Of a DNA stretch of 64,000 bases, positions 1 through 64,000 are shown piece by piece. The stretch lies in contig NZ_NMZQ01000001.1 of the NCBI RefSeq assembly GCF_010093125.1, forward strand, positions 1 through 64,000, given 5' to 3'. A program made the position numbers and the translations under genes. The notes below the pieces were generated by a model, which saw nothing but the letters and a program-made list of their open reading frames with translations, was not told the DNA's origin and did not search any database. The stretch's first letter is position 1. Every line of letters begins with the position of its first letter. Source of the DNA: Veillonella sp. R32 (GTDB taxonomy: Bacteria; Bacillota; Negativicutes; Veillonellales; Veillonellaceae).

Positions 1-3000
1 ACTCATATTCAGTCAGGCCGAACATTAGGCGTGGCTTTATCTGTGTTGGCATTGTGTGCGGGGCTTACAGCTGGTGTAAATGCAGCAACTCCGTATTATA
101 GTGTGAATGATTATAATGCAAAGTTAGCTCCGCTAGGCAATGCAAATGGTGATGCTGCCGGTGGTATTGGTTCTACCGCAGCGGGTATAGGCACTTCTGT
201 TAAAACTAGTAGTCAGTTGCAAGGAGCTACTGCCACAGCGGTAGGTATGCTAAATACTATTGATGCATCTACCGGAGGTATGTTTGATGGCGTTGCTAAT
301 GCTGTTGTTGGTGCGGCTAATACAACACAGAATGCAAATGCAACATTAATTTTTGGCGCAGGAAACTTAGTTACCAACTCATATGGCGCAGTAATGATAA
401 ATCCTGAAACCATTAATCCGACGGACCCAGTTGGATTAAGCAAAACGTTAGCTGGTGCTGTAAAAGATAGTGGTGGACAAATTTTAGTTGTTGGTGGCGC
501 CAATGTTGTTGATCATGCACGCTTTTCATCTATTACAGGGGTTAGTAATAACTTGACTGGTACTACAGATAAAGATAGTGAATATAACTTTATTTCTGGT
601 GCTAAAAACACTGTTACTGGCTCTGACCATGCGTATGTAATTGGTACAGATAATGAAGTAACAAATAGTACTGGTAATACTCTAATTGGTGATAATCGTA
701 CCTTAACGGGTGTTACTAATTCAGTGATTTTAGGTTCTGGTTTAAATAGTGATACTAAATTAGGGGCTAAGGATGTTTCTAATGTAGTTGTAGCTGGTTA
801 TAAGGCAAATGCTACTGTAGCTGGTGGTGTAGCTATTGGATCTGATTCTATTGCTAATGTAGAAGCTGGTAAGATAGGTACAGCACCAACAAATACTACT
901 GTAAGTGATGATGATAAGAAAAGTGCTACTTGGACATCTACCTTAGGTGCTGTATCTGTAGGTTATGCAGAATATAAGGATGAGAATGGTACAACAGTTC
1001 CTGCAGGCACTCGCCAAATTACAAATGTAGCAGCTGGTACACAAGACACTGATGCAGTTAACTTGGCACAGTTGAATAAAGTAGCTAGCTTAATCAATAC
1101 AAGCAATACGGACAATGGTGTTAAATATGTGTCTATAAATTCTGACGCTGATGGCAATAAAGATAACTTAGGTGCAAGTGTTAACAATTCTATGGCTATT
1201 GGCCCTAATGCTAGCACAGCAGCTGTAGATAGCTTAGTGATTGGTAGTAGTACTATCAAAAATACAGGCACATTCTCTAAAGTAATTGGTAATGGCAATA
1301 CCCTTTCTAGTACAGACGCATTTACCGCTGAGGACAGTAAAGTATTTGGTGATAATAATACAATAACAAATAGTAATCGTCAGTTAGTATTTGGGGATAA
1401 TAATATAGTGAGTGGTCGTGATCAGGGCACAATATCTCCTGAAAAACGAATTACAGTATCTGATGTAATCATTGGAAAAGGGAATAATATTACAGGTAAT
1501 GAGACTTATTGGTCAGGAAATGAATCACTCACTGTTATTGGTAATAATAATATTGGCAAAAATCCAGCTTCTGGCATTGTTATTGGGAATAATCAAAGTT
1601 TAGATGTAATATCGGCATCTGTTGTTATTGGCAGTTTAAAAGAGTCGATAAAAAATCAAGATTGGTATGGTGGCGGTAGTAATGTTGTTATTGGTCATCA
1701 AGCAATTAGTAAATCTAGTGGCAATGTTTTACTTGGAAATTCTACTGTTGCAGGTGGTGGGTTTCAAACGATAGCAGGTGCTGATACTAAGACTGGATAT
1801 AGTGAGGATGGTAAGTCTGGACTATTAACGGCTGTATATGGCGCATTTAATAATATTGAGCATGGATATGAATTTGATAGCGAGGATATGGATGCTACAG
1901 CGAGCAGTATTGTAGGCTCATTAAATCATACGAATAGAGCTCGTGGTACAGTCATTGTGGGGGCTGGGAATGAAGTATTAAACTCTAATGGAGAAGGCGA
2001 TGCTTCTAGCCAAACAATGGAAATAACGGGATTAATGCAATTTGGTAGCGAATATATACTTGAAATTGGGGATACTGATCATAAATCTTTACTAGAAAAA
2101 GAACTTAATTTGCTTAAATATACTGGCGGGGCTTCTGTAGTGTTAGGGAGTGCTAATAAATCTGATTATGCTAATCGTTCACAAATATTTGGCAATGGAA
2201 ATATTTTAGAAGGTAAAGATAGTATTATTAGTTCATATAATACTATTAGTGGATATTCTAATATAGGTAATAATATCAGTCGAACTGCAATTATTGGGTC
2301 TGGCAATACAATTTCTAATACAACGGATAATATTGTACTAGGGGATTATCATGAAAAATCAGGTGGCGAACATAATGTTATTTTAGGATCTCAGAAATAT
2401 ACAGAAACAGCTAAGAAAATTAAAAATAATAGTTGGTTTGGCGAAATTGAATATGATGTAGTTATGCATACCCCTCAAAAACCTCACGCCAAAGATATCT
2501 CCAACGCTGTAATGCTTGGTTATAACACTGATGTATCTATCAACGGTGGTGTAGCGCTTGGTTCCGAGTCTATTGCAGCAACAGATTCTAGCGTACAAGG
2601 CTATAATCCAATTGCAGTAGAATCTACTACAACCGCTCTTACAGCTAGAGCAGCTGCTGATGCGTCTAGTGATGCTTCTGCATTAGGCACACCTACCTGG
2701 ACATCTACCTTAGGTGCTGTATCTGTAGGTTATGCAGCTGATGGAGATACTCCTGCAGGCACTCGTCAAATCACAAATGTAGCAGCTGGTACAGAAGATA
2801 CTGATGCTGTAAACGTAGCACAATTAAAAGCAGCTAAAGTAACTGTTACAGGGGGGACTAATATTGCTTCTGTAGAGTCTACAGCCACTTTAGATGGTGG
2901 TACTGTATATACAGTTAACGCCAAGGACATATATGTTACAAGTGCTACACTTAGTGATGGTACGTTAACAATTAACCAGAATGAAGGGAGCCCTATTAGA

Positions 3001-6000
3001 GTAACGGGGTTGGCAACTACTTCGGATGTGGAAAACAGTAAAGTGCATTACTACTCCACTAAAAGTGATAAAAAAGCAGACGGCTCTAACTTTGCAAATG
3101 ATGGTGCTAAGGCTAATGATTCTATAGTAATTGGGATTAATTCTAGCAACTCGCAAGATGCGGTTAACTCGATTGTATTAGGTAATGGTACAACATTAGA
3201 AGGCTCTAAGAACGGTACGAATGGAAAAGTTAATAGTAGCGTTGTAGTAGCAAATGGTGCGACTATAAATGGTATTTATAACAGTGTACTAGCAACAGAT
3301 TATAATAATAGTCCTTCAGGAGTAGCCACTCCAACGACTGTGAAGGGGCAACATAATACAGTTATTGGTGCAGGTAATACAGTAAGTGGAGACCAAGGTG
3401 TAACGATTGGTACACTTAATAATGTTATTGCGGCCTATGCCATTGGCCAAAATAATACAGTAAAGAGCAAAGGTTTAGCATTTGGTTCTAATAATACTGT
3501 CGGTCAAACTAGTGAAGATGGCGGTATTGCTATCGGTAGAAATCTTACTGTTGAAGGTTACGAAGGCGTAGCTATTGGTGGAGAAACTCAAGCGTTAGCT
3601 GATTATTCAATTGCCATTGGTAGTGGTATTCGCGCATCAGAACCAAGTACTGTTGTTGAAAAAGCAGCTACACAAGGTATTGCTCTAGGATATGGAGCTA
3701 AAGCTAAAGTTTCAGGTGGTATAGCCTTAGGGGCAGGCTCACAAGCCACTACGGCTGCCAAGGTAAAAGGATATGATCCAAGTACAGATGCGCAATCTAC
3801 TAATACGACTGGCGTGTGGCAATCTGGTAAGGGTGCCTTATCTATAGGTACGCCTAATAATACTCGCCAAATCACAGGCGTAGCCGCTGGTTGGCAAGAT
3901 ACTGATGCTGTTAACGTAGCACAATTAAAAGCGGCTAAAGTATCCCTTGTAGGAGGAGATAATATTGCCTCTATCAGTACAGCATTTACTCCTGAAAATG
4001 GCACAACATATACAATCAACGCAGTAGATACTGATACAACTATTACTAAGGGCGAAGTAACATATAATGGCTCTGCAGGTAAACTAGTTTTAACAGATAG
4101 TAATGATAAAACTCTTGAAATTACTGGTTTGAGAGATCTTGATACAACAGGCGTTACTTTAAATGGTGACACATTAACCTTTACACGTAATGATGGCACT
4201 ACGTATACTGTAGGCGGTTTAGCTACAGCTACTGATTTAGCGGCAAACAAGATTCATTACTACAGCGTAAATGGTCCTGCTACTCCAGGTGGCAACTACA
4301 ATAATGATGGCGCTAAAGGTGACAATGCCTTAGCTGCTGGGGTAGGTGCTAGTGCGGTGGCTCACAATAGTATCGCTATTGGTAATAAGGCTTGGATTAT
4401 TGATAGTAACGGTGGTAAAGGCAGTGGTGACATTGCTATTGGTAATGGTGCTAAGGTTGAAAATTATGCAGACCAAAGTGCTGGTATTTCCTTAGGTCAA
4501 AATGCATATGTTGAAAATATGGCAGGTAAGCAAGAAGCGATTTTTGCCCTTGGTCAAACTACCTTTAGTGGTAACTTCTTATCCAAAGCTCGTATTCCAG
4601 CCGATCCATCTAAGGTAGCAGCTGGTATATCCATTGGTGAAAATTCCTATGCTCGCTCTGGTAGTTTAATGGTTGGCACGCATAAGTATATTGGTAAATT
4701 AGGTGATGTAGATATTGATACTTCTACAGAAGAAACTCGTAGAAAAGCCGGTGTTGGTGTTAATAATACAACGATTGGTACCAATAGCTTTAATGGCGGT
4801 ACGTTCTCGACTATTACAGGCGCCTATTCTATTACTACAACTAATTATGCGGGCGGACGTAACTCGATTGATGCAGGCAAGAACTTTGGCTCTACGATTA
4901 TGGGCTCCTTGAATAGCATTGAATCAGCTACTGCGGAAAATTCTAGTTCTGGTGTAGCCAATAGTGTAGTTGGTTTTGCTAATAAAACGGCTAACGCTAA
5001 TGGCTCGTTGATATTTGGTGCAGGCAATGAGATTACTAACTCTGTAACAACTATTTCCATTCCTGGTACTGGGTTATTAGATAGTTCTTCAGCAGCCGAT
5101 TCTGCTAAAGAGTTGCAAGATAAAATGAAGGCTCTTGTTCAACGCTCTAACAGCGGCGGTGCAACCCTCGCTATTGGTGGCGGCAATAAAGCTGATTACA
5201 CCCGTGCTTCCTCTATCATTGGGGTTAACAATACCTTAACTGGTACTGCTAATGATATTAGTGAATATAACTCCATTATGGGTTATAAGAATACTGCTGA
5301 AAATGTTTCTAATGTAACCGTAGCAGGTATTAACAACAAGATTTCAAATACTACAAGCGCTGTAGTATTAGGTGATAATCACAAAGTAACTGGTGCTAAC
5401 AATAGTATTGTCATTGGTTCGGCTGATAAAGAAACTGAATTGACTGCCACTGATGCGGTTGTAATTGGTCGCAATGCAAATGTGGAAAAAGTAGGTGGTG
5501 TGGCTCTTGGTTCTGATTCTATTGCAAATATAGATAAAGGTGTATTAGGTTATATTCCTACTGGTAAGACATTAACTGATGCTGATAAAAAGAGCCCAAC
5601 TTGGACATCTACATTAGGTGCTGTATCTGTTGGTGATGTGGCTAATGGTAAGACGCGTCAAATTACAGGCGTAGCCGCTGGTAAAGAGGCTACTGATGCA
5701 GTTAACGTTGCTCAATTACAAGCGGTAGCTGCAATTGCAGAAAATGCTGGTACAGCAGCCGGTAAACATACCGTTGTAAGTGTTAACGGTGGCGATACAG
5801 CTACTAATACAACATATGTTGGTGATGGCAATTTACAAATTAACGTTACAAGCAAAGATGGCCAAAACAGATATGATATTAAGTTAAGTGACAAGCTCAC
5901 TATTGGTACTAAAGGTGAACCAGGCAAAGATGGCCAGCCAGGTACTAAGGGGAAAGCAGGTAGCATCACTATTATTGGTGAAAATGGTAAAGATGACAAA

Positions 6001-7944
6001 GGCAATGAACTTCCAGAAGGCAACAATACAAGTGCTAATATTTCCGTAAAAGACGGTGCCAAAGGTCTTGATGGTAAAGATGGCGTAACTCGTATTGTCT
6101 ATCTAGATGAGACTGGCAAAGTTACTCATGAAGTAGCGACTATGGATGATGGTTTAAACTTTGCTGGTGATGATGCTAAACCTATTCCTAAAAAGCTTAA
6201 TGAACAGTTAGATATTAAAGGTGGAGCTGATACTGAGAAATTAAGTGATAATAATATTGGTGTTGTTAGTGAAACTAAAGATGGAAAAACATATTTAAGT
6301 GTTAAATTAGCTAAAGATTTAACTGGCCTTACTAGCATCAATGTAGGTGGTACAAAAGGGGTTGACGGAAATTATATTGGTGGCATCACAATCAATACTG
6401 GTGGCATCAACATGGGTGATACACAAATCACTAATGTACGTAGCGGTGCAACTGGCGAAGATGAAAATGGCAAACCAGTATATAATAACAATAAAAATGT
6501 AGCTAATATTGGGGATGTCATTGCACTTGTAGGTAAAGAAGTTGAAGCAGCTAAGGTAACTGCTGGCGATAATATTTCTGTAGAAAATAATAAAGTATCG
6601 CTTAAAGAAGATATTACGCTTGGTAAAGATGAAGCTAATCAAGTGGCAATTAAAGGCTCCGACGGTACGATTACAGCTGGCTCTGGTGCAAATCAAGTCG
6701 CTCTTGATGGTAAGAATGGCCAAGTAACGATTGGTAACGCTGGCGATCAAATCATCATGGGCAACCAAGAAGTAAGCCCAATTAAACCAGATGGTAGTTC
6801 GTTAGGTACAAAAGAAAATGGTCAATTCATTACAGGTCTTGATAATACAACTTGGAACCCTAATTCTAACGGTTATGTACCTGACCGTGCTGCTACTGAA
6901 GGACAATTAAAAGATATTGCTGATAAGATTAATAATATTGATACAGCAGTAAAAGATTCTAGTCGTGTATTCGCTGGTGATGATGGCGCGAAAGTAACCG
7001 TTAAGAATGGTGACACCTTACATCTTAATGGCGGTGCTGATGCAGCTAACTTGTCTGATGGTAATATTGGTGTAGTAGCACATCTAGATGAACAAGGCAA
7101 TACTAAAGATATTTTAGATATTAAATTATCGAAAAACTTAACAGGTTTAGAATCTGTAACTACAGAAAACTTGACTGTTAATAAAGGCGCTAATATCGGT
7201 GATGTATCTATTGCTGGTGATACAATTACAGTAGGTAAAGGTGATAGCCAAACTATTATCAATGACAATTCTGTAAAAACTGGCAATACGACTATCAACA
7301 ACGATGGCTTAACAGTTAAAGGCCCTGAAGCATCGAAAGACATTACAATCCAGAACAATAATGTTAATATGGGTGGCAATGTAATCCATAATATTGGTGA
7401 TGGAGTTGAACCTGGTGATGCTATCAACAAAGGTCAATTTGATAAAACAATTAACGATATTGGTAATGGCATGAATCATATGTCTAACCGCATTAGCAAA
7501 TTGGATCGTCGTGTAGACCGTGTTGGTGCAGGGGCTGCAGCGTTGGCTGCTTTACATCCATTAGAATTTAGCCCAGAAGCTAAATGGGAAGTATCGGCTG
7601 GCGTAGGTAACTATAAAGGGGCTAATGCAGTAGCAATCGGTGCGTTCTATCGTCCAAATGGTGATACTATGTTTAGCATCGGTACATCCTTAGGTGGCGG
7701 TGAAAACATGGTTAACGCTGGTGTAACGTTACGTGTTGGTGATGGTGAAACTGAAAATTATCCAGCTCGTAAGGTAATGGCACAGCAAATTAAAGATTTA
7801 CAATCCGTTGTAAATACGCAAAATGAAAAGATTGAACAATTAACTCAATTGGTTAATACGTTAGTAGGTGCTAATCAGCAAATTCAGCCAGTAGTAAGTG
7901 CTCCACAGGCACAAGCTGATGCTGAAGAAGCACAACAAGCTTAA
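1..7944 (+). CDS. Trimeric autotransporter adhesin (YadA-like, type Vc), 5' partial
   Basis: The frame is open from base 1, so the true start lies upstream; a GTG at 31 is only the first in-frame start codon. The visible N-terminus is the end of a signal peptide, a hydrophobic run ending in VNA-A. Most of the 2,640 residues are LbR/YadA-head repeats of the VVIGxxN / AIGS type. Head blocks end in neck motifs of the type TRQITNVAAG..DTDAVN near residues 327, 910, 1277 and 1875 (counted from base 31). A Gly-rich GEPGKDGQPG stretch lies near 1960. A predicted coiled coil (SNRISKLDRRVDRVG) leads into the four-strand YadA anchor at about 2485-2570. Unlike YadA, the chain continues about 65 residues past the barrel with a heptad-like stretch and a Gln/Ala-rich tail. 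The family is exported by Sec, trimerises in the outer membrane and binds host or bacterial surfaces; the ligand cannot be read from sequence. Confidence 0.95.
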   Translation, partial: THIQSGRTLGVALSVLALCAGLTAGVNAATPYYSVNDYNAKLAPLGNANGDAAGGIGSTAAGIGTSVKTSSQLQGATATAVGMLNTIDASTGGMFDGVANAVVGAANTTQNANATLIFGAGNLVTNSYGAVMINPETINPTDPVGLSKTLAGAVKDSGGQILVVGGANVVDHARFSSITGVSNNLTGTTDKDSEYNFISGAKNTVTGSDHAYVIGTDNEVTNSTGNTLIGDNRTLTGVTNSVILGSGLNSDTKLGAKDVSNVVVAGYKANATVAGGVAIGSDSIANVEAGKIGTAPTNTTVSDDDKKSATWTSTLGAVSVGYAEYKDENGTTVPAGTRQITNVAAGTQDTDAVNLAQLNKVASLINTSNTDNGVKYVSINSDADGNKDNLGASVNNSMAIGPNASTAAVDSLVIGSSTIKNTGTFSKVIGNGNTLSSTDAFTAEDSKVFGDNNTITNSNRQLVFGDNNIVSGRDQGTISPEKRITVSDVIIGKGNNITGNETYWSGNESLTVIGNNNIGKNPASGIVIGNNQSLDVISASVVIGSLKESIKNQDWYGGGSNVVIGHQAISKSSGNVLLGNSTVAGGGFQTIAGADTKTGYSEDGKSGLLTAVYGAFNNIEHGYEFDSEDMDATASSIVGSLNHTNRARGTVIVGAGNEVLNSNGEGDASSQTMEITGLMQFGSEYILEIGDTDHKSLLEKELNLLKYTGGASVVLGSANKSDYANRSQIFGNGNILEGKDSIISSYNTISGYSNIGNNISRTAIIGSGNTISNTTDNIVLGDYHEKSGGEHNVILGSQKYTETAKKIKNNSWFGEIEYDVVMHTPQKPHAKDISNAVMLGYNTDVSINGGVALGSESIAATDSSVQGYNPIAVESTTTALTARAAADASSDASALGTPTWTSTLGAVSVGYAADGDTPAGTRQITNVAAGTEDTDAVNVAQLKAAKVTVTGGTNIASVESTATLDGGTVYTVNAKDIYVTSATLSDGTLTINQNEGSPIRVTGLATTSDVENSKVHYYSTKSDKKADGSNFANDGAKANDSIVIGINSSNSQDAVNSIVLGNGTTLEGSKNGTNGKVNSSVVVANGATINGIYNSVLATDYNNSPSGVATPTTVKGQHNTVIGAGNTVSGDQGVTIGTLNNVIAAYAIGQNNTVKSKGLAFGSNNTVGQTSEDGGIAIGRNLTVEGYEGVAIGGETQALADYSIAIGSGIRASEPSTVVEKAATQGIALGYGAKAKVSGGIALGAGSQATTAAKVKGYDPSTDAQSTNTTGVWQSGKGALSIGTPNNTRQITGVAAGWQDTDAVNVAQLKAAKVSLVGGDNIASISTAFTPENGTTYTINAVDTDTTITKGEVTYNGSAGKLVLTDSNDKTLEITGLRDLDTTGVTLNGDTLTFTRNDGTTYTVGGLATATDLAANKIHYYSVNGPATPGGNYNNDGAKGDNALAAGVGASAVAHNSIAIGNKAWIIDSNGGKGSGDIAIGNGAKVENYADQSAGISLGQNAYVENMAGKQEAIFALGQTTFSGNFLSKARIPADPSKVAAGISIGENSYARSGSLMVGTHKYIGKLGDVDIDTSTEETRRKAGVGVNNTTIGTNSFNGGTFSTITGAYSITTTNYAGGRNSIDAGKNFGSTIMGSLNSIESATAENSSSGVANSVVGFANKTANANGSLIFGAGNEITNSVTTISIPGTGLLDSSSAADSAKELQDKMKALVQRSNSGGATLAIGGGNKADYTRASSIIGVNNTLTGTANDISEYNSIMGYKNTAENVSNVTVAGINNKISNTTSAVVLGDNHKVTGANNSIVIGSADKETELTATDAVVIGRNANVEKVGGVALGSDSIANIDKGVLGYIPTGKTLTDADKKSPTWTSTLGAVSVGDVANGKTRQITGVAAGKEATDAVNVAQLQAVAAIAENAGTAAGKHTVVSVNGGDTATNTTYVGDGNLQINVTSKDGQNRYDIKLSDKLTIGTKGEPGKDGQPGTKGKAGSITIIGENGKDDKGNELPEGNNTSANISVKDGAKGLDGKDGVTRIVYLDETGKVTHEVATMDDGLNFAGDDAKPIPKKLNEQLDIKGGADTEKLSDNNIGVVSETKDGKTYLSVKLAKDLTGLTSINVGGTKGVDGNYIGGITINTGGINMGDTQITNVRSGATGEDENGKPVYNNNKNVANIGDVIALVGKEVEAAKVTAGDNISVENNKVSLKEDITLGKDEANQVAIKGSDGTITAGSGANQVALDGKNGQVTIGNAGDQIIMGNQEVSPIKPDGSSLGTKENGQFITGLDNTTWNPNSNGYVPDRAATEGQLKDIADKINNIDTAVKDSSRVFAGDDGAKVTVKNGDTLHLNGGADAANLSDGNIGVVAHLDEQGNTKDILDIKLSKNLTGLESVTTENLTVNKGANIGDVSIAGDTITVGKGDSQTIINDNSVKTGNTTINNDGLTVKGPEASKDITIQNNNVNMGGNVIHNIGDGVEPGDAINKGQFDKTINDIGNGMNHMSNRISKLDRRVDRVGAGAAALAALHPLEFSPEAKWEVSAGVGNYKGANAVAIGAFYRPNGDTMFSIGTSLGGGENMVNAGVTLRVGDGETENYPARKVMAQQIKDLQSVVNTQNEKIEQLTQLVNTLVGANQQIQPVVSAPQAQADAEEAQQA

Positions 7945-8037
7945 TGAGTATAAGACGTGTAAAAATATAAGACGTTTTATCAACTAATTAAGCAAAATAA
8001 TTGCATATTTCGGTTTGTTTGTGACACACCTTCCTAA

Positions 8038-8081
8038 CCAAGACTGGAACCGTCTCAGTAATGAGGCGGTTTCAGTCTTTT
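8038..8081 (+). terminator. Rho-independent terminator of the adhesin gene
   Basis: Arms AAGACTGGAACCGTCTCA and TGAGGCGGTTTCAGTCTT pair along about 18 bp with two wobble pairs around a short loop. The right arm runs into TTTT. It lies about 95 nt after the adhesin stop codon. Confidence 0.9.
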
Positions 8082-8117
8082 GCTGTTTCACGGGTAGCAA
8101 AAATCGCGTATTTTCGG

Positions 8118-8123
8118 TATAAT
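8118..8123 (+). promoter_or_regulatory. Possible -10 element upstream of thrC
   Basis: A perfect TATAAT lies between the adhesin terminator and thrC. The hexamer at the expected -35 position (TAGCAA, 8095-8100) is poor, so the promoter is tentative. If used, it gives a thrC leader of about 200 nt containing the 10-nt repeat array. Confidence 0.35.
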
Positions 8124-8210
8124 TAATTGAATAAAGTACTATTTTATTAAATGAGAGGCATTTATCAAAGGTGATGAGGATACACTCGTTTTAGATAGGA
8201 AATTTTAAAA

Positions 8211-8310
8211 TTAACAGACGCTAGTAGAAGGTAACAAAAGTTAGCAGAAATTAGTAGACGTTAGCAGAAACTTGTAAAAGTTAGCAAAAGTTAGTAGAAA
8301 TTAGTAGAAG
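8211..8310. repeat. Ten tandem 10-nt repeats in the thrC leader
   Basis: Ten consecutive 10-nt units run without a gap from 8211 to 8310, with consensus TTAGYAGAAR. Examples are TTAGCAGAAA (twice), TTAGTAGAAA and TTAGTAGAAG. The array ends 15 nt before the thrC ATG. Together with the terminator at 8038 it makes up most of the 380-nt gap after the adhesin; the rest of the gap shows only the TATAAT at 8118. Confidence 0.85.
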
Positions 8311-8325
8311 TATGAGGGTAGAGAG

Positions 8326-9825
8326 ATGAAATACAGAAGTACGAGAAGTGAAGAAACAGTAAATGAGACGTATGCATTATTACATGGCTTGGCCAGTGAT
8401 GGGGGCCTCTATGTGCCAGCCAAATTCCCAGAACGAACGATTACTTATGATATGGTAGCGGATAAATCGTATCAGGATATTGCGTACACCGTATTGCAAC
8501 ATTTTTTCCCTACGTTTAGCGAAGCGGCATTAAAAGAAATGATTAATGCGGCCTATAGTAAGGCTAATTTTAGCACTACTGATATTGCACCGCTTCATTC
8601 CGTGTTAGAGCGATTATCTGTACTCGAATTATTTCACGGACGGACGCAAGCCTTTAAAGATATGGCGTTATCCTTGTTCCCTTATTTGTTAGTAGCAGCT
8701 AAAGAAGCGGAAGGGGAAACGGATGAAGTCCTTATTTTAACGGCTACCTCAGGGGATACAGGCAAAGCGGCTTTAGAAGGTTTCAAAGACGTAGCAGGCA
8801 CGCATATTCAGATTTTTTACCCTACTGATGGGGTGAGTCCTATGCAGCAGGAACAGATGCAAAAACAAGAGGGCGACAATGTAAATATAACGGCTATTCG
8901 TGGTAATTTTGACGATGCCCAACAGTTTTTAAAACGTTTATTTGTAGATAAAGAGATGGCAGATAAGGTAGCGGCAAAAGGGGTACGCTTCTCTAGCGCC
9001 AATTCAATCAATATTGGCCGTTTAGCACCGCAGGTTGTGTATTATGTAGCTGCCTATGCGGAGCTTGTGAACCAAGGGGCGATTCATCGGGATGAAGCGT
9101 TCAATGTGGTAGTGCCAACGGGTAATTTTGGGAATATTTTGGCCGCTTATTATGCGAAAAAAATGGGTGTGCCTATTGGTAAGTTGATTTGTGCTTCCAA
9201 TCGCAATAATGTGCTTACTGATTTCTTTAAAACGGGCACGTATGATATGAATCGTGCGTTCTATACAACTATTTCCCCATCCATGGATATTTTAGAAAGT
9301 TCTAATTTTGAACGATTCTTATATTATGTAAGTGGTGAAGATTATGAATTGACTAATAAGCGTATGAAGGATTTGAAAGCGTCCGGTATACTATCTGTTA
9401 CGGACGAAGAGTTAACGCGGATACAGCGTGATTTCAGTGGTCAATTTGTGTCAGATGAAGAAACAAAAGCGGTGATTGCGCAGGTATATAATTCTTATGG
9501 CTATGTATTAGATCCTCATACGGCGGTGGCTATGGGCGCCTATATGAAGGAATTGCAGGCTCATCCAGAAGATGGTAGCCGTCATACTGTCATTGCGGCG
9601 ACAGCCCATCCGTTCAAATTCCCAACGCCAATTTGTGAAGCTTTGGAAATTCAACCAGGTGGCACGCCTTATGAAAGTTTAGAGCATATTAGTGCGGTTA
9701 CAGGGGTGGCATTCCCTAAAGAATTAGCTGCGTTACAGAATAAAGAACTTCGTTTTACTAAGGTTATCGACAAAGAGTTGATGGGTAAAGAGATTTTGAG
9801 CTTTGTAGATACGTTTGGTAAATAA
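8326..9825 (+). CDS. thrC: Threonine synthase
   Basis: PLP enzyme converting O-phosphohomoserine to threonine, the last step of threonine synthesis in the cytoplasm. The 499 residues match the long (class II, yeast/E. coli-like) form, with the N-terminal block KYRSTRSEE. The PLP-binding lysine is K111 in AFKDMAL. SGDTGKAALEG (about 143-153) and GNFGNILAAYYAK (about 266-278) fit the phosphate-binding and cofactor regions. The ATG follows GGGTAGAGAG. A DMT exporter starts 32 nt downstream, so export of an amino acid of this pathway is possible, but that is inference. Confidence 0.96.
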   Translation: MKYRSTRSEETVNETYALLHGLASDGGLYVPAKFPERTITYDMVADKSYQDIAYTVLQHFFPTFSEAALKEMINAAYSKANFSTTDIAPLHSVLERLSVLELFHGRTQAFKDMALSLFPYLLVAAKEAEGETDEVLILTATSGDTGKAALEGFKDVAGTHIQIFYPTDGVSPMQQEQMQKQEGDNVNITAIRGNFDDAQQFLKRLFVDKEMADKVAAKGVRFSSANSINIGRLAPQVVYYVAAYAELVNQGAIHRDEAFNVVVPTGNFGNILAAYYAKKMGVPIGKLICASNRNNVLTDFFKTGTYDMNRAFYTTISPSMDILESSNFERFLYYVSGEDYELTNKRMKDLKASGILSVTDEELTRIQRDFSGQFVSDEETKAVIAQVYNSYGYVLDPHTAVAMGAYMKELQAHPEDGSRHTVIAATAHPFKFPTPICEALEIQPGGTPYESLEHISAVTGVAFPKELAALQNKELRFTKVIDKELMGKEILSFVDTFGK

Positions 9826-9857
9826 GTAGGTGGCGTGATTTAGAAAGAAGTGACTGT

Positions 9858-10709
9858 GTGAAACAAGCCTTTTTCTATGCTATCGCATCGGCGTTAGCAT
9901 TTAGTATAATGAATTTATTTGTTAAAATGTTGGGTCAAGCTATGCCAGCCTCTGAGATTACGTTTTTCCGTGGTCTCATTGGCACGGTGGCGGTGCTCGC
10001 TTATATGTGGGCAAAGGGCATTGCTTTTTCAACAGAGCATCGTGGCATGCTTACTATTCGCGGGATTTTCGGCGGGGTAGGCACATTGATGAACTTTATT
10101 GCCTTGGCGTATATGAATTTGGCGGATGCGTCCATTTTATTTCAACTTTCAGGAATTTTTGTTTTCATTTTTAGTACCTTCGTACTACGTGAAGCGATTC
10201 CTAAAGGGGCGGGCAAATGGCTACTTACGATTTTTGTGGCGATTATGATTATGATTAAGCCGTGGTCGCTTAGTGAATTCCATTGGTATTCCTTGTATGC
10301 TATTGGCGGTGCGGCGTTTGCGGCCGCTGCATATACGACAATTCGTAAAATTAGCCAGGTTGGCCATCACAGTAATTATGAGATTATGTTTTATTTCTTG
10401 GTAACTACAATGATTGTAGGGGGCGCTTTGATGTGGCCAAACTTTGTATGGCCTGATGCGCGTCAATGGGGAATTATTGCCATTATTGGTGGTATTTCCG
10501 TATTTGCCCAGTTTTTCTTAACCGGTGCTTTTGTGGCGACCAATGCAGTCGTGGCGCAGTTTTTACAATATATTGGCGTGTTCTTTAATGCTATGTGGGG
10601 CTTTCTCATTTTTGGTGAAATTTTATCGTGGCTCACCGTATGTGCCGGTTTGCTTATGTTTGTAGCGTCGGTTATGATTGCTCGGTTGAAAGAGCAACAT
10701 AAGGCTTAG
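9858..10709 (+). CDS. EamA/DMT-family membrane transporter
   Basis: Protein of 283 residues, almost entirely hydrophobic, with about ten predicted membrane helices arranged as two EamA-type halves. The first half has the family-typical FFRGLIGTVAVLAY segment. DMT proteins export or import small metabolites across the inner membrane. The start is GTG at 9858 after a purine-rich AGAAAGAAG. The gene sits between thrC and the OLD-family nuclease with gaps of 32 and 28 nt, so the three are probably co-transcribed. An amino-acid exporter (RhtA-like) is suggested only by thrC. Confidence 0.85.
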   Translation: MKQAFFYAIASALAFSIMNLFVKMLGQAMPASEITFFRGLIGTVAVLAYMWAKGIAFSTEHRGMLTIRGIFGGVGTLMNFIALAYMNLADASILFQLSGIFVFIFSTFVLREAIPKGAGKWLLTIFVAIMIMIKPWSLSEFHWYSLYAIGGAAFAAAAYTTIRKISQVGHHSNYEIMFYFLVTTMIVGGALMWPNFVWPDARQWGIIAIIGGISVFAQFFLTGAFVATNAVVAQFLQYIGVFFNAMWGFLIFGEILSWLTVCAGLLMFVASVMIARLKEQHKA

Positions 10710-10737
10710 CCATCATTCTAGGAAAGTAGGTGCTAGC

Positions 10738-12717
10738 ATGTATTTAGCAGCCTTAGCGATTGAAAATTTCCGCAATTTGAATCATATGCAATTGGTTTTT
10801 CACGATCAGTGTAATTATTTGATTGGTGAAAATGCTATTGGGAAGTCAAATCTGTTAGCCCTTATTGCGATTATTACAGCTGGTCAAACCTTGCAGGCTT
10901 CTGACTTTTTTGATGTGACGAAGCCCGTTAAGGTGCGTCTAGAATTAGTGGTAGACCCTCAGGAAATGTTGCCCAAGCGGTTTCGGGGCGCTGTTAATGG
11001 GGGTCGCATTTTATTAGAATGGGAACAATTGGCCGTTATGGCTAAGCCTCAGTTATACGAGGTATTGACAGAGGATAAACGGCGACAGGTGCCGTTACGA
11101 GTCTTGCACTATATTCCCTATTTGGCATTGCGTGATATTGGTCTATATCAATTTGATAGGGTGAAACTTGGTGGTAATCCTAGTAGAATGACTGCTGGTG
11201 GGAATTCTAGCAGAGTAAATGTTGGTAGTCATCCTAGTAGAATGACTGAGAGTGTTAATTCTAGTAGCGCGGCTGATGGTGACGATGTTAGCAGTGTGCC
11301 CATTGAAGCTTCGTATGAGGCGTTGCGTGATTTCTTAGGGCACGCTTTAGAACGAGTGCTGGCACAAGAAGGTTCGGCTTCGCATAAATCTATGTCGCGC
11401 ATTGCTTTGCGCATTCGACAATTTCAGCTCGTATTGCCACACTTACCAGATTATATGAGTATTGTCTTAGCACAGCTGACGCAGTGGCCTTTATTAGAGC
11501 GTGGTTCTTTGACTGATAAAAAAGCGCTTAAAACAGGTATTGCCTCTGGCGTGTTTGCTGGATTTTATACGCCTGATGCGTTGCGCCTCATTACTATGGT
11601 GGTATTGCGTTTGGTGAAACAAATTTTCTCCTTAGTTGAAGGGGGAAAGTTTGAATCCCATATAATCATGAAACGAGGCAAGCGCTATTTACCGCTTATC
11701 GTCAGTTTGGATGAAGTGGAAGCCCATTTAAATCCGCTCATGCAACGGGCTATGGTGGATTATTTCAAAGAAATTTTAGCCAATGAAAATATTGGCTTTT
11801 TACGAATTTTAAAAGACGTATTTGCCGTGGATGGTCTGTTAGGACAATTGTTTATTGTTACCCATTCGGCAGAAGTGTTGTCTGATGATTATCGGCAGAT
11901 TATTCGCTTTTATCGGCAACCGTCGGGCTCTGTGAAGATTGCCTGTGGCGTTACGTTTGAAGTGTCGTCAGAAGCGGAGGAGCACTTAATTGCTTATTTT
12001 TCAGCGGTGAAAGAAGCGTTGTACACTCGCTGTGTTATGATTGTGGAAGGGGAAACGGAATATAGTAGTTTTCGGCAGTTTGCTAAAACGTTGGGCATCC
12101 CGTTCGACTTCTATGGCATTGGGCTGATTAATGCGCGGGGTCAAGGGTCGATTAGTCGCCTTGTAGAATTGTTTAACCGTTTTGACATTCCCGTTATCGC
12201 TTTGTATGACCGAGATGTGCGCACCGAGGCTAAGGCTTCTAAAAAGCAGGTCTATTTCACCGATACGCTTTGTTATGAATTTGATTTAGTGCATCATTTA
12301 ATCCGTCGGAATCGCCGTGCTATTTTAGATGATATTGTGCGCATGGTGGTGAATTTAGAAGGCGGTTCTTCCTTGGTGAGTAAGAAAGCTATTACTCAAG
12401 GGGTGGACAAATTAATTAAATATGCAAAAGCACAAAATGAATCGCTCCAAGGCTTAGTAAATCGGGCGTTTCACGAACGAAAGTTGAATTCGATTCCCAA
12501 TCGAGAGCTTCATTTGCTAGAAATTTATTATTTTAGCTGGCTTTTTTTTCAAAAAGGGATTACTATAGGTAAATGTATTGCGTATAATATAAAGGAACGG
12601 GAAGATATTCCGCCAGCCTTTGTAAAAGTTATAAAAAAAGCACAGCAGTTGGCGCAACAACAAGATGCGTGGCTAGCTGTGGAAGAGGAGACGAAATATG
12701 GAAAACAAAACATATGA
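10738..12717 (+). CDS. OLD-family ATPase with C-terminal TOPRIM nuclease domain
   Basis: ABC-type ATPase fused to a TOPRIM domain, the layout of OLD (overcoming lysogenization defect) nucleases. Walker A is GENAIGKSN (about 30-38), Walker B is LIVSLDEVEAHL (about 320-331), and FIVTHSAE (about 371) is the switch histidine region. The TOPRIM glutamate is in MIVEGETE (about 434) and the acidic pair in ALYDRD (about 488). Residues 145-180 are a Ser/Gly/Asn-rich insertion encoded by four 27-nt repeats. The last 20 nt overlap gnd. OLD proteins act in phage defence or DNA repair. No UvrD-like GajB partner lies beside it, so a Gabija system is not supported. Its role here is unknown. Confidence 0.88.
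   Translation: MYLAALAIENFRNLNHMQLVFHDQCNYLIGENAIGKSNLLALIAIITAGQTLQASDFFDVTKPVKVRLELVVDPQEMLPKRFRGAVNGGRILLEWEQLAVMAKPQLYEVLTEDKRRQVPLRVLHYIPYLALRDIGLYQFDRVKLGGNPSRMTAGGNSSRVNVGSHPSRMTESVNSSSAADGDDVSSVPIEASYEALRDFLGHALERVLAQEGSASHKSMSRIALRIRQFQLVLPHLPDYMSIVLAQLTQWPLLERGSLTDKKALKTGIASGVFAGFYTPDALRLITMVVLRLVKQIFSLVEGGKFESHIIMKRGKRYLPLIVSLDEVEAHLNPLMQRAMVDYFKEILANENIGFLRILKDVFAVDGLLGQLFIVTHSAEVLSDDYRQIIRFYRQPSGSVKIACGVTFEVSSEAEEHLIAYFSAVKEALYTRCVMIVEGETEYSSFRQFAKTLGIPFDFYGIGLINARGQGSISRLVELFNRFDIPVIALYDRDVRTEAKASKKQVYFTDTLCYEFDLVHHLIRRNRRAILDDIVRMVVNLEGGSSLVSKKAITQGVDKLIKYAKAQNESLQGLVNRAFHERKLNSIPNRELHLLEIYYFSWLFFQKGITIGKCIAYNIKEREDIPPAFVKVIKKAQQLAQQQDAWLAVEEETKYGKQNI
11170..11277. repeat. Four in-frame 27-nt repeats inside the OLD-family gene
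   Basis: Units start at 11170, 11197, 11224 and 11251. Units 1 and 3 (NPSRMT / HPSRMT) resemble each other more than units 2 and 4 (NSSRVN / NSSSAA), giving a higher-order 54-nt period. The repeat encodes a 36-residue low-complexity linker between the N-terminal ATPase lobe and the rest of the protein. Confidence 0.9.
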
Positions 12718-14122
12718 ATTTGGTTTAGTTGGTTTGGCTGTTATGGGTCAAAATTTAGCACGCAACGTAGCGCACAAAGGGTTCAGTATTGCTGTGTATA
12801 ACCGTACACCTCAAAAAACGGATGAATTCTTGGCTAAATTTGGTCATGAAGGTACTATCGGTGGTGCTCACAGTCCCGAAGAGCTTGTTAAGATGTTGGC
12901 TAAACCTCGTAAAATTATGTTTTTAGTAAAAGCGGGTCAGCCAGTGGATGATATGATTGCAGCCTTTTTACCATACCTTGATAAAGGGGATATTTTGATT
13001 GATGGTGGTAATTCTCATTTCAGTGATACTCGTCGTCGCAGTAAAGAATTAGAAGCTAAAGGCTTCCGTTTCTTAGGTGTAGGCGTGTCAGGTGGTGAAG
13101 AAGGCGCTTTGAATGGCCCAAGCTTGATGCCAGGTGGTAATGAAACGTCGTATAAAGAAGTAGCGCCTATTTTTACAGCTATTGCAGCGCAGGTAGCCGA
13201 TGGCCCTTGCTGTAGCTATGTAGGCGATGATGGGGCTGGTCACTATGTTAAAATGGTGCACAATGGCATTGAATACGGTGATATGCAGCTTATTTCAGAA
13301 GCGTATTTCATGATGAAAGAATTGCTTCATATGAGTGATGATGAAATGGGCGATGTATTTGCTGAATGGAATAAAGGCTTATTAGATTCCTACTTAATTG
13401 AAATTACGTCTAAAATTTTAAAAGTAACGGACAAAGAAACGGGCAAACCATTATTGGAAATGATTTTGGATAAAGCAGGCCAAAAAGGGACTGGTAAATG
13501 GACAAGTCAAGAAGGGCTAGAACTTGGTGTGCCAATTCCAACCATTGCAGAAGCTGTATTTGCTCGTGGTATGTCTGCGTATAAGACTGAACGTGTGGCA
13601 GCGGCTAAACAGCTTAAAGGGCCTGAAGGCGAATATACAGGTGATAAGAAAGCCTTTATTGATGCCATTCATTCTGCTTTGTATGCTTCTAAAATTTGCT
13701 CCTATGCGCAAGGCTTTGCGTTGATTAAAGCGGCGGCTAAGGAATATAACTGGAATATTAATTTCGGTGACATGGCACTTCTATGGCGTGGTGGCTGTAT
13801 TATTCGTGCGGTGTTCTTAGAAGATATTAAAAAAGCCTTTGAACGCAATCCACAATTAAGTAACTTGTTGTTAGATCCATTCTTCATGGAAGCGATTGAA
13901 GAACATCAAGCTAAATGGCGTGAAGCCATTATTGAAGCTAAACGCTTTGGTATTCCGACTCCAGCCTTCTCGGCTTCTTTGGATTACTATGATAGCTACC
14001 GTCGTGAAAGCTTGCCAGCTAACATGATTCAAGCACAACGTGACTTCTTTGGTGCTCATACCTATGAACGAGTAGATAAAGAAGGAATTTTCCATACGGA
14101 ATGGGAACAGGAATTGAAATAA
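12698..14122 (+). CDS. gnd: 6-phosphogluconate dehydrogenase, decarboxylating
   Basis: Oxidises 6-phosphogluconate to ribulose 5-phosphate and CO2 with NADP+, in the oxidative pentose phosphate pathway. The 474-residue length is that of the homodimeric long form. The dinucleotide fold has GLAVMGQNLARN (10-21) and an NRTP turn typical of NADP preference. The catalytic segment GHYVKMVHNGIEYGDMQ lies near 181-197 with the conserved Lys, His, Asn and Glu. The ATG at 12698 follows GAGGAGACG and lies inside the 3' end of the OLD-family gene. Transcription ends at the hairpin element immediately downstream. Confidence 0.97.
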   Translation: MENKTYEFGLVGLAVMGQNLARNVAHKGFSIAVYNRTPQKTDEFLAKFGHEGTIGGAHSPEELVKMLAKPRKIMFLVKAGQPVDDMIAAFLPYLDKGDILIDGGNSHFSDTRRRSKELEAKGFRFLGVGVSGGEEGALNGPSLMPGGNETSYKEVAPIFTAIAAQVADGPCCSYVGDDGAGHYVKMVHNGIEYGDMQLISEAYFMMKELLHMSDDEMGDVFAEWNKGLLDSYLIEITSKILKVTDKETGKPLLEMILDKAGQKGTGKWTSQEGLELGVPIPTIAEAVFARGMSAYKTERVAAAKQLKGPEGEYTGDKKAFIDAIHSALYASKICSYAQGFALIKAAAKEYNWNINFGDMALLWRGGCIIRAVFLEDIKKAFERNPQLSNLLLDPFFMEAIEEHQAKWREAIIEAKRFGIPTPAFSASLDYYDSYRRESLPANMIQAQRDFFGAHTYERVDKEGIFHTEWEQELK

Positions 14123-14128
14123 ATGAAT

Positions 14129-14205
14129 AAAGCCTGCCATTACTACTTTTGCTCGCTGCGAGTCAAGCTCGTAAGGTCGCTGCAAGTAGTAATGGCAGGC
14201 TTTTT
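14129..14205 (+). terminator. Hairpin element 1, also terminator of gnd
   Basis: Outer arms AAAGCCTGCCATTACTAC and GTAGTAATGGCAGGCTTT pair perfectly and end in TTTTT. The interior holds the shared core GAGTCAAGCTCGTAAGG and GGTCGCT. It starts 6 nt after the gnd stop codon. Confidence 0.85.
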
Positions 14206-14238
14206 GCATGTTATATCTGTGGGAGTGGGGCGAAAGGT

Positions 14239-14315
14239 AAAAAGACCGTTCCCTATTTTTGCTTCCTACGAGTCAAGCTCGTAAGGTCGCTACAAATAGG
14301 GAACGGTCTTTTTTT
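14239..14315. repeat. Hairpin element 2, left flank of the AbiE island
   Basis: Arms AAAAAGACCGTTCCCTATTT and AAATAGGGAACGGTCTTTTT enclose the same core as element 1. A 55-nt stretch matches the reverse complement of element 3 (16481-16554) at 51 of 55 positions. A-tract and T-tract on opposite sides let it work as a bidirectional terminator between gnd and the convergent abiEii gene. It is only 33 nt from element 1. Confidence 0.85.
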
Positions 14316-14334
14316 GTGCCTCGGGGGGAATATA

Positions 14335-15189
14335 TTAAGACTTACTTTGCATTATTTTTTTTACTAGTTTTGAGAGTATATAATAGGCATCTTCGAATTT
14401 TACTGATTTTGCATAAGCATATTCTTCTTGATAAGATTTCCACTGGTTTTGTAAGCTTATACTTGATTCTATAGATGAAAGGATTCTAGAATAATTTTCA
14501 AAAATAAAAAAGGAATTTCTTTTGGTGGCAGTAGATAATAATGCTTGATAGAGTAATGAATAATCGATGTCTTGAGATTTTAATTTTGCTAATATGTAAA
14601 TATCATAATAGTCTCTTGGTCGAGTGCTTTGTGTTCCTCTAGATAAAATTGTTTCTATTTTTTCAGCTAATATTGTAGTTAGGTTATAAGCTAATATTTT
14701 AATAGATCTATTTTCGAACAAAAGGGGATACTCATATGTAATCTCTTTTGGAGTTATTTTATCACCTGTTGTTATATCAATTTTTAAATCTACTGATAAT
14801 TTAGTTTCATCATATGTTGCTTTTAAGGAAACCCTATACCCACTGTAGTCATCTTGCTCTCTAATATTTTTGATAGATTGAAGTGAAAATAAGATATTAT
14901 CGTTTAAGGGAATTTTTATAATATCTAATATCATTGTTTGGATACTTTCTGATGAAACAGGATAATTTTTTATTGTTACATCCATATCCATAGTTGCTCG
15001 AGAATTTAGCCCTGCTATTGAAGCAATGAGAAATCCACCTTTTACTATAAAATAATGGACATATATTGATTTTGATATTCTTTCTAGAAAACGCTCAAGC
15101 ATAAAATTTTGTAAAACAAGTTGTGCTGTTATATGTTTTTTTTCAGCAAGTTTTTTTATTTGAGCTTTAAATTGCATTAAATTTTTCAT
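14335..15189 (-). CDS. abiEii: AbiEii-type nucleotidyltransferase toxin
   Basis: Protein of 284 residues of the AbiEii/AbiGii family, the toxic half of AbiE abortive-infection (type IV-like) systems. The nucleotidyltransferase core is visible as KGGFLIA (50-56), followed by R64 and the acidic DMD (68-70). Further acidic residues lie in DLKIDITTG (134-142), and AEKIETIL with RPRDYYDIY (175-198) is typical of the family. Family members inhibit growth by transferring nucleotides, and some modify tRNA; the target here is unknown. The gene overlaps its upstream partner by 4 nt (ATGA), implying translational coupling. It is markedly more AT-rich than gnd beside it, suggesting acquisition by transfer. 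Confidence 0.9.
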   Translation of the reverse strand: MKNLMQFKAQIKKLAEKKHITAQLVLQNFMLERFLERISKSIYVHYFIVKGGFLIASIAGLNSRATMDMDVTIKNYPVSSESIQTMILDIIKIPLNDNILFSLQSIKNIREQDDYSGYRVSLKATYDETKLSVDLKIDITTGDKITPKEITYEYPLLFENRSIKILAYNLTTILAEKIETILSRGTQSTRPRDYYDIYILAKLKSQDIDYSLLYQALLSTATKRNSFFIFENYSRILSSIESSISLQNQWKSYQEEYAYAKSVKFEDAYYILSKLVKKIMQSKS

Positions 15190-15776
15190 TGTAGTACCTC
15201 AATATAAGGTTTTATTTTTTTTTCTACTTTTAGTATTTTTGCATATTCTGATAAGAGCGGAAGGTTTCTTTTGTAGCTTGCCATATATTGCTTAAAGGCA
15301 GCTGTGATTAATTGAATATCTACTCGATTTGAAGGTTTAACTATATCACATAATGTACGCTCGGCATTATATGTTTTTACTAAATTACCAGCTGGTGTTG
15401 TAGTAGTAATTATCCCTAGATTAAATTCTGTATTTTTCACTCGATTACAACGGTAGCCTTGATTTCTAGGGGCTGTTACATTATAGGAAGAGGGGAAAGT
15501 GAGTGTCAAAATGGCAGGCGTTCGATCAGTGAGGCCTAATAAAAAAAGTGCACTGCCTAGAGAAAAAACACTTTTTTTGTATCGTGTTTGTGCATTTAAG
15601 AACTCATCATCCCAGACTTCAGGTAATATGTATACGCCACGAGCTGTATGTTCTAGTTTTCCTATTTTTACTAAATAATGTAAATGGCCACGTGAAATTT
15701 TTTCTTCAGTAATCATAGCTGAAGTAATTGTCCCATTATTTTTATAAGCTAATTTTAGTACTTTAGACTGGCTCAT
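15186..15776 (-). CDS. abiEi: AbiEi-type antitoxin and autorepressor
   Basis: Protein of 196 residues with an N-terminal winged-helix region (about 1-60: ITSAMITEEKISRGHLHYL, then a GKLEHTARGVYIL wing) and a C-terminal AbiEi-like domain (TFPSSYNVTAPRN, then ERTLCDIVK). AbiEi proteins neutralise the AbiEii toxin and repress their own operon by binding inverted repeats. A strong promoter inside a perfect inverted repeat lies directly upstream (15797-15844). The ATG at 15776 is preceded by AGAGAGAGAG, serving as a weak ribosome binding site. Order antitoxin then toxin, with a 4-nt overlap, is standard for AbiE. Confidence 0.88.
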   Translation of the reverse strand: MSQSKVLKLAYKNNGTITSAMITEEKISRGHLHYLVKIGKLEHTARGVYILPEVWDDEFLNAQTRYKKSVFSLGSALFLLGLTDRTPAILTLTFPSSYNVTAPRNQGYRCNRVKNTEFNLGIITTTTPAGNLVKTYNAERTLCDIVKPSNRVDIQLITAAFKQYMASYKRNLPLLSEYAKILKVEKKIKPYIEVLQ

Positions 15777-15796
15777 ACTATCACTCTCTCTCTATT

Positions 15797-15844
15797 TTTG
15801 ACTTTCTTGCATTAATTATAAAAATAAAATGCAAGAAAGTCAAA
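15797..15844 (-). promoter_or_regulatory. abiE promoter embedded in a perfect inverted-repeat operator
   Basis: Arms TTTGACTTTCTTGCATT (15797-15813) and AATGCAAGAAAGTCAAA (15828-15844) are perfect 17-bp inverted repeats with a 14-bp spacer. On the minus strand the upstream arm supplies the -35 box TTGACT (15838-15843). The -10 box TATAAT (15815-15820) lies 17 bp further on, in the spacer and arm junction. A repressor on this palindrome would cover the whole promoter. Confidence 0.88.
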
Positions 15845-15913
15845 TTTGTAGAACCGGTGAATAAATTATATATATTAAGAAGGTCATTAACATAATACTA
15901 ATAAAGAATTTAA

Positions 15914-16327
15914 TTAAAAACTAGTAAAGAAAATAGGTTAAATAATGGTTCGCCAGATTTACTGTTTTTGCCAGATAATGATGTTGATAATTATACCAAT
16001 GTGATAATGCGTATTCAGCCAGAGTTTTTAGAAGAGCCTGAATATGTATATAAGAAGGTGAAACGCAATACACTTACAGTCAATGAAAAATTAGATAATT
16101 CCCATAAAAAAGAGAAACCTCGTAAAAAGGTTTCTTCTGTAGTTGATGAAATTTTAAATTTAATGAAAGCAAATCCTCAAATTACAGCCGTTCAAATTGC
16201 GGATATCTTAGGGAGCATTACTGCGGCCGGTGTACGCTATAACATTGCCAATTTAAAAGCTAAAGGCGTCATTGAACGAGTAGGCTCCACTAAAGCAGGT
16301 ACTTGGGTCGTATTGAAAGACTTATAA
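15914..16327 (+). pseudogene. 3' remnant of a gene with a C-terminal winged helix
   Basis: The open frame begins after a stop at 15911 and has only a poor TTG start at 15968 (119 residues from there). Readable sequence starts as LNNGSPDLLF and goes on to a Lys-rich linker. A winged helix follows (ILNLMKANPQITAVQIADIL, then GVIERVGSTKAGTWVV). This resembles the last part of ATP-binding AlbA_2/RecG-like transcriptional regulators, where an NGSPxPxF motif precedes a C-terminal winged helix. The N-terminal domains are absent upstream, so I read this as a decayed fragment. Expression as a small DNA-binding protein cannot be excluded. Confidence 0.6.
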
Positions 16328-16430
16328 ATTTAAATAGTAATTTTTATAAGTATTTTTCTTAGAGTTCAATTTTTAGAACACAAAAGAAGAGCGAATATTG
16401 TTTACAGCACTCATCTTTTTCCATCTAGTA

Positions 16431-16609
16431 AAAAAACTAGCCACTATTTGCAGATTTCAGAAAAAAGTATTTTTGTTGTGAAAAAGCCCATTCCCTATTT
16501 GAAGCGACCTTCAGAGCTTGACTCGTAGGAAGCAAGAATAGGGAATGGGCTTTTGCGTTAACACATTAAGACTTTAGCTTGACAAAGCAAAAATAGTGGC
16601 TAGTTTTTT
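16431..16609. repeat. Decayed hairpin element split by element 3
   Basis: Left arm AAAAAACTAGCCACTATTTG (16431-16450) pairs with right arm CAAAAATAGTGGCTAGTTTT (from 16588). The inner flanks still resemble the element family: CTATTTGCAGATTTCAGA on the left, and AGCTTGAC next to AAGCAAAAATAG on the right. Between them lies about 115 nt containing intact element 3. The right arm touches the stop codon of the FAA-hydrolase gene (16608-16610). The 280-nt gap from 16328 is otherwise without a gene. Confidence 0.7.
16481..16554. repeat. Hairpin element 3, right flank of the AbiE island
   Basis: Arms AAAAAGCCCATTCCCTATT and AATAGGGAATGGGCTTTT enclose the family core in reverse orientation (GCGACCTTCAGAGCTTGACT). 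The reverse complement matches element 2 at 51 of 55 positions. The outermost base pairs differ (GCCCA/TGGGC against GACCG/CGGTC), yet pairing is kept in both. Confidence 0.85.
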
Positions 16610-17528
16610 AATACTCTTCATATTCCAATTTTGGCACTTCTAGTTGTACTGTATTAGCCAAGGTGCCAATGCCAGGAATGGTAATGGATACTTCGTCATC
16701 TTCTTGTAAGAAGCGTGGCGGATTAAATCCAACACCAACGCCGGATGGTGTACCTGTGGCGATAATGTCGCCTGGCTCTAAAGTCAATCCGCGACTTAGT
16801 GTGCTAACCAAGGTAGGAATGGAGAAAATAAGATCTTCCGTTGTGCCGGACTGACGAAGTTCGCTGTTTACATAGGTGCGAATTTCAAAGTCCTTTGGCT
16901 GCTTATCACCAATTAAAATAGCAGGTCCCATAGGGCAGAAGCCATCAAGGCTTTTACCTAAGAACCATTGGGAATGACGGCGCTGTAAATCACGAGCGGT
17001 TACGTCATTAATGATGGTATAGCCAAAGATGTAGTCATAGACTTCATTTTCAGGAATATTGGAACCTCGTTTGCCAATGATAATAGCCAGTTCGCCTTCA
17101 TAGTCTACTTCAGCTGTAGCATTTCGATGTAAAGGAATGACTTGATTAGGCCCTGTAACCGCAGTCGGTAGTTTAGTGAAGAATATAGGATATTCTGGTT
17201 CACCGCCTGTTTTATCAAATTCGGCAATGTGTTCACGATAGTTTTTACCGACACAAAATACATTGCGATGTGGTGTGAAAGGTGTTTCAAGTACCACTTC
17301 AGATAAGTTGTATGGCACCGCAATCGGAGTTTCACGATGTTTTTCTAAGGCACTGGCGAGTAAGAGTACGCCTTCATCGCCCATATTGATGAGTTCTTCC
17401 ATCGTTTCAGGTAAAAAGGAATAATACGATTCTTCTAAATCGGCACTACCTAAAATAGTTTGGTTTTCATCATCAATAATACCCCATTGGCGAAAGCCAC
17501 TAGGTGCGGTAAATGTAGCTATTTTCAT
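16608..17528 (-). CDS. Fumarylacetoacetate hydrolase family protein
   Basis: Protein of 306 residues with the FAH fold. It has GKNYREH (94-100), the metal ligands E144 and E146 in VDYEGELA, D175 in NDVTARD, and GKSLDGFCPMGP (191-202). Family members hydrolyse, hydrate, isomerise or decarboxylate 2-keto acids with a bound Mg2+ or Mn2+. The exact substrate, for example an oxaloacetate tautomer or an acylpyruvate, cannot be read here. It follows a 134-residue unknown gene by 15 nt on the same strand, so the two are probably one operon. The ATG at 17528 has AGGAGGTCC upstream. Confidence 0.9.
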   Translation of the reverse strand: MKIATFTAPSGFRQWGIIDDENQTILGSADLEESYYSFLPETMEELINMGDEGVLLLASALEKHRETPIAVPYNLSEVVLETPFTPHRNVFCVGKNYREHIAEFDKTGGEPEYPIFFTKLPTAVTGPNQVIPLHRNATAEVDYEGELAIIIGKRGSNIPENEVYDYIFGYTIINDVTARDLQRRHSQWFLGKSLDGFCPMGPAILIGDKQPKDFEIRTYVNSELRQSGTTEDLIFSIPTLVSTLSRGLTLEPGDIIATGTPSGVGVGFNPPRFLQEDDEVSITIPGIGTLANTVQLEVPKLEYEEY

Positions 17529-17543
17529 AGGACCTCCTGTTAA

Positions 17544-17948
17544 TTATTTTTCAAGTAACTTAATTTTTTTGCTTAACCACTTTTCACAACTTTCGCGATC
17601 GTTAAAGAAGCGTAAATCACGGACTACATCAAAGTCTACATAGAGACCATATACAAAAGGGATAGGTGTATTTTCCGCAATATTAAAGGTGTCGATGGCA
17701 ATGTAAGTGCCTGGTTCTTTAGGATCTTCGAGCGTTTCAAAAGGAATATCTTTAATCGCAAAGGCTTCTCCATTGGAACGACGACGAGTGCGTTTAGGAA
17801 CTAGGGAGAAAGTGCGCGATTGACCTGATTCATTGATAGTAATGGTAACAGGATGATTAGGATCGTAATTGGTCATGAGTCGATTCAATACTGTTTTGAA
17901 ATCACGCAGCGTTACTTCAGATTCAGTTAATGAGTCAATATATGCCAT
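17544..17948 (-). CDS. Conserved-looking small cytoplasmic protein, function unknown
   Basis: I do not recognise this 134-residue protein. The start is set at the ATG at 17948 because AGAGGAA stands just upstream; a longer frame reaching 18062 lacks such a site and would add a hydrophobic, AT-driven segment. The chain is mixed alpha/beta with a basic KRTRRRS patch near the middle and a C-terminal LSKKIKLLEK. No signal peptide or membrane segment is seen. It lies 15 nt before the FAA-hydrolase gene and is probably co-transcribed with it. Confidence 0.7.
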   Translation of the reverse strand: MAYIDSLTESEVTLRDFKTVLNRLMTNYDPNHPVTITINESGQSRTFSLVPKRTRRRSNGEAFAIKDIPFETLEDPKEPGTYIAIDTFNIAENTPIPFVYGLYVDFDVVRDLRFFNDRESCEKWLSKKIKLLEK

Positions 17949-18341
17949 GGAAATTCCTCTTTTCAAATAAATAGTTAACCGTAAATTGACAAGGTAAACA
18001 TATAAATAATTAAATATACAAATATAAGATATGGTTTGCCTAACTAAAGGGGATAAGGCCATATCTGACAGACGTATTTATATGTTAACTATAACATATA
18101 TCGTTAATTTGATAAAGCTATTTAATAAATTGTCTATAAAAAACATGAGCATTTTAGATATCTTTTATCTCGATTTATAGATATGAAAATCATTCGCAAT
18201 AATAAAAGATTAAAATATCTGAAATTTTCAATGTTTTTATTTTATCTAATGGCTCAAATTGTATATAATGAAAAGAAGGAACATAGTGTATAAGATGTAT
18301 ACCATTAATTTTGATAGATTACTTACTAGGAGGTTGATAAT
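17949..18341. other. AT-rich divergent intergenic region
   Basis: This 393-nt stretch separates two divergent genes and should hold promoters for both. On the plus strand a TATAAT lies in GTATATAATG near 18263, with a weak -35. A Fur-box-like TGAAAATCATTCGCA lies at 18184-18198. No gene was found. Confidence 0.5.
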
Positions 18342-19322
18342 ATGAGTAAACCTGTTGTAGTAGTACCTGGTTTGGTGCGTAAAGATGCGTTAGCGTATTT
18401 GAGTGAATATGTAACGATTAAGCAGTGGACGGAAAAGACGCCTATGCCTCGTGAAACCTTGAAGGAATGGCTTAAAGAGGCCGATGGTCTTTGGAGTATT
18501 AACAATGTAACTGTGGATGCTGATTTAGTAGCAGAAGCGCCTAATTTAAAGGTTATTGCACAAGCCTCGGTAGGTTATGACAATGTAGTTATTGATGATT
18601 TAACGGCGCGTCATATTCCGTATGGCAATACGCCAGATGTACTAACGGAGTCAGTCGCTGAGTTGGCGTTTACGTTGGTAGCGGCCGCTAGTCGTCGCGT
18701 TATGGAAAATGCAGAGTTTGTAAAAAGTGGTCAATGGGAACAACGTCCTTCGAATATTAAAGGGAAGGATTTGAGCCGTTGCACTTTAGGGATTATTGGC
18801 ATGGGGAATATTGGGGTATCCATTTCACGTCGTGCCCGTGCTTTTGGGATGACGGTTATTTACAATAATCGCAAGCCTCGCCCTGATGAAAAGCTATATA
18901 TGGTAGAGTATCGAGATCGAGATACGCTCTATGCAGAAAGTGATGTGGTGTTAGTAGTGACACCGTTGACTCCTGAGACGTATCACATGATTGATAAAGA
19001 AGCTTTTAAAAAGATGAAAAAAGAGGCGCTATTTGTGAATGTAGGTCGGGGGAAAATTGTTGATACGGATGCATTAGTATGGGCCCTCAATGAAGGCGAA
19101 ATTGATTATGCCGCTTTAGATGTAACGGATCCTGAACCATTGCCAGCGGATCATCCCCTTTTGAAAACCGGCAAAGTGTTGGTGGTTCCTCATATTGCCT
19201 CGTTTACTGATCGTACACGACGCGATATGGCTATGCTTACAGCGGATAATTTGATTCTGGGGGTACAAGGTAAACCGTTAAAAACTTGTGTCAATAAAGA
19301 TGTGAATTATAAAGCTGAATAG
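18342..19322 (+). CDS. D-isomer-specific 2-hydroxyacid dehydrogenase
   Basis: NAD(P)-dependent oxidoreductase reducing a 2-keto acid to a D-2-hydroxyacid in the cytoplasm. The Rossmann motif GMGNIGVSISRRA lies near 154-166. The catalytic triad is visible: Arg in VGRGKIVD (about 235), Glu in DPEPLPADHP (about 264) and His in VPHIAS (about 284). The 326 residues fit the glyoxylate/hydroxypyruvate reductase and D-lactate dehydrogenase-like branch. The substrate is not determined by these motifs; in a lactate-using organism a lactate or glyoxylate role is possible but unproven. AGGAGG stands 8 nt before the ATG. Confidence 0.9.
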   Translation: MSKPVVVVPGLVRKDALAYLSEYVTIKQWTEKTPMPRETLKEWLKEADGLWSINNVTVDADLVAEAPNLKVIAQASVGYDNVVIDDLTARHIPYGNTPDVLTESVAELAFTLVAAASRRVMENAEFVKSGQWEQRPSNIKGKDLSRCTLGIIGMGNIGVSISRRARAFGMTVIYNNRKPRPDEKLYMVEYRDRDTLYAESDVVLVVTPLTPETYHMIDKEAFKKMKKEALFVNVGRGKIVDTDALVWALNEGEIDYAALDVTDPEPLPADHPLLKTGKVLVVPHIASFTDRTRRDMAMLTADNLILGVQGKPLKTCVNKDVNYKAE

Positions 19323-19438
19323 TTATTGGGTTAAACCCCAATAGTCATTGATTCGCTGATTCATGGCATAGATATGGGATTTATGATACAATAAAAAGAT
19401 ATGATAGAACCGCAAGAAGATATGAGCAAACCAGTATA

Positions 19439-19480
19439 AGTTGGTTTCACGTAGTGATTTTAGTTGGTTCCACGTAGAGA
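19439..19480. repeat. Two direct repeats in the glnS leader
   Basis: AGTTGGTTTCACGTAG at 19439 recurs as AGTTGGTTCCACGTAG at 19462, a 23-nt period. The second copy ends just before the GAGAGG that serves as ribosome binding site for glnS. Confidence 0.7.
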
Positions 19481-19489
19481 GGATGGTTA

Positions 19490-21166
19490 TTGTTGGAAAC
19501 TCCAAATACGGAAGCAGTAAATTTTATTGAAGCGATTATTAATAAAGACAATGAAGAAGGTACCTATGGCAAACGCGTGCATACTCGTTTCCCACCAGAA
19601 CCAAATGGCTATTTGCATATTGGCCACGCTAAGTCAATTTGCTTAAATTTTGGCCTAGGTGAAAGCTATCAAGGGCTTACCAATCTTCGTTTTGACGATA
19701 CGAATCCGGTAAAAGAAGATGTAGAGTATGTTAACTCTATTGAAGCGGATGTAAAATGGTTAGGTTTTGATTGGGCCGACCGTGAATATTTTGCGTCTGA
19801 TTATTTTGACCAGATGTATGAATATGCTAAAGAGTTGATTAAAAAAGGTCGTGCTTATGTAGATGACCAAACGCCAGAAGAAATTAAAAATAGCCGTGGT
19901 GACTTTAGCACACCTGGTACGAATAGCCCTTATCGTGATCGATCGGTGGAAGAAAATTTACGCCTTTTCGAAGAAATGAAAGAGGGTAAATATAAAGATG
20001 GCGAAAAGGTGTTGCGTGCTAAAATTGACATGGCGTCGCCTAATATTGTAATGCGTGACCCTGTGCTATATCGTATTTTGCATGCGGATCATCACCGTAC
20101 AGGCAGTAAATGGTGCATTTATCCTATGTATGACTATGCTCATCCAGTGGAGGATGCGATTGAACGCATTACCCATTCTGTATGTACCCTTGAATTTGAA
20201 GTGCATCGTCCTTTATATAATTGGGTGCTTGAAGAATGGCCTGATACAGAGAAGCCAAAGCAGATTGAGTTTGCCCGCCTAAATGTTACGAATATGGTTA
20301 TGAGTAAACGCAAGTTGCGTCAATTGGTGGAAAAGAATTTGGTAAGCGGCTGGGATGATCCTCGTATGCCAACCATTTCAGGTTTACGTCGTCGTGGTTA
20401 TACCCCAGAAGCGATTCGTGATTTCTGTCAGCGTATTGGTGTGGCTAAAGCGGATAGCGTGGTGGATATTGCTTTGCTTGAATTCTGTATTCGTGAAGAT
20501 TTGAAAATGAAAGCACCACGCCAGATGGCAGTTATTAAGCCTGTTAAGGTAGTGATTACAAACTACCCAGAAGGGCAGACGGAAATGGTAACAATTGAAA
20601 ATAACCCTGAAAATGAAGCTATGGGGACTCGTGAAGTGCCATTTGGTCGTGAAATTTACATTGAACAAGATGACTTCATGGAAGTACCTGTGAAAAAATT
20701 CTTCCGCATGACACCAGGCAAAGAAGTTCGTTTAAAAGGTGCTTACATTGTTATGTGCCATGAAGTGATCAAGAACGAAGATGGCTCCATTAAGGAAATT
20801 CATTGTACCTACGACCCTGAAAGTCGCAGTGGCAGTGGTTGCCAACGCAAAGTTAAAGGTACTCTCCATTGGGTAGAAGCTACGACTGCGGTGGATATGG
20901 AAATTCGTTTATATGATTACTTATTAAAAGCGGATGATGAAGAAACAGCAGACAAAGATTTCTTAGAACAATTAAATCCTGATTCCTTGACTATTTGCCA
21001 AGGCAAGGGGGAACCTGCTTTTAAAACTACGCAAGTAGGCGATCATTTCCAATTCCTTCGTCAAGGTTATTTTGTGACGGATACAGATAGTACAGCTGAT
21101 CATATTGTAATGAATCGTATTGTAGGCCTTCGTGATAGCTGGGCGAAAGCACAGAAAAAAGGTTAA
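19490..21166 (+). CDS. glnS: Glutaminyl-tRNA synthetase
   Basis: Class I synthetase charging tRNA-Gln directly with glutamine. The HIGH motif lies in [12 protein letters not shown] (about 37-48) and the KMSKS-type loop is VMSKRKL (about 270). The C-terminal half has the anticodon-binding beta-barrels, including [19 protein letters not shown]. Length 558 is normal. Start codons TTG at 19490 and 19493 are adjacent; the upstream GAGAGGATGG allows either. The presence of GlnRS indicates that this organism need not rely on the GatCAB route for Gln-tRNA. Confidence 0.96.
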
Positions 21167-21187
21167 ATTTAGATAGAGGAGTTGTCC

Positions 21188-21826
21188 ATGAAAGCAAGCA
21201 CTTGGTGTGCTACGTTGGCATTGGCGCTAGCGGTGAGTGTTACTAGCTTAGCTAGTGCCGCTACGCCAGCTACGGTAGCCATTAAAGATATTAAAGTACC
21301 AAATAATGTAACCTTATTGGCTGGTTCTCAAAAAGCCTTATTTACTGATAGCCAAGATTTTAAACAATTTTTATTAGATAAAGGTGTTTTAAGTGCTGAT
21401 GTATATCAGTTGCGCTATAAGGTGGATAATGTGTTTTCCTATGGCTTAGTAGCCGATGTTCGTTTTGGCGAACAAGGTTTGCGTAACTTAGGGATTGATA
21501 GTAAAATGCCTGTTATTTCCTTGAAGAAAAAACAGGCCACCCCATCTTCGTTGCCAGAATTAGCGGCTGTAATTAATGCAGGTGGCATGAATACAGTGCA
21601 GACTTATCGTGTAGTAGAGCCATTAACCGTTCAGAAAAATGGTACTTATGTTGGCACATTGCGTTTTGATAATCCTGTAGGCGATGTGATTTATTCGGAA
21701 ACCTTACACATTGTATTGTATGATAATGTGTATTTTGGACCATCGGCACGAATCATTGCTTTAAATAGTGCTGATGATGATACTTTATGGCCTTTAGTGA
21801 ATGGCTTTGCCAAGGTCATTAAATAG
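21188..21826 (+). CDS. Secreted or periplasmic protein of unknown function
   Basis: Protein of 212 residues beginning with a clear signal peptide: MKASTWCA, a hydrophobic run, then a LASAA-type cleavage site near residue 25. The ATG at 21188 is chosen because AGGAG lies 6 nt upstream; a TTG at 21182 overlaps that spacing. The mature part is beta-rich, with no motif I recognise. It lies 33 nt before the DoxX-family gene and may be co-transcribed with it. Envelope location is supported, function is not. Confidence 0.75.
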   Translation: MKASTWCATLALALAVSVTSLASAATPATVAIKDIKVPNNVTLLAGSQKALFTDSQDFKQFLLDKGVLSADVYQLRYKVDNVFSYGLVADVRFGEQGLRNLGIDSKMPVISLKKKQATPSSLPELAAVINAGGMNTVQTYRVVEPLTVQKNGTYVGTLRFDNPVGDVIYSETLHIVLYDNVYFGPSARIIALNSADDDTLWPLVNGFAKVIK

Positions 21827-21859
21827 TTTCATATTGAATGAGGAGTTTGAAGAGTATAT

Positions 21860-22276
21860 ATGAATTTTTTGTTTCATAATTTATTCCGTCATCAAGATTT
21901 AGGCTTATTGTTTTATCGCATTGTTTTTGGCCTATCTATGATGGCACATGGATATTTTAAATTTGCTGGCGGGGAACAAACCTTGTACAATATTGGTCAT
22001 ACTATGGCACAATTTGGTGTGCCTGATGGCTTTTTGTTATTAGGTATGGCGGCAGCGGCGGCTGAATTGCTAGGTGGTTTTTTAATCATTTTAGGCTTTT
22101 TGACTCGCTTAGGGGCTTTGCTTATAGCCTTTACGTTGTTGATTGCTACCTATGCAGCCTTAGGTGGTGGGTTCTTTAAATGGGATTACCCATCACAAAT
22201 GATGTTTGGCGCGATTATGCTGTTTATTGCTGGCCCAGGTCGTTATAGCGTGGATAGTGCTTTTGCACGGCGGTAA
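21860..22276 (+). CDS. DoxX-family inner-membrane protein
   Basis: Protein of 138 residues with four predicted membrane helices. DoxX features are GLLFYRIVFGLSMMAHGYFK near the N-terminus, ELLGGFLIILGFLTRLGAL in the middle and a FKWDYPSQMMFGAIM segment before the last helix. Members are small membrane proteins linked to redox or sulfur stress in various bacteria, without one assigned reaction. A terminator follows directly at 22283. Confidence 0.85.
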   Translation: MNFLFHNLFRHQDLGLLFYRIVFGLSMMAHGYFKFAGGEQTLYNIGHTMAQFGVPDGFLLLGMAAAAAELLGGFLIILGFLTRLGALLIAFTLLIATYAALGGGFFKWDYPSQMMFGAIMLFIAGPGRYSVDSAFARR

Positions 22277-22282
22277 ATCCTT

Positions 22283-22319
22283 AAAAGGACATTACACTTA
22301 TTGGTGTGGTGTCCTTTTT
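22283..22319 (+). terminator. Rho-independent terminator after the DoxX gene
   Basis: AAAAGGACATTACAC and GTGTGGTGTCCTTTTT form a stem around TTATTG with one imperfect pair, ending in TTTTT. It begins 7 nt after the stop codon. Confidence 0.9.
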
Positions 22320-22465
22320 ATATAGGCGAGGGTAGAAACGTTTACGTTTAATTAATATAAAATAAGGGTATAAATTTATGAAATTCATGGAAAAAAGTTT
22401 TCATTTGTCACTAGAAATGGTAAGATTAAGTATATACTTAGAACTAGTAGAAAGAAGACTATCTC

Positions 22466-23494
22466 ATGAATATGACATATTTACAAACAATCCGCGGGGA
22501 GGAAACAACTCACTGCCCTGTATGGTTTATGCGACAAGCTGGTCGCAGTCAAGCAGAATATCGCCGTATTAAGGAAAAATACTCCTTGTTCGAGATTACT
22601 CAACAGCCGGAATTGTGTGCTTATATTACACGTTTACCGGTGGAAGAATATAATGTAGATGCAGCTATTCTATATAAAGATATTATGACGCCTTTAGTGC
22701 CGATTGGGGTTGATGTAGAGTTAAAACCGGGCATTGGTCCTGTTATTGGCAATCCTATTCGCACTGCGGCGGATATTGCTGCCTTGCGTGCGTTAGATAT
22801 GGCTGAATCCTTACCTCATGTGTTAGAAACGATTCGCCTTTTAACAGAGGAACAATTGGAAGTGCCACTTATTGGATTTGGTGGCGCTCCCTTTACGTTA
22901 GCCAGTTATATGTTAGAAGGAGGTCCTTCTAAAACCTATCAGAAGACACGGCAGATGTTGGTGGCTCGCCCTGATTTATGGGATGCTTTGATGGCCAAAT
23001 TGACGGCCATGAGTATTGTCTACTTAGGCGCTCAAATTGAAGCGGGCGCAAGTGCTATCCAAATTTTTGATTCTTGGGTAGGCGCGGTGAGTGCCCGTGA
23101 GTATGAGGCTCGCATTTATCCATTTATGAAAGACTTAATTACATCGCTAAAGGCACAATATCCGACGACGCCTATTACCATGTTTGGTGTTGGTACGTAT
23201 CATTTATTGCCTTTATGGCGTACGCTATCACTTGATGTGATTGGCCTTGACTGGCGTTGTTCTATTGAAGAAGCACAGGCTATGGGTATTACGCAAGCGG
23301 TGCAAGGTAATTTAGATCCTGCGTATTTATTTGCTGATTGGACTACTATTCAACGTGAAATTGATCGCATTTTAGCGGCTGGCAAAGCTCATGGTAAACA
23401 TATTTTTAATTTGGGTCATGGTGTTGTGCCAGAAGCGAATCCAGAAGTACTCAAACGAATTGTAACGTATGTGCATGAAGTAACGAGTTGCTAG
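22466..23494 (+). CDS. hemE: Uroporphyrinogen III decarboxylase
   Basis: Removes four acetate carboxyls from uroporphyrinogen III to give coproporphyrinogen III, the last step common to both haem routes. The substrate-binding motif is PVWFMRQAGR (about 18-27), followed by the conserved AILYKDIMTPL region with an aspartate, and FGGAPFTLASYMLEG. Length 342 is normal. Starts at ATG 22466 or 22472 are both possible; the family usually begins near MTYLQ. It leads a tight cluster with cpfC (10-nt gap) and cgoX. Confidence 0.95.
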   Translation: MNMTYLQTIRGEETTHCPVWFMRQAGRSQAEYRRIKEKYSLFEITQQPELCAYITRLPVEEYNVDAAILYKDIMTPLVPIGVDVELKPGIGPVIGNPIRTAADIAALRALDMAESLPHVLETIRLLTEEQLEVPLIGFGGAPFTLASYMLEGGPSKTYQKTRQMLVARPDLWDALMAKLTAMSIVYLGAQIEAGASAIQIFDSWVGAVSAREYEARIYPFMKDLITSLKAQYPTTPITMFGVGTYHLLPLWRTLSLDVIGLDWRCSIEEAQAMGITQAVQGNLDPAYLFADWTTIQREIDRILAAGKAHGKHIFNLGHGVVPEANPEVLKRIVTYVHEVTSC

Positions 23495-23504
23495 TGGGGG
23501 CGCG

Positions 23505-24428
23505 ATGAAACAAAAGATTGGTTTATTAGTAATGGCGTATGGTACGCCTGAAACAGAAGCAGATTTGATGCCGTATTATACGAGTATTCGTCGTGGCTAT
23601 GCGCCGACAGAGGCTGAAGTAGCTGTTTTGAAACAACGTTATGATGCGATTGGTGGTTTATCTCCTTTGGCGGCGATAACGAAAGGGCAGGCCGAATTAT
23701 TAGCTAAACAGCTGAATGAAGCGAGTGATAGTATAGAATATGAATTGTTTATTGGTCATAAACATATGGCTCCTTTTATCGAAGATGCAGTAACCGCTAT
23801 GCATGAAGCGGGGTTGACTGAAGCGGTAGCGATTGTTATGGCCCCTTATTTTTCCATGTTTGCCACGGCTTCTTATTTTGAACGAGCGAAACGTCGTGCC
23901 GCCCGTTATGGTATGACGATTGGTGAAGTGACTGCTTGGAATGAGGAACCAGAATTTTTAGCTTACTGGAGCCGTGCCTTACAAGCTACGCTAGAAACGG
24001 TAAAGGAATCGAAAGTAGGCGTTATTTTTACAGCTCATAGCTTGCCCTATCATGTTATTCATATGGGGGATACGTATCCGCAAATGGTAGAAGCAACAGC
24101 TCAGCGCATTGCGGCGGAAGTAGGCCTTACGGAGTATGCTATGGCGTGGCAAAGTGCGGGCGTTCGTGGTGATTGGTTGACACCCGATGTGGCAGAAGTA
24201 ACGCGTCAAGTGGCGCAGCACGTAGAAGCTATTGTCTATGTGCCCATAGGTTTTGTTTGTGATCACTTAGAAATACTCTATGATAATGATATAGCGTGTA
24301 AAGCGCTTTGCGAGGAATTAAATGTAATGTATCAACGGGTACCGATGCCGAATACAGATGCTGTATTTGTGAAAGCAATGGCCCAAGCGGTACGACGTTT
24401 ACCAATAAAAGACGAGGTGAAAGCATGA
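23505..24428 (+). CDS. cpfC: Coproporphyrin III ferrochelatase
   Basis: Inserts Fe2+ into the porphyrin. The catalytic His is in FTAHSLPYHVI and the Glu in FVCDHLEILYDND, matching the Firmicutes HemH/CpfC pattern. Length 307 also fits the short Gram-positive type. With chdC nearby, the substrate should be coproporphyrin III instead of protoporphyrin IX; this is inference from context. It overlaps cgoX by 4 nt (ATGA), so translation is probably coupled. Confidence 0.93.
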   Translation: MKQKIGLLVMAYGTPETEADLMPYYTSIRRGYAPTEAEVAVLKQRYDAIGGLSPLAAITKGQAELLAKQLNEASDSIEYELFIGHKHMAPFIEDAVTAMHEAGLTEAVAIVMAPYFSMFATASYFERAKRRAARYGMTIGEVTAWNEEPEFLAYWSRALQATLETVKESKVGVIFTAHSLPYHVIHMGDTYPQMVEATAQRIAAEVGLTEYAMAWQSAGVRGDWLTPDVAEVTRQVAQHVEAIVYVPIGFVCDHLEILYDNDIACKALCEELNVMYQRVPMPNTDAVFVKAMAQAVRRLPIKDEVKA

Positions 24429-25798
24429 GTCGAGTAGCTGTGATTGGCGGTGGTTTGACCGGGCTTACAGCGGCCTATTATTTAAGTCAAGCCAAGCCAG
24501 ACTGGCAAATTGATGTATTTGAACAAGAAGACCGATTTGGTGGTAAAATTAAAACTAAGCGTGTTGACGGGTATGTAGTGGAAGTAGGGCCGGACTCGTA
24601 TTTAGCTCGTAAACAAGCGATGACCGACTTAATTACTGAATTGGGTTTAGGTGATACGATTGTAACGAATGCAACGGGGCAAGCCTTTATCTATGATCGC
24701 GGTGCTATGCATCCTCTGCCAGGCGGCGCGATTGTAGGGATTCCTACGGAGTTTGTGCCATTTGCCAAGTCTACTTTATTATCTTGGTCTGGTAAAATTC
24801 GTGCTATGCAAGACTATTTTAAAAGTCCATATCCTACTGACGGGGATGTGTCTATTGGTGATTTTTTCAAATATCACTTAGGCCAAGAAATGATGGATAA
24901 GTTGATAGAGCCTTTATTATCTGGCATTTATGGTGGGGATATTTATGAATTAAGCCTAGATGCCACCTTCCCTGAGTTTCATAGTTTGGAACGAAAACAT
25001 GGCAATATGGTTAAAGGCATGTTAGCAGCACGTAAACAGCGGGCTAGTAGCCATATTAAACCAAGCGGACAGTTCCGCCAGCTAACAGGTGGTTTAGAGT
25101 CGATTATTGATGCTCTAGTTGGTCAAATGCCAGCGAATGTAACGCTTCATAAGAGCACGCCTGTTACGGCTATTGAGAAGGTAGCTCAAGGCTATGTATT
25201 GGGGGGCACGGTGAAAAGTCCTTATAATGATGTGATTATTACGACGCCACCACAAAGTTATAAAGCGTGGTTTCAAGAGGATCCTCATTTTGAAGAGCTT
25301 ATGCATATGGACTTATCTTCTTGTGCCATAGCGGTTATGGGTTTTGATCGAGCTAGCTTTGATGCTTCCTTAGATGGAACCGGCTTCGTAATTACCCGTA
25401 AAAGTGAAACGCCTTTGACGGCTTGTACCTATATTACGGCTAAATGGCCACAGACGACGCCACAGGATAAAGTGGTTTTACGTGTGTTTATGGGGAAACC
25501 AGGGGATGACACGGTACAACGTCTTGATGAGGAAGCCCTTAAAGAATTAGCTATTCGTGAGATTCAGCGTATTATGAAATTTACAGCTACGCCGATTTGG
25601 GTGGAGTTAACAAGACTTAATAAGAGTATGCCGCAGTATAAGGTAGGCCATCGTGAGTTAGTGGGCCGGTTGAAAGATTATGCTCATAAAGCGTATCCAG
25701 GTCTTCATATGATTGGCACGCCTTTTGATGGGGTTGGCATGCCTGACGGTGTACGGCAAGCTCATGAATTAGTACAACATATGGTGAATGAACAGTAA
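24425..25798 (+). CDS. cgoX: Coproporphyrinogen III oxidase (HemY/CgoX type)
   Basis: FAD-dependent, oxygen-using oxidase of 457 residues that turns coproporphyrinogen III into coproporphyrin III. The FAD-binding motif GGGLTGLTAAYYLSQ stands at the N-terminus. Conserved GPDSYLARK and the C-terminal GTPFDGVGMPDGVRQAHE also fit the family. The start is ATG 24425, which overlaps the cpfC stop; a longer frame from 24308 merely runs antisense to nothing useful inside cpfC. It could be called HemY/HemG in older naming. An oxygen-dependent enzyme in a presumed anaerobe is notable; another electron acceptor may be used. Confidence 0.92.
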   Translation: MSRVAVIGGGLTGLTAAYYLSQAKPDWQIDVFEQEDRFGGKIKTKRVDGYVVEVGPDSYLARKQAMTDLITELGLGDTIVTNATGQAFIYDRGAMHPLPGGAIVGIPTEFVPFAKSTLLSWSGKIRAMQDYFKSPYPTDGDVSIGDFFKYHLGQEMMDKLIEPLLSGIYGGDIYELSLDATFPEFHSLERKHGNMVKGMLAARKQRASSHIKPSGQFRQLTGGLESIIDALVGQMPANVTLHKSTPVTAIEKVAQGYVLGGTVKSPYNDVIITTPPQSYKAWFQEDPHFEELMHMDLSSCAIAVMGFDRASFDASLDGTGFVITRKSETPLTACTYITAKWPQTTPQDKVVLRVFMGKPGDDTVQRLDEEALKELAIREIQRIMKFTATPIWVELTRLNKSMPQYKVGHRELVGRLKDYAHKAYPGLHMIGTPFDGVGMPDGVRQAHELVQHMVNEQ

Positions 25799-25889
25799 TC
25801 ATTACGCTAACAATAGCTGTTATATTTAATGTAACGATTTAATGTAACTAGTAAATACATATTACAAGTTTTAAAAGGAGGAATTTATA

Positions 25890-26681
25890 ATGAGTGAACA
25901 ACACATGGGCCATCCTGGTCATCACGGTCACGGCGATGCCGCTAGTATTGATGAAAAAGCAGTGCTTACTTATGAAGGTTGGTTTAGTATCCATGCTACC
26001 TACAAAATTAATTTTGAAAAGTGGCAGTCTTGGGATACGGAACGTCAGTTAAAGGCGTTGGCTGAATTTAAAGCCTTCATTGTGACTCTTGAAGAAGGTC
26101 ATCAAGCGGAAACGTCTAGTTATGCGTTATATAATGTAGCTGGTGGCAAAGGGGATATTTTAATTTGGTTCTTGCAACCAACGTTGGAAGACGTAACGGC
26201 TAAAGAAATCGCTCTTCGTAAACTAGCTATTGGCGCCGTTTTAGAACCAACCGTTTCCTTTGTGTCCGTTATTGAAGTAAGTAATTACATGAAAACGGAT
26301 ATTAATCATCCAAAAGTACAGGCTCGTTTGTATCCACATATTCCTCGTTTAAAATATATGTGCTTCTATCCTATGAGCAAACGTCGTAATTTGGAAGATA
26401 ACTGGTACATGACTGATCGTGCTGAAAGAGGTCGTATGATGCGTTCTCATGGCCAAATCGGTAAGAAATACGAAGAAACGATTAAAGAATTTACTACCGG
26501 TGCTTGTGGCTTAGACGATTGGGAATGGGGCATTACCCTTATGTCGGATGATGCGGTACAATTCAAAAAGATTGTCAATGAAATGCGTTTTGATGAAGTA
26601 AGTGCTCGCTTTGGTTTATTTGGACCATTTACGGTAGGTACCTTACTTGATGAAGAACGATTACAAGCTTTATTTGCTTAG
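25890..26681 (+). CDS. chdC: Coproheme decarboxylase (HemQ)
   Basis: Chlorite-dismutase-family enzyme that oxidatively decarboxylates coproheme III to haem b, the final step of the coproporphyrin-dependent pathway. YPMSKRR (about 159-165) carries the catalytic tyrosine and a propionate-binding lysine. RSHGQIGKKY (about 186-195) carries the proximal histidine. Length is 263, slightly longer than usual because of a His-rich start (MSEQHMGHPGHHGHG) of about 25 residues before the domain. AGGAGG lies 9 nt before the ATG. The 91-nt gap after cgoX contains a doubled TTTAATGTAAC. Confidence 0.93.
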   Translation: MSEQHMGHPGHHGHGDAASIDEKAVLTYEGWFSIHATYKINFEKWQSWDTERQLKALAEFKAFIVTLEEGHQAETSSYALYNVAGGKGDILIWFLQPTLEDVTAKEIALRKLAIGAVLEPTVSFVSVIEVSNYMKTDINHPKVQARLYPHIPRLKYMCFYPMSKRRNLEDNWYMTDRAERGRMMRSHGQIGKKYEETIKEFTTGACGLDDWEWGITLMSDDAVQFKKIVNEMRFDEVSARFGLFGPFTVGTLLDEERLQALFA

Positions 26682-26772
26682 TTTATGCTGATTAAGTGGC
26701 TGTTTATTTTAGGTGTATGACTATTTCGTTTTTACTTTAATAATTAAATATACTGTGTAAGGAAAGAGAGCA

Positions 26773-27909
26773 ATGAGCTTTTTTAAGGAATATAAGTCGA
26801 TTATTAGCCTTATCATTTTAGGGGGCTTAGTATTTTTATTTACCATTAAATTTGACTCTGTGTTGGAATCGTTCCGTATGGGGATGGATGCGATTATGCC
26901 ACTCATTTGGGGGATTTTAATCGCCTTCGTGCTAAACATTATTGTGAAACGGTTTGAACGTATTTATTTCCCCACTAAAGTGAGCGGGTGGCAACACACA
27001 ACTCGCCGTCCTGTTTGCGTGGTGCTCGCCATTTTGACTGTTTTATTAGCTATATTTCTAGTGGGCCGTATGGCAATCCCTCAATTGGTTCATTCCTTAG
27101 GGATTATCGTACAGGCGTTGCCTGATTTGTACAATGAATCTTCTCAATGGGTGGATCAATTTATTAATAATACACCGTACTTATCTACATCCGGTGTTAT
27201 GAATTCCATTTCTTCTGATAATGTAGTAGAACAATTGCGACAGGTTGGCGCTGATAGTGGTCGCTACATTGTGAAAACTATGAGTGACACTGTAGAGATG
27301 GTCTTTAACTTTGTTATTGGCCTTATCTTTGCTATTTATGTGTTACTTGATAAAGAAGTGTTGCGTCGTCAATTAGGCCGTATGGCGCGTGCTTATGGTA
27401 AAGAGCATCGCATCAAGGGCTTTGTTCATGTATGGCGCGTAACGAGCCAAGTGTTCAGTAGCTTTTTTATTGGTCAATTTTTAGATGCCCTTATTTTAGG
27501 CATTATGGTAGGCATCGGTTTGTGGTGCTTCTCCGTACCTTATGCCACAACCATTGGTTGTGTTATTGGGCTTACGGCGTTGGTGCCTTTATTAGGGGCC
27601 TATATTGGTGGTTTAATGGGTCTTATTATGCTTTTATCGGTGAGTATGATGGATGCGTTAATCTTCCTCATTGTGTTGGTAGTGATGCAACAGATTGAGG
27701 GGAATGTGATTTATCCCCGCATCGTAGGTGGCTCAGTGGGGCTACCAGGAATTTGGGTATTTGCAGCCATTACGATTGGTGGTACTTTGTATGGTGTACC
27801 TGGCATTTTATTAAGCGTACCGTTAGCCGCTACCATTTATAAACTAATTAAAGAAGACGTGGATAAACGTCTTGAACATAAAATGGAAGACTCCGTAGCC
27901 GAGAAATAA
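26773..27909 (+). CDS. AI-2E/PerM family membrane transporter
   Basis: Protein of 378 residues with about eight membrane helices and a central soluble loop (about 120-170). The GLTALVPLLGAYIGG motif and the PRIVGGSVGLPGIWV segment near the C-terminus are typical of the family. Members export the signal AI-2 or exchange cations such as Na+/H+; sequence does not decide between these. The ATG follows GGAAAGAGAG. Confidence 0.88.
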   Translation: MSFFKEYKSIISLIILGGLVFLFTIKFDSVLESFRMGMDAIMPLIWGILIAFVLNIIVKRFERIYFPTKVSGWQHTTRRPVCVVLAILTVLLAIFLVGRMAIPQLVHSLGIIVQALPDLYNESSQWVDQFINNTPYLSTSGVMNSISSDNVVEQLRQVGADSGRYIVKTMSDTVEMVFNFVIGLIFAIYVLLDKEVLRRQLGRMARAYGKEHRIKGFVHVWRVTSQVFSSFFIGQFLDALILGIMVGIGLWCFSVPYATTIGCVIGLTALVPLLGAYIGGLMGLIMLLSVSMMDALIFLIVLVVMQQIEGNVIYPRIVGGSVGLPGIWVFAAITIGGTLYGVPGILLSVPLAATIYKLIKEDVDKRLEHKMEDSVAEK

Positions 27910-28001
27910 GTCGGTGAAAGAGAACTGAAATGGTCCCTGAAATATCAGGGCGTAGCTTGGTAAGATTTTACGATATAGATGAGAGAAACTTTTGTTTGAA
28001 A

Positions 28002-28031
28002 TTGAGTTTTCATAAGAGTCTATGGTATACT
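28002..28031 (+). promoter_or_regulatory. Promoter of the PepSY protein gene
   Basis: TTGAGT (28002-28007) and TATACT (28026-28031) are separated by 18 bp. They place transcription start about 35 nt before the ATG at 28073. Confidence 0.65.
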
Positions 28032-28072
28032 TAAAGAATAATAATGTACAGACAAGTCCAGGAGGTTATTAT

Positions 28073-28699
28073 ATGAAGAAGAAGTCTTTGGCTAGTGTGC
28101 TAGCTGGTGCTTTGGCAGTCAGTGCAGTAGCGGTAGCATTACCACAAACGGCTGTAGCTGCTGATGTAAATCCTACGTTACGTATTGAAGGTCCTAATCA
28201 GTCTATGATTTTGACAATGCGTCAGGTAGCAGGTATCTTTTTAGCGAAATATCCAAACTCTGCGGTTCATTCGATTACGTTGAAACCAGATCGTGGTCGT
28301 TTTGCTTATGAAGTAACTGGCTACACGTTGAAAAATACGTATAAAATTTCGGTAGATGTTATCACTTCTAAAATCCTAAAAGAAGAAATAGATGGTAAAG
28401 AAAAAGATATTCCAAGCAAAGTGTTCAATCCATTAAATGTAATCGAACCAAAACAAGCAGAAGCAGTAGCAGTTGCTAATATTGGTGGCGATGCGATTAG
28501 TAAAGGTTGGAAACTAGAAGCAGAAGAAAATAAAGTAAAATATGAAGTTACTATTTATCATACGGATGACAAACAAGGTCTTGTAGAACAAGATGTTCTT
28601 ATTGACGCGGCTACTGGTAATGTGATTACTAAGACATTGCCTAAGAAGGTTGAAATCCCTGATGAAAATGATGACGGCTTTGTGCTTTGGGGTAATTAA
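28073..28699 (+). CDS. Exported PepSY-domain protein
   Basis: Protein of 208 residues. The signal peptide MKKKSLASVLAGALAVSAVA ends near ALPQTAVAAD. Two PepSY-like repeats follow, the first around LDRGRFAYEVTGYTLKNTYK-like sequence (about 75-105), the second around KVKYEVTIYHTD with a VLIDAATGNVI ending. PepSY domains are thought to modulate proteases or bind ligands in the envelope. The start is fixed by AGGAGG 8 nt before ATG 28073; a longer frame from 28022 begins at the promoter itself. A perfect-palindrome terminator follows. Confidence 0.83.
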   Translation: MKKKSLASVLAGALAVSAVAVALPQTAVAADVNPTLRIEGPNQSMILTMRQVAGIFLAKYPNSAVHSITLKPDRGRFAYEVTGYTLKNTYKISVDVITSKILKEEIDGKEKDIPSKVFNPLNVIEPKQAEAVAVANIGGDAISKGWKLEAEENKVKYEVTIYHTDDKQGLVEQDVLIDAATGNVITKTLPKKVEIPDENDDGFVLWGN

Positions 28700-28769
28700 G
28701 AATTAAGTTAACTGCTTTGGGCAGTGATTGTATGCCCAATAGGCTTACATAGTCGTATTGGGACGGGTT

Positions 28770-28805
28770 GGAAATGCACATTGTACAATGTGCATTTCCT
28801 TTTTT
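28770..28805 (+). terminator. Perfect-palindrome terminator after the PepSY gene
   Basis: GGAAATGCACATTGT is followed immediately by its exact reverse complement, a 30-bp perfect palindrome, and then by TTTTTT. It sits 16 nt before the cydDC start. Confidence 0.9.
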
Positions 28806-28821
28806 ATAGTAGGAGGCTTCC

Positions 28822-31800
28822 GTGATAGTCAAAACCGCTCGCGAAGAGTTACTTCGCTTTAAGGGAAAGGCTATAGGTTTAGGGATTTTTAGTTTGCTAG
28901 GAACATTGGGCATTGTAGGGCAGGCCTGGTTCTTTGCAGTATTAATTGAAAAAACATTTTTTGAAGGCCAGTCGTTGACGGCGGTGTGGGGGACGCTTAG
29001 TTGCTTGTTGGGCGCAATTATGCTTCGCATGGTGGCTACGTATTGTCAAGAACGAACTGCAGGACGTTTGGTTGTATTAGCTAAACAAGATTTACGTCAA
29101 AAGATTTGGCATCATTTATTAGCCTTAGGGCCGTTTACGGGTGAACGCCATGGTGATGTAGTACATTTGATGACGGATGGCTTAGAAAGCGTAGAGGCTT
29201 ATATTGCTCGTTATGTGCCACAAATGCTCTACGCGATGATGATTCCGCTGGTTATGGCCATTGCCATTATTGATGCGGCGCCTTGGGTAGCTATTATTTT
29301 ATTAATTACATTTCCATTAATTCCTTTCTTTATGATTTTGATTGGCAAAAAAGCGGAATCTATGAATAAGGAACAATGGGAGCGCATGAGCTTTTTAAGC
29401 GGCCATTTCCTTGATGTGCTTCAAGGGATTGCTACACTTAAGTTATTTGGCCGCTCGGAAGAACAAGTAGAGGTCATTGCTCGTTTATCAGCCGAGTTTA
29501 GAGATTCTACGTTACGCGTGTTGCGAGTCGCTTTTTTGTCAGCTTTAGTTCTTGAATTAGTTAGCACCATTAGTACGGCTCTTATTGCTGTCTATATGGG
29601 GATGGCCTTACTCTATGGACATGAAACGTTTTTACCGGCTTTCTTTGTGCTTCTACTGGCGCCAGAATTTTATGCCCCTTTACGACAATTAGGGGCTGCG
29701 TTCCATACGGGCATGGCGGGCCAGGTAAGTTTAGCTAAAATTGATGATTTCTTGGCACTGCCTATTGAAGAACCGCCGTCTGGTCATTTACAGCCTAAGG
29801 TATCTATTGAGAGCATTGATTTTAAAGATGTATCCTATGCTTATGGGCAAGCTGATTCTGTAGGTGCGAAAACGGTATGGGCTGTAGAACATATTAATTT
29901 TACTTTACGTCGTGGTGAAGTGACGATGTTGGTAGGCGGCAGTGGTGCAGGCAAGAGTACGTTAGCTCATTTATTATTGCGCCTCATGCAGCCAACGGCA
30001 GGGCAAATTATGGTGGATGGTACCAATTTGTTGGCTTTAGCCAGTGAAACTTGGCGTGATGCCGTTACCTTTGTACCACAACAACCTCATTTATTCCGGG
30101 GGACTTTACGGGAGAATATTGCCTTTGGGCAAGCTGCTTCTGAGGCAGCCATTCAAGCGGCTGTTGTTGCGGCTGAAGCAGAAACTTTCGTTAATTCCTT
30201 GCCACAAGGATTAGATACGATGATTGGTGAAGGTGGCTTAGGCCTTTCGGGCGGTCAACGACAGCGGATTGCTATTGCTAGGGCGTTCTTAAAGCAATCG
30301 CCTATTTTAGTCCTTGATGAAGTGACGGCGCATCTTGATGTAGCGACCGAACAAAGTTTAGCAACTGCGTTGCAGCGGTTAATGAAAGATAAAATTGTAT
30401 TATTAATTGGTCATCGTTTGCAGACCATGCGCTGGGCTGATACTTTATTAGTATTGAAGCAAGGTCGTTTGGTGGAACAAGGTTCCTTTGAAAATTTATT
30501 GGCTCGTAATGGTTATTTTAGCGAACTCGTCCATGCTGGCTTAGGCGATACGGAAGTAGCGGATGCTGAAGCTGATCATGAAACCAATAATCGAGCCAAA
30601 AGTGAAACTAATAGTCAAGCTAATAGTGAAGTCAATATGGCCTGCAATATGGGCGTTATGACTACATCAAGTGAATCCTGTGACAGAGGCAGTTCTGTAA
30701 CACAGGCTGTGACAACGGTAATACCACAAGATGTGAGAACTACAGCACCACAGGGTGTGACAACAGTAGGACCACAGGGTGTGACAGCAGTAGTACCACA
30801 GGCTGAGGGAAACACAGCCTTATCTGCAAGTACAGTTTCTACTTGGCGTTCACTCCGTCGTTTATTTGCTGTTTTAGGGCCTGCTCGCAATTCACTGTGG
30901 CTAAGTTTGTTATTTTCCTTTTTAACGGTATTTATGAATGTAGGCTTATTGACTACGTCTGCTTGGTTAATTACATCAGCGGCTTTACGTCCAGAATTAG
31001 CAGCCCTTAGTTTATCTATTGTAGGGGTGCGCTTCTTTGGGATTAGTCGTGCTGTTTGCCGTTACATAGAACGCTATGTATCGCATCACATGGCGTTTCA
31101 AGGGCTCTATGGTCTGCGGGTGTGGTTTTATAAAAAACTGGAACCTTTGATGCCCGCCGCTTTACATCGTTTAGGATCTGGTGATATTTTAGGGCGCATT
31201 ATGGCCGATATTGAAACCTTACAATTTTTCTATTTGCGTGTGATTATACCGCCGGTTGGGGCTATTTTGTTGACGGCGTTAGGTTTTTATTTCTTGAGTT
31301 TTTTCAGTTATTCCTTGCTTTGGCTATTGGCACTGGCTTTCTTCTTAGGTGCTGTGGCTATCCCGTTTATGGTGTATCGTCATAATCAATTGGCTACGGA
31401 AGCGGTCCTAGCTCATCGTAGTACGATAAAAGATACGATTGTCGAAAGCTTAGCGGGGATTATGGATATTATTACTTATAAGCAAGAAATGCGTGTTACC
31501 AAATTGGTGAGTGATCAATTTGAACAATTGACGAAGGCACAACAGCGTGTGCATACGGGTACGAATTTAGGGGATACTTTATTTTTAGGTTTGACGCAGT
31601 TGACCATGGTGGCAGGGGCGATTATTATGATTCCTTGGGCACAGGGGAGCCAGCAAGCAGGCATCTTTATTGCAGTGGTGGCGATTTCGTTACAATCGTA
31701 CTTTGAAGCCCTAGGGCCATTAACTATTGCCTGGTATCATGGGCGTGAAAGTTTAGCAGCTATGAAACGATTAGTTCAGTTGGCTGAACAGCCACCCGTT

Positions 31801-32565
31801 GTTGAGGATAGTCGTAGCGACGGTGATGTGCCATCAGGGGCCGTGGCAATTCGTTTAGAAGATGTAAATTTTGCCTATGATAGAGAGTATGTGTATCAAC
31901 ATATGTCTTTGCATATTAAGGCTGGTGAAAAGGTAGCTATCGTAGGGCCTAGTGGGTCTGGTAAAACTACCTTGCTTACTATGTTGGAGCGCTTCTATGA
32001 CTATGAAGGCCATATCTATCTGAATGACAAAGAATTGCGGACATTACCTATAGCACGAGCTCGCGATTTTTATGGTGCTTTAACGCAAGACACCTATTTA
32101 TTCCATGCTACGGTAGAGGATAATATTCGCCTAGCTAAGCCGAAGGCGACTGATGAGGAATTAGCTAAAGCACTTGACTTTGCGGCCCTTACAGCTTGGG
32201 TTAAGACATTACCACAAGGGTTAAAAACAATTATTGGCAGTGGTGGTGCTGGTGTTAGTGGGGGACAGCGACAACGAATTGCATTGGCTCGTTTGTGGCT
32301 TCGCAATAGCCCTGTACTATTGTTAGATGAACCGTTAGAAGGGTTAGATCAAGTCGTTCGCCAGGAGTTACAAAATTCCTTATATGCTCTTATGAAAGAT
32401 AAGACGGTGCTTTATATTACCCATCATTTGGGTGGCTTAGAAAAGATGGATCGCATCTTATTCCTTGAAGGGGGCCGCATTGTAGAAGACGGTTCTTATG
32501 AGGCCCTTATGGCTAAACGTGGGGCTTTTTATGCATACCGCAAATTATCGATGGAAACGGTGTAA
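28822..32565 (+). CDS. cydDC: Fused CydD-CydC thiol ABC exporter
   Basis: A single 1,247-residue protein joining both halves of the heterodimeric CydDC exporter, which moves glutathione or cysteine to the periplasm and is needed to assemble cytochrome bd and c-type cytochromes. Half one has six membrane helices, Walker A GGSGAGKST (about 373) and signature LSGGQRQR (about 475). Half two begins near 675 with its own six helices, Walker A GPSGSGKTT (about 1043), signature VSGGQRQR (about 1145) and LLLDEPLEGLD. The linker (about 575-673) is low-complexity, with 8-residue PQGVTTVG repeats. GTG start after AGGAGG. Separate genes are usual; fusions are known in some bacteria. Confidence 0.92.
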   Translation: MIVKTAREELLRFKGKAIGLGIFSLLGTLGIVGQAWFFAVLIEKTFFEGQSLTAVWGTLSCLLGAIMLRMVATYCQERTAGRLVVLAKQDLRQKIWHHLLALGPFTGERHGDVVHLMTDGLESVEAYIARYVPQMLYAMMIPLVMAIAIIDAAPWVAIILLITFPLIPFFMILIGKKAESMNKEQWERMSFLSGHFLDVLQGIATLKLFGRSEEQVEVIARLSAEFRDSTLRVLRVAFLSALVLELVSTISTALIAVYMGMALLYGHETFLPAFFVLLLAPEFYAPLRQLGAAFHTGMAGQVSLAKIDDFLALPIEEPPSGHLQPKVSIESIDFKDVSYAYGQADSVGAKTVWAVEHINFTLRRGEVTMLVGGSGAGKSTLAHLLLRLMQPTAGQIMVDGTNLLALASETWRDAVTFVPQQPHLFRGTLRENIAFGQAASEAAIQAAVVAAEAETFVNSLPQGLDTMIGEGGLGLSGGQRQRIAIARAFLKQSPILVLDEVTAHLDVATEQSLATALQRLMKDKIVLLIGHRLQTMRWADTLLVLKQGRLVEQGSFENLLARNGYFSELVHAGLGDTEVADAEADHETNNRAKSETNSQANSEVNMACNMGVMTTSSESCDRGSSVTQAVTTVIPQDVRTTAPQGVTTVGPQGVTAVVPQAEGNTALSASTVSTWRSLRRLFAVLGPARNSLWLSLLFSFLTVFMNVGLLTTSAWLITSAALRPELAALSLSIVGVRFFGISRAVCRYIERYVSHHMAFQGLYGLRVWFYKKLEPLMPAALHRLGSGDILGRIMADIETLQFFYLRVIIPPVGAILLTALGFYFLSFFSYSLLWLLALAFFLGAVAIPFMVYRHNQLATEAVLAHRSTIKDTIVESLAGIMDIITYKQEMRVTKLVSDQFEQLTKAQQRVHTGTNLGDTLFLGLTQLTMVAGAIIMIPWAQGSQQAGIFIAVVAISLQSYFEALGPLTIAWYHGRESLAAMKRLVQLAEQPPVVEDSRSDGDVPSGAVAIRLEDVNFAYDREYVYQHMSLHIKAGEKVAIVGPSGSGKTTLLTMLERFYDYEGHIYLNDKELRTLPIARARDFYGALTQDTYLFHATVEDNIRLAKPKATDEELAKALDFAALTAWVKTLPQGLKTIIGSGGAGVSGGQRQRIALARLWLRNSPVLLLDEPLEGLDQVVRQELQNSLYALMKDKTVLYITHHLGGLEKMDRILFLEGGRIVEDGSYEALMAKRGAFYAYRKLSMETV
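30700..30807. repeat. In-frame 24-nt repeats in the CydDC linker
   Basis: Units begin at 30700, 30724, 30748 and 30772, with a partial fifth at 30796. Each encodes eight residues of the type PQGVTTVG. The two central units differ at only a few bases (ACAACAGTAGGA against ACAGCAGTAGTA). Confidence 0.9.
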
Positions 32566-32575
32566 GGGTATATGG

Positions 32576-32604
32576 TTCAAAAATAGGACGTCTTATGGTA
32601 TAAT
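32576..32604 (+). promoter_or_regulatory. Probable promoter of the membrane protein gene at 32643
   Basis: TTCAAA (32576-32581) and a perfect TATAAT (32599-32604) are 17 bp apart. They lie between cydDC and an ATG preceded by AGGAGG. Confidence 0.55.
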
Positions 32605-32642
32605 TGGAATGTTAACAACGTGCTAAATCCATAGGAGGCGTT

Positions 32643-33827
32643 ATGAATAATCTAGTCACGCGATTATTGGAGATAGCAGAATCGATGACAGCTAGATCAC
32701 GCAAGCAGACAGTGGAGACTGCTACGCCTGTGCCTGTTGAGACAACTTTGTCGACGCCTAGTGAGGTCGATTTATATGATCATCGCATTATCAATGTAGA
32801 AGAAGATGCGATTAATCGTATCCTCAAAGCACAATTGCGCAATCATTGGTTGTTTTATTCTGTTACATTTGAATTTGAAGCTAATAATAAAGTATATCTA
32901 GGGATTATTACAACCTTAGGTAACGTAATTACCATAGAATTTACAATAGAAGATTTTTGGTTTGATGATTATGCGTCGAGCTTTTCGGTGAAACTCAATA
33001 TGTCTGATGTGGATATGGGTGGTTTCATTTTAAATACGATTGTTCATCTCTTAGGGAATTGGAGTTTAAGCCTTTTAGGAACCTTCTTTAATCCCTTTGA
33101 AATTGGTGATGATAGCTCTACGTTGCGTTTTGAAAAGAAGGGGATTATTCGTTTCGACTTAGCCCCAGATAGTCCGATTCGCCGTTTAATTGCTTGGCCA
33201 AATCGTTGTCCAGAAGCTAAGGGGCCTGCTATTTTAATCAATGCTCGTACGGAACAATCGGTATTGCGCTTAGAATATTATGCCTTTCGCGATGAAGTAG
33301 AAACCTACAATGTGCCAGAAGTGCCGGTAAAAACAAGTTGGGTTCGTTCTATTGATATGGCAGCGGCCTTACTGTTGCCAATTGGGGTTTGGATTAGTTT
33401 TGTTATTTTACATCACTACTTGCCAACGGAAACGATAGAATTTTCTTTTTCTACCTACTTCTTAATTTCGTTAGGTATCTTGTGCATTAGTTTTATTGTA
33501 ATGAACATTCCAAGGTATATTTACATGTACTTTGATTCGCGTAAAAAATGGCAAAGTGTGTTTGTTCATAATAATATTAAGATACAAATGCGCAAACTTC
33601 AGCGACGTATTTTAATTCAGCAACAAGCATTAAAGAAAAATGGCAAAGAAGTGGATGAAAAAAGCCAGGCTAGTATTCGCGATTTATTGCTCCAGATTCG
33701 TGATAAACGTTTCTTAGCGCAGCGTTTAAAAATTGCCGATGAAGATCGAGATCGCAAACAAAAAATTAAGTTTATTATTGCGTATATTGTATGTACTTTA
33801 TTAGAATGGATGTTGCTCATTCGCTAA
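32643..33827 (+). CDS. Membrane protein of unknown function
   Basis: Protein of 394 residues that I do not recognise. The N-terminal 230 residues are soluble and mixed, with a Thr/Pro-rich stretch early on. Two membrane helices follow near 235-258 and 268-290, then a highly charged, probably coiled-coil segment (about 300-370, rich in KLQRRILIQQQALKK-type sequence), and a last helix at the C-terminus (IIAYIVCTLLEWMLLI). AGGAGG lies 5 nt before the ATG. It has its own promoter and terminator and is probably monocistronic, apart from the small yvrJ-like gene behind it. Confidence 0.75.
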   Translation: MNNLVTRLLEIAESMTARSRKQTVETATPVPVETTLSTPSEVDLYDHRIINVEEDAINRILKAQLRNHWLFYSVTFEFEANNKVYLGIITTLGNVITIEFTIEDFWFDDYASSFSVKLNMSDVDMGGFILNTIVHLLGNWSLSLLGTFFNPFEIGDDSSTLRFEKKGIIRFDLAPDSPIRRLIAWPNRCPEAKGPAILINARTEQSVLRLEYYAFRDEVETYNVPEVPVKTSWVRSIDMAAALLLPIGVWISFVILHHYLPTETIEFSFSTYFLISLGILCISFIVMNIPRYIYMYFDSRKKWQSVFVHNNIKIQMRKLQRRILIQQQALKKNGKEVDEKSQASIRDLLLQIRDKRFLAQRLKIADEDRDRKQKIKFIIAYIVCTLLEWMLLIR

Positions 33828-33834
33828 ACTTTAC

Positions 33835-33878
33835 AACACCTCCTCGCTGGAATGTATAACAGTGAGGAGGTGTTTTTT
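33835..33878 (+). terminator. Terminator whose right arm carries the next gene's ribosome binding site
   Basis: AACACCTCCTCGCTG (33835-33849) pairs with CAGTGAGGAGGTGTT (33860-33874), 15 bp with one wobble, followed by TTTT. GAGGAGG in the right arm is also the only Shine-Dalgarno sequence for the ATG at 33879. Confidence 0.85.
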
Positions 33879-34022
33879 ATGGAAGCAATCTTAACAGCTA
33901 CGGCAAATTACGGATTTCCTATGGTGGTGGCCGCTTATTTATTAATTCGGCTAGAACACAAAATGGATTCCTTGAGCGCATCTATTAATGAATTGGTGTT
34001 TACCTTAAAGAACTGTAAATAA
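33879..34022 (+). CDS. YvrJ-family small membrane protein
   Basis: A 47-residue protein: one N-terminal membrane helix (NYGFPMVVAAYLLIRLE) followed by a short amphipathic tail (KMDSLSASINELVFTLK). This matches the YvrJ family layout, where a GFP-[IV]-[VA] turn enters the helix. Function of the family is unknown; similar small proteins resemble phage-holin-like or sensor-associated peptides. Its ribosome binding site lies in the stem of the preceding terminator, so translation may depend on that hairpin being open. Confidence 0.72.
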   Translation: MEAILTATANYGFPMVVAAYLLIRLEHKMDSLSASINELVFTLKNCK

Positions 34023-34045
34023 AAATACCTTAGTCTAAATTTAGG

Positions 34046-34137
34046 TAGCATATAAAGAGAAGCCCCCCTTCTTCACGACCCGAGTTGCTTTGCAACAATG
34101 GTCGCTACAGAAGGTGGGCTTCTCTTTTTGTATGCTA
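34046..34137. terminator. Hairpin element 4, terminator between convergent genes
   Basis: Outer TAGCAT/ATGCTA and AAAGAGAAGCCC / GGGCTTCTCTTTTT arms pair. The interior has CGACC/GGTCG and GTTGC-TTT-GCAAC stems and ends in GGTCGCTAC, a string shared with elements 1-3. It lies between yvrJ and the convergent DUF805 gene. Confidence 0.75.
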
Positions 34138-34180
34138 AAAATCGCAGAAATTAGGCTAAAGGCCTCTCTATATATTATCT

Positions 34181-34690
34181 TTATCGTCTTGTTCGTTTCG
34201 CCGGCCAAATAGCAGGTGCACCATAGCGATTGGCTTTATTTGTGCCTGGAATGACTAATAGGGCTAGGTTTACAATCCAGATGATGACCATAAAGGCTGC
34301 ACTGGTAGATTTAATAGGCAAGTAGGGATAGGTGAAAGCAATGAATATACACCAACAAATGCCTACTATACCATGGAGTGAAAAGTCTTGTACACGTCGT
34401 GCGTAGAGGACGTAGTAGAGCGATAGAATCACTGTATGACCTAAGAAACCTAATAGGCGGACACCCCAATAGGATACTAAAATAACCACATTATTCATTA
34501 AGGTGCTAATGAGATTGTTAAATAGGCTAACTACCAAGGTAAGACCAATGAGTCCGATTAAAAATTGGAACCGATTGAGTCGCCCTTGGAGAAGTAATAT
34601 TTTAATGTTATGTACATAGCCCCAGCGTGTAATTGTAAAGGCAATCAGTCCCATTACGAAGGCTTGGCCTACATTAAATAAAATATCCAT
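34181..34690 (-). CDS. DUF805-family membrane protein
   Basis: Protein of 169 residues with about four membrane helices. The family marks are the GRLNRFQFLIGLI segment before the first core helix, the ARRVQDFSLHG motif after the second, and the terminal PGTNKANRYGAP. Members are inner-membrane proteins of unknown function. An ATG at 34690 preceded by AAGGAAG is used. It is separated from the ECF gene upstream by a terminator at 34809, so it is transcribed alone. Confidence 0.8.
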   Translation of the reverse strand: MDILFNVGQAFVMGLIAFTITRWGYVHNIKILLLQGRLNRFQFLIGLIGLTLVVSLFNNLISTLMNNVVILVSYWGVRLLGFLGHTVILSLYYVLYARRVQDFSLHGIVGICWCIFIAFTYPYLPIKSTSAAFMVIIWIVNLALLVIPGTNKANRYGAPAIWPAKRTRR

Positions 34691-34808
34691 GAAATCTTCC
34701 TTTTCTTGTTCTTCAATTTTATTATTATACCACGAAATGATGATATATGACTAGAAAAAATAAGTATTAGATGAAAAAAGGGGGAGAAAAGGGGATACCT
34801 GCCATAAT

Positions 34809-34846
34809 AAAACGGCACAGGAGGGAGAAGCTCCTGTGCCGTTTTT
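34809..34846 (-). terminator. Terminator of the pdxK-ECF operon
   Basis: AAAACGGCACAGGAG and CTCCTGTGCCGTTTTT form a perfect stem around GGAGAAG. Both strands end in a T-tract; the minus-strand use fits the operon ending at 34929. Confidence 0.88.
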
Positions 34847-34928
34847 GAGAGATATAGGTCCTTAAAAAGGAAAGATACCGATATATAGGAATCTTATTGC
34901 ATGTAGGGTTATTTCTACATACGATAGA

Positions 34929-35441
34929 TTATTTGTGAATGACTTTACGTAGGGCCTTTACTAAGAAAAGGGCAACTATGATGCCTACGCCACTGGTTAA
35001 GAAGGTAGCTGGTAAACGACTTACGGCAGCAGCAAAGCTGTTAAGTACGTATTCCCAAGCGACAAAATATCCTAGGGCTGTCCAGACACTACCTACGAGC
35101 ATAGCGAATAAAAGGCGAAGCCAAGTTGTTTCACGGGCTTTTTTAGGATTAGGACGAAACCCTACTACTAAGTAACCTACGATTAATCCGGAAATACCTT
35201 TAATCACAATGGAAAATAGGGTATAGGCGGAATGACCCATCACTAAATCGAAAAGGCCAGAACCAATGGCGCCAGCTAGACCGCCATAAAGGCCACCAAA
35301 TAAAGCCGAAATAGTAAAGAGTGCAGCTGACCCTAGGTGTACCATAGCACCGGTAGGTAATGGTATTAACAAGGTAGTGGCTAAGGCACAAAGGGCCGAT
35401 AGCATACCGATATAAATTACATCACGAATTGAAAATTTCAA
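34929..35441 (-). CDS. ECF transporter S component, probably for vitamin B6
   Basis: Protein of 170 residues with about five to six membrane helices and the typical S-component features. These are an N-terminal RDVIYIGMLSALCALATTL segment, a GSAALFTISALFGGLYGGL core and an FSIVIKGISGLIVGY region. S components bind a vitamin and work with a shared energising module encoded elsewhere. The gene starts 16 nt after the pyridoxamine kinase gene on the same strand, which suggests pyridoxine or pyridoxamine as substrate. That substrate is inferred from context only. Confidence 0.82.
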   Translation of the reverse strand: MKFSIRDVIYIGMLSALCALATTLLIPLPTGAMVHLGSAALFTISALFGGLYGGLAGAIGSGLFDLVMGHSAYTLFSIVIKGISGLIVGYLVVGFRPNPKKARETTWLRLLFAMLVGSVWTALGYFVAWEYVLNSFAAAVSRLPATFLTSGVGIIVALFLVKALRKVIHK

Positions 35442-35457
35442 CGTTGAGGACCTCCTC

Positions 35458-36297
35458 TTATTTTATTAAGTTAGTTAAACGTCCTAAGAGGCGTTCAAAT
35501 AGTAACCCGTCACGCATGGAACCGATTGTTTCATGTGTATATTTTACCGCATCAGTAGTGAAGTTAGCTGCAATCTTAGCACTCTCTAAGGTATCATAAC
35601 CTTGCATTAGGGCGCCTGTTAATACAGCGGTGAAAATATCGCCAGTGCCATGGGCTTTAACGGGTACTAAGGTAGTGCTTACAATTTGTAAATCATCGGT
35701 TTCACCATCGTATACAGCTACTACGGCTTCGGATTGATGAGGCACGCCTGACATGATGACGTGGCGAGGACCTAAGTCGTGAAGTTCTTTACATAATTGA
35801 CGAATTTTAGCTTCATCTACTGTTTCAGGTTCATAAGCATGACCTAAGAGGAAGCTCGCTTCGGTATAATTTGGTTTAATAATATGGGCATGAGCAATGA
35901 GTTTGCGCATTTCTTGCACCATTGTATCATTGTATACGGCATAGAGTTTGCCATCGTCAGCCATAGCAGGGTCTACGATAATCAGCTTGTCTTTACCAAA
36001 CCGTTCAATGGCTTCGATTACAATATGAATCTGATCAGGTGATGCGAGGAAGCCACTTTGAATGGCATCAAAGGTAATATTATTTTTTTCCCAGCAATCC
36101 ATGAAAGGACGAAGATGTTCAGAGAAATCTACCATTTCATAGTTTGGGTATTCTAAATGATTACATAACAAAGCGGTGGGAAAAGGTACCGCTTGAGAGC
36201 CAAAGGCACTTAACAGTGGCATTGCTACGGTTAAGGAACAACGGCCAATGGAACTCATATCTTGGATAGACAGTACAACGGGAACTGGATTTTTCAT
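35458..36297 (-). CDS. Pyridoxamine/pyridoxal kinase
   Basis: Ribokinase-fold kinase of 279 residues that phosphorylates B6 vitamers in the salvage route to PLP. The N-terminal SIQDMSSIGRCSLTVAMPLL and FDAIQSGFLAS segments match pyridoxamine kinases (PdxK/PdxY). The anion-hole motif is VKAHGTGDIFTAVLTGAL near the C-terminus, with the catalytic aspartate in GTGD. The ATG at 36297 is preferred because AGAGGTC stands 5 nt upstream; a frame from 36321 adds eight residues. It forms an operon with an ECF S component. Confidence 0.9.
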   Translation of the reverse strand: MKNPVPVVLSIQDMSSIGRCSLTVAMPLLSAFGSQAVPFPTALLCNHLEYPNYEMVDFSEHLRPFMDCWEKNNITFDAIQSGFLASPDQIHIVIEAIERFGKDKLIIVDPAMADDGKLYAVYNDTMVQEMRKLIAHAHIIKPNYTEASFLLGHAYEPETVDEAKIRQLCKELHDLGPRHVIMSGVPHQSEAVVAVYDGETDDLQIVSTTLVPVKAHGTGDIFTAVLTGALMQGYDTLESAKIAANFTTDAVKYTHETIGSMRDGLLFERLLGRLTNLIK

Positions 36298-36515
36298 GTA
36301 TAGACCTCTTTTCTTTACCATAGTATAGTTCGTGTTCGTAAGAAATGACTACACTAGGTTCTTTTGTATGAAATACATTGTAGAAAATTGTGTGTCATAT
36401 GTAAATATACAGAATTTATATTTTGTATAGGACAGATGGAGCTTTGTTTATTAATGTATACAGAACACATGTGACGGTTTCTATATTCTATCATAGGAAA
36501 TCACGTAGACTCGTG

Positions 36516-36521
36516 TATAAT
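36516..36521 (+). promoter_or_regulatory. Likely -10 element of the opp operon
   Basis: A perfect TATAAT lies 38 nt before the GTG start of the first permease gene. No good -35 is seen at 17 bp (ATAGGA), which may mean activator-dependent use. Confidence 0.45.
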
Positions 36522-36559
36522 AGATATATACATATTATCAACTAAGGAGTGTGATTATA

Positions 36560-37492
36560 GTGGGGACCTATTTGCTAAAACGTTTAGTGGGCGCCATAGT
36601 GGTTATGTGGGCTATTATTACGATTACATTTATGCTCATGCATGCCATTCCTGGTGGGCCATTTACGGAAGAGAAGAAATTGCCACCACAGATTAAAGCG
36701 TCCATTGAGGCAACGTATCACCTCAATGATCCCGTGTGGCAACAGTATACCGATTATATGAAACATGTGGTGCAATTAGATTTAGGGCCTTCCTATAAAT
36801 ATTTAGGTCGCTCAGTCAATGATATTATTAGTGAGTCCTTTCCTGTGTCGGCTCAATTGGGGCTAGGTGCGTTGTTGTTTGCTGTGTTAGCTGGCGTGAC
36901 AGCGGGTATAGGCAGTGCTTTGAAACCTAATACTTGGCTGGATTATTTAATTACTTTTGGCTCGACGCTTGGTATCTCGGTACCCACTTTCATTATTGGG
37001 GCCGTATTAGTGTATTGGCTAGGCTTTGTATGGCCTATTTTCCCAGTGGCGCTTTGGAAGGGCCCAGCTTATATGGTATTGCCTATTTTGACGTTAGGCG
37101 CACAGCCCATGGCGTTTATTGCTCGTTTAACGCGAGCCACTATGCTAGAAGTGTTGCAACAGGAATACATTAAAACGGCTAGAGCCAAGGGCCTAGCTAA
37201 TAGTACGATTATTTTGAAACATGCCTTAGGCAATGCTATATTGCCAGTACTTACGTATTTAGGCCCTTTAGCAGCGGCGTTATTGACAGGTAGTTTCATT
37301 GTGGAAACTATCTTTGCTATTCCTGGTTTAGGTAAGTATTTTGTAACCTCTATTTATAATCGAGATTATACCGTTATTTTAGGGGTTACTATCTTTTATA
37401 GTGCCCTTGTGGTTGGTTTTAACTTATTAGTGGATTTAGTGTATCCTTTAGTGGATCCACGGGTAACGATGGAAGAGGAGGATGCGCCATGA
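36560..37492 (+). CDS. Oligopeptide ABC importer permease (OppB type)
   Basis: Inner-membrane permease of 310 residues with six helices. The N-terminus (LLKRLVGAIVVMWAIITITF) is typical of DppB/OppB. The EAA loop TRATMLEVLQQEYIKTARAKG-like region and the terminal YPLVDPRV are also typical. The start is GTG 36560, with AAGGAG 10 nt upstream; a GTG at 36551 would leave only 1 nt of spacing. It overlaps the next permease by 4 nt and begins an operon of eight genes reaching 45171. Confidence 0.93.
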   Translation: MGTYLLKRLVGAIVVMWAIITITFMLMHAIPGGPFTEEKKLPPQIKASIEATYHLNDPVWQQYTDYMKHVVQLDLGPSYKYLGRSVNDIISESFPVSAQLGLGALLFAVLAGVTAGIGSALKPNTWLDYLITFGSTLGISVPTFIIGAVLVYWLGFVWPIFPVALWKGPAYMVLPILTLGAQPMAFIARLTRATMLEVLQQEYIKTARAKGLANSTIILKHALGNAILPVLTYLGPLAAALLTGSFIVETIFAIPGLGKYFVTSIYNRDYTVILGVTIFYSALVVGFNLLVDLVYPLVDPRVTMEEEDAP

Positions 37493-38394
37493 GAGCTGTT
37501 GATGATTTTTTACCATTAGCCCCTACGGCGGTAGCCACTGAAACGGCGTATCGTCCGCGCCCCAATGCTTGGCAACGGCTAAAAGAAAATAAACTGGCTT
37601 TAGTGGGGCTTTTTATTATTATATGTATGCTCCTATTAGCTATTGTAGGGCCTTGGCTATCGCCCTATACCTATGCTGATCAAAATTTAGCGCAAGCTAA
37701 TCAAGGGCCATCTAGTGAACACTGGTTTGGTACAGATACGCTAGGTCGTGATTTATATGTGCGCGTAGTTTATGGGGCACGCATTTCGTTAGCGGTCGGT
37801 TTTGTTGCGGCGGCTATTAATCTTGTGATTGGCGTTATTTATGGTAGTGTAGCTGGCTTTTTCGGTGGTAAAGTGGACCGCTTGATGATGGGCTTTGTAG
37901 ATATTTTATATGGTATTCCTTTATTGCTCTATGTTATTTTACTCATGGTAGTGTTATCCCCTGGTTTAACTTCCATTTTTATTGCCTTAGGGATTGCTTA
38001 CTGGCTTACGATGGCTCGAATTGTACGTAGCCAGATTGTTACTTTGAAAAATGAAGAATATGTATTGGCGGCGCGCTCAATGGGGGTACCGGCATGGCGT
38101 ATTCTATTTCGTCATATGTTACCTAATTGTGTAGGGCCAATTATCATTACTATGACCTTAGCTATTCCTGAAGCTATTTTTACAGAAGCTTTTTTAAGTT
38201 TTATTGGTTTAGGTGTTAATGCACCGATGGCTAGTTGGGGTGTTTTGGCTGCAGAAGGCATTAATTCTATGCGGTCCTATCCGTTTCAGTTAATTGCCCC
38301 TGCTTTGGCTATAGGGATTACGATGCTTGGTTTTACGTTCTTTGGTGATGGGTTGCGCAATGCCTTAGATCCGAAAGGGGAGGTGAAACGATGA
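37489..38394 (+). CDS. Oligopeptide ABC importer permease (OppC type)
   Basis: Protein of 301 residues: an N-terminal OppC_N helix (ENKLALVGLFIIICMLLLAI), the GTDTLGRDLYVRVVYGAR motif, and the permease core with an EAA-type loop (EYVLAARSMGVPAWRILFRH). It pairs with the OppB-type protein to form the channel. Overlaps on both sides are 4 nt, so translation of the four transporter genes is probably coupled. Confidence 0.94.
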   Translation: MRAVDDFLPLAPTAVATETAYRPRPNAWQRLKENKLALVGLFIIICMLLLAIVGPWLSPYTYADQNLAQANQGPSSEHWFGTDTLGRDLYVRVVYGARISLAVGFVAAAINLVIGVIYGSVAGFFGGKVDRLMMGFVDILYGIPLLLYVILLMVVLSPGLTSIFIALGIAYWLTMARIVRSQIVTLKNEEYVLAARSMGVPAWRILFRHMLPNCVGPIIITMTLAIPEAIFTEAFLSFIGLGVNAPMASWGVLAAEGINSMRSYPFQLIAPALAIGITMLGFTFFGDGLRNALDPKGEVKR

Positions 38395-39461
38395 CAGCTA
38401 TACATAATGAACGGGGGGCCGTATCGAAGGATACAATGACTTTAGCAGTAAAGAAAGACACAACGTCTTTAGCCTTACAGAAGGAGGCAACACCGTTAGT
38501 CGTCTTAGCTAATTTAGCTGTTACGTTTCATACTTTTGCAGGACCGGTTCCAGCGGTGCGTGGTGTATCCTTAACGGTTCAGCCTGGTGAAGTTGTGGGC
38601 TTAGTAGGGGAATCGGGTTGTGGTAAGTCTGTAACGTTACAGTCTTTGATGGGTTTGTTACCTACTGATCGAGCAACAGTTACGGTAGATTCCTTGCTGG
38701 TGCAAGGTGAAGAGTGCAAACAATATAGTGAAGCACAGTGGCGACAATTACGTGGCACTACCATAGCCATGGTGTTTCAAGATCCTATGACGGCGTTAAA
38801 CCCAATTTTAGCCATTGGTACTCAGTTAAAGGAATCGCTTCGTCTAGGGGCTAAACGGCATAATGAAACGATTGCTGATGAAGAAGCGGCTGCGTTAGAG
38901 TTATTAACGAAAGTAGGCATCGCCGATGCGAAGCGCCGTTTGACACAATATCCACATGAATTAAGCGGTGGAATGCGTCAACGAGTGGTTATTGCTATGG
39001 CGTTAGCAGGTCGGCCAACACTATTGCTCGCCGATGAACCGACAACGGCTTTAGATGTTACTACGGAAGCACAAATTTTATTATTATTAAAAGAGTTAGT
39101 TAAAACAGAGCATATGGGGTTGTTGATTATTTCCCATAATTTGCGAGTTATTGCACAATTATGTGATCGCATGTCAGTTATGTACGCAGGCCAAGTGGTG
39201 GAAACCGGCACGGTTGAAGATTTGTTAGGTAAGCCACAACATCCGTATTTGCAAGGTTTGTTAGGGTCTTTGCCAACGAGTGCTACGACTACGTTACAAG
39301 CCATTGGCGGCCAACCGCCCGATATGTTTAGTCTCCCTAAGGGGTGTGCGTTCCATCCGCGGTGTAAGCAAGCTATGCGCGTGTGTGCCCGTGAAATGCC
39401 GAGTCTAACTGAAGGGGTTCGTTGTTGGCTTCAAGCTGAGAAAAAGGCGGTGAACGTATGA
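38391..39461 (+). CDS. Oligopeptide ABC importer ATPase (OppD type)
   Basis: ATPase of 356 residues with Walker A GESGCGKS (about 77-84), signature LSGGMRQRV, Walker B LLLADEPTTALD, and the OppD/F C-terminal domain with a Cys-rich segment (KGCAFHPRCKQAMRVC) that in relatives holds a 4Fe-4S cluster. The first about 40 residues are an extension not needed by the family. They consist of three 9-residue repeats (KDTMTLAVK, KDTTSLALQ, KEATPLVVL), read from 27-nt DNA repeats. Confidence 0.94.
   Translation: MTAIHNERGAVSKDTMTLAVKKDTTSLALQKEATPLVVLANLAVTFHTFAGPVPAVRGVSLTVQPGEVVGLVGESGCGKSVTLQSLMGLLPTDRATVTVDSLLVQGEECKQYSEAQWRQLRGTTIAMVFQDPMTALNPILAIGTQLKESLRLGAKRHNETIADEEAAALELLTKVGIADAKRRLTQYPHELSGGMRQRVVIAMALAGRPTLLLADEPTTALDVTTEAQILLLLKELVKTEHMGLLIISHNLRVIAQLCDRMSVMYAGQVVETGTVEDLLGKPQHPYLQGLLGSLPTSATTTLQAIGGQPPDMFSLPKGCAFHPRCKQAMRVCAREMPSLTEGVRCWLQAEKKAVNV
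38427..38507. repeat. Three in-frame 27-nt repeats at the start of the OppD-type gene
   Basis: Units start at 38427, 38454 and 38481 and encode KDTMTLAVK, KDTTSLALQ and KEATPLVVL. The third unit merges into the first beta-strand of the ATPase domain. Confidence 0.8.
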
Positions 39462-40417
39462 ATATTTGGGAAACCGAGAATTTAACCAAGCATTTTACCG
39501 TACGTCGTGGTCTTTTGAAGCAACATCAACAAGTGGTACACGCTTTGAACGGAGTGTCTTTGCACCAAGGCGTTGGTGAAACCTTAGGTCTTGTTGGTGA
39601 GTCGGGTTGTGGGAAATCCACCTTTGGACGTACGCTTATGGGTTTATATCCTAAGACGGCTGGTCGGGTCCTGGTGGCTGGACGTGAAATTACAGGGCCT
39701 GCTGATACAGACCATGTGCTTAGTCATATTCAGATGGTGTTTCAAGATCCCTATGCATCGTTAAATCCACGTATGACAGTGCGACAAAGCTTATTAGAGC
39801 CATTAACGGTACGGGCGACTACAGGGACGTCGTTAAGTGAAACTGCTAAGCAAGCTAAAGTGGATGACATTTTAGAACAAGTTGGTTTGAGTAAAGCTCA
39901 GGGGGAACGGTATCCTCATGAATTTAGCGGTGGTCAGCGACAACGCATCGGCATTGGTCGGGCGCTCATTAGTTCCCCGCAATGCATTATTTGTGATGAG
40001 CCAATTTCTGCGTTGGATGTATCTATTCAAGTACAAATAGTATCCTTATTAGAACGATTACAAGCAGAACAAGGTATTAGCTATGTCTTTATTTCTCATG
40101 ATTTGAATATGGTTCGCTATGTGAGCCAACGGATTGCCGTTATGTATTTAGGGGGTGTTGTAGAAGAAGGGCCTACTCAGGCTGTCTATGAAACGCCTTT
40201 ACACCCATATACGCAAGCGTTAATTAAGTTAAATGCGCCGTTAGCCCCACATATGACGATTGGTCCGGTACTAACTGGCGAAGTGCCTAGTCCTTTAGCA
40301 GACCTATGGGGATGTCCATTTGCTTCGCGTTGTCCAGAGAAAATAGCGCAGTGTGAAGAAGCTAAACCACCATTAGTTGTCCGTGGTGAGCAAAAGGTAG
40401 CTTGTTGGCGACGCTAG
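39458..40417 (+). CDS. Oligopeptide ABC importer ATPase (OppF type)
   Basis: Second ATPase, 319 residues, with Walker A GESGCGKST (about 48), signature FSGGQRQRIGIGRAL and Walker B IICDEPISALD. The C-terminal domain again carries cysteines (WGCPFASRCPEKIAQC). It overlaps the OppD-type gene by 4 nt. Together the two ATPases drive peptide uptake. Confidence 0.94.
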   Translation: MNIWETENLTKHFTVRRGLLKQHQQVVHALNGVSLHQGVGETLGLVGESGCGKSTFGRTLMGLYPKTAGRVLVAGREITGPADTDHVLSHIQMVFQDPYASLNPRMTVRQSLLEPLTVRATTGTSLSETAKQAKVDDILEQVGLSKAQGERYPHEFSGGQRQRIGIGRALISSPQCIICDEPISALDVSIQVQIVSLLERLQAEQGISYVFISHDLNMVRYVSQRIAVMYLGGVVEEGPTQAVYETPLHPYTQALIKLNAPLAPHMTIGPVLTGEVPSPLADLWGCPFASRCPEKIAQCEEAKPPLVVRGEQKVACWRR

Positions 40418-40455
40418 GGTATGAAGCATAGAAATGAGAAAGTAGGCAAAGGAAT

Positions 40456-41274
40456 ATGGAAAAAATACTAGCCGGTAAAGGCTTAGAAATCGCATTAAAT
40501 GCATGTATTGACCAATGGGCGCCTAAAGGGCGTATTTCCTATTTGGTAGCTCGTTTGGATGATGAATTGCCTATGGCTGAAATTGCAGGTCGAGGGATAA
40601 CAACTGTTCATGCCAGTGCAAGCATGATTAAAGTGCTGATTATGGCTACTTTGTTTAGCAAGGCGATGGCAGGCACTTTAAATTTACAAGATACGGTGGG
40701 GTTACGGAATGTACCGCGCGTGTGGGGCGGTGGTGCTTTGCAGGAGTTAGATGTGCATCATCGTTTTACCTATTTAGAGCTGTGCCGTCTTATGATGGTG
40801 CTTAGCGATAATTGGGCAACCAATCTTTTAATTCATCATCTGGGTATGGAGACTATCAATGAATTTGCTCAGTCTTTAGGCTTAAAGGAAACAAAGCTAT
40901 TACGGTATATGATGGACGCGGAGGCGCGTGCTCAAGGGCGGGAAAATGTGATGACCGTGCTAGATTTAATGATTCTTTATGAATATATTTATCGCTGCCG
41001 TGAAACGGGGCCGTTAGGACATGAAATGTGGCAGTTGTTAGGACGACAGCAATTTCGTGATAAATTGCCCTTTTATTGGGGGGAAGAAGTCGTATTTCAT
41101 CATAAAACGGGAGTGCTAGAGGATGTAGAGCACGATGGAGGTATTTTACCGTTGGTAAAAGGTACATTTGGTTTAAATGTTTTTATTTCACAGGTGCCTA
41201 ATTCAGAGGGGATTCCCTTAGGGGCTAAGCTGGGAGACATTATGAAAGATTTTTTAGAAAATTCACTACCATAA
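40456..41274 (+). CDS. Class A beta-lactamase-like serine hydrolase
   Basis: Protein of 272 residues with all three penicillin-recognising motifs: S56-M-I-K59, S117-D118-N119 and K217-T-G219. No signal peptide is visible, so it should stay in the cytoplasm, unlike true beta-lactamases. That position, inside a peptide-import operon, suggests a peptidase or amidase acting on imported peptides, perhaps from peptidoglycan. Beta-lactam hydrolysis cannot be excluded from sequence. It starts 38 nt after the OppF-type gene. Confidence 0.85.
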   Translation: MEKILAGKGLEIALNACIDQWAPKGRISYLVARLDDELPMAEIAGRGITTVHASASMIKVLIMATLFSKAMAGTLNLQDTVGLRNVPRVWGGGALQELDVHHRFTYLELCRLMMVLSDNWATNLLIHHLGMETINEFAQSLGLKETKLLRYMMDAEARAQGRENVMTVLDLMILYEYIYRCRETGPLGHEMWQLLGRQQFRDKLPFYWGEEVVFHHKTGVLEDVEHDGGILPLVKGTFGLNVFISQVPNSEGIPLGAKLGDIMKDFLENSLP

Positions 41275-41295
41275 CAGAGGGGTAAGGAGTTGTGT

Positions 41296-42894
41296 ATGAA
41301 ACGACTAGGAATATTTGTTAGGTTATTATTAGCCATACTGACCATAGCATTGGTGGCGGGCTGTACGCGCAGTGGTGAAACGATTCCGCCCAATACATTG
41401 CGCTATGCCTTAGAACAGGAGCCGTCTACCTTGGATCCAGCTAAGTCGTCAACGTTACCAGAATCAACGGTGGAACTGGCTGTATTTGAAGGATTAACTC
41501 GGTTAAATGATAAGGACATGCCGGAACCGGCTATGGCTGAGTCTTGGACTATTTCGGCAGATGGCTTAGTATATACGTTTAAAATCCGAGCTAATGCTCA
41601 GTGGTCTGATGGTAAGCCCGTTACGGCGCAGGATTTTGAATATGCTTGGAAACGAGCTTTAAATCCAGCGGTGGCTGCTAATAATGCGTATATGCTATAT
41701 GTACTAAAAAATGGCGAAGCGTATAACACGGAAAAGGCGAGTGCTGATGAAGTGGGCGTCAAAGCGATTGATGACCATACCTTGGTGGTGACGTTAGTAG
41801 CGCCAGCTCCTTATTTTTTAGGGTTAACGGCGTTTCACGCCTATTATCCGGTACGGGCCGATATTGTAGAAGCGGCGCCTGATACTTGGGCTACTAAAGC
41901 GGATACCTTGATTGGTAATGGGCCTTTTAAATTGGTAAAATGGCAACATAGTGCAGAGTTACAATTTGTTAAAAATGAGCGATATTGGGATGCTGCTAAG
42001 GTTCGTTTAGAGGCTATGGAGTGGCCCATTAGTGAATCTCAAAGCACGCGCCTAACCTTAGTCGAAGGGGGCGCTGCCGATATTATGGTGGAACCGCCGG
42101 TGGCGGACCAAGCGCGTCTTAGTGAATTGGGCCTTTTCAAAGTGGCTCCATCGCTAGGGACGTATTATTATGTATTTAATGTTACAGCGCCACCTTTTGA
42201 TAATCCATTGGTGCGCAAAGCTTTTTCACTAGTGATTGACCGCAAGGTGATTGTAGATACTATCGTACATGGGGGGAAAACGCCAGCCTATGCCTTTGTA
42301 CCACCAGGCCTTACTGATGAAGCTACGGGCCAGGATTTTCGCAAGGAAGGGGGCCCTTTAGTAGCTTATAATGTGGTAGAGGCGAAGCGTTTATTGCAAG
42401 ACGCTGGCTATGGTCCTAATAAACCGCTACCACCAGTGACGATTTTGTATAATACGAATGAAATGCATAAAGCTATTGCTGAAGCAGTGCAGGCGATTTG
42501 GCAAAATGAAATAGGGGCTACGGTAGCTTTGCAGAATCAGGAAACTAAGGTATTTATGGCCAATCGTGAAGAAGGTCATTATCAGGTAGCACGAGCTTCT
42601 TGGATTGGTGATTATGCGGATCCACAAACCTTTTTAGATGTTTTTTCAGACGAAGCGAACGATGCCCAATATCATAGCGAAGCCTATAATGCCTTAATGG
42701 AACGGGTGCATAATACCACAAACTTGAAGGTTCGCAGTCAATTGATGCATGAAGCAGAAGCTATGATATTTGACGATTCCGTAGTACTACCTATTTATTT
42801 CACCACTACGCCCTATGTGGTGCGTGACACGATTGATGGTTTCTTCTGGTCCAGTTTAGGCACGATAGATTTTAAAGAGGCCTATCGGAAATAA
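41296..42894 (+). CDS. Oligopeptide-binding lipoprotein (OppA type)
   Basis: Extracytoplasmic solute-binding protein of 532 residues, SBP family 5. The signal peptide ends in a lipobox LVAGC (cysteine near 26), so it should be anchored by lipid to a membrane. TLRYALEQEPSTLDPA and AMAESWTISADGLVYTFKIR are classic OppA segments. The ATG at 41296 has AAGGAG 6 nt upstream. It delivers peptides to the OppBCDF-type transporter encoded before it. Confidence 0.94.
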   Translation: MKRLGIFVRLLLAILTIALVAGCTRSGETIPPNTLRYALEQEPSTLDPAKSSTLPESTVELAVFEGLTRLNDKDMPEPAMAESWTISADGLVYTFKIRANAQWSDGKPVTAQDFEYAWKRALNPAVAANNAYMLYVLKNGEAYNTEKASADEVGVKAIDDHTLVVTLVAPAPYFLGLTAFHAYYPVRADIVEAAPDTWATKADTLIGNGPFKLVKWQHSAELQFVKNERYWDAAKVRLEAMEWPISESQSTRLTLVEGGAADIMVEPPVADQARLSELGLFKVAPSLGTYYYVFNVTAPPFDNPLVRKAFSLVIDRKVIVDTIVHGGKTPAYAFVPPGLTDEATGQDFRKEGGPLVAYNVVEAKRLLQDAGYGPNKPLPPVTILYNTNEMHKAIAEAVQAIWQNEIGATVALQNQETKVFMANREEGHYQVARASWIGDYADPQTFLDVFSDEANDAQYHSEAYNALMERVHNTTNLKVRSQLMHEAEAMIFDDSVVLPIYFTTTPYVVRDTIDGFFWSSLGTIDFKEAYRK

Positions 42895-42926
42895 AAGAGC
42901 CCTATATAGGTTAGTAGGAGGTTGAC

Positions 42927-43862
42927 ATGGATTGGATATGGCCTAAACAAATTAAGCCTGGCATGACGTTGGGCTTTACGGCCCCCGCGTCAGCGGCGCA
43001 AGAGGATTTAGCTCACCTTGAAAGGCTAGCAAAGGCGCGTGGCTATGAGGTGTTATTTGGGCCCAGTTGTTATCGTCAGGGCCTGTATGGCGGTACGCCT
43101 GAGGAGCAGGCTCAGGAATTTAATGAATTAATGACTACCGCAGCTTGTGAGGCGGTTATTGCTTTGCGTGGTGGCTATGGTTCTGTGCGCTATTTACATC
43201 TATTAGATTATGAAGGGATTCGTCAATCTGCTAAACCCTTCGTAGGCTATAGTGATTGTACAGCTCTACATTGCGCCATAGGGCGCTATAGTCGTTTGAT
43301 TACGTATCATGGCCCTATGGGGGTAGATTGGGTAAAGCCAGATCGTGAAACGGATTTAGCGCATTTATTTGATTTATTAGAAGGTCGAACTTCGGTGATA
43401 GAGCCTTTATTGGCGCCACCACGTGGCTTTATTGGCGCTACTATGGAAGAAGGGCGACTATTAGGTGGCAATTTAGCTATGTTATGTAGCTTAGGTGGTA
43501 CACCTTATGCGCCAGCTACGGCCGATTGGAGCGATGCGATTTTATTGCTCGAAGATATTGGCGAAGCTCCTTATAAAATTGACCGCATGTTGCAACAGCT
43601 TCGCTGGCAAGGCGTGCTCAGTCAAGTTAAGGGGGTAGCTTTAGGCACTTTTACCCAGTGTGAAGGGGATCCTGAGGATGAAATATATGAAATCGGGGCT
43701 CACGTATTGGATTATATGTTGGCTGAACGTTCCGCAGAGGCGCCAGAACCATTTGTTTGTTATGTGCCTACTGGGCATGGTTCACCTCATTGGGCCTTAC
43801 CGTTAGGGGCTTATGTAAGTTTTAGAGCTATATCTAATACATTATTAATTTTGCCACATTAA
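42927..43862 (+). CDS. LD-carboxypeptidase (S66, LdcA/MccF family)
   Basis: Serine peptidase of 311 residues. The nucleophile is in VGYSDCTAL (about 105-113), preceded by ALRGGYGSVRYL. The later LLEDIGEAPYKIDRML region holds the conserved glutamate, and PTGHGSPHWALPLG the C-terminal histidine. LdcA removes the terminal D-Ala from murein tetrapeptides during peptidoglycan recycling, and MccF detoxifies microcin C. Next to a peptide importer the recycling role is plausible. AGGAGG lies 5 nt before ATG. Confidence 0.9.
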   Translation: MDWIWPKQIKPGMTLGFTAPASAAQEDLAHLERLAKARGYEVLFGPSCYRQGLYGGTPEEQAQEFNELMTTAACEAVIALRGGYGSVRYLHLLDYEGIRQSAKPFVGYSDCTALHCAIGRYSRLITYHGPMGVDWVKPDRETDLAHLFDLLEGRTSVIEPLLAPPRGFIGATMEEGRLLGGNLAMLCSLGGTPYAPATADWSDAILLLEDIGEAPYKIDRMLQQLRWQGVLSQVKGVALGTFTQCEGDPEDEIYEIGAHVLDYMLAERSAEAPEPFVCYVPTGHGSPHWALPLGAYVSFRAISNTLLILPH

Positions 43863-43914
43863 TGGGCCTTAAGGTAAACGTTGACATAAATAGTTAGGAA
43901 AGGACGGCATAGTC

Positions 43915-45171
43915 ATGGCGTATAGCGAAGACATACTAGAGCCTGATCAATTGCTGGAAGCTCGTGAGCAACGACTTCGTCAGGCCATAAAAGGGGCGGA
44001 AGGGGCGCTCATTGATTTAGCCAAGTATTTGCATGAAAATCCAGAGCTTGGTTTGGCAGAGCATAAAGCGGTAGCGGCTATCCGTGAATTATTAGTGCAG
44101 CACGGCTTTGCAGTGACTGTTGATGTAAGTGGTGGTGAAATTCCCGAATTGGCAACGTCTTTGCGAGCCGATAAAGGTGGTATAATAAGTCCTAGTGCTA
44201 GTAGTGCTAGGCCTAGTGGTGTAGGAACAGCATTGGTAAAGCCTGAGAAGGACGACCTTTATAAAATGGCGTTTCTTGGTGAGTATGATGCCTTGCCAGG
44301 CTTAGGCCATGGTTGTGGTCATAATCTGATTGCCGCTATGAGTGTGGGGGCGGCTCTTGGGTTTGCGGCCGCGGTGCCAGAAGCGTTGACTACCTTTTTT
44401 GGGTGTCCTGCCGAAGAAACTGTAGGTGGTAAAGTATTTATGGCCGATGCAGGCGTGTTTAATGGTTATAAAGGGGCCTTATTAACGCATCCGGCGGATG
44501 TGAACGAACTCGGTGGTTCCTCTTTAGCGAGCCATCCTTTGGAAGTCGTGTTTCATGGACGAACGGCACATGTAGCTGATTTAGAAGACCGAGGCGTGAA
44601 TGCCCTTGATTGTGCCGTTGCTTTATATAGTGAAGTGAATCGTTTAAAGGCTCTGTGGGGATCAGAAGTGGTGATTGGTCAAATATTTACTGAAGCGGGG
44701 GAGGCGTCCAACATGATTCCATCTAGAGCTACCTTGCATATGACGGTGCGGGCTCATACGGTGACTTTTCTAGAAGATACTGTCTTGCCAACTATTAAAG
44801 AGGCGGCTGTAAGAATTGCTAAGGCCAAAGGTGCGACCGTAGCTTATCGTCATTATGAACCGCTTTTTAAAGATTTACGGGAAGATAAAACGTGGCGCCA
44901 GCTAGCAGAGACAGTCATGACAGAATGGGATGCGAAACCGACTCTGTTACCAGATAATTTGGCGGAAGGCAGTACCGATATGGGTAATGTATCGCAGGTG
45001 GTGCCTACCGTGCAATTAACCTTAGCTATTGGTGAACATATGGGACTTCATACCCCTGAATTTGCAGCGGCTACTGGTTCGCCTGCCGGTCTAGAAGCCA
45101 TTCAAAAAGGCGCTCATATTATGGCCATTATGGCTCTACGCCATTGGTGGCAATATCATGGTAAAGGGTAA
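43915..45171 (+). CDS. M20-family metallo-amidohydrolase
   Basis: Protein of 418 residues related to AbgB-type aminobenzoyl-glutamate or peptide hydrolases. Metal-binding signatures are FLGEYDALPGLGHGCGHN (about 121-138), GCPAEETVGGKVFM (about 164) and a C-terminal GEHMGLHTPEF. A dimerisation domain lies near 220-330. Family members cleave amide bonds of small acylated amino acids or dipeptides. A 25-residue Ser/Gly/Ala-rich insertion (about 84-108) interrupts the usual region before FLGEYDALPG; its DNA is repetitive (CCTAGTG / CTAGTAGTG). Last gene of the opp-hydrolase cluster. Confidence 0.88.
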   Translation: MAYSEDILEPDQLLEAREQRLRQAIKGAEGALIDLAKYLHENPELGLAEHKAVAAIRELLVQHGFAVTVDVSGGEIPELATSLRADKGGIISPSASSARPSGVGTALVKPEKDDLYKMAFLGEYDALPGLGHGCGHNLIAAMSVGAALGFAAAVPEALTTFFGCPAEETVGGKVFMADAGVFNGYKGALLTHPADVNELGGSSLASHPLEVVFHGRTAHVADLEDRGVNALDCAVALYSEVNRLKALWGSEVVIGQIFTEAGEASNMIPSRATLHMTVRAHTVTFLEDTVLPTIKEAAVRIAKAKGATVAYRHYEPLFKDLREDKTWRQLAETVMTEWDAKPTLLPDNLAEGSTDMGNVSQVVPTVQLTLAIGEHMGLHTPEFAAATGSPAGLEAIQKGAHIMAIMALRHWWQYHGKG

Positions 45172-45251
45172 CTGATAAAAAAGAGTGATTGTTAAACTTG
45201 ACTGTTAAGAGCGTATATTATGACTGAAAGTAATGGTTATAGTTGGCGTTT

Positions 45252-45280
45252 TTGACATACCTACAAAATAAAGGTAAAAT
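45252..45280 (+). promoter_or_regulatory. Promoter upstream of the ABC-F leader
   Basis: Consensus TTGACA (45252-45257) and TAAAAT (45275-45280) are separated by 17 bp. Predicted transcription start is near 45286-45288, just before the leader hairpin. Confidence 0.75.
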
Positions 45281-45285
45281 ATAAT

Positions 45286-45327
45286 ATGGTTAATAAAGCC
45301 GTCTGTTTCAGGCGGCTTTTACATTAG
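45286..45327 (+). promoter_or_regulatory. Possible 13-codon leader ORF and attenuator of the ABC-F gene
   Basis: ATG 45286 to TAG 45327 encodes MVNKAVCFRRLLH. It spans the hairpin AAAGCCGTCTG-TTT-CAGGCGGCTTT (45295-45319), an 11-bp stem with one wobble followed by a short T-tract. If translated, it would be on a nearly leaderless transcript, since the predicted start site coincides with the ATG. The layout promoter, leader ORF, terminator, gene resembles attenuators of antibiotic-responsive ABC-F genes. Confidence 0.5.
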
Positions 45328-45350
45328 ATATACGTGTTGGGAGATGACTG

Positions 45351-46907
45351 ATGAGTGTATTAACAGTATCCCATGTGACCCATGGCTTTGGTGCGCGTCA
45401 AATTTTAGACGATGCCTCCTTCCGTTTGTTAAAAGGGGAACATGTGGGCTTGATTGGTGCTAATGGCGAAGGTAAATCCACCTTTTTAAATATTATTACG
45501 GGTAAAATTTTGCCTGATGAAGGGACGGTTACTTGGTCTAATAAAGGCACGGTGGGTTATTTAGATCAGCACAGTGTGCTAGCTGAAGGCCAGACGATTC
45601 GCGATGTATTGCGCGATGCGTTTAGTGATTTATTTGAGTTAGATGCTCAGTTACAAGCTGCTTATAATGAAATGACAGATTGTGACGAAGATCGTATGAA
45701 TGAATTGCTAGCGAAAACTGGTGAGTGGCAAGAAGAATTAGAGCAACGAGGGTTCTATGAAATTGATGCTACCATTGAACGGACGGCGCAAGGGTTAGGT
45801 TTGGTGGATATTGGGCTTGACCGTTTGGTGAATGAGTTGAGTGGTGGTCAGCGCACGAAGGTACTACTGACTAAGCTATTATTACAAAAGCCGACTATCC
45901 TATTATTAGACGAACCGACGAACTATTTAGATGTGGAACATATTGCGTGGCTACAATCGTATTTACAGGCCTATGAAAATGCATTTATTCTCATCTCTCA
46001 TGATATGGAGTTTTTGAATTCTGTAGTCAATGTGATTTATCATATTGAACAGGCGCAGTTGACGCGCTATACGGGTAACTATGAGCAGTTTTTAGCGGCC
46101 TATGAAGTGCAGCGGGCGCAAGCCTTAAAAGCGTATGAGCGACAGCAACAAGAGATTGCGCGCATGGAAGACTTTATCCAACGTAATAAGGCCCGCGTAG
46201 CAACTCGTGGCATGGCTAATTCGAGAGCTAAACGTTTAGAAAAAATGGATTTATTGGAAAAACCAAAGGTTCATTTGGACGTGTCCTTTGGCTTTAAAGA
46301 AGGGCGCACGCCTAGTCGTTTCATCGTGACCAGTGAAGATTTGGTGCTCGGTTATAATGAGGCCTTGACGAAGCCGGTTAAAGTGTCCTTAGAGCGAGGG
46401 CAGAAGGTAGCTGTTCGTGGGGTGAATGGTTTAGGTAAGACAACTTTACTTAAAACCTTGCTAGGTTTAATTCAGCCTTTTGCTGGCAAGGTAGAACGAG
46501 GCGACTTTTTGCAAGTCGGTTATTTTGAGCAAGAGGATAGCGCTCATAATGATATGACGGCGCTTGATTATATTTGGAACGCCTATCCGGCTATGACCAA
46601 TGCGGAAGTGCGGGCGGCGTTAGCTCGTTGTGGTTTAACGAATGAACATATTACGAGTCAGATGCGTGTGTTATCAGGCGGTGAAAACGCCAAAGTAAGA
46701 CTTTGCAAGCTGATGCAAGAGTCCTATAATGTATTGGTGTTAGATGAACCGACAAATCATTTAGATGTGGCAGCTAAAGAGGAACTAGCTGACGCCCTAC
46801 GTCGTTTTAAAGGAACGGTTTTATTGGTAAGCCATGAACCAGAATTTTATCGCTCTTGGATTACTGATGAGTGGAATGTGGAGGATTGGACCACTAAGAT
46901 CGTATAG
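45351..46907 (+). CDS. ABC-F family ATPase (translation factor or ribosome protection)
   Basis: Soluble protein of 518 residues with two ABC domains and no membrane part. The motifs are Walker A GANGEGKST (about 38), signature LSGGQRTKV (about 163) and LLLDEPTNYLD, then second Walker A GVNGLGKTT (about 358), LSGGENAKV (about 442) and VLDEPTNHLD. A charged linker (about 240-320) joins the two. ABC-F proteins bind the ribosomal E site; some relieve stalling, others protect from antibiotics. Sequence does not decide which. A promoter and hairpin with a small ORF precede it. Confidence 0.92.
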   Translation: MSVLTVSHVTHGFGARQILDDASFRLLKGEHVGLIGANGEGKSTFLNIITGKILPDEGTVTWSNKGTVGYLDQHSVLAEGQTIRDVLRDAFSDLFELDAQLQAAYNEMTDCDEDRMNELLAKTGEWQEELEQRGFYEIDATIERTAQGLGLVDIGLDRLVNELSGGQRTKVLLTKLLLQKPTILLLDEPTNYLDVEHIAWLQSYLQAYENAFILISHDMEFLNSVVNVIYHIEQAQLTRYTGNYEQFLAAYEVQRAQALKAYERQQQEIARMEDFIQRNKARVATRGMANSRAKRLEKMDLLEKPKVHLDVSFGFKEGRTPSRFIVTSEDLVLGYNEALTKPVKVSLERGQKVAVRGVNGLGKTTLLKTLLGLIQPFAGKVERGDFLQVGYFEQEDSAHNDMTALDYIWNAYPAMTNAEVRAALARCGLTNEHITSQMRVLSGGENAKVRLCKLMQESYNVLVLDEPTNHLDVAAKEELADALRRFKGTVLLVSHEPEFYRSWITDEWNVEDWTTKIV

Positions 46908-46918
46908 GAGGTCTTGTT

Positions 46919-47500
46919 ATGAAGGAACAGGCCAGTGAGGGCATTGCTCAATTTTTAACAGCTTTGGGTATTGATTTAAAAGCGGCTGGTATGGAAAAAA
47001 CACCAAAGCGCGTAGCTGCTTTATATGAAGAATTGTTTTCCGGCAGGCAGGTTAAAAGCGCGGATATATGGGGCGAGATTTTCCCTACTGAGTATAAAGG
47101 CTTAGTAGCCGTCACGGATATTCCCTTTTACTCCGTTTGCGAGCATCATTTGATGCCCTTCTTTGGTCATGTAGATATTGTTTATCAACCAAAGGATGGT
47201 CGCGTAGCAGGGTTAAGTAAGCTGAGTGATTTAGTGAATGTATTTGCCAAACGTCCGCAGTTGCAAGAGCGTATGACTCGTGAAATTGCAACGGCCCTTG
47301 CCACGGATTTACAAGCAGAAGGTGTGGTGGTGCGTATTAAAGCCACCCATTTATGCATGCTTATTAAAGGCGAATTGCAACAAGGTACGGCAGTGGTGAC
47401 AATGGAATGTCGCGGCGTACTAAGTAAGACTGGTCAGCTTCGGGAAGAAGCTATGGCTATATTAGGAGGTACGGCAGATGTTCAAACGACGCAGTTATAA
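46919..47500 (+). CDS. folE: GTP cyclohydrolase I
   Basis: Converts GTP to dihydroneopterin triphosphate, the first step of folate synthesis. The zinc and catalytic motif is SVCEHHLMPFFGHVDIVY (about 72-89), with the second zinc cysteine in ATHLCML near 143. GLSKLSDLVNVFAKRPQLQE is also diagnostic. Length 193 is normal. AGGAGG lies 7 nt upstream of ATG. The gene starts 12 nt after the ABC-F stop and overlaps folP by 23 nt. Confidence 0.96.
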   Translation: MKEQASEGIAQFLTALGIDLKAAGMEKTPKRVAALYEELFSGRQVKSADIWGEIFPTEYKGLVAVTDIPFYSVCEHHLMPFFGHVDIVYQPKDGRVAGLSKLSDLVNVFAKRPQLQERMTREIATALATDLQAEGVVVRIKATHLCMLIKGELQQGTAVVTMECRGVLSKTGQLREEAMAILGGTADVQTTQL

Positions 47501-48314
47501 ATGGAGTGATGGCAAGACTTTAGAATTAAATAATAGCACCCTTATTATGGGGATTCTAAATGGCACGCCAGACTCTTTTTCTGATGGAGGTAAATACAAC
47601 AATCCTGAAGCAGCTGTAGCGCATGCCAAAGAAATGGTAGCGCAAGGAGCGGATGTTATCGATTTAGGCGTAGAATCTACACGGCCTGGTCATACTCATA
47701 TTTCCGTGGCTGAAGAAATTAGCCGTATGGAAGCTTTATTGGAACCTGTTTTAGCGGCATCTAAGGTGCCTGTATCTATTGATACCTATCGTGCTGAAAC
47801 GGCGGATTATGCCCTTTCTCATGGGGCCCATATTCTAAATGATATTTGGGGCCTTCGTTATGATCCTGATATTGCAGCGGTAGCCGCTAAACATAAAGTA
47901 CCAGTTATTATCATGCATAACCAAGATAATACAGAATATGGCGATATTATTGAAGATATGAAAGCCTTTTTCTTTGCTTCGGTGGATATTGCGTTAAAAG
48001 AAGGGGTTATGCCTCAAAATATTTGGCTAGATCCAGGTATTGGTTTTGGTAAAACGGGGGCACAAAATATTGAAGTTATGCAGCGCTTAGGGGAATTGAC
48101 GGCCTATGAATATCCTGTGTTATTGGCGCCAAGTCGTAAACGTTTCATTGGTGCTATGCTTAACGACTGCCCTGCAGATCAACGGGATGAAGGTACGGTG
48201 GCTGCTTGTATTACAGGCTTAATCCAAGGTATTGACATGGTGCGCGTTCATAATGTGGATATGCATAAGAAGGCCTTGACTGTGGCAGATGCCTTGTTGA
48301 GAGGAGAGTTTTAA
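47478..48314 (+). CDS. folP: Dihydropteroate synthase
   Basis: Condenses p-aminobenzoate with dihydropterin pyrophosphate; the target of sulfonamides. TIM-barrel of 278 residues. It has the loop-1 motif NGTPDSFSDGGKY (about 26-38), DLGVESTRPG in loop 2, HILNDIWGL, and SRKRFIGAML and RVHNVD at the end. Loop 1 in most bacteria reads NVTPDSF; here glycine replaces valine. The start is inside folE, with GGAGG upstream. The stop TAA shares its last A with the folB ATG. Confidence 0.96.
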   Translation: MFKRRSYKWSDGKTLELNNSTLIMGILNGTPDSFSDGGKYNNPEAAVAHAKEMVAQGADVIDLGVESTRPGHTHISVAEEISRMEALLEPVLAASKVPVSIDTYRAETADYALSHGAHILNDIWGLRYDPDIAAVAAKHKVPVIIMHNQDNTEYGDIIEDMKAFFFASVDIALKEGVMPQNIWLDPGIGFGKTGAQNIEVMQRLGELTAYEYPVLLAPSRKRFIGAMLNDCPADQRDEGTVAACITGLIQGIDMVRVHNVDMHKKALTVADALLRGEF

Positions 48315-48676
48315 TGGATAAGATTGTCTTAAAAAACATGGGCTTTTTTGGTTATCATGGCAATTTAGCGTCTGAAACAAGCCAAGGTCAACGTTTTTTT
48401 ATAGATGTGACGATTGTGACAGATTTGACAAAAGCGGGACAGTCCGATTTATTGGAAGACTCTATTAATTATGTAGAAATTTATAATACGGTAGAACGTA
48501 TTGTAACAGGGGCACCACAAAAATTATTAGAAAAGGTGGGCACTTTGATTGCTGATGAGCTATGGAATAACTATCGTGGTATTGTAGGGTTAGCGGTAGC
48601 CGTTCGTAAGCCTGCGGTGCCGATTCCTGGCATGTTAGATTACGCGGAGATTACCATTACCCGTGGTCAAATGTAA
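48314..48676 (+). CDS. folB: Dihydroneopterin aldolase
   Basis: Cleaves 7,8-dihydroneopterin to 6-hydroxymethyl-dihydropterin and glycolaldehyde. Length 120 is normal. The N-terminal MGFFGYHGNLASETSQGQRF carries the conserved Tyr-His-Gly and the pterin-binding Glu region. The catalytic lysine is in LLEKVGTLIADEL. Start and folP stop overlap by one base (TAATG), so translation is coupled. Confidence 0.94.
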   Translation: MDKIVLKNMGFFGYHGNLASETSQGQRFFIDVTIVTDLTKAGQSDLLEDSINYVEIYNTVERIVTGAPQKLLEKVGTLIADELWNNYRGIVGLAVAVRKPAVPIPGMLDYAEITITRGQM

Positions 48677-48722
48677 TATATTGGCTTCTATATGACTGTT
48701 AAGTCGTAGTTGTTTGGTTGTG

Positions 48723-48776
48723 TTAATGGGCCATAAATAGGAGCTTATATTAATGGGCCATTAACAGGAGCTTGTA
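48723..48776. repeat. Two 27-nt direct repeats between folB and folK
   Basis: Units at 48723 and 48750 both begin TTAATGGGCCAT and both contain AGGAGCTT. They differ at a few central bases. No gene lies in this 144-nt gap. Confidence 0.8.
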
Positions 48777-48820
48777 TTAGTTAACAGAATTAGAGGTAAC
48801 AGCGTAGCTGAGGATATGAT

Positions 48821-49294
48821 ATGAACTATGTGTATTATATTAGTTTAGGTTCCAATTTAGGTGATCGACAGGCCTATTTAGATCAAGCTATTCTTGGATT
48901 AAAGCAACAGGCCGGGATTATCTCTGTTGAAGCTTCGACTTGGTTGGAAACCCCACCGTGGGGCAATACGGAACAAGGGCCGTTTCTCAATGGTGTTGCC
49001 AAAGTAGTGAGCTCATTAGCGCCTGAGGCTATGTTGCAAGGTATGCAACAGTTAGAACAAGCGGCTGGGCGACAACGAATTATTCATTGGGGGCCACGAA
49101 CGCTTGATTTGGATATTGTTTGGGCTGAAACAGAAGGGGGTGCCCCTTTAACGGTGGCTACGGAGGCGCTTACCATTCCCCATCCGTATTTATGGGATCG
49201 CACGTTTGTGTTAATTCCCCTCAAAGAGTTGTATCCACATTTTACGTTTCGTGGTCAGACCATTGGGGCACGCATTGCTGAACTAGAGTCGTAA
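48821..49294 (+). CDS. folK: 2-amino-4-hydroxy-6-hydroxymethyldihydropteridine pyrophosphokinase
   Basis: HPPK, 157 residues, activates 6-hydroxymethyl-dihydropterin with ATP for use by FolP. Signature parts are YISLGSNLGDRQAYLDQAI at the start, ETPPWGNTEQGPFLNGV, and RIIHWGPRTLDLDIVW with the Mg-binding Asp pair. It follows the folE-folP-folB run but is set apart by a 144-nt gap with repeats, so it may have its own signal. Confidence 0.95.
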   Translation: MNYVYYISLGSNLGDRQAYLDQAILGLKQQAGIISVEASTWLETPPWGNTEQGPFLNGVAKVVSSLAPEAMLQGMQQLEQAAGRQRIIHWGPRTLDLDIVWAETEGGAPLTVATEALTIPHPYLWDRTFVLIPLKELYPHFTFRGQTIGARIAELES

Positions 49295-49322
49295 GGTCTT
49301 GTCAAAAGCCGTTAAAATGTAA

Positions 49323-49351
49323 TTGAACCCCGTTTATAATGATGTTATAAT
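49323..49351 (+). promoter_or_regulatory. Promoter of the DivIC/FtsB gene
   Basis: TTGAAC (49323-49328) and perfect TATAAT (49346-49351) are 17 bp apart, 39 nt before the ATG at 49391. Confidence 0.75.
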
Positions 49352-49390
49352 AGGTTCATTCACAAGGTTGTTAGACAAAGAGGTACAGTC

Positions 49391-49699
49391 ATGGCGGAAG
49401 AGGCGAGAACAAAAAATACGAAGCGCAAACGACCACAACCTAGACGAAATCCCATTGTGTTTTGGTTACAGATTATTGTTGTTGTATTTGGCATATTTTT
49501 TGTTGTCCGCACGGGCTATGAGATTTATGTTATTAAACAACAGCAACAACAATTAGAACTTCAGATTAAGGATTTAAAAGAACGGAATGAAGTGTTAGAA
49601 CAAGAGCGTCAACGTTTACAAGATCCTAAATCGATTGAAGAGGTAGCGCGTGAAGAATTGGGCCTCGTAAAACCAGGCGAGGTACCCTACGTAAAATAA
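49391..49699 (+). CDS. DivIC/FtsB-family cell division protein
   Basis: Bitopic protein of 102 residues: a basic cytoplasmic start (KNTKRKRPQPRR), one membrane helix (about 27-46) and an extracytoplasmic coiled coil (QQQQLELQIKDLKERNEVLE). It ends in EEVAREELGLVKPGEVPY, the family hallmark. DivIC/FtsB bridges FtsL and FtsQ/DivIB in the divisome. The position before the S1 protein, ppx, tilS, hpt and ftsH is common in Firmicutes. Confidence 0.9.
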   Translation: MAEEARTKNTKRKRPQPRRNPIVFWLQIIVVVFGIFFVVRTGYEIYVIKQQQQQLELQIKDLKERNEVLEQERQRLQDPKSIEEVAREELGLVKPGEVPYVK

Positions 49700-49747
49700 A
49701 GCGTATAGCAAAGTGTAAAGTAAGCTAGGACATTCGTGAAATAGCAG

Positions 49748-49777
49748 TTGACAAGGTTTTTCATAGACCTATATAAT
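49748..49777 (+). promoter_or_regulatory. Promoter of the S1-domain protein gene
   Basis: Perfect TTGACA (49748-49753) and TATAAT (49772-49777) with 18-bp spacing. This shows that a longer reading frame opening with TTG at 49748 is not the true start. Confidence 0.82.
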
Positions 49778-49843
49778 GAACGTAGTATGCATAGATTAGG
49801 TGCAACAGCAGTTTTTTTGAATTTAGGAGGACATCGGGTTAGC

Positions 49844-50323
49844 ATGGCCATTGAAGTTGGTAGTGTTCTTGAAGGCACAGTTACGGGTATCACAAAATTT
49901 GGTGCGTTTGTCGATTTAGGTAACAAACAAACTGGGTTAGTACACATTTCAGAAGTAGCAAATGAATATGTGGAAAATATTTCAGATTTTATTAAGGAAC
50001 AAGACACCGTTAAAGTTAAAGTTCTTAGTGTAGATGAAAAAGGTAAGATTAGCTTATCCATTAAGCAGACACAACCTAAGCCAGAATCAACACCACGAGC
50101 TCCTAAAGGAGAAGGTCGTGAACCAAAAGAGTTCCGTCCACGGCAACATGAGGCTCATAGTCGCGCTGATGGTAATCGTCGTAACTCTTTTGACCGTAAA
50201 AGTGGCGGTATGTCCTTTGAAGATAAAATGAGTCGTTTCTTGAAAGATAGTGAAGAACGCTTAACTGATTTAAAACGTAATACAGAATCCAAACGAGGCG
50301 GTCGAGGCGGTCGCAGAGATTAA
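49844..50323 (+). CDS. S1-domain RNA-binding protein
   Basis: Protein of 159 residues with one S1 OB-fold at about 5-75 (VGSVLEGTVTGITKFGAFVD, then GLVHISEVA and KVLSVDEKGKISLSIK). A basic, Arg/Gly-rich tail follows, ending KRGGRGGRRD. This matches the small S1 proteins coded between divIC and tilS in Firmicutes (YabR-like), which bind RNA or ribosomes. ATG 49844 lies 13 nt after AGGAGG, slightly long. A palindromic terminator follows the stop. Confidence 0.88.
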   Translation: MAIEVGSVLEGTVTGITKFGAFVDLGNKQTGLVHISEVANEYVENISDFIKEQDTVKVKVLSVDEKGKISLSIKQTQPKPESTPRAPKGEGREPKEFRPRQHEAHSRADGNRRNSFDRKSGGMSFEDKMSRFLKDSEERLTDLKRNTESKRGGRGGRRD

Positions 50324-50330
50324 TGTATGA

Positions 50331-50360
50331 GATGATGCGGAGCTCCGCATCATCTTTTTT
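50331..50360 (+). terminator. Perfect-palindrome terminator after the S1-domain gene
   Basis: GATGATGCGGAG is followed directly by CTCCGCATCATC and then TTTTTT. Confidence 0.92.
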
Positions 50361-50385
50361 ATATAGTCAATATTGAGGTGACAAA

Positions 50386-51282
50386 ATGAGTGAAAGTACT
50401 AAGAAATTAGCTATTGTTGATTTAGGGTCTAACTCCTTTCGATTGTTATTGGGCACGTATGGTAAGACAGGTTGGCAATGGGAACCTAAACGTTTGTGGG
50501 GCACTCGCTTAGGTAAACGAGGCACTGATGGACAATTGACGAAGGAAGCTATGACACGTAGTTTGGCGGCTTTAGCTGAGATTCATAATGTGATTGAGGC
50601 TTATGGTGCCAATCAAGTGGTAGGGGTAGCTACTAGTGCTATTCGTGAAGCTAGTAATGGCGGTGACTTTATGGAGCAGGCTGTAGCGATTTGTCCTATG
50701 GAAGCAATGGTAATTAGTGGTGAAGAAGAGGCCGCCCTTGGCTTTGAAGGGGCGGTTACTACGTTCCCTGTTGATCATCGTCACTATGGCCTCATTGATA
50801 TTGGGGGTGGCAGTACAGAAATTGCGTTAGGCACTCATGAAGGCACATATTGGCAACGATCCTATCCTATGGGGGCGGTGCGTTTAAAAGAGCGCTCTGA
50901 TGAAGGCCCGCAGGAAGTATGGCAAGAAACTCGGCCGTGGTTTGAACCTTTGCCTATTGCTGGACCTTTTGGTGAATTTATTGCCGTAGGCGGTACGGCT
51001 ACGACTTTGGCAGCGATGCATTTAAAAATGGAAGTCTATAATCCAGGCAAGATTCAAGGGCACCAGTTAAGCCGTGAAGTAATCGAAGCTATGCTTTTAG
51101 AATTGCGTTATATGACGCCCGAGGAACGCTTGACAGTGCCTGGCTTACCGGCTAATCGAGCGGATATTATTGTTGCCGGTGGGGAGATTTTAACCTCTTT
51201 TATGGATTGGTATGAAATCCCTCATGTGATTGTAAGTGAACGAGATGGTATGGAAGGTATGGCTGCTAGATTGGTTAAATGA
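50386..51282 (+). CDS. Ppx/GppA-family phosphatase
   Basis: Actin-like ATPase-fold phosphatase of 298 residues acting on polyphosphate or pppGpp. Phosphate-binding motifs are AIVDLGSNSFRLLLG (about 9-23) and LIDIGGGSTEIALG (about 136-149), with ATSAIREASNG in between. Only the core domains are present, as in short exopolyphosphatases; the C-terminal HD-like part of E. coli Ppx is missing. Substrate choice cannot be read from sequence. Confidence 0.9.
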   Translation: MSESTKKLAIVDLGSNSFRLLLGTYGKTGWQWEPKRLWGTRLGKRGTDGQLTKEAMTRSLAALAEIHNVIEAYGANQVVGVATSAIREASNGGDFMEQAVAICPMEAMVISGEEEAALGFEGAVTTFPVDHRHYGLIDIGGGSTEIALGTHEGTYWQRSYPMGAVRLKERSDEGPQEVWQETRPWFEPLPIAGPFGEFIAVGGTATTLAAMHLKMEVYNPGKIQGHQLSREVIEAMLLELRYMTPEERLTVPGLPANRADIIVAGGEILTSFMDWYEIPHVIVSERDGMEGMAARLVK

Positions 51283-51352
51283 AAGCTAGGTAGCCATAAG
51301 CGAACGTAATTGTTAGGTATTTAGGTCGTGAATAATGGTGAGGAGGTTTAGC

Positions 51353-52747
51353 ATGGAAGCGATTGCACAATTTGAAAAACAAATATTGACCTACGAACGC
51401 ACCCATGCTACGGTGCCTAAGGGTAGTCATGTATTGGTGGCTTGCTCAGGGGGGCCTGATTCGATGGCTTTATTGCACTGGTTGGTTACGACTAAAGGGG
51501 TATCAACAGCCTTTGGTTTGCATTTAGGCGTTGCTTGTGTAGATCATTCCTTGCGGCCAGAAAGTAAGGCCGAGCTCGCTATGGTAAAAGCGTATGCAGC
51601 GCAGTACGGCTTACCTTTTTATGAATTAACCTTTGATGCGTTGGCACTAGCTAAGGCACAAAAACAATCGGTAGAAACTGTCAGTCGTCAAAAGCGTTAT
51701 GCTTTTTTTAGAGAGATAGCGCGGCAGCATGGCTATGCATTTATTGCGACCGCTCATCATCAAGATGACCAAGGTGAAACGGTGTTATTGCATTTACTGC
51801 GTGGTGCGGGCACAAAGGGCCTACGAGGGATGCAGGTCATTGATAAGGATTTGTGGCGTCCTTTATTGGGGGTTACGAAAAAAGACATTTTGGCGTATTT
51901 AGAGGCGGTGGGGCTTACTTATGCTACCGATATGACTAATGAAGAGCCTTTGTATGTACGAAATCGTATACGCTTAGAATTATTACCGCTTTTGAAAACC
52001 TATAATCCGAATATTGTAGCTACGTTGGCTCGTTTAGGGGATAATATGGCGGCCGATGAAATATATTTACAAAGGGCTACGGAGGAGGTTTGGCAGTCAG
52101 TGTGCCTTGCTTTTGATGAAACTGCACCGGCTATTACATTGAAGCGTCAAGGGGTAGCCGATTTGCCAGAGGCCTTATTCTATCGTTTGTGGCAACGGAT
52201 TGTTGAAATCTTTCAGGGGGCGGATACTTTTTCTCAAGCACAATTAAAGGCCTTGCAGGCGGTGGTGCAAGGAAAAAAGCCAAAACAATTTATTGGTTCC
52301 CAGATGAAGGTTGTCGCACAATATGATATAATACAAGTTGGACGTTTAAACGTTACGCCACAAAGACAGTTACCGAAGGTAACAGCGTATCGCTTAGTAG
52401 GGCTTCGACAGGTTACTTGGCTAGGACCTACGGCAGGGGCACCACCACTACAGGCTGGTGAAACGGTACTGATTCCGCAGTCATTAGCAACTAAGGGGCC
52501 TTCGATACGGCATCGCCAAGCGGGTGATCGCATAACGTTACGTCACAAAGATGGGCGCATTTGGGGGCATCGCAAGTTAAAAGACTGGCTCATTGACCGA
52601 AAGATTCCACAAGAGGAACGAGATTCCCTATGGTTTTTATGTGGGGATTCGGTGGTATTAGCATTAGCCAACCCTAAGGCGGTCACAATTGTATGGGAAG
52701 AACAGGCTACAACATATTGGGCTTGTTCTATCGAGGAGGACGATTAA
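51353..52747 (+). CDS. tilS: tRNA(Ile)-lysidine synthetase
   Basis: Modifies C34 of tRNA-Ile(CAU) to lysidine so it reads AUA. The PP-loop is ACSGGPDSMALLHWL (about 30-44), followed by GVACVDHSLRPES and ATAHHQDDQGETVLLHLLRG. The C-terminal TilS domain includes GDRITLRHKDGR and KLKDWLIDRKIPQEERD. The ATG at 51353 is chosen because AGGAGG lies 6 nt upstream; the frame opens at 51335. Length 464 is normal. It abuts hpt with no gap. Confidence 0.95.
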   Translation: MEAIAQFEKQILTYERTHATVPKGSHVLVACSGGPDSMALLHWLVTTKGVSTAFGLHLGVACVDHSLRPESKAELAMVKAYAAQYGLPFYELTFDALALAKAQKQSVETVSRQKRYAFFREIARQHGYAFIATAHHQDDQGETVLLHLLRGAGTKGLRGMQVIDKDLWRPLLGVTKKDILAYLEAVGLTYATDMTNEEPLYVRNRIRLELLPLLKTYNPNIVATLARLGDNMAADEIYLQRATEEVWQSVCLAFDETAPAITLKRQGVADLPEALFYRLWQRIVEIFQGADTFSQAQLKALQAVVQGKKPKQFIGSQMKVVAQYDIIQVGRLNVTPQRQLPKVTAYRLVGLRQVTWLGPTAGAPPLQAGETVLIPQSLATKGPSIRHRQAGDRITLRHKDGRIWGHRKLKDWLIDRKIPQEERDSLWFLCGDSVVLALANPKAVTIVWEEQATTYWACSIEEDD

Positions 52748-53290
52748 ATGTTAGATTCCATTAAGGAAGTATTGATTACAAAAGAAGCATTACAGGAACG
52801 CGTTGCTGAGTTGGGTAAACAAATTTCTGCTGATTATAAAGGCGAAGAGGTTGTGCTCGTATGTGTCCTAAAGGGAGCGGTTATGTTCTTTGCCGATTTG
52901 GCGCGTGCCATTGAAGGCAATGTAACACTCGATTTTATTTCTTGCTCCAGTTATGGAAATAGCACGCAGAGCAGTGGCGTGGTTCGCATCATGAAAGACT
53001 TGGATAAGCCTGTGGAAGGTAAGCATGTCATTGTAGTGGAAGATATTGTTGATACGGGCAATACGCTTCATTACTTGTTAGAAAATTTAAAATCACGTAA
53101 TGCTAAAAGTGTACGTTTAGTAGCTTTGCTTAACAAACCAGATCGTCGCACTGTTGAGGTTCATGTAGATTATCAAGGGTTTGTGGTACCAGATTACTTT
53201 GTAGTAGGTTATGGTCTTGATTACGCCGAACAATATCGTAATCTACCATATATTGGTGTATTGAAAGAAGAAGTGTATCAATCGAAGTAA
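52748..53290 (+). CDS. hpt: Hypoxanthine phosphoribosyltransferase
   Basis: Purine salvage enzyme making IMP or GMP from hypoxanthine or guanine and PRPP. The PRPP-binding loop is VVEDIVDTGNTL (about 96-107). The C-terminal VPDYFVVGYGLDYAEQYRNL is typical. Length 180 is normal. Start immediately follows the tilS stop, with GAGGAGG inside the end of tilS. Confidence 0.96.
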   Translation: MLDSIKEVLITKEALQERVAELGKQISADYKGEEVVLVCVLKGAVMFFADLARAIEGNVTLDFISCSSYGNSTQSSGVVRIMKDLDKPVEGKHVIVVEDIVDTGNTLHYLLENLKSRNAKSVRLVALLNKPDRRTVEVHVDYQGFVVPDYFVVGYGLDYAEQYRNLPYIGVLKEEVYQSK

Positions 53291-53415
53291 TCCAATGTAT
53301 ACAATGAAATGCATTGTATGTACGATAAAAATATGTTAATATGTTGGTCAGAGTATATTTTTCGATATAGAAATGGCAGATACCATGTTGAGAACTTTGT
53401 GAAAGGGGTAATAGA

Positions 53416-55338
53416 TTGGGTCGTTTTATGAAAAATGCACTGCTTTACATTTTAATTATTGTAGCGGCTGCTACAGTGATTAATTCGTTTTCCAGTACAA
53501 ATACGGCAAAGTCAGAGATTAGCTATACGAGCTTCTTACAACAAGTAGCTCAGAAGAAGGTAGAGAAGATTACCATTACTGATAATCATTCGATTGTGGG
53601 TACATTAAAGAATGGTACAGAATTTAGTACATACGCACCAACCGATCCTACCTTGATGAATCAACTGACTCAAAATGAAGTTGAAATTACAGCAAAACCA
53701 CCAGAACAACCATCTTGGTGGATGGGGCTTCTTAGCTCCGTATTGCCAATTTTCTTATTAATTGGCGTTTGGTTCTTTATTATGCAGCAAACCCAAGGTA
53801 GCGGTGGCCGTGTAATGAACTTTGGTAAAAGCCGTGCTAAAATGCAAGGCGAAGGCAAAGTAAATGTAACCTTCAAGGATGTGGCTGGGGCTGATGAAGC
53901 TAAGCAAGAACTTGAAGAAGTGGTAGAATTTTTACGTAATCCAAGCAAATTTAATGCGATTGGCGCGAAGATTCCTAAAGGGGTGCTATTATTTGGCCCT
54001 CCAGGGACAGGTAAAACCTTATTGGCTCGTGCCGTAGCGGGCGAAGCCGGGGTGCCATTCTTTAGTATTAGTGGTTCTGACTTCGTAGAAATGTTCGTCG
54101 GCGTTGGGGCATCGCGTGTGCGTGACCTTTTTAGCCAAGCTAAGAAAAATGCACCATGTATCATTTTTATCGATGAAATTGATGCAGTAGGTCGTCAGCG
54201 TGGGGCTGGTCTTGGTGGCGGTCATGATGAACGGGAACAGACTTTGAACCAATTGCTCGTAGAAATGGATGGCTTTGGTGCTAATGAAGGTATTATTACG
54301 GTAGCGGCGACTAACCGTCCTGATATTTTAGACCCTGCTTTACTTCGTCCAGGTCGTTTTGACCGTCAAGTAACAGTGGATAAACCAGACCTTCGCGGCC
54401 GTGAAGCTATTTTGAAAGTCCATGCTCGCAATAAACCATTAGATGAAGATGTTAACTTGCAAACGATTGCTAAGAAAACACCTGGTTTTACAGGGGCTGA
54501 TTTAAGTAATTTACTTAATGAAGCGGCTTTATTAGCTGCCCGCCAAAATCGTAAAAAAGTGTCTATGGCCGATTTAGAAGAAGCCAGTGAAAAGGTAAGT
54601 TATGGTCCAGAACGTCGTAGCCATGTAGTGAGCGATAAAGAACGTCGTTTAACGGCGTATCATGAATCGGGTCACGCGATTGTGGCTCATTTATTGCCTG
54701 ATGCGGATCCAGTTCATAAAGTAACGATTATTCCACGTGGTCGTGCTGGTGGTTACACTATGATGTTACCAGTGGAAGAACAAAACTATATGACGAAATC
54801 GCAAATGTTAGCCCGCATTCGTGTAGCTTTAGGTGGTCGTTGTGCTGAAGCATTAGTGCTTAAAGAAATTAGTAGTGGTGCTTCTGGTGACTTACAGCAA
54901 GTAACCAATATCGTACGCCATATGATTACTCGTTTAGGTATGAGCGATGAATTGGGACCACTTGTATTTGGTGAACATCAAGAACAAGTATTCTTAGGGC
55001 GTAGCCTCGGTCATGAACGCAATTATGGCGAAGCGGTAGCTGAGAAAATCGATGCAGAAATGCATAAATTAGTATCAGAAGCGTATAATGATGTAATGCA
55101 ATTGTTATCGGATAATATTGAGTTTTTACATAATATGGCGAATGTGTTATTAGAAGAAGAAACCATTGACCATACACAGATTGAAAACTTGTATAAATAC
55201 GGTACTATTACGGATCCTAATAAGGTAGAAGTGAATGAAGCGAAAAGTGCGTTAGAAGCAGCTGGCATTATTGTGCCAGATGCGATTGCTACTGACTCTA
55301 CAGTGAAAGTCGAAGAGTCGACGGCAAAAGATAACTAG
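53416..55338 (+). CDS. ftsH: ATP-dependent zinc metalloprotease FtsH
   Basis: Membrane-bound AAA+ protease of 640 residues. Two helices (about 8-26 and 100-120) flank an extracytoplasmic domain. The AAA module has Walker A GPPGTGKT (about 194-201), Walker [16 protein letters not shown] and the second region of homology [20 protein letters not shown]. The zinc site is HESGH (about 416-420). It degrades membrane and regulatory proteins. TTG 53416 is supported by AAAGGGG 7 nt upstream; ATG 53428 is an alternative. Confidence 0.97.
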
Positions 55339-55380
55339 CCTTATACAAGCGAATAATAATCGGTATACACCGATTGGCAT

Positions 55381-55406
55381 AGGGCCGCCGGTAGGCGGTC
55401 CTTTTT
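55381..55406 (+). terminator. Terminator after ftsH
   Basis: AGGGCCGCC-GGTA-GGCGGTCCTTTTT, an 8-bp GC-rich stem with one wobble and five T. A small AATCGG/CCGATT hairpin precedes it at about 55360. Confidence 0.88.
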
Positions 55407-55427
55407 CATAAAGGAGGCATCGGGTTT

Positions 55428-56414
55428 ATGAGAGATGCAATTTTAGAATTGTTGCGTGAGAATAAAGGGAGTTTTGTGTCGGGGCAGCGAATGTCAGAAC
55501 ATTGTGATGTATCCCGTACAGCTATTTGGAAACATATAGAAGCATTGCGCAAAAAAGGCTATGTTATAGAATCATTTACCAAAAAGGGGTATCGATTAAT
55601 GGAAGAGCCGGATTTAATGAGTTGGCTTGAAATGGAATCTGTATTGACCACGAACACGTTTGGTCGAAACTACCACTATTTAGAAAGTGTAGAGTCGACT
55701 AATCGGATTGGCCGTGAATTAGCTAATGATGGGGCCCCTGAAGGCACCGTGGTAGTAGCGGAAGAACAGGTGGCTGGGCGTGGTCGTTTGGATCGTGGCT
55801 GGTATTCACCTTATGGTAAAGGTTTATGGTTTAGTCTAATTTTACGCCCTAAATTTTTACCTATTGAAGCACCTAAGTGTACCCTTATGGCGGCGGTAGC
55901 CCTGATTAAGGCTTTTCGTCGCTTAGGTTTAACAACAGCGGGTATTAAGTGGCCGAATGATATTTTAGTGAATGGCCGCAAGTTGGTCGGTATTTTAACA
56001 GAAATGAACGGCTCTATGGAAGAAATCTCGTACATTGTTATGGGGATTGGCATTAATACGAGCAGCACTTTAGAGGATATTCCCGATTTCTTACAAGATA
56101 TTGCCACTTCCTTTGCTATGGAAGGGGTAGAAGTTGATCGCCGTGAAGCGTTAAATACTATTTTAGAAGAACTAGAAATGCAGTATAATAAAGTATTGGC
56201 TGAAGGCTTTGAAAGTACTTTAGCAGAGTGGAAAGAATTAAGCATTACCTTAGGCAAGCAAGTTGAAGTGCGGGCCCCTGGTAATACTTATGAAGGTAAA
56301 GCCATCGACCTTGATCAAGATGGCAATCTCATGATAGAACGTGCTGATGGCTCCGTAGAACGAGTGGTGGCCGGTGACGTATCCATACGACCAGCACATA
56401 AAGTAGGAGGCTAA
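55428..56414 (+). CDS. birA: Biotin-[acetyl-CoA-carboxylase] ligase and repressor
   Basis: Bifunctional BirA of 328 residues. An N-terminal helix-turn-helix (about 1-60, [20 protein letters not shown]) binds DNA. The ligase core has [19 protein letters not shown] (about 105-123) and [20 protein letters not shown] small C-terminal SH3-like domain ends the chain. It attaches biotin to carrier proteins and, in relatives, represses biotin genes. First gene of birA-coaX-dusB. Confidence 0.95.
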
Positions 56415-56419
56415 TTTAC

Positions 56420-57187
56420 ATGTTATTAGTGATTGATGTAGGAAATACTAATATTGTTCTTGGGGTGTATGATAAAAAAGAATTGGTAGGTCATTGGCGT
56501 ATTTCTACTGACCGCGTACGCACCACTGATGAGTATGGCGTAATTATTATGAATTTATTTTTCCATGATCGTCAGGTCAATGTGAATGATATTGAAGCCA
56601 TCATTATTTCCTCCGTAGTGCCACCTTTGATGCCAACTTTGGAACGGGTGTGCTTACGTTACTTTAATGTGAAACCGATTATTGTAGGGCCTGGCACTAA
56701 GACCGGGATGGCCATTAAATATGATAATCCCCGCGAAGTGGGGGCTGACCGTATTGTCAATGCGGTGGCAGCGTATGAAAAATATGGCGGTCCATTGATT
56801 GTTATTGATTTTGGTACAGCCACTACGTATTGTGCTATTTTAGAAAATGGTGATTACATTGGTGGCGCCATTGCCCCTGGGGTACAAATTTCAGCGGAAG
56901 CCTTATTCCAACGGGCCGCTAAATTGCCACGTATTGAAGTGCGTAATCCAGGGCAAGTAATTTGCCGTAATACGGTCACTTCTATGCAGTCTGGTGTGCT
57001 TTTTGGCTATGTTGGCCAAGTGGAAGGCATTGTAGGGCGTATGAAAAAAGAAATGCCACCGCAGGTTAAAGTGATTGCTACAGGTGGCTTAGCGCATCTA
57101 ATCAATGCAGAAACTAATGTAATTGATCATATTGAACCAATGTTAACCTTAGAAGGATTACGATTGTTATATGAAAGAAATAAATAA
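56420..57187 (+). CDS. coaX: Type III pantothenate kinase
   Basis: First step of coenzyme A synthesis. Length 255 is normal. The phosphate motif is [16 protein letters not shown] at the N-terminus. [20 protein letters not shown] and [12 protein letters not shown] (about 130) match CoaX, which needs a monovalent cation and is not feedback-inhibited by CoA. It begins 5 nt after birA and overlaps dusB by 17 nt. Confidence 0.96.
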
Positions 57188-58169
57188 TGACCTCTGGCAT
57201 ATTGGCAAGGTTGCCATTTCAGGGCGGGCTATTTTAGCGCCTATGGCTGGCGTAAGTGATATTGCATATCGCTTATTAGCTAAAGAGCAGGGGGCAGCTT
57301 TAGTATGTACTGAAATGGTCAGTGCTATGGGCATTAAGTATGAAAATGAACATACCAAAGATTTGCTATTTATGGAAGCGGTAGAGCATCCCGTATCCAT
57401 GCAAATATTTGGATCTGACCCTGAAGCAATTGCTTTAGCCGCTAAGGTGGTTGAACGAGCTGGGGCTGATATTGTAGATATTAATATGGGTTGTCCTGTG
57501 AAAAAAGTAGTATCTTCTGGCGATGGTTCCGCCTTAATGAAAACGCCTGATTTAGCAGCGCGGGTAGCAGAAGCAGCGGTAAAAGCGGTAGAAGTACCGG
57601 TTACGGTTAAAATGCGCTTAGGTTGGGATGATGATTCTAAAAATGTCCTCGACTTTGCTAAACGAATGGAGTCAGTAGGTGTAGCGGCTGTAGCCGTTCA
57701 TGGCCGGACACGGGAGCAAATGTATATGGGACGAGCCGATTGGTCGTATATTAAGGCCGTTAAAGAGGCTTTGACTATTCCTGTTTTAGGTAATGGGGAT
57801 GTGGTGGATGGGTTGTCAGCGAAAGCTATGTTGACTGAAACTGGTTGTGATGCTGTCCTCATTGGTCGTGGCGCCCAAGGTAATCCCTGGGTGTTTCAAG
57901 AAGTGAATCACTATTTAAGGACTGGTGAGATTTTGCCTAAGCCAACGGCGGTGGAACGACTTCATATGTTGCGCCGTCATTTTGAATTATTGTGTCACTA
58001 CAAAGGTGTGCCTCTAGGGGTGCGCGAAATCAGAACTCATGCGGGCTGGTATATTAAAGGGTTGCCAGAAGCAGCTAAGTGGCGCAACCGAATTAATACC
58101 TTACATACTATGGAAGCATTCAAAGATGCATTAGCGACTTATGAAGCTGAATTGACAACGGCAATGTAA
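57171..58169 (+). CDS. dusB: tRNA-dihydrouridine synthase (DusB type)
   Basis: FMN enzyme reducing uridines in the tRNA D-loop. TIM-barrel of 332 residues: [20 protein letters not shown] near the start, the catalytic cysteine in [20 protein letters not shown] (about 106-125), and [27 protein letters not shown] and GNGDVVDG also fit. The C-terminal helical domain has [16 protein letters not shown] strong promoter for greA lies in its last codons. Confidence 0.95.
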
Positions 58170-58181
58170 TATTGATATAAT
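58152..58181 (+). promoter_or_regulatory. greA promoter inside the end of dusB
   Basis: Perfect TTGACA (58152-58157) and TATAAT (58176-58181) with 18-bp spacing. Predicted start is near 58188, about 110 nt before the greA ATG. Confidence 0.8.
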
Positions 58182-58220
58182 GTTACGAGTAAATTACGTA
58201 AATATATGTGATGATAAAGT

Positions 58221-58252
58221 AAAGGTGTCAGTATATTGACACTTTTTCTTTA
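58221..58252 (+). terminator. Terminator between the greA promoter and greA
   Basis: AAAGGTGTCA-GTATAT-TGACACTTTTT: a stem of GTGTCA/TGACAC extended by A-T pairs, followed by T-rich sequence. It ends 45 nt before the greA ATG, so it can end both dusB read-through and the short greA leader RNA. Confidence 0.78.
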
Positions 58253-58296
58253 TAGCTATTTATAGCTAAAGACGATATAGAAAGAGGAGTTCTATT

Positions 58297-58770
58297 ATGG
58301 CAGAAGTAAAAGAAACGCTGTTAACCGCAGAAGGTCTTAAAAAACTAGAAGAAGAATTAGCGTATTTCAAATCCGTACGTCGTATTGAAGTGGCTCAACG
58401 TATTAAAACCGCTATTGAATATGGCGATATTAGTGAAAACTCAGAATATGATGATGCTAAGAACGAACAGGCATTCATTGAAGGTCATATTATTGAGTTA
58501 GAAAACAAAATTAATACCGCTAAGATTATCGACGAAAGTACTCGCAAAAATGTGGTATCCGTTGGTAGCAAAGTTAAATTATTAGATGAAGAATACAACG
58601 AAGAATTGGAATATGTAATTGTAGGTTCCTCAGAAGCGGATCCTTTCAATAATCGTATTTCTAATGAATCCCCTGTAGGGAGCGCTATCTTAGGTAAGAA
58701 AAAGGGCGCTACAGTAGAAGTTAATACACCTGATGGGGTAGCATCCTTTAAAATTTTAGCAATTAGCTAA
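58297..58770 (+). CDS. greA: Transcription elongation factor GreA
   Basis: Stimulates transcript cleavage by backtracked RNA polymerase. Length 157 is normal. The N-terminal coiled coil ([20 protein letters not shown], then the acidic tip [18 protein letters not shown]) is followed by the FKBP-like domain ([33 protein letters not shown]). AGAGGAG lies 8 nt before ATG. It follows a leader with promoter and terminator. Confidence 0.96.
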
Positions 58771-58817
58771 TTATAAATAGTAATTCCCATGACGTATGAA
58801 GTTAGGAGGCCATGTAA

Positions 58818-60359
<1,542 letters not shown>

Positions 60360-60366
60360 AGACTAA

Positions 60367-60402
60367 GAGGCTAGTAACGGAGTTACCGTTGCTAGCCTTT
60401 TT
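60367..60402 (+). terminator. Terminator after lysS
   Basis: AGGCTAGTAACGG and CCGTTGCTAGCCTTTTT pair around AGTTA with one wobble, followed by a T-tract. Confidence 0.92.
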
Positions 60403-60421
60403 GCATAGGCGAACGGTCATT

Positions 60422-60531
60422 TGTAATGCAAAATGAGCTTTACTGTAATGCAAAATGGGCTTTATTGCAATGCAAAATGAGCCTTACTGTAATGTAAAAC
60501 TATCTTTTTTGCAATGCAAAACGGTCCTTTT
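60422..60531. repeat. Five tandem 22-nt repeats between lysS and serS
   Basis: Units start at 60422, 60444, 60466, 60488 and 60510 with no gaps. All have TGYAATGYAAAAY at the start and a T-rich end. Units 1-3 are nearly identical; 4 and 5 have drifted. They fill most of the 220-nt gap after the lysS terminator, leaving about 80 nt for the serS promoter. Confidence 0.92.
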
Positions 60532-60624
60532 CCGTGGTAAAAATTAAGTAAATGTGGTATGATTAAGTGTAATTAATAATACATGGGCCCTTAGGGTACA
60601 CTTTTTTAGTAAGAGGTTATGGAT

Positions 60625-61905
60625 ATGTTAGATTTACGTTTCGTTCGAGAAAACCTAGAAGCAGTACAACAAAACTTGGATAATCGCCATACAACTGGTG
60701 ATTTGGAAAACTTTGCTAAATTGTATGATTTGCGCAAAGAGTTAATTCAAGAAGTAGAGCAGTTAAAAGCACAACGTAATGCAGTCACTGCTGAAATTAG
60801 TGCATTAAAGCGTAATAAAGAAAATGCTGATGATAAAATTGCTGAAATGCAAAAAGTAGGGGATACCATTTCAGAGTTGGATGGCAAAATTCGTGAAACA
60901 GAAGCTTCGCTTCAAGATATTGCCCTTATGTTGCCCAATATGTGCGACGCTTCGGTGCCAGTAGGTGAAGATGAAAATGATAATCCTGAAATGCGCCGTT
61001 GGGGTAAACCTCGTGAATTTGATTTTCCAATTCAAGCTCATTGGGATTTAGGGGAAAGTTTGGATATTTTAGATTGGGAACGGGCTGCTAAAGAAAGCGG
61101 TGCTCGTTTCACATTCTATAAAGGCTTAGGAGCTCGTTTAGAACGTGCGTTAATCAACTTTATGTTAGATCTTCATACGGAACAACAGGGGTACACCGAA
61201 ATGATGACTCCTTACATGGTAACGCGCCAGACTTTAACTAACACAGGGCAATTACCAAAATTCGCCGAAGATATGTATAAAGTAGAAAATACAGAATATT
61301 TCTTGATTCCAACAGCGGAAGTTACCTTGACTAATTTCCACAGTGGTGAAATCTTGAACGTTGATGAATTGCCTAAATACTATACCGCTTTTACAGCTTG
61401 TTTCCGTGCTGAAGCTGGTTCGGCTGGTCGTGATACCCGTGGCCTTATTCGTCAACATCAGTTCAATAAAGTAGAAATGGTTAAATTTGCAACGCCAGAA
61501 ACTTCGTATCAGGAATTGGAATCCTTAACAGATAATGCAGAAGAAGTACTTCGTTTGTTGGAATTGCCACATCGTGTAATTACGCTTTGCACAGGTGATA
61601 TTGGTTTTGGTTCTGCTAAAACTTACGACGTAGAAGTTTGGATGCCAGCACAAGATTGCTATCGTGAAATTTCTTCCTGCTCCAACATGACTGATTTCCA
61701 AGCACGTCGTGGCAATATTAAATTCCGTCGCGATGCTAAGAGCAAACCTGAATTTGTTCATACCTTAAATGGTTCCGGGCTTGCTGTAGGGCGTACGGTA
61801 GCAGCTATTTTGGAAAATAACCAAGAAGCCGATGGCTCGGTACGCATTCCTAAAGTATTGCAACCATATATGGGTGGCGTAGAAGTAATTAAACCAGTAA
61901 AATAA
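60625..61905 (+). CDS. serS: Seryl-tRNA synthetase
   Basis: Class II synthetase of 426 residues. A long N-terminal antiparallel coiled coil (about 28-100) contacts the tRNA. The catalytic core has [20 protein letters not shown] (motif 2) and [20 protein letters not shown] (motif 3). ATG 60625 gives the usual [10 protein letters not shown] start, with AAGAGG 8 nt upstream; an ATG at 60619 is too close to that site. No T-box leader was found upstream. Confidence 0.97.
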
Positions 61906-61944
61906 ATTATATAAATTCTTAAAGTATTGTAAAAAGGAGCTCTT

Positions 61945-62589
61945 ATGAAAATCTTTATTGATACAGCTAACTTTGACGAAATTAAAGCAGCTTATGAGAT
62001 GGGGTTTATTGCCGGCGTAACGACTAATCCATCCTTAATCGTTAAGGAAAAACGTGATTTGAAAGAAGTGATTAAACAAATTGCGGACTTAGTAGAAGGG
62101 CCAGTAAGTGCTGAAGTTATTGCCACAACAGCACCAGAAATGGTAAAAGAAGCTCATGAACTTGTTAAACTTGGCGATAATGTAGTGATTAAAGTACCTA
62201 TGACTGAAGAAGGGTTAAAAGCAGTATCCATTCTTCACAAAGAAGGCATCAAAACAAATGTGACTTTAATCTTTTCCGTGAACCAAGCTCTATTAGCCGC
62301 TCGCGCTGGGGCAACCTTTGTTAGTCCTTTTGTAGGCCGCATTGATGATATGAGCATGGATGGTATTACTTTGATTGAAGATATTGCAGAAGTATTCATG
62401 GTTCATGATATTAAAGCAGAAATTATTGCCGCTAGTGTACGTACACCAATGCATATGACACAATGTGCTAAAGCCGGTGCTCATATTGCCACGGTGCCAT
62501 ACAAGGTGTTAACTGCCTCTATGAAACATCCGTTAACGGATGCAGGCCTTGCTAGATTCTTAGCCGATTGGGAAGCAGCCAACAAATAA
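61945..62589 (+). CDS. Transaldolase-like (fructose-6-phosphate aldolase family)
   Basis: Short transaldolase of 214 residues. [20 protein letters not shown] and [12 protein letters not shown] stand at the start. The Schiff-base lysine is K83 in [30 protein letters not shown] follows. Members of this length are either transaldolases or fructose-6-phosphate aldolases; sequence motifs alone do not separate them. Beside glpX, and with gnd elsewhere in the window, a role in pentose and hexose phosphate interconversion is likely. Confidence 0.9.
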
Positions 62590-62647
62590 ATGGGAACAGG
62601 TAAAGCCCTGCCTATTTAAAGAGGGCATTTTAAGGAGGTAACGAACT

Positions 62648-63613
62648 GTGGATAGAACATTAGCTTTGGAATTTGTACGTGTAACAGAAGCAGCAGCGCT
62701 TCGTAGTGGTCGTTTATTAGGGCGTGGTGAAAAAGATGGCGCCGACCAATTGGCTGTAGATGCTATGCGTCAGACCTTTGATACCGTACCTATTTCCGGT
62801 ACCGTAGTTATCGGGGAAGGGGAAATCGATGAAGCCCCTATGCTATATATTGGCGAAGAAGTAGGTGCTGGTGGTGAAGCGGTAGATATTGCGGTGGATC
62901 CAATTGAAGGAACTAATTTGATTGCTAAAGGTCAAAATGGTGCTATTGCTGTATTGGCGATTGCCCCTAAAGGTGGTTTACTTCATGCACCAGATATGTA
63001 CATGCAGAAATTGTGTGTAGGTCCACGTGCTAAAGGTGTTATCGACTTAAATGCTAGTGTTACTGAAAACTTGCGCCGTGTAGCGGAAAAGATGGAACGT
63101 GGTATTGATGATTTAACCGTTGTTATGCTTGACCGCCCTCGTCATGAAGCTATTATGCATGAATGCCGTGAAGCAGGTGCTCGTATTCGTTTGATTACCG
63201 ATGGGGACGTAAATCCAGCTATGGAATGTGGTCTTGAAGGTTCTGGTATTCACATGGTTATCGGTACTGGTGGTGCACCAGAAGGTGTATTAGCAGCGGC
63301 CGCTTTGAAATGTACTGGTGGTGACATGCAAGCTCGCTTGTTACCAGAAAATGATGAAGAAATTCGTCGTTGCCATGCTATGGGCATTACTGATTTAAAT
63401 AAAGTATTGACCATTGATGATTTAGTACATGGGGAAGATGTTATTTTCTCTGCTACAGCAATTACTGAAGGCAATATTTTATCAGGCATTAAATACTTTG
63501 CTGGTGGTGCTCGTACCGAATCCGTCGTAATGCGTTATAAAACAGGGACAGTTCGTTTTGTAGACACTATCCATCGTTTAGATCGTAAATTAAAATCTAT
63601 GAAAGCTCGTTAA
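62648..63613 (+). CDS. glpX: Fructose-1,6-bisphosphatase, class II
   Basis: Mn-dependent GlpX-type phosphatase of 321 residues for gluconeogenesis. The motifs are VIGEGEIDEAPMLYIGEEVG, VDPIEGTNLIAKGQNGAIAV (about 82-101) and RIRLITDGDVNPAME. A lactate-fermenting, sugar-non-using bacterium needs this step to make sugar phosphates. GTG start, with AAGGAGG about 10 nt upstream. A terminator follows. Confidence 0.95.
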   Translation: MDRTLALEFVRVTEAAALRSGRLLGRGEKDGADQLAVDAMRQTFDTVPISGTVVIGEGEIDEAPMLYIGEEVGAGGEAVDIAVDPIEGTNLIAKGQNGAIAVLAIAPKGGLLHAPDMYMQKLCVGPRAKGVIDLNASVTENLRRVAEKMERGIDDLTVVMLDRPRHEAIMHECREAGARIRLITDGDVNPAMECGLEGSGIHMVIGTGGAPEGVLAAAALKCTGGDMQARLLPENDEEIRRCHAMGITDLNKVLTIDDLVHGEDVIFSATAITEGNILSGIKYFAGGARTESVVMRYKTGTVRFVDTIHRLDRKLKSMKAR

Positions 63614-63636
63614 TCGTTCATTCATAAGCGCTTAGG

Positions 63637-63667
63637 AGAGGGGCCTTCGTAAGAAGGTTCCTCTTTT
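63637..63667 (+). terminator. Terminator after glpX
   Basis: AGAGGGGCCTTC-GTAA-GAAGGTTCCTCTTTTT forms a 12-bp stem with wobble pairs and a T-tract. Confidence 0.9.
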
Positions 63668-63683
63668 TACGTCTATAGGGTAC

Positions 63684-63712
63684 TTGCTGAACAGGCTGTT
63701 TTAAAGTATACT
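63684..63712 (+). promoter_or_regulatory. Probable murA promoter
   Basis: TTGCTG (63684-63689) and TATACT (63707-63712) are 17 bp apart, downstream of the glpX terminator. Confidence 0.6.
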
Positions 63713-63783
63713 ATAAGGTAGAATTTATGGATAAAACTATCTTGACTATAGATGAATAGATTGCATTATGGGAGGAAGTATTG

Positions 63784-64000
63784 TTGGAAAAGCTCATCAT
63801 TAACGGTGGTAAACCGTTGAATGGTCGCGTACGTGTAAGTAGCGCTAAAAATGCGGTGTTGCCGATTATTGCGGCCACCATGTTAGCATCGACACCAAGT
63901 CGATTAGTAGAAGTTCCTCATTTAGAGGATGTACATACAATTTGCGAGGTAATTGCCTCTTTAGGAGTTAAAGTTACCAGAGATGAAGCTAAGGAAGAAA
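63784..64000 (+). CDS. murA: UDP-N-acetylglucosamine 1-carboxyvinyltransferase, 3' partial
   Basis: The first 72 residues of MurA, cut by the window end. It adds enolpyruvate to UDP-GlcNAc in the first committed step of peptidoglycan synthesis and is the target of fosfomycin. The visible start KLIINGGKPLNGRVRVSSAK carries the conserved Lys-Asn pair (SAKNAVLPIIAATML), and VEVPHLEDV follows. TTG at 63781 or 63784 may start it; GGGAGG upstream fits the latter with 8-nt spacing. Confidence 0.93.
   Translation, partial: MEKLIINGGKPLNGRVRVSSAKNAVLPIIAATMLASTPSRLVEVPHLEDVHTICEVIASLGVKVTRDEAKEE

Follow-up and report, generated by a model that had tools for sequence, protein, structure and literature searches.

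Hairpins around an AbiE island in Veillonella sp. R32 probably belong to a lineage-specific family of terminator-type elements with a conserved loop

Near-identical hairpins in inverted orientation on both sides of a defence locus raise the question of whether they are the ends of a mobile unit or terminator repeats that happen to flank it. We addressed this for an AbiE island in Veillonella sp. R32, using the first 64,000 nucleotides of contig NZ_NMZQ01000001.1 (hereafter the window) from a genome of 2.24 Mb in 83 contigs. The features of the locus, with scores of the covariance model R2 for the hairpins, are listed below.

12698-14122, plus strand: gnd (6-phosphogluconate dehydrogenase), left flank (Pfam PF00393, 9e-137)
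14127-14205, plus strand: hairpin E1, sense to gnd, with its own 22-bp stem sequence, a perfect inverted repeat (83.2 bits)
14239-14315, plus strand: hairpin E2, sense to gnd, 20 nt from the abiEii stop (90.8 bits)
14335-15189, minus strand: abiEii, predicted toxin (DUF1814 nucleotidyltransferase) of a type IV toxin-antitoxin pair (PF08843, 3.5e-38; PADLOC AbiEii, 2.1e-94)
15186-15776, minus strand: abiEi, antitoxin/regulator (PF13338, 7.2e-8; PADLOC AbiEi, 5.5e-64)
15797-15844, no strand: 17-nt inverted repeat upstream of abiEi (15797-15813 with 15828-15844), read from the sequence
15911-16327, plus strand: C-terminal remnant of an SLFN_AlbA_2/HATPase_c_4 gene, about 138 codons with one stop, including a 119-aa winged-helix part
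16431-16460, minus strand: first half of hairpin E4, left arm and decayed core, pairing with 16575-16609 and aligning with the family core
16480-16556, minus strand: hairpin E3, sense to the FAA hydrolase gene, nested in the E4 core (88.3 bits)
16575-16609, minus strand: second half of E4, extending to the FAA hydrolase stop codon
16608-17528, minus strand: FAA hydrolase-family gene, right flank, convergent with gnd (PF01557, 2e-69)
34053-34127, plus strand: hairpin E5, between two convergent genes, no island cargo (41.8 bits)

The first-pass annotation had described E2 and E3 as near-identical inverted copies, and its figure was reproduced exactly: 51 of 55 positions were identical in the best 55-nt stretch, and E2 (14239-14313) agreed with the reverse complement of E3 (16481-16554) at 66 of 74 ungapped positions (89%). 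A 23-nt core occurred three times in the window at three or fewer mismatches (0.00 expected; 100 shuffles). E1 is a full third member that starts about 110 nt before E2, its model match beginning 7 nt after the gnd stop. E4 is a fourth, split copy, whose halves (16431-16460 and 16575-16609) form a long stem around E3. Because these halves pair and their loop parts can be aligned with the core of the family, E3 is placed inside the core of E4, which reads as one clear nesting event. The predicted stability of E1-E3 ranged from -37.7 to -45.8 kcal/mol. The apical hairpin of E5 differs in sequence from those of the other members.

The cargo between E2 and E3, annotated at first pass as abiEi, abiEii and a truncated gene, was borne out by the Pfam and PADLOC matches and by identification of the truncated gene as the AlbA_2 remnant, and no transposase was found among the ORFs between the two hairpins, again in agreement with that reading. 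The two AbiE homologues lie in one operon, overlap by 4 nt and, together with the upstream palindrome, resemble the known AbiE type IV toxin-antitoxin and abortive infection system (PMC3985639); the pair is ordinary. The 17-nt inverted repeat at 15797-15844 is the probable AbiEi operator, and a comparable palindrome lies upstream of abiEi in three congeners (G002, G003 and G006). The remnant shares 85% identity over 119 aa with an intact 534-aa SLFN_AlbA_2/HATPase_c_4 protein of Veillonella intestinalis DSM 105313 (G004; L105:5446-7050), whose gene occupies the same site; the window gene has lost its first ~396 codons.

Other features of the window were also recorded. A 659-aa OLD/GajA-like ATPase-TOPRIM protein adjoins gnd (10738-12717; PADLOC GajA, 1.4e-112), and its gene contains 27-nt tandem repeats (11158-11292). 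Since large ORFs similar in size and position adjoin gnd in congener G001 and in V. intestinalis, this gene is probably not part of the island. A long run of diverged coding repeats at 491-7076 (families D1, D3, D4, D7-D10 and D13) likely represents a large repetitive surface protein, and short tandem repeats with units of 10 nt and 22 nt lie at 8211-8310 and 60421-60530, respectively.

To delimit the hairpin family, we built covariance models from 8 elements (R1, alignment A5) and then from 55 (R2). Copy counts are based on R2, because R1 also matched some plain terminators without the core (G013 and G020). MAFFT alignments of untrimmed elements (A1 and A4) misaligned the stems and were not used for R1, and a 15-mer search recovered only part of the family. 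All family counts are lower bounds, as up to 150 first-look candidates were scored per genome and direct scanning of the fetched loci added copies. With R2, hairpins were detected in at least 20 of 28 genomes of the taxonomic family, comprising at least 6 of 7 genomes of the window's genus and at least 13 of 14 genomes of a sister genus, g4, which is probably Veillonella proper. Among the candidates scored, genus g3 gave one weak R2 match and the six g2 genomes gave none. At least 18 copies were present in the window genome, and genomes with copies held at least 2-24 each.

Members of the family share a Watson-Crick stem of 17-22 bp, unrelated in sequence between members, around a conserved internal-loop core of ~35-47 nt. 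The core runs from approximately TNGCTC through a small apical hairpin, which also covaries, to approximately GTCGCTNCA, and its unpaired positions are conserved across unrelated stems and two genera. In alignment A7, which was fitted to the structure, all 27 pairs varied on both sides and 94% of cells were paired, compared with 57% in shuffles, and slid controls collapsed; the 8-sequence alignment A5, made without structure, gave the same picture (98% paired vs 75%). Four or more consecutive T residues occurred at the 3' foot of 57 of 71 copies. Rfam held no matching family, and the open-access papers searched, a set that excludes most subscription journals, contained no account of one. The family is apparently undescribed so far and would be a variant of intrinsic-terminator-type repeats.

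Further features were noted at several loci. In G002 (L203:2313-2797), about four tandem copies of another repeat (around GTAGCGAGCGAAGCAATGCGG) lie between two elements. In g4 species (L261:2020-3130, L262 and L265), elements are embedded in nested inverted repeats of greater length (e.g., CATTTTATAATGGG...CCCATTATAAAATG) with outer arms that vary from copy to copy, and half-elements occur there too. The window genome also contains long-stem, long-loop hairpins that were not called by the model and have core-like loops (L229:16104-16187, L233:16630-16702 and L230:926-981); the family may be wider than the model calls.

We further examined genomic position in 71 distinct copies (orthologues collapsed by sequence; ORF-based gene calls of at least 100 aa). 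Most copies (55/71) lay downstream of the 3' end of a sense gene, 13 were antisense between the end of one gene and the start of the next (most of them 140-500 nt upstream of that start), one lay between two gene starts, two were at locus edges, and none was within an ORF. A gene 3' end within 60 nt was in the sense orientation for 33 copies and antisense for 2. All 38 opposite-strand neighbour pairs no more than 900 bp apart were convergent, a count that includes orthologues and hence pairs that are not all independent. The inverted arrangement of E2 and E3 is therefore the usual layout of the family rather than a property of the island. Ten adjoining genes encoded an enoyl-CoA hydratase, an IMPDH/GMP reductase-family protein, Na/alanine symporters, an MFS transporter, GMP synthase, ETF alpha, malic enzyme, a dicarboxylate symporter and a sulfite-reductase-family protein, among others; given this diversity, with no obvious shared function, the family sits at unrelated gene ends. 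The genus-wide search for the core, proposed at first pass, thus yielded many copies without a link to cargo, which counts against mobility. The alternative offered there, that common terminator repeats merely flank the island, gained support from the at least 18 copies in this genome and their placement at gene ends.

The gnd/FAA-hydrolase junction was then compared among relatives. An FAA hydrolase profile search of genome contigs returned one Veillonella (V. intestinalis) and many distant homologues, and gnd and the FAA hydrolase gene were convergent in 5 of 6 congeners. In G001, the ~100 nt between them hold no cargo and are occupied by one element, which answers the empty-site comparison suggested at first pass. 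In V. intestinalis, a pair of elements lies on either side of the AlbA_2-domain gene, and one of these elements has shrunk to a 44-nt half; the orthologue of E2 there (G4a) is 94% identical. The cargo consists of a HipA-like gene and abiEi-abiEii in G002, abiEi alone in G003, and a HipA-like gene, abiEi and a Cro/C1-type regulator in G006, and R2 found no element at the junction in any of these three genomes. Their abiE genes run in the gnd-to-FAA direction, opposite to those of the window, which could reflect either a change of orientation of a single old locus or more than one acquisition. The window proteins are 62% (AbiEi) and 63% (AbiEii) identical to those of the congeners, and among the 40 genomes searched, these congeners hold the closest relatives of the window AbiEi. 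Unlike the typical AbiE pair (PMC3985639), two congeners have only the antitoxin gene at this junction (L125:3598-4188 in G003 and L126:5992-6582 in G006); in these orphans, abiEii is gone except for its first few codons after abiEi.

Toxin-antitoxin and defence-like cargo thus recurs at the gnd/FAA junction, and the elements are not needed for it, because three congeners hold abiE genes there without one. The strain comparison had a second side, in that all cargo of the element-bearing clade lies between element copies and its empty site has exactly one element; this part is in keeping with mobility, while the element-free abiE genes of the three congeners oppose it. In the window, abiE is bordered on one side by E2, which lies 20 nt from the abiEii stop, and on the other by a stretch at ~15850-15960 that, compared by eye, resembles the sequence upstream of the AlbA_2 gene in V. 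intestinalis. As this second edge is apparently the old AlbA_2 upstream region, abiE has an element at one edge only.

Since the junction holds cargo with or without hairpins, E1 and E2 are most likely terminators of gnd, and E3 and E4 those of the FAA hydrolase gene. We consider it very probable that the hairpins are intrinsic-terminator-type elements of the Veillonella lineage, ending these two genes with the cargo in between. E1 and E2 would stop transcription of gnd, E3 and E4 would stop that of the convergent FAA hydrolase gene, and E2 and E3 are inverted because the two genes converge. Cargo would enter the convergent junction, disrupting no gene, and come to sit between the terminators of both genes; the arrival of abiE needs no element. 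From structure, T-runs and position, we infer that transcription terminates at the hairpins, in both directions where genes converge. However, plain termination leaves three features unaccounted for: the conservation of the core, the local homogenisation of cores and the nesting of E3 in E4. The 13 antisense copies, which end no annotated gene, also count against it.

Recombination or mobilisation ends, between which the E2-E3 unit moves, inverts or swaps as a block, would account for the 89% inverted likeness of E2 and E3, the one element left at the empty site and the two different cargoes found between elements at one site. Yet abiE occurs at the same junction without an element in three congeners and has an element at one edge only in the window, most family copies bracket no cargo, and the ORFs between E2 and E3 include no recombinase. 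Simple inversion of the E2-E3 island was rejected, as it would also have flipped the AlbA_2 remnant, whose orientation is kept. We regard such ends as highly improbable, and the boundary reading offered in the first-pass annotation is not supported in view of the copies at unrelated gene ends and the element-free abiE genes. A phage or plasmid origin was likewise rejected, with only short, weak matches that lacked elements, and the core pattern was not found in viral contigs. The hairpins could instead be small mobile elements whose ~35-47 nt core inserts into the loops of existing terminators or palindromes, or reaches them as a copy made by template switching. In many same-genome copy pairs, cores agreed at 94-100% of positions but outer stems at only 25-50%, core similarity was 0.78-0.84 within a locus compared with 0.52 between loci, and E3 lies within the E4 core. 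Nevertheless, no orthologous stem was found both with and without a core, and local duplication would suit the low copy number and the mostly local similarity. PF01797, the sole transposase family sought genome-wide, was absent from the window genome and from 5 of 6 other congeners, and G042 has many PF01797 fragments yet no detected element; small mobile elements therefore seem rather doubtful to us.

A further possibility, which we consider less likely than not and which can coexist with the terminator explanation, is that the core acts as an RNA regulatory site: at the tip of a 3' terminator, it would bind a protein or ligand and tune termination or 3'-end stability. The conservation of unpaired positions over unrelated stems in two genera and the sense bias of 33 to 2 despite a palindromic stem favour such a site, and terminator-like stems with conserved tips have been called unusual and possibly regulatory (PMC8632094). 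Against it, the adjoining genes have no obvious common function, Rfam offers no family, and G-U pairs are not favoured over A-C, unlike in a stem selected only as RNA. Among 1321 outer-stem cells, we counted 23 G-U and 37 A-C, and 12 of each in one-directional contexts; all these numbers are small. Because G-U does not exceed A-C, and pairing maintained only as RNA should favour G-U, upkeep of the stems at the DNA level is likely. The obvious candidate mechanism is replicative template switching, a process able both to generate perfect stems and to repair them (PMC8794818). In contrast to the alike cores, outer stems of copies at different loci of one genome matched at 34% on average; local duplication with stem renewal and the copying of cores into existing hairpins would both fit this pattern. 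With the stems being palindromic, the strand bias suggests either RNA-level reading of the core or a directional process of insertion or copying. A combined scheme, to our minds unlikely, is a self-renewing hairpin in which a loop module of 35-45 nt is copied locally in convergent orientation, a fresh perfect stem is formed or corrected through template switching or insertion into palindromes, and the sense-strand tag is read by a factor.

REP/BIME palindromes of Escherichia and Pseudomonas are extragenic, palindromic, clustered in both orientations and biased towards 3' ends, all of which the hairpin family resembles. In REPs, however, stem and foot are conserved in sequence, and RAYT/Y1 transposases are required; a RAYT/REP origin was rejected here, with stems unrelated between loci and no PF01797 in the window genome. 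Rho-independent terminators likewise place a hairpin with a T-run at the 3' ends of genes, often where two genes converge, but the present family has a 17-22 bp stem and a ~35-nt loop of conserved sequence. TransTermHP would miss it, because its published limits are loops of 3-13 nt and 59 nt in total (PMC1852404). The DNA-uptake-sequence terminators of Neisseria and Pasteurellaceae are likewise a conserved genomic repeat in terminators, frequent between convergent genes; there the repeat forms the stem and has hundreds to thousands of copies (PMC1852404), whereas the hairpin family has free stems, a conserved loop and at least 2-24 copies per genome. The terminator-tip RNA motifs HRC-8-4, guanidine-IV and HMP-PP similarly combine a strong terminator-like stem with conserved tip nucleotides and are discussed as gene-control switches for the nearby gene (PMC8632094); the present hairpins differ in lying downstream of gene ends and in having no Rfam match.

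Overall, these findings dispose of a misleading clue: defence cargo between inverted, near-identical hairpins is not necessarily delimited by mobile-element ends if the neighbouring genes converge and both have a terminator from one repeat family. At the gnd/FAA junction, the gain, loss and orphaning of toxin-antitoxin genes can be compared on a small scale within one genus. Moreover, a terminator-type family whose Watson-Crick-perfect stems vary in sequence around a fixed loop lies outside the limits of a standard finder, and it offers a test bed for the upkeep of palindromic stems in DNA and for the information held in terminator loops.
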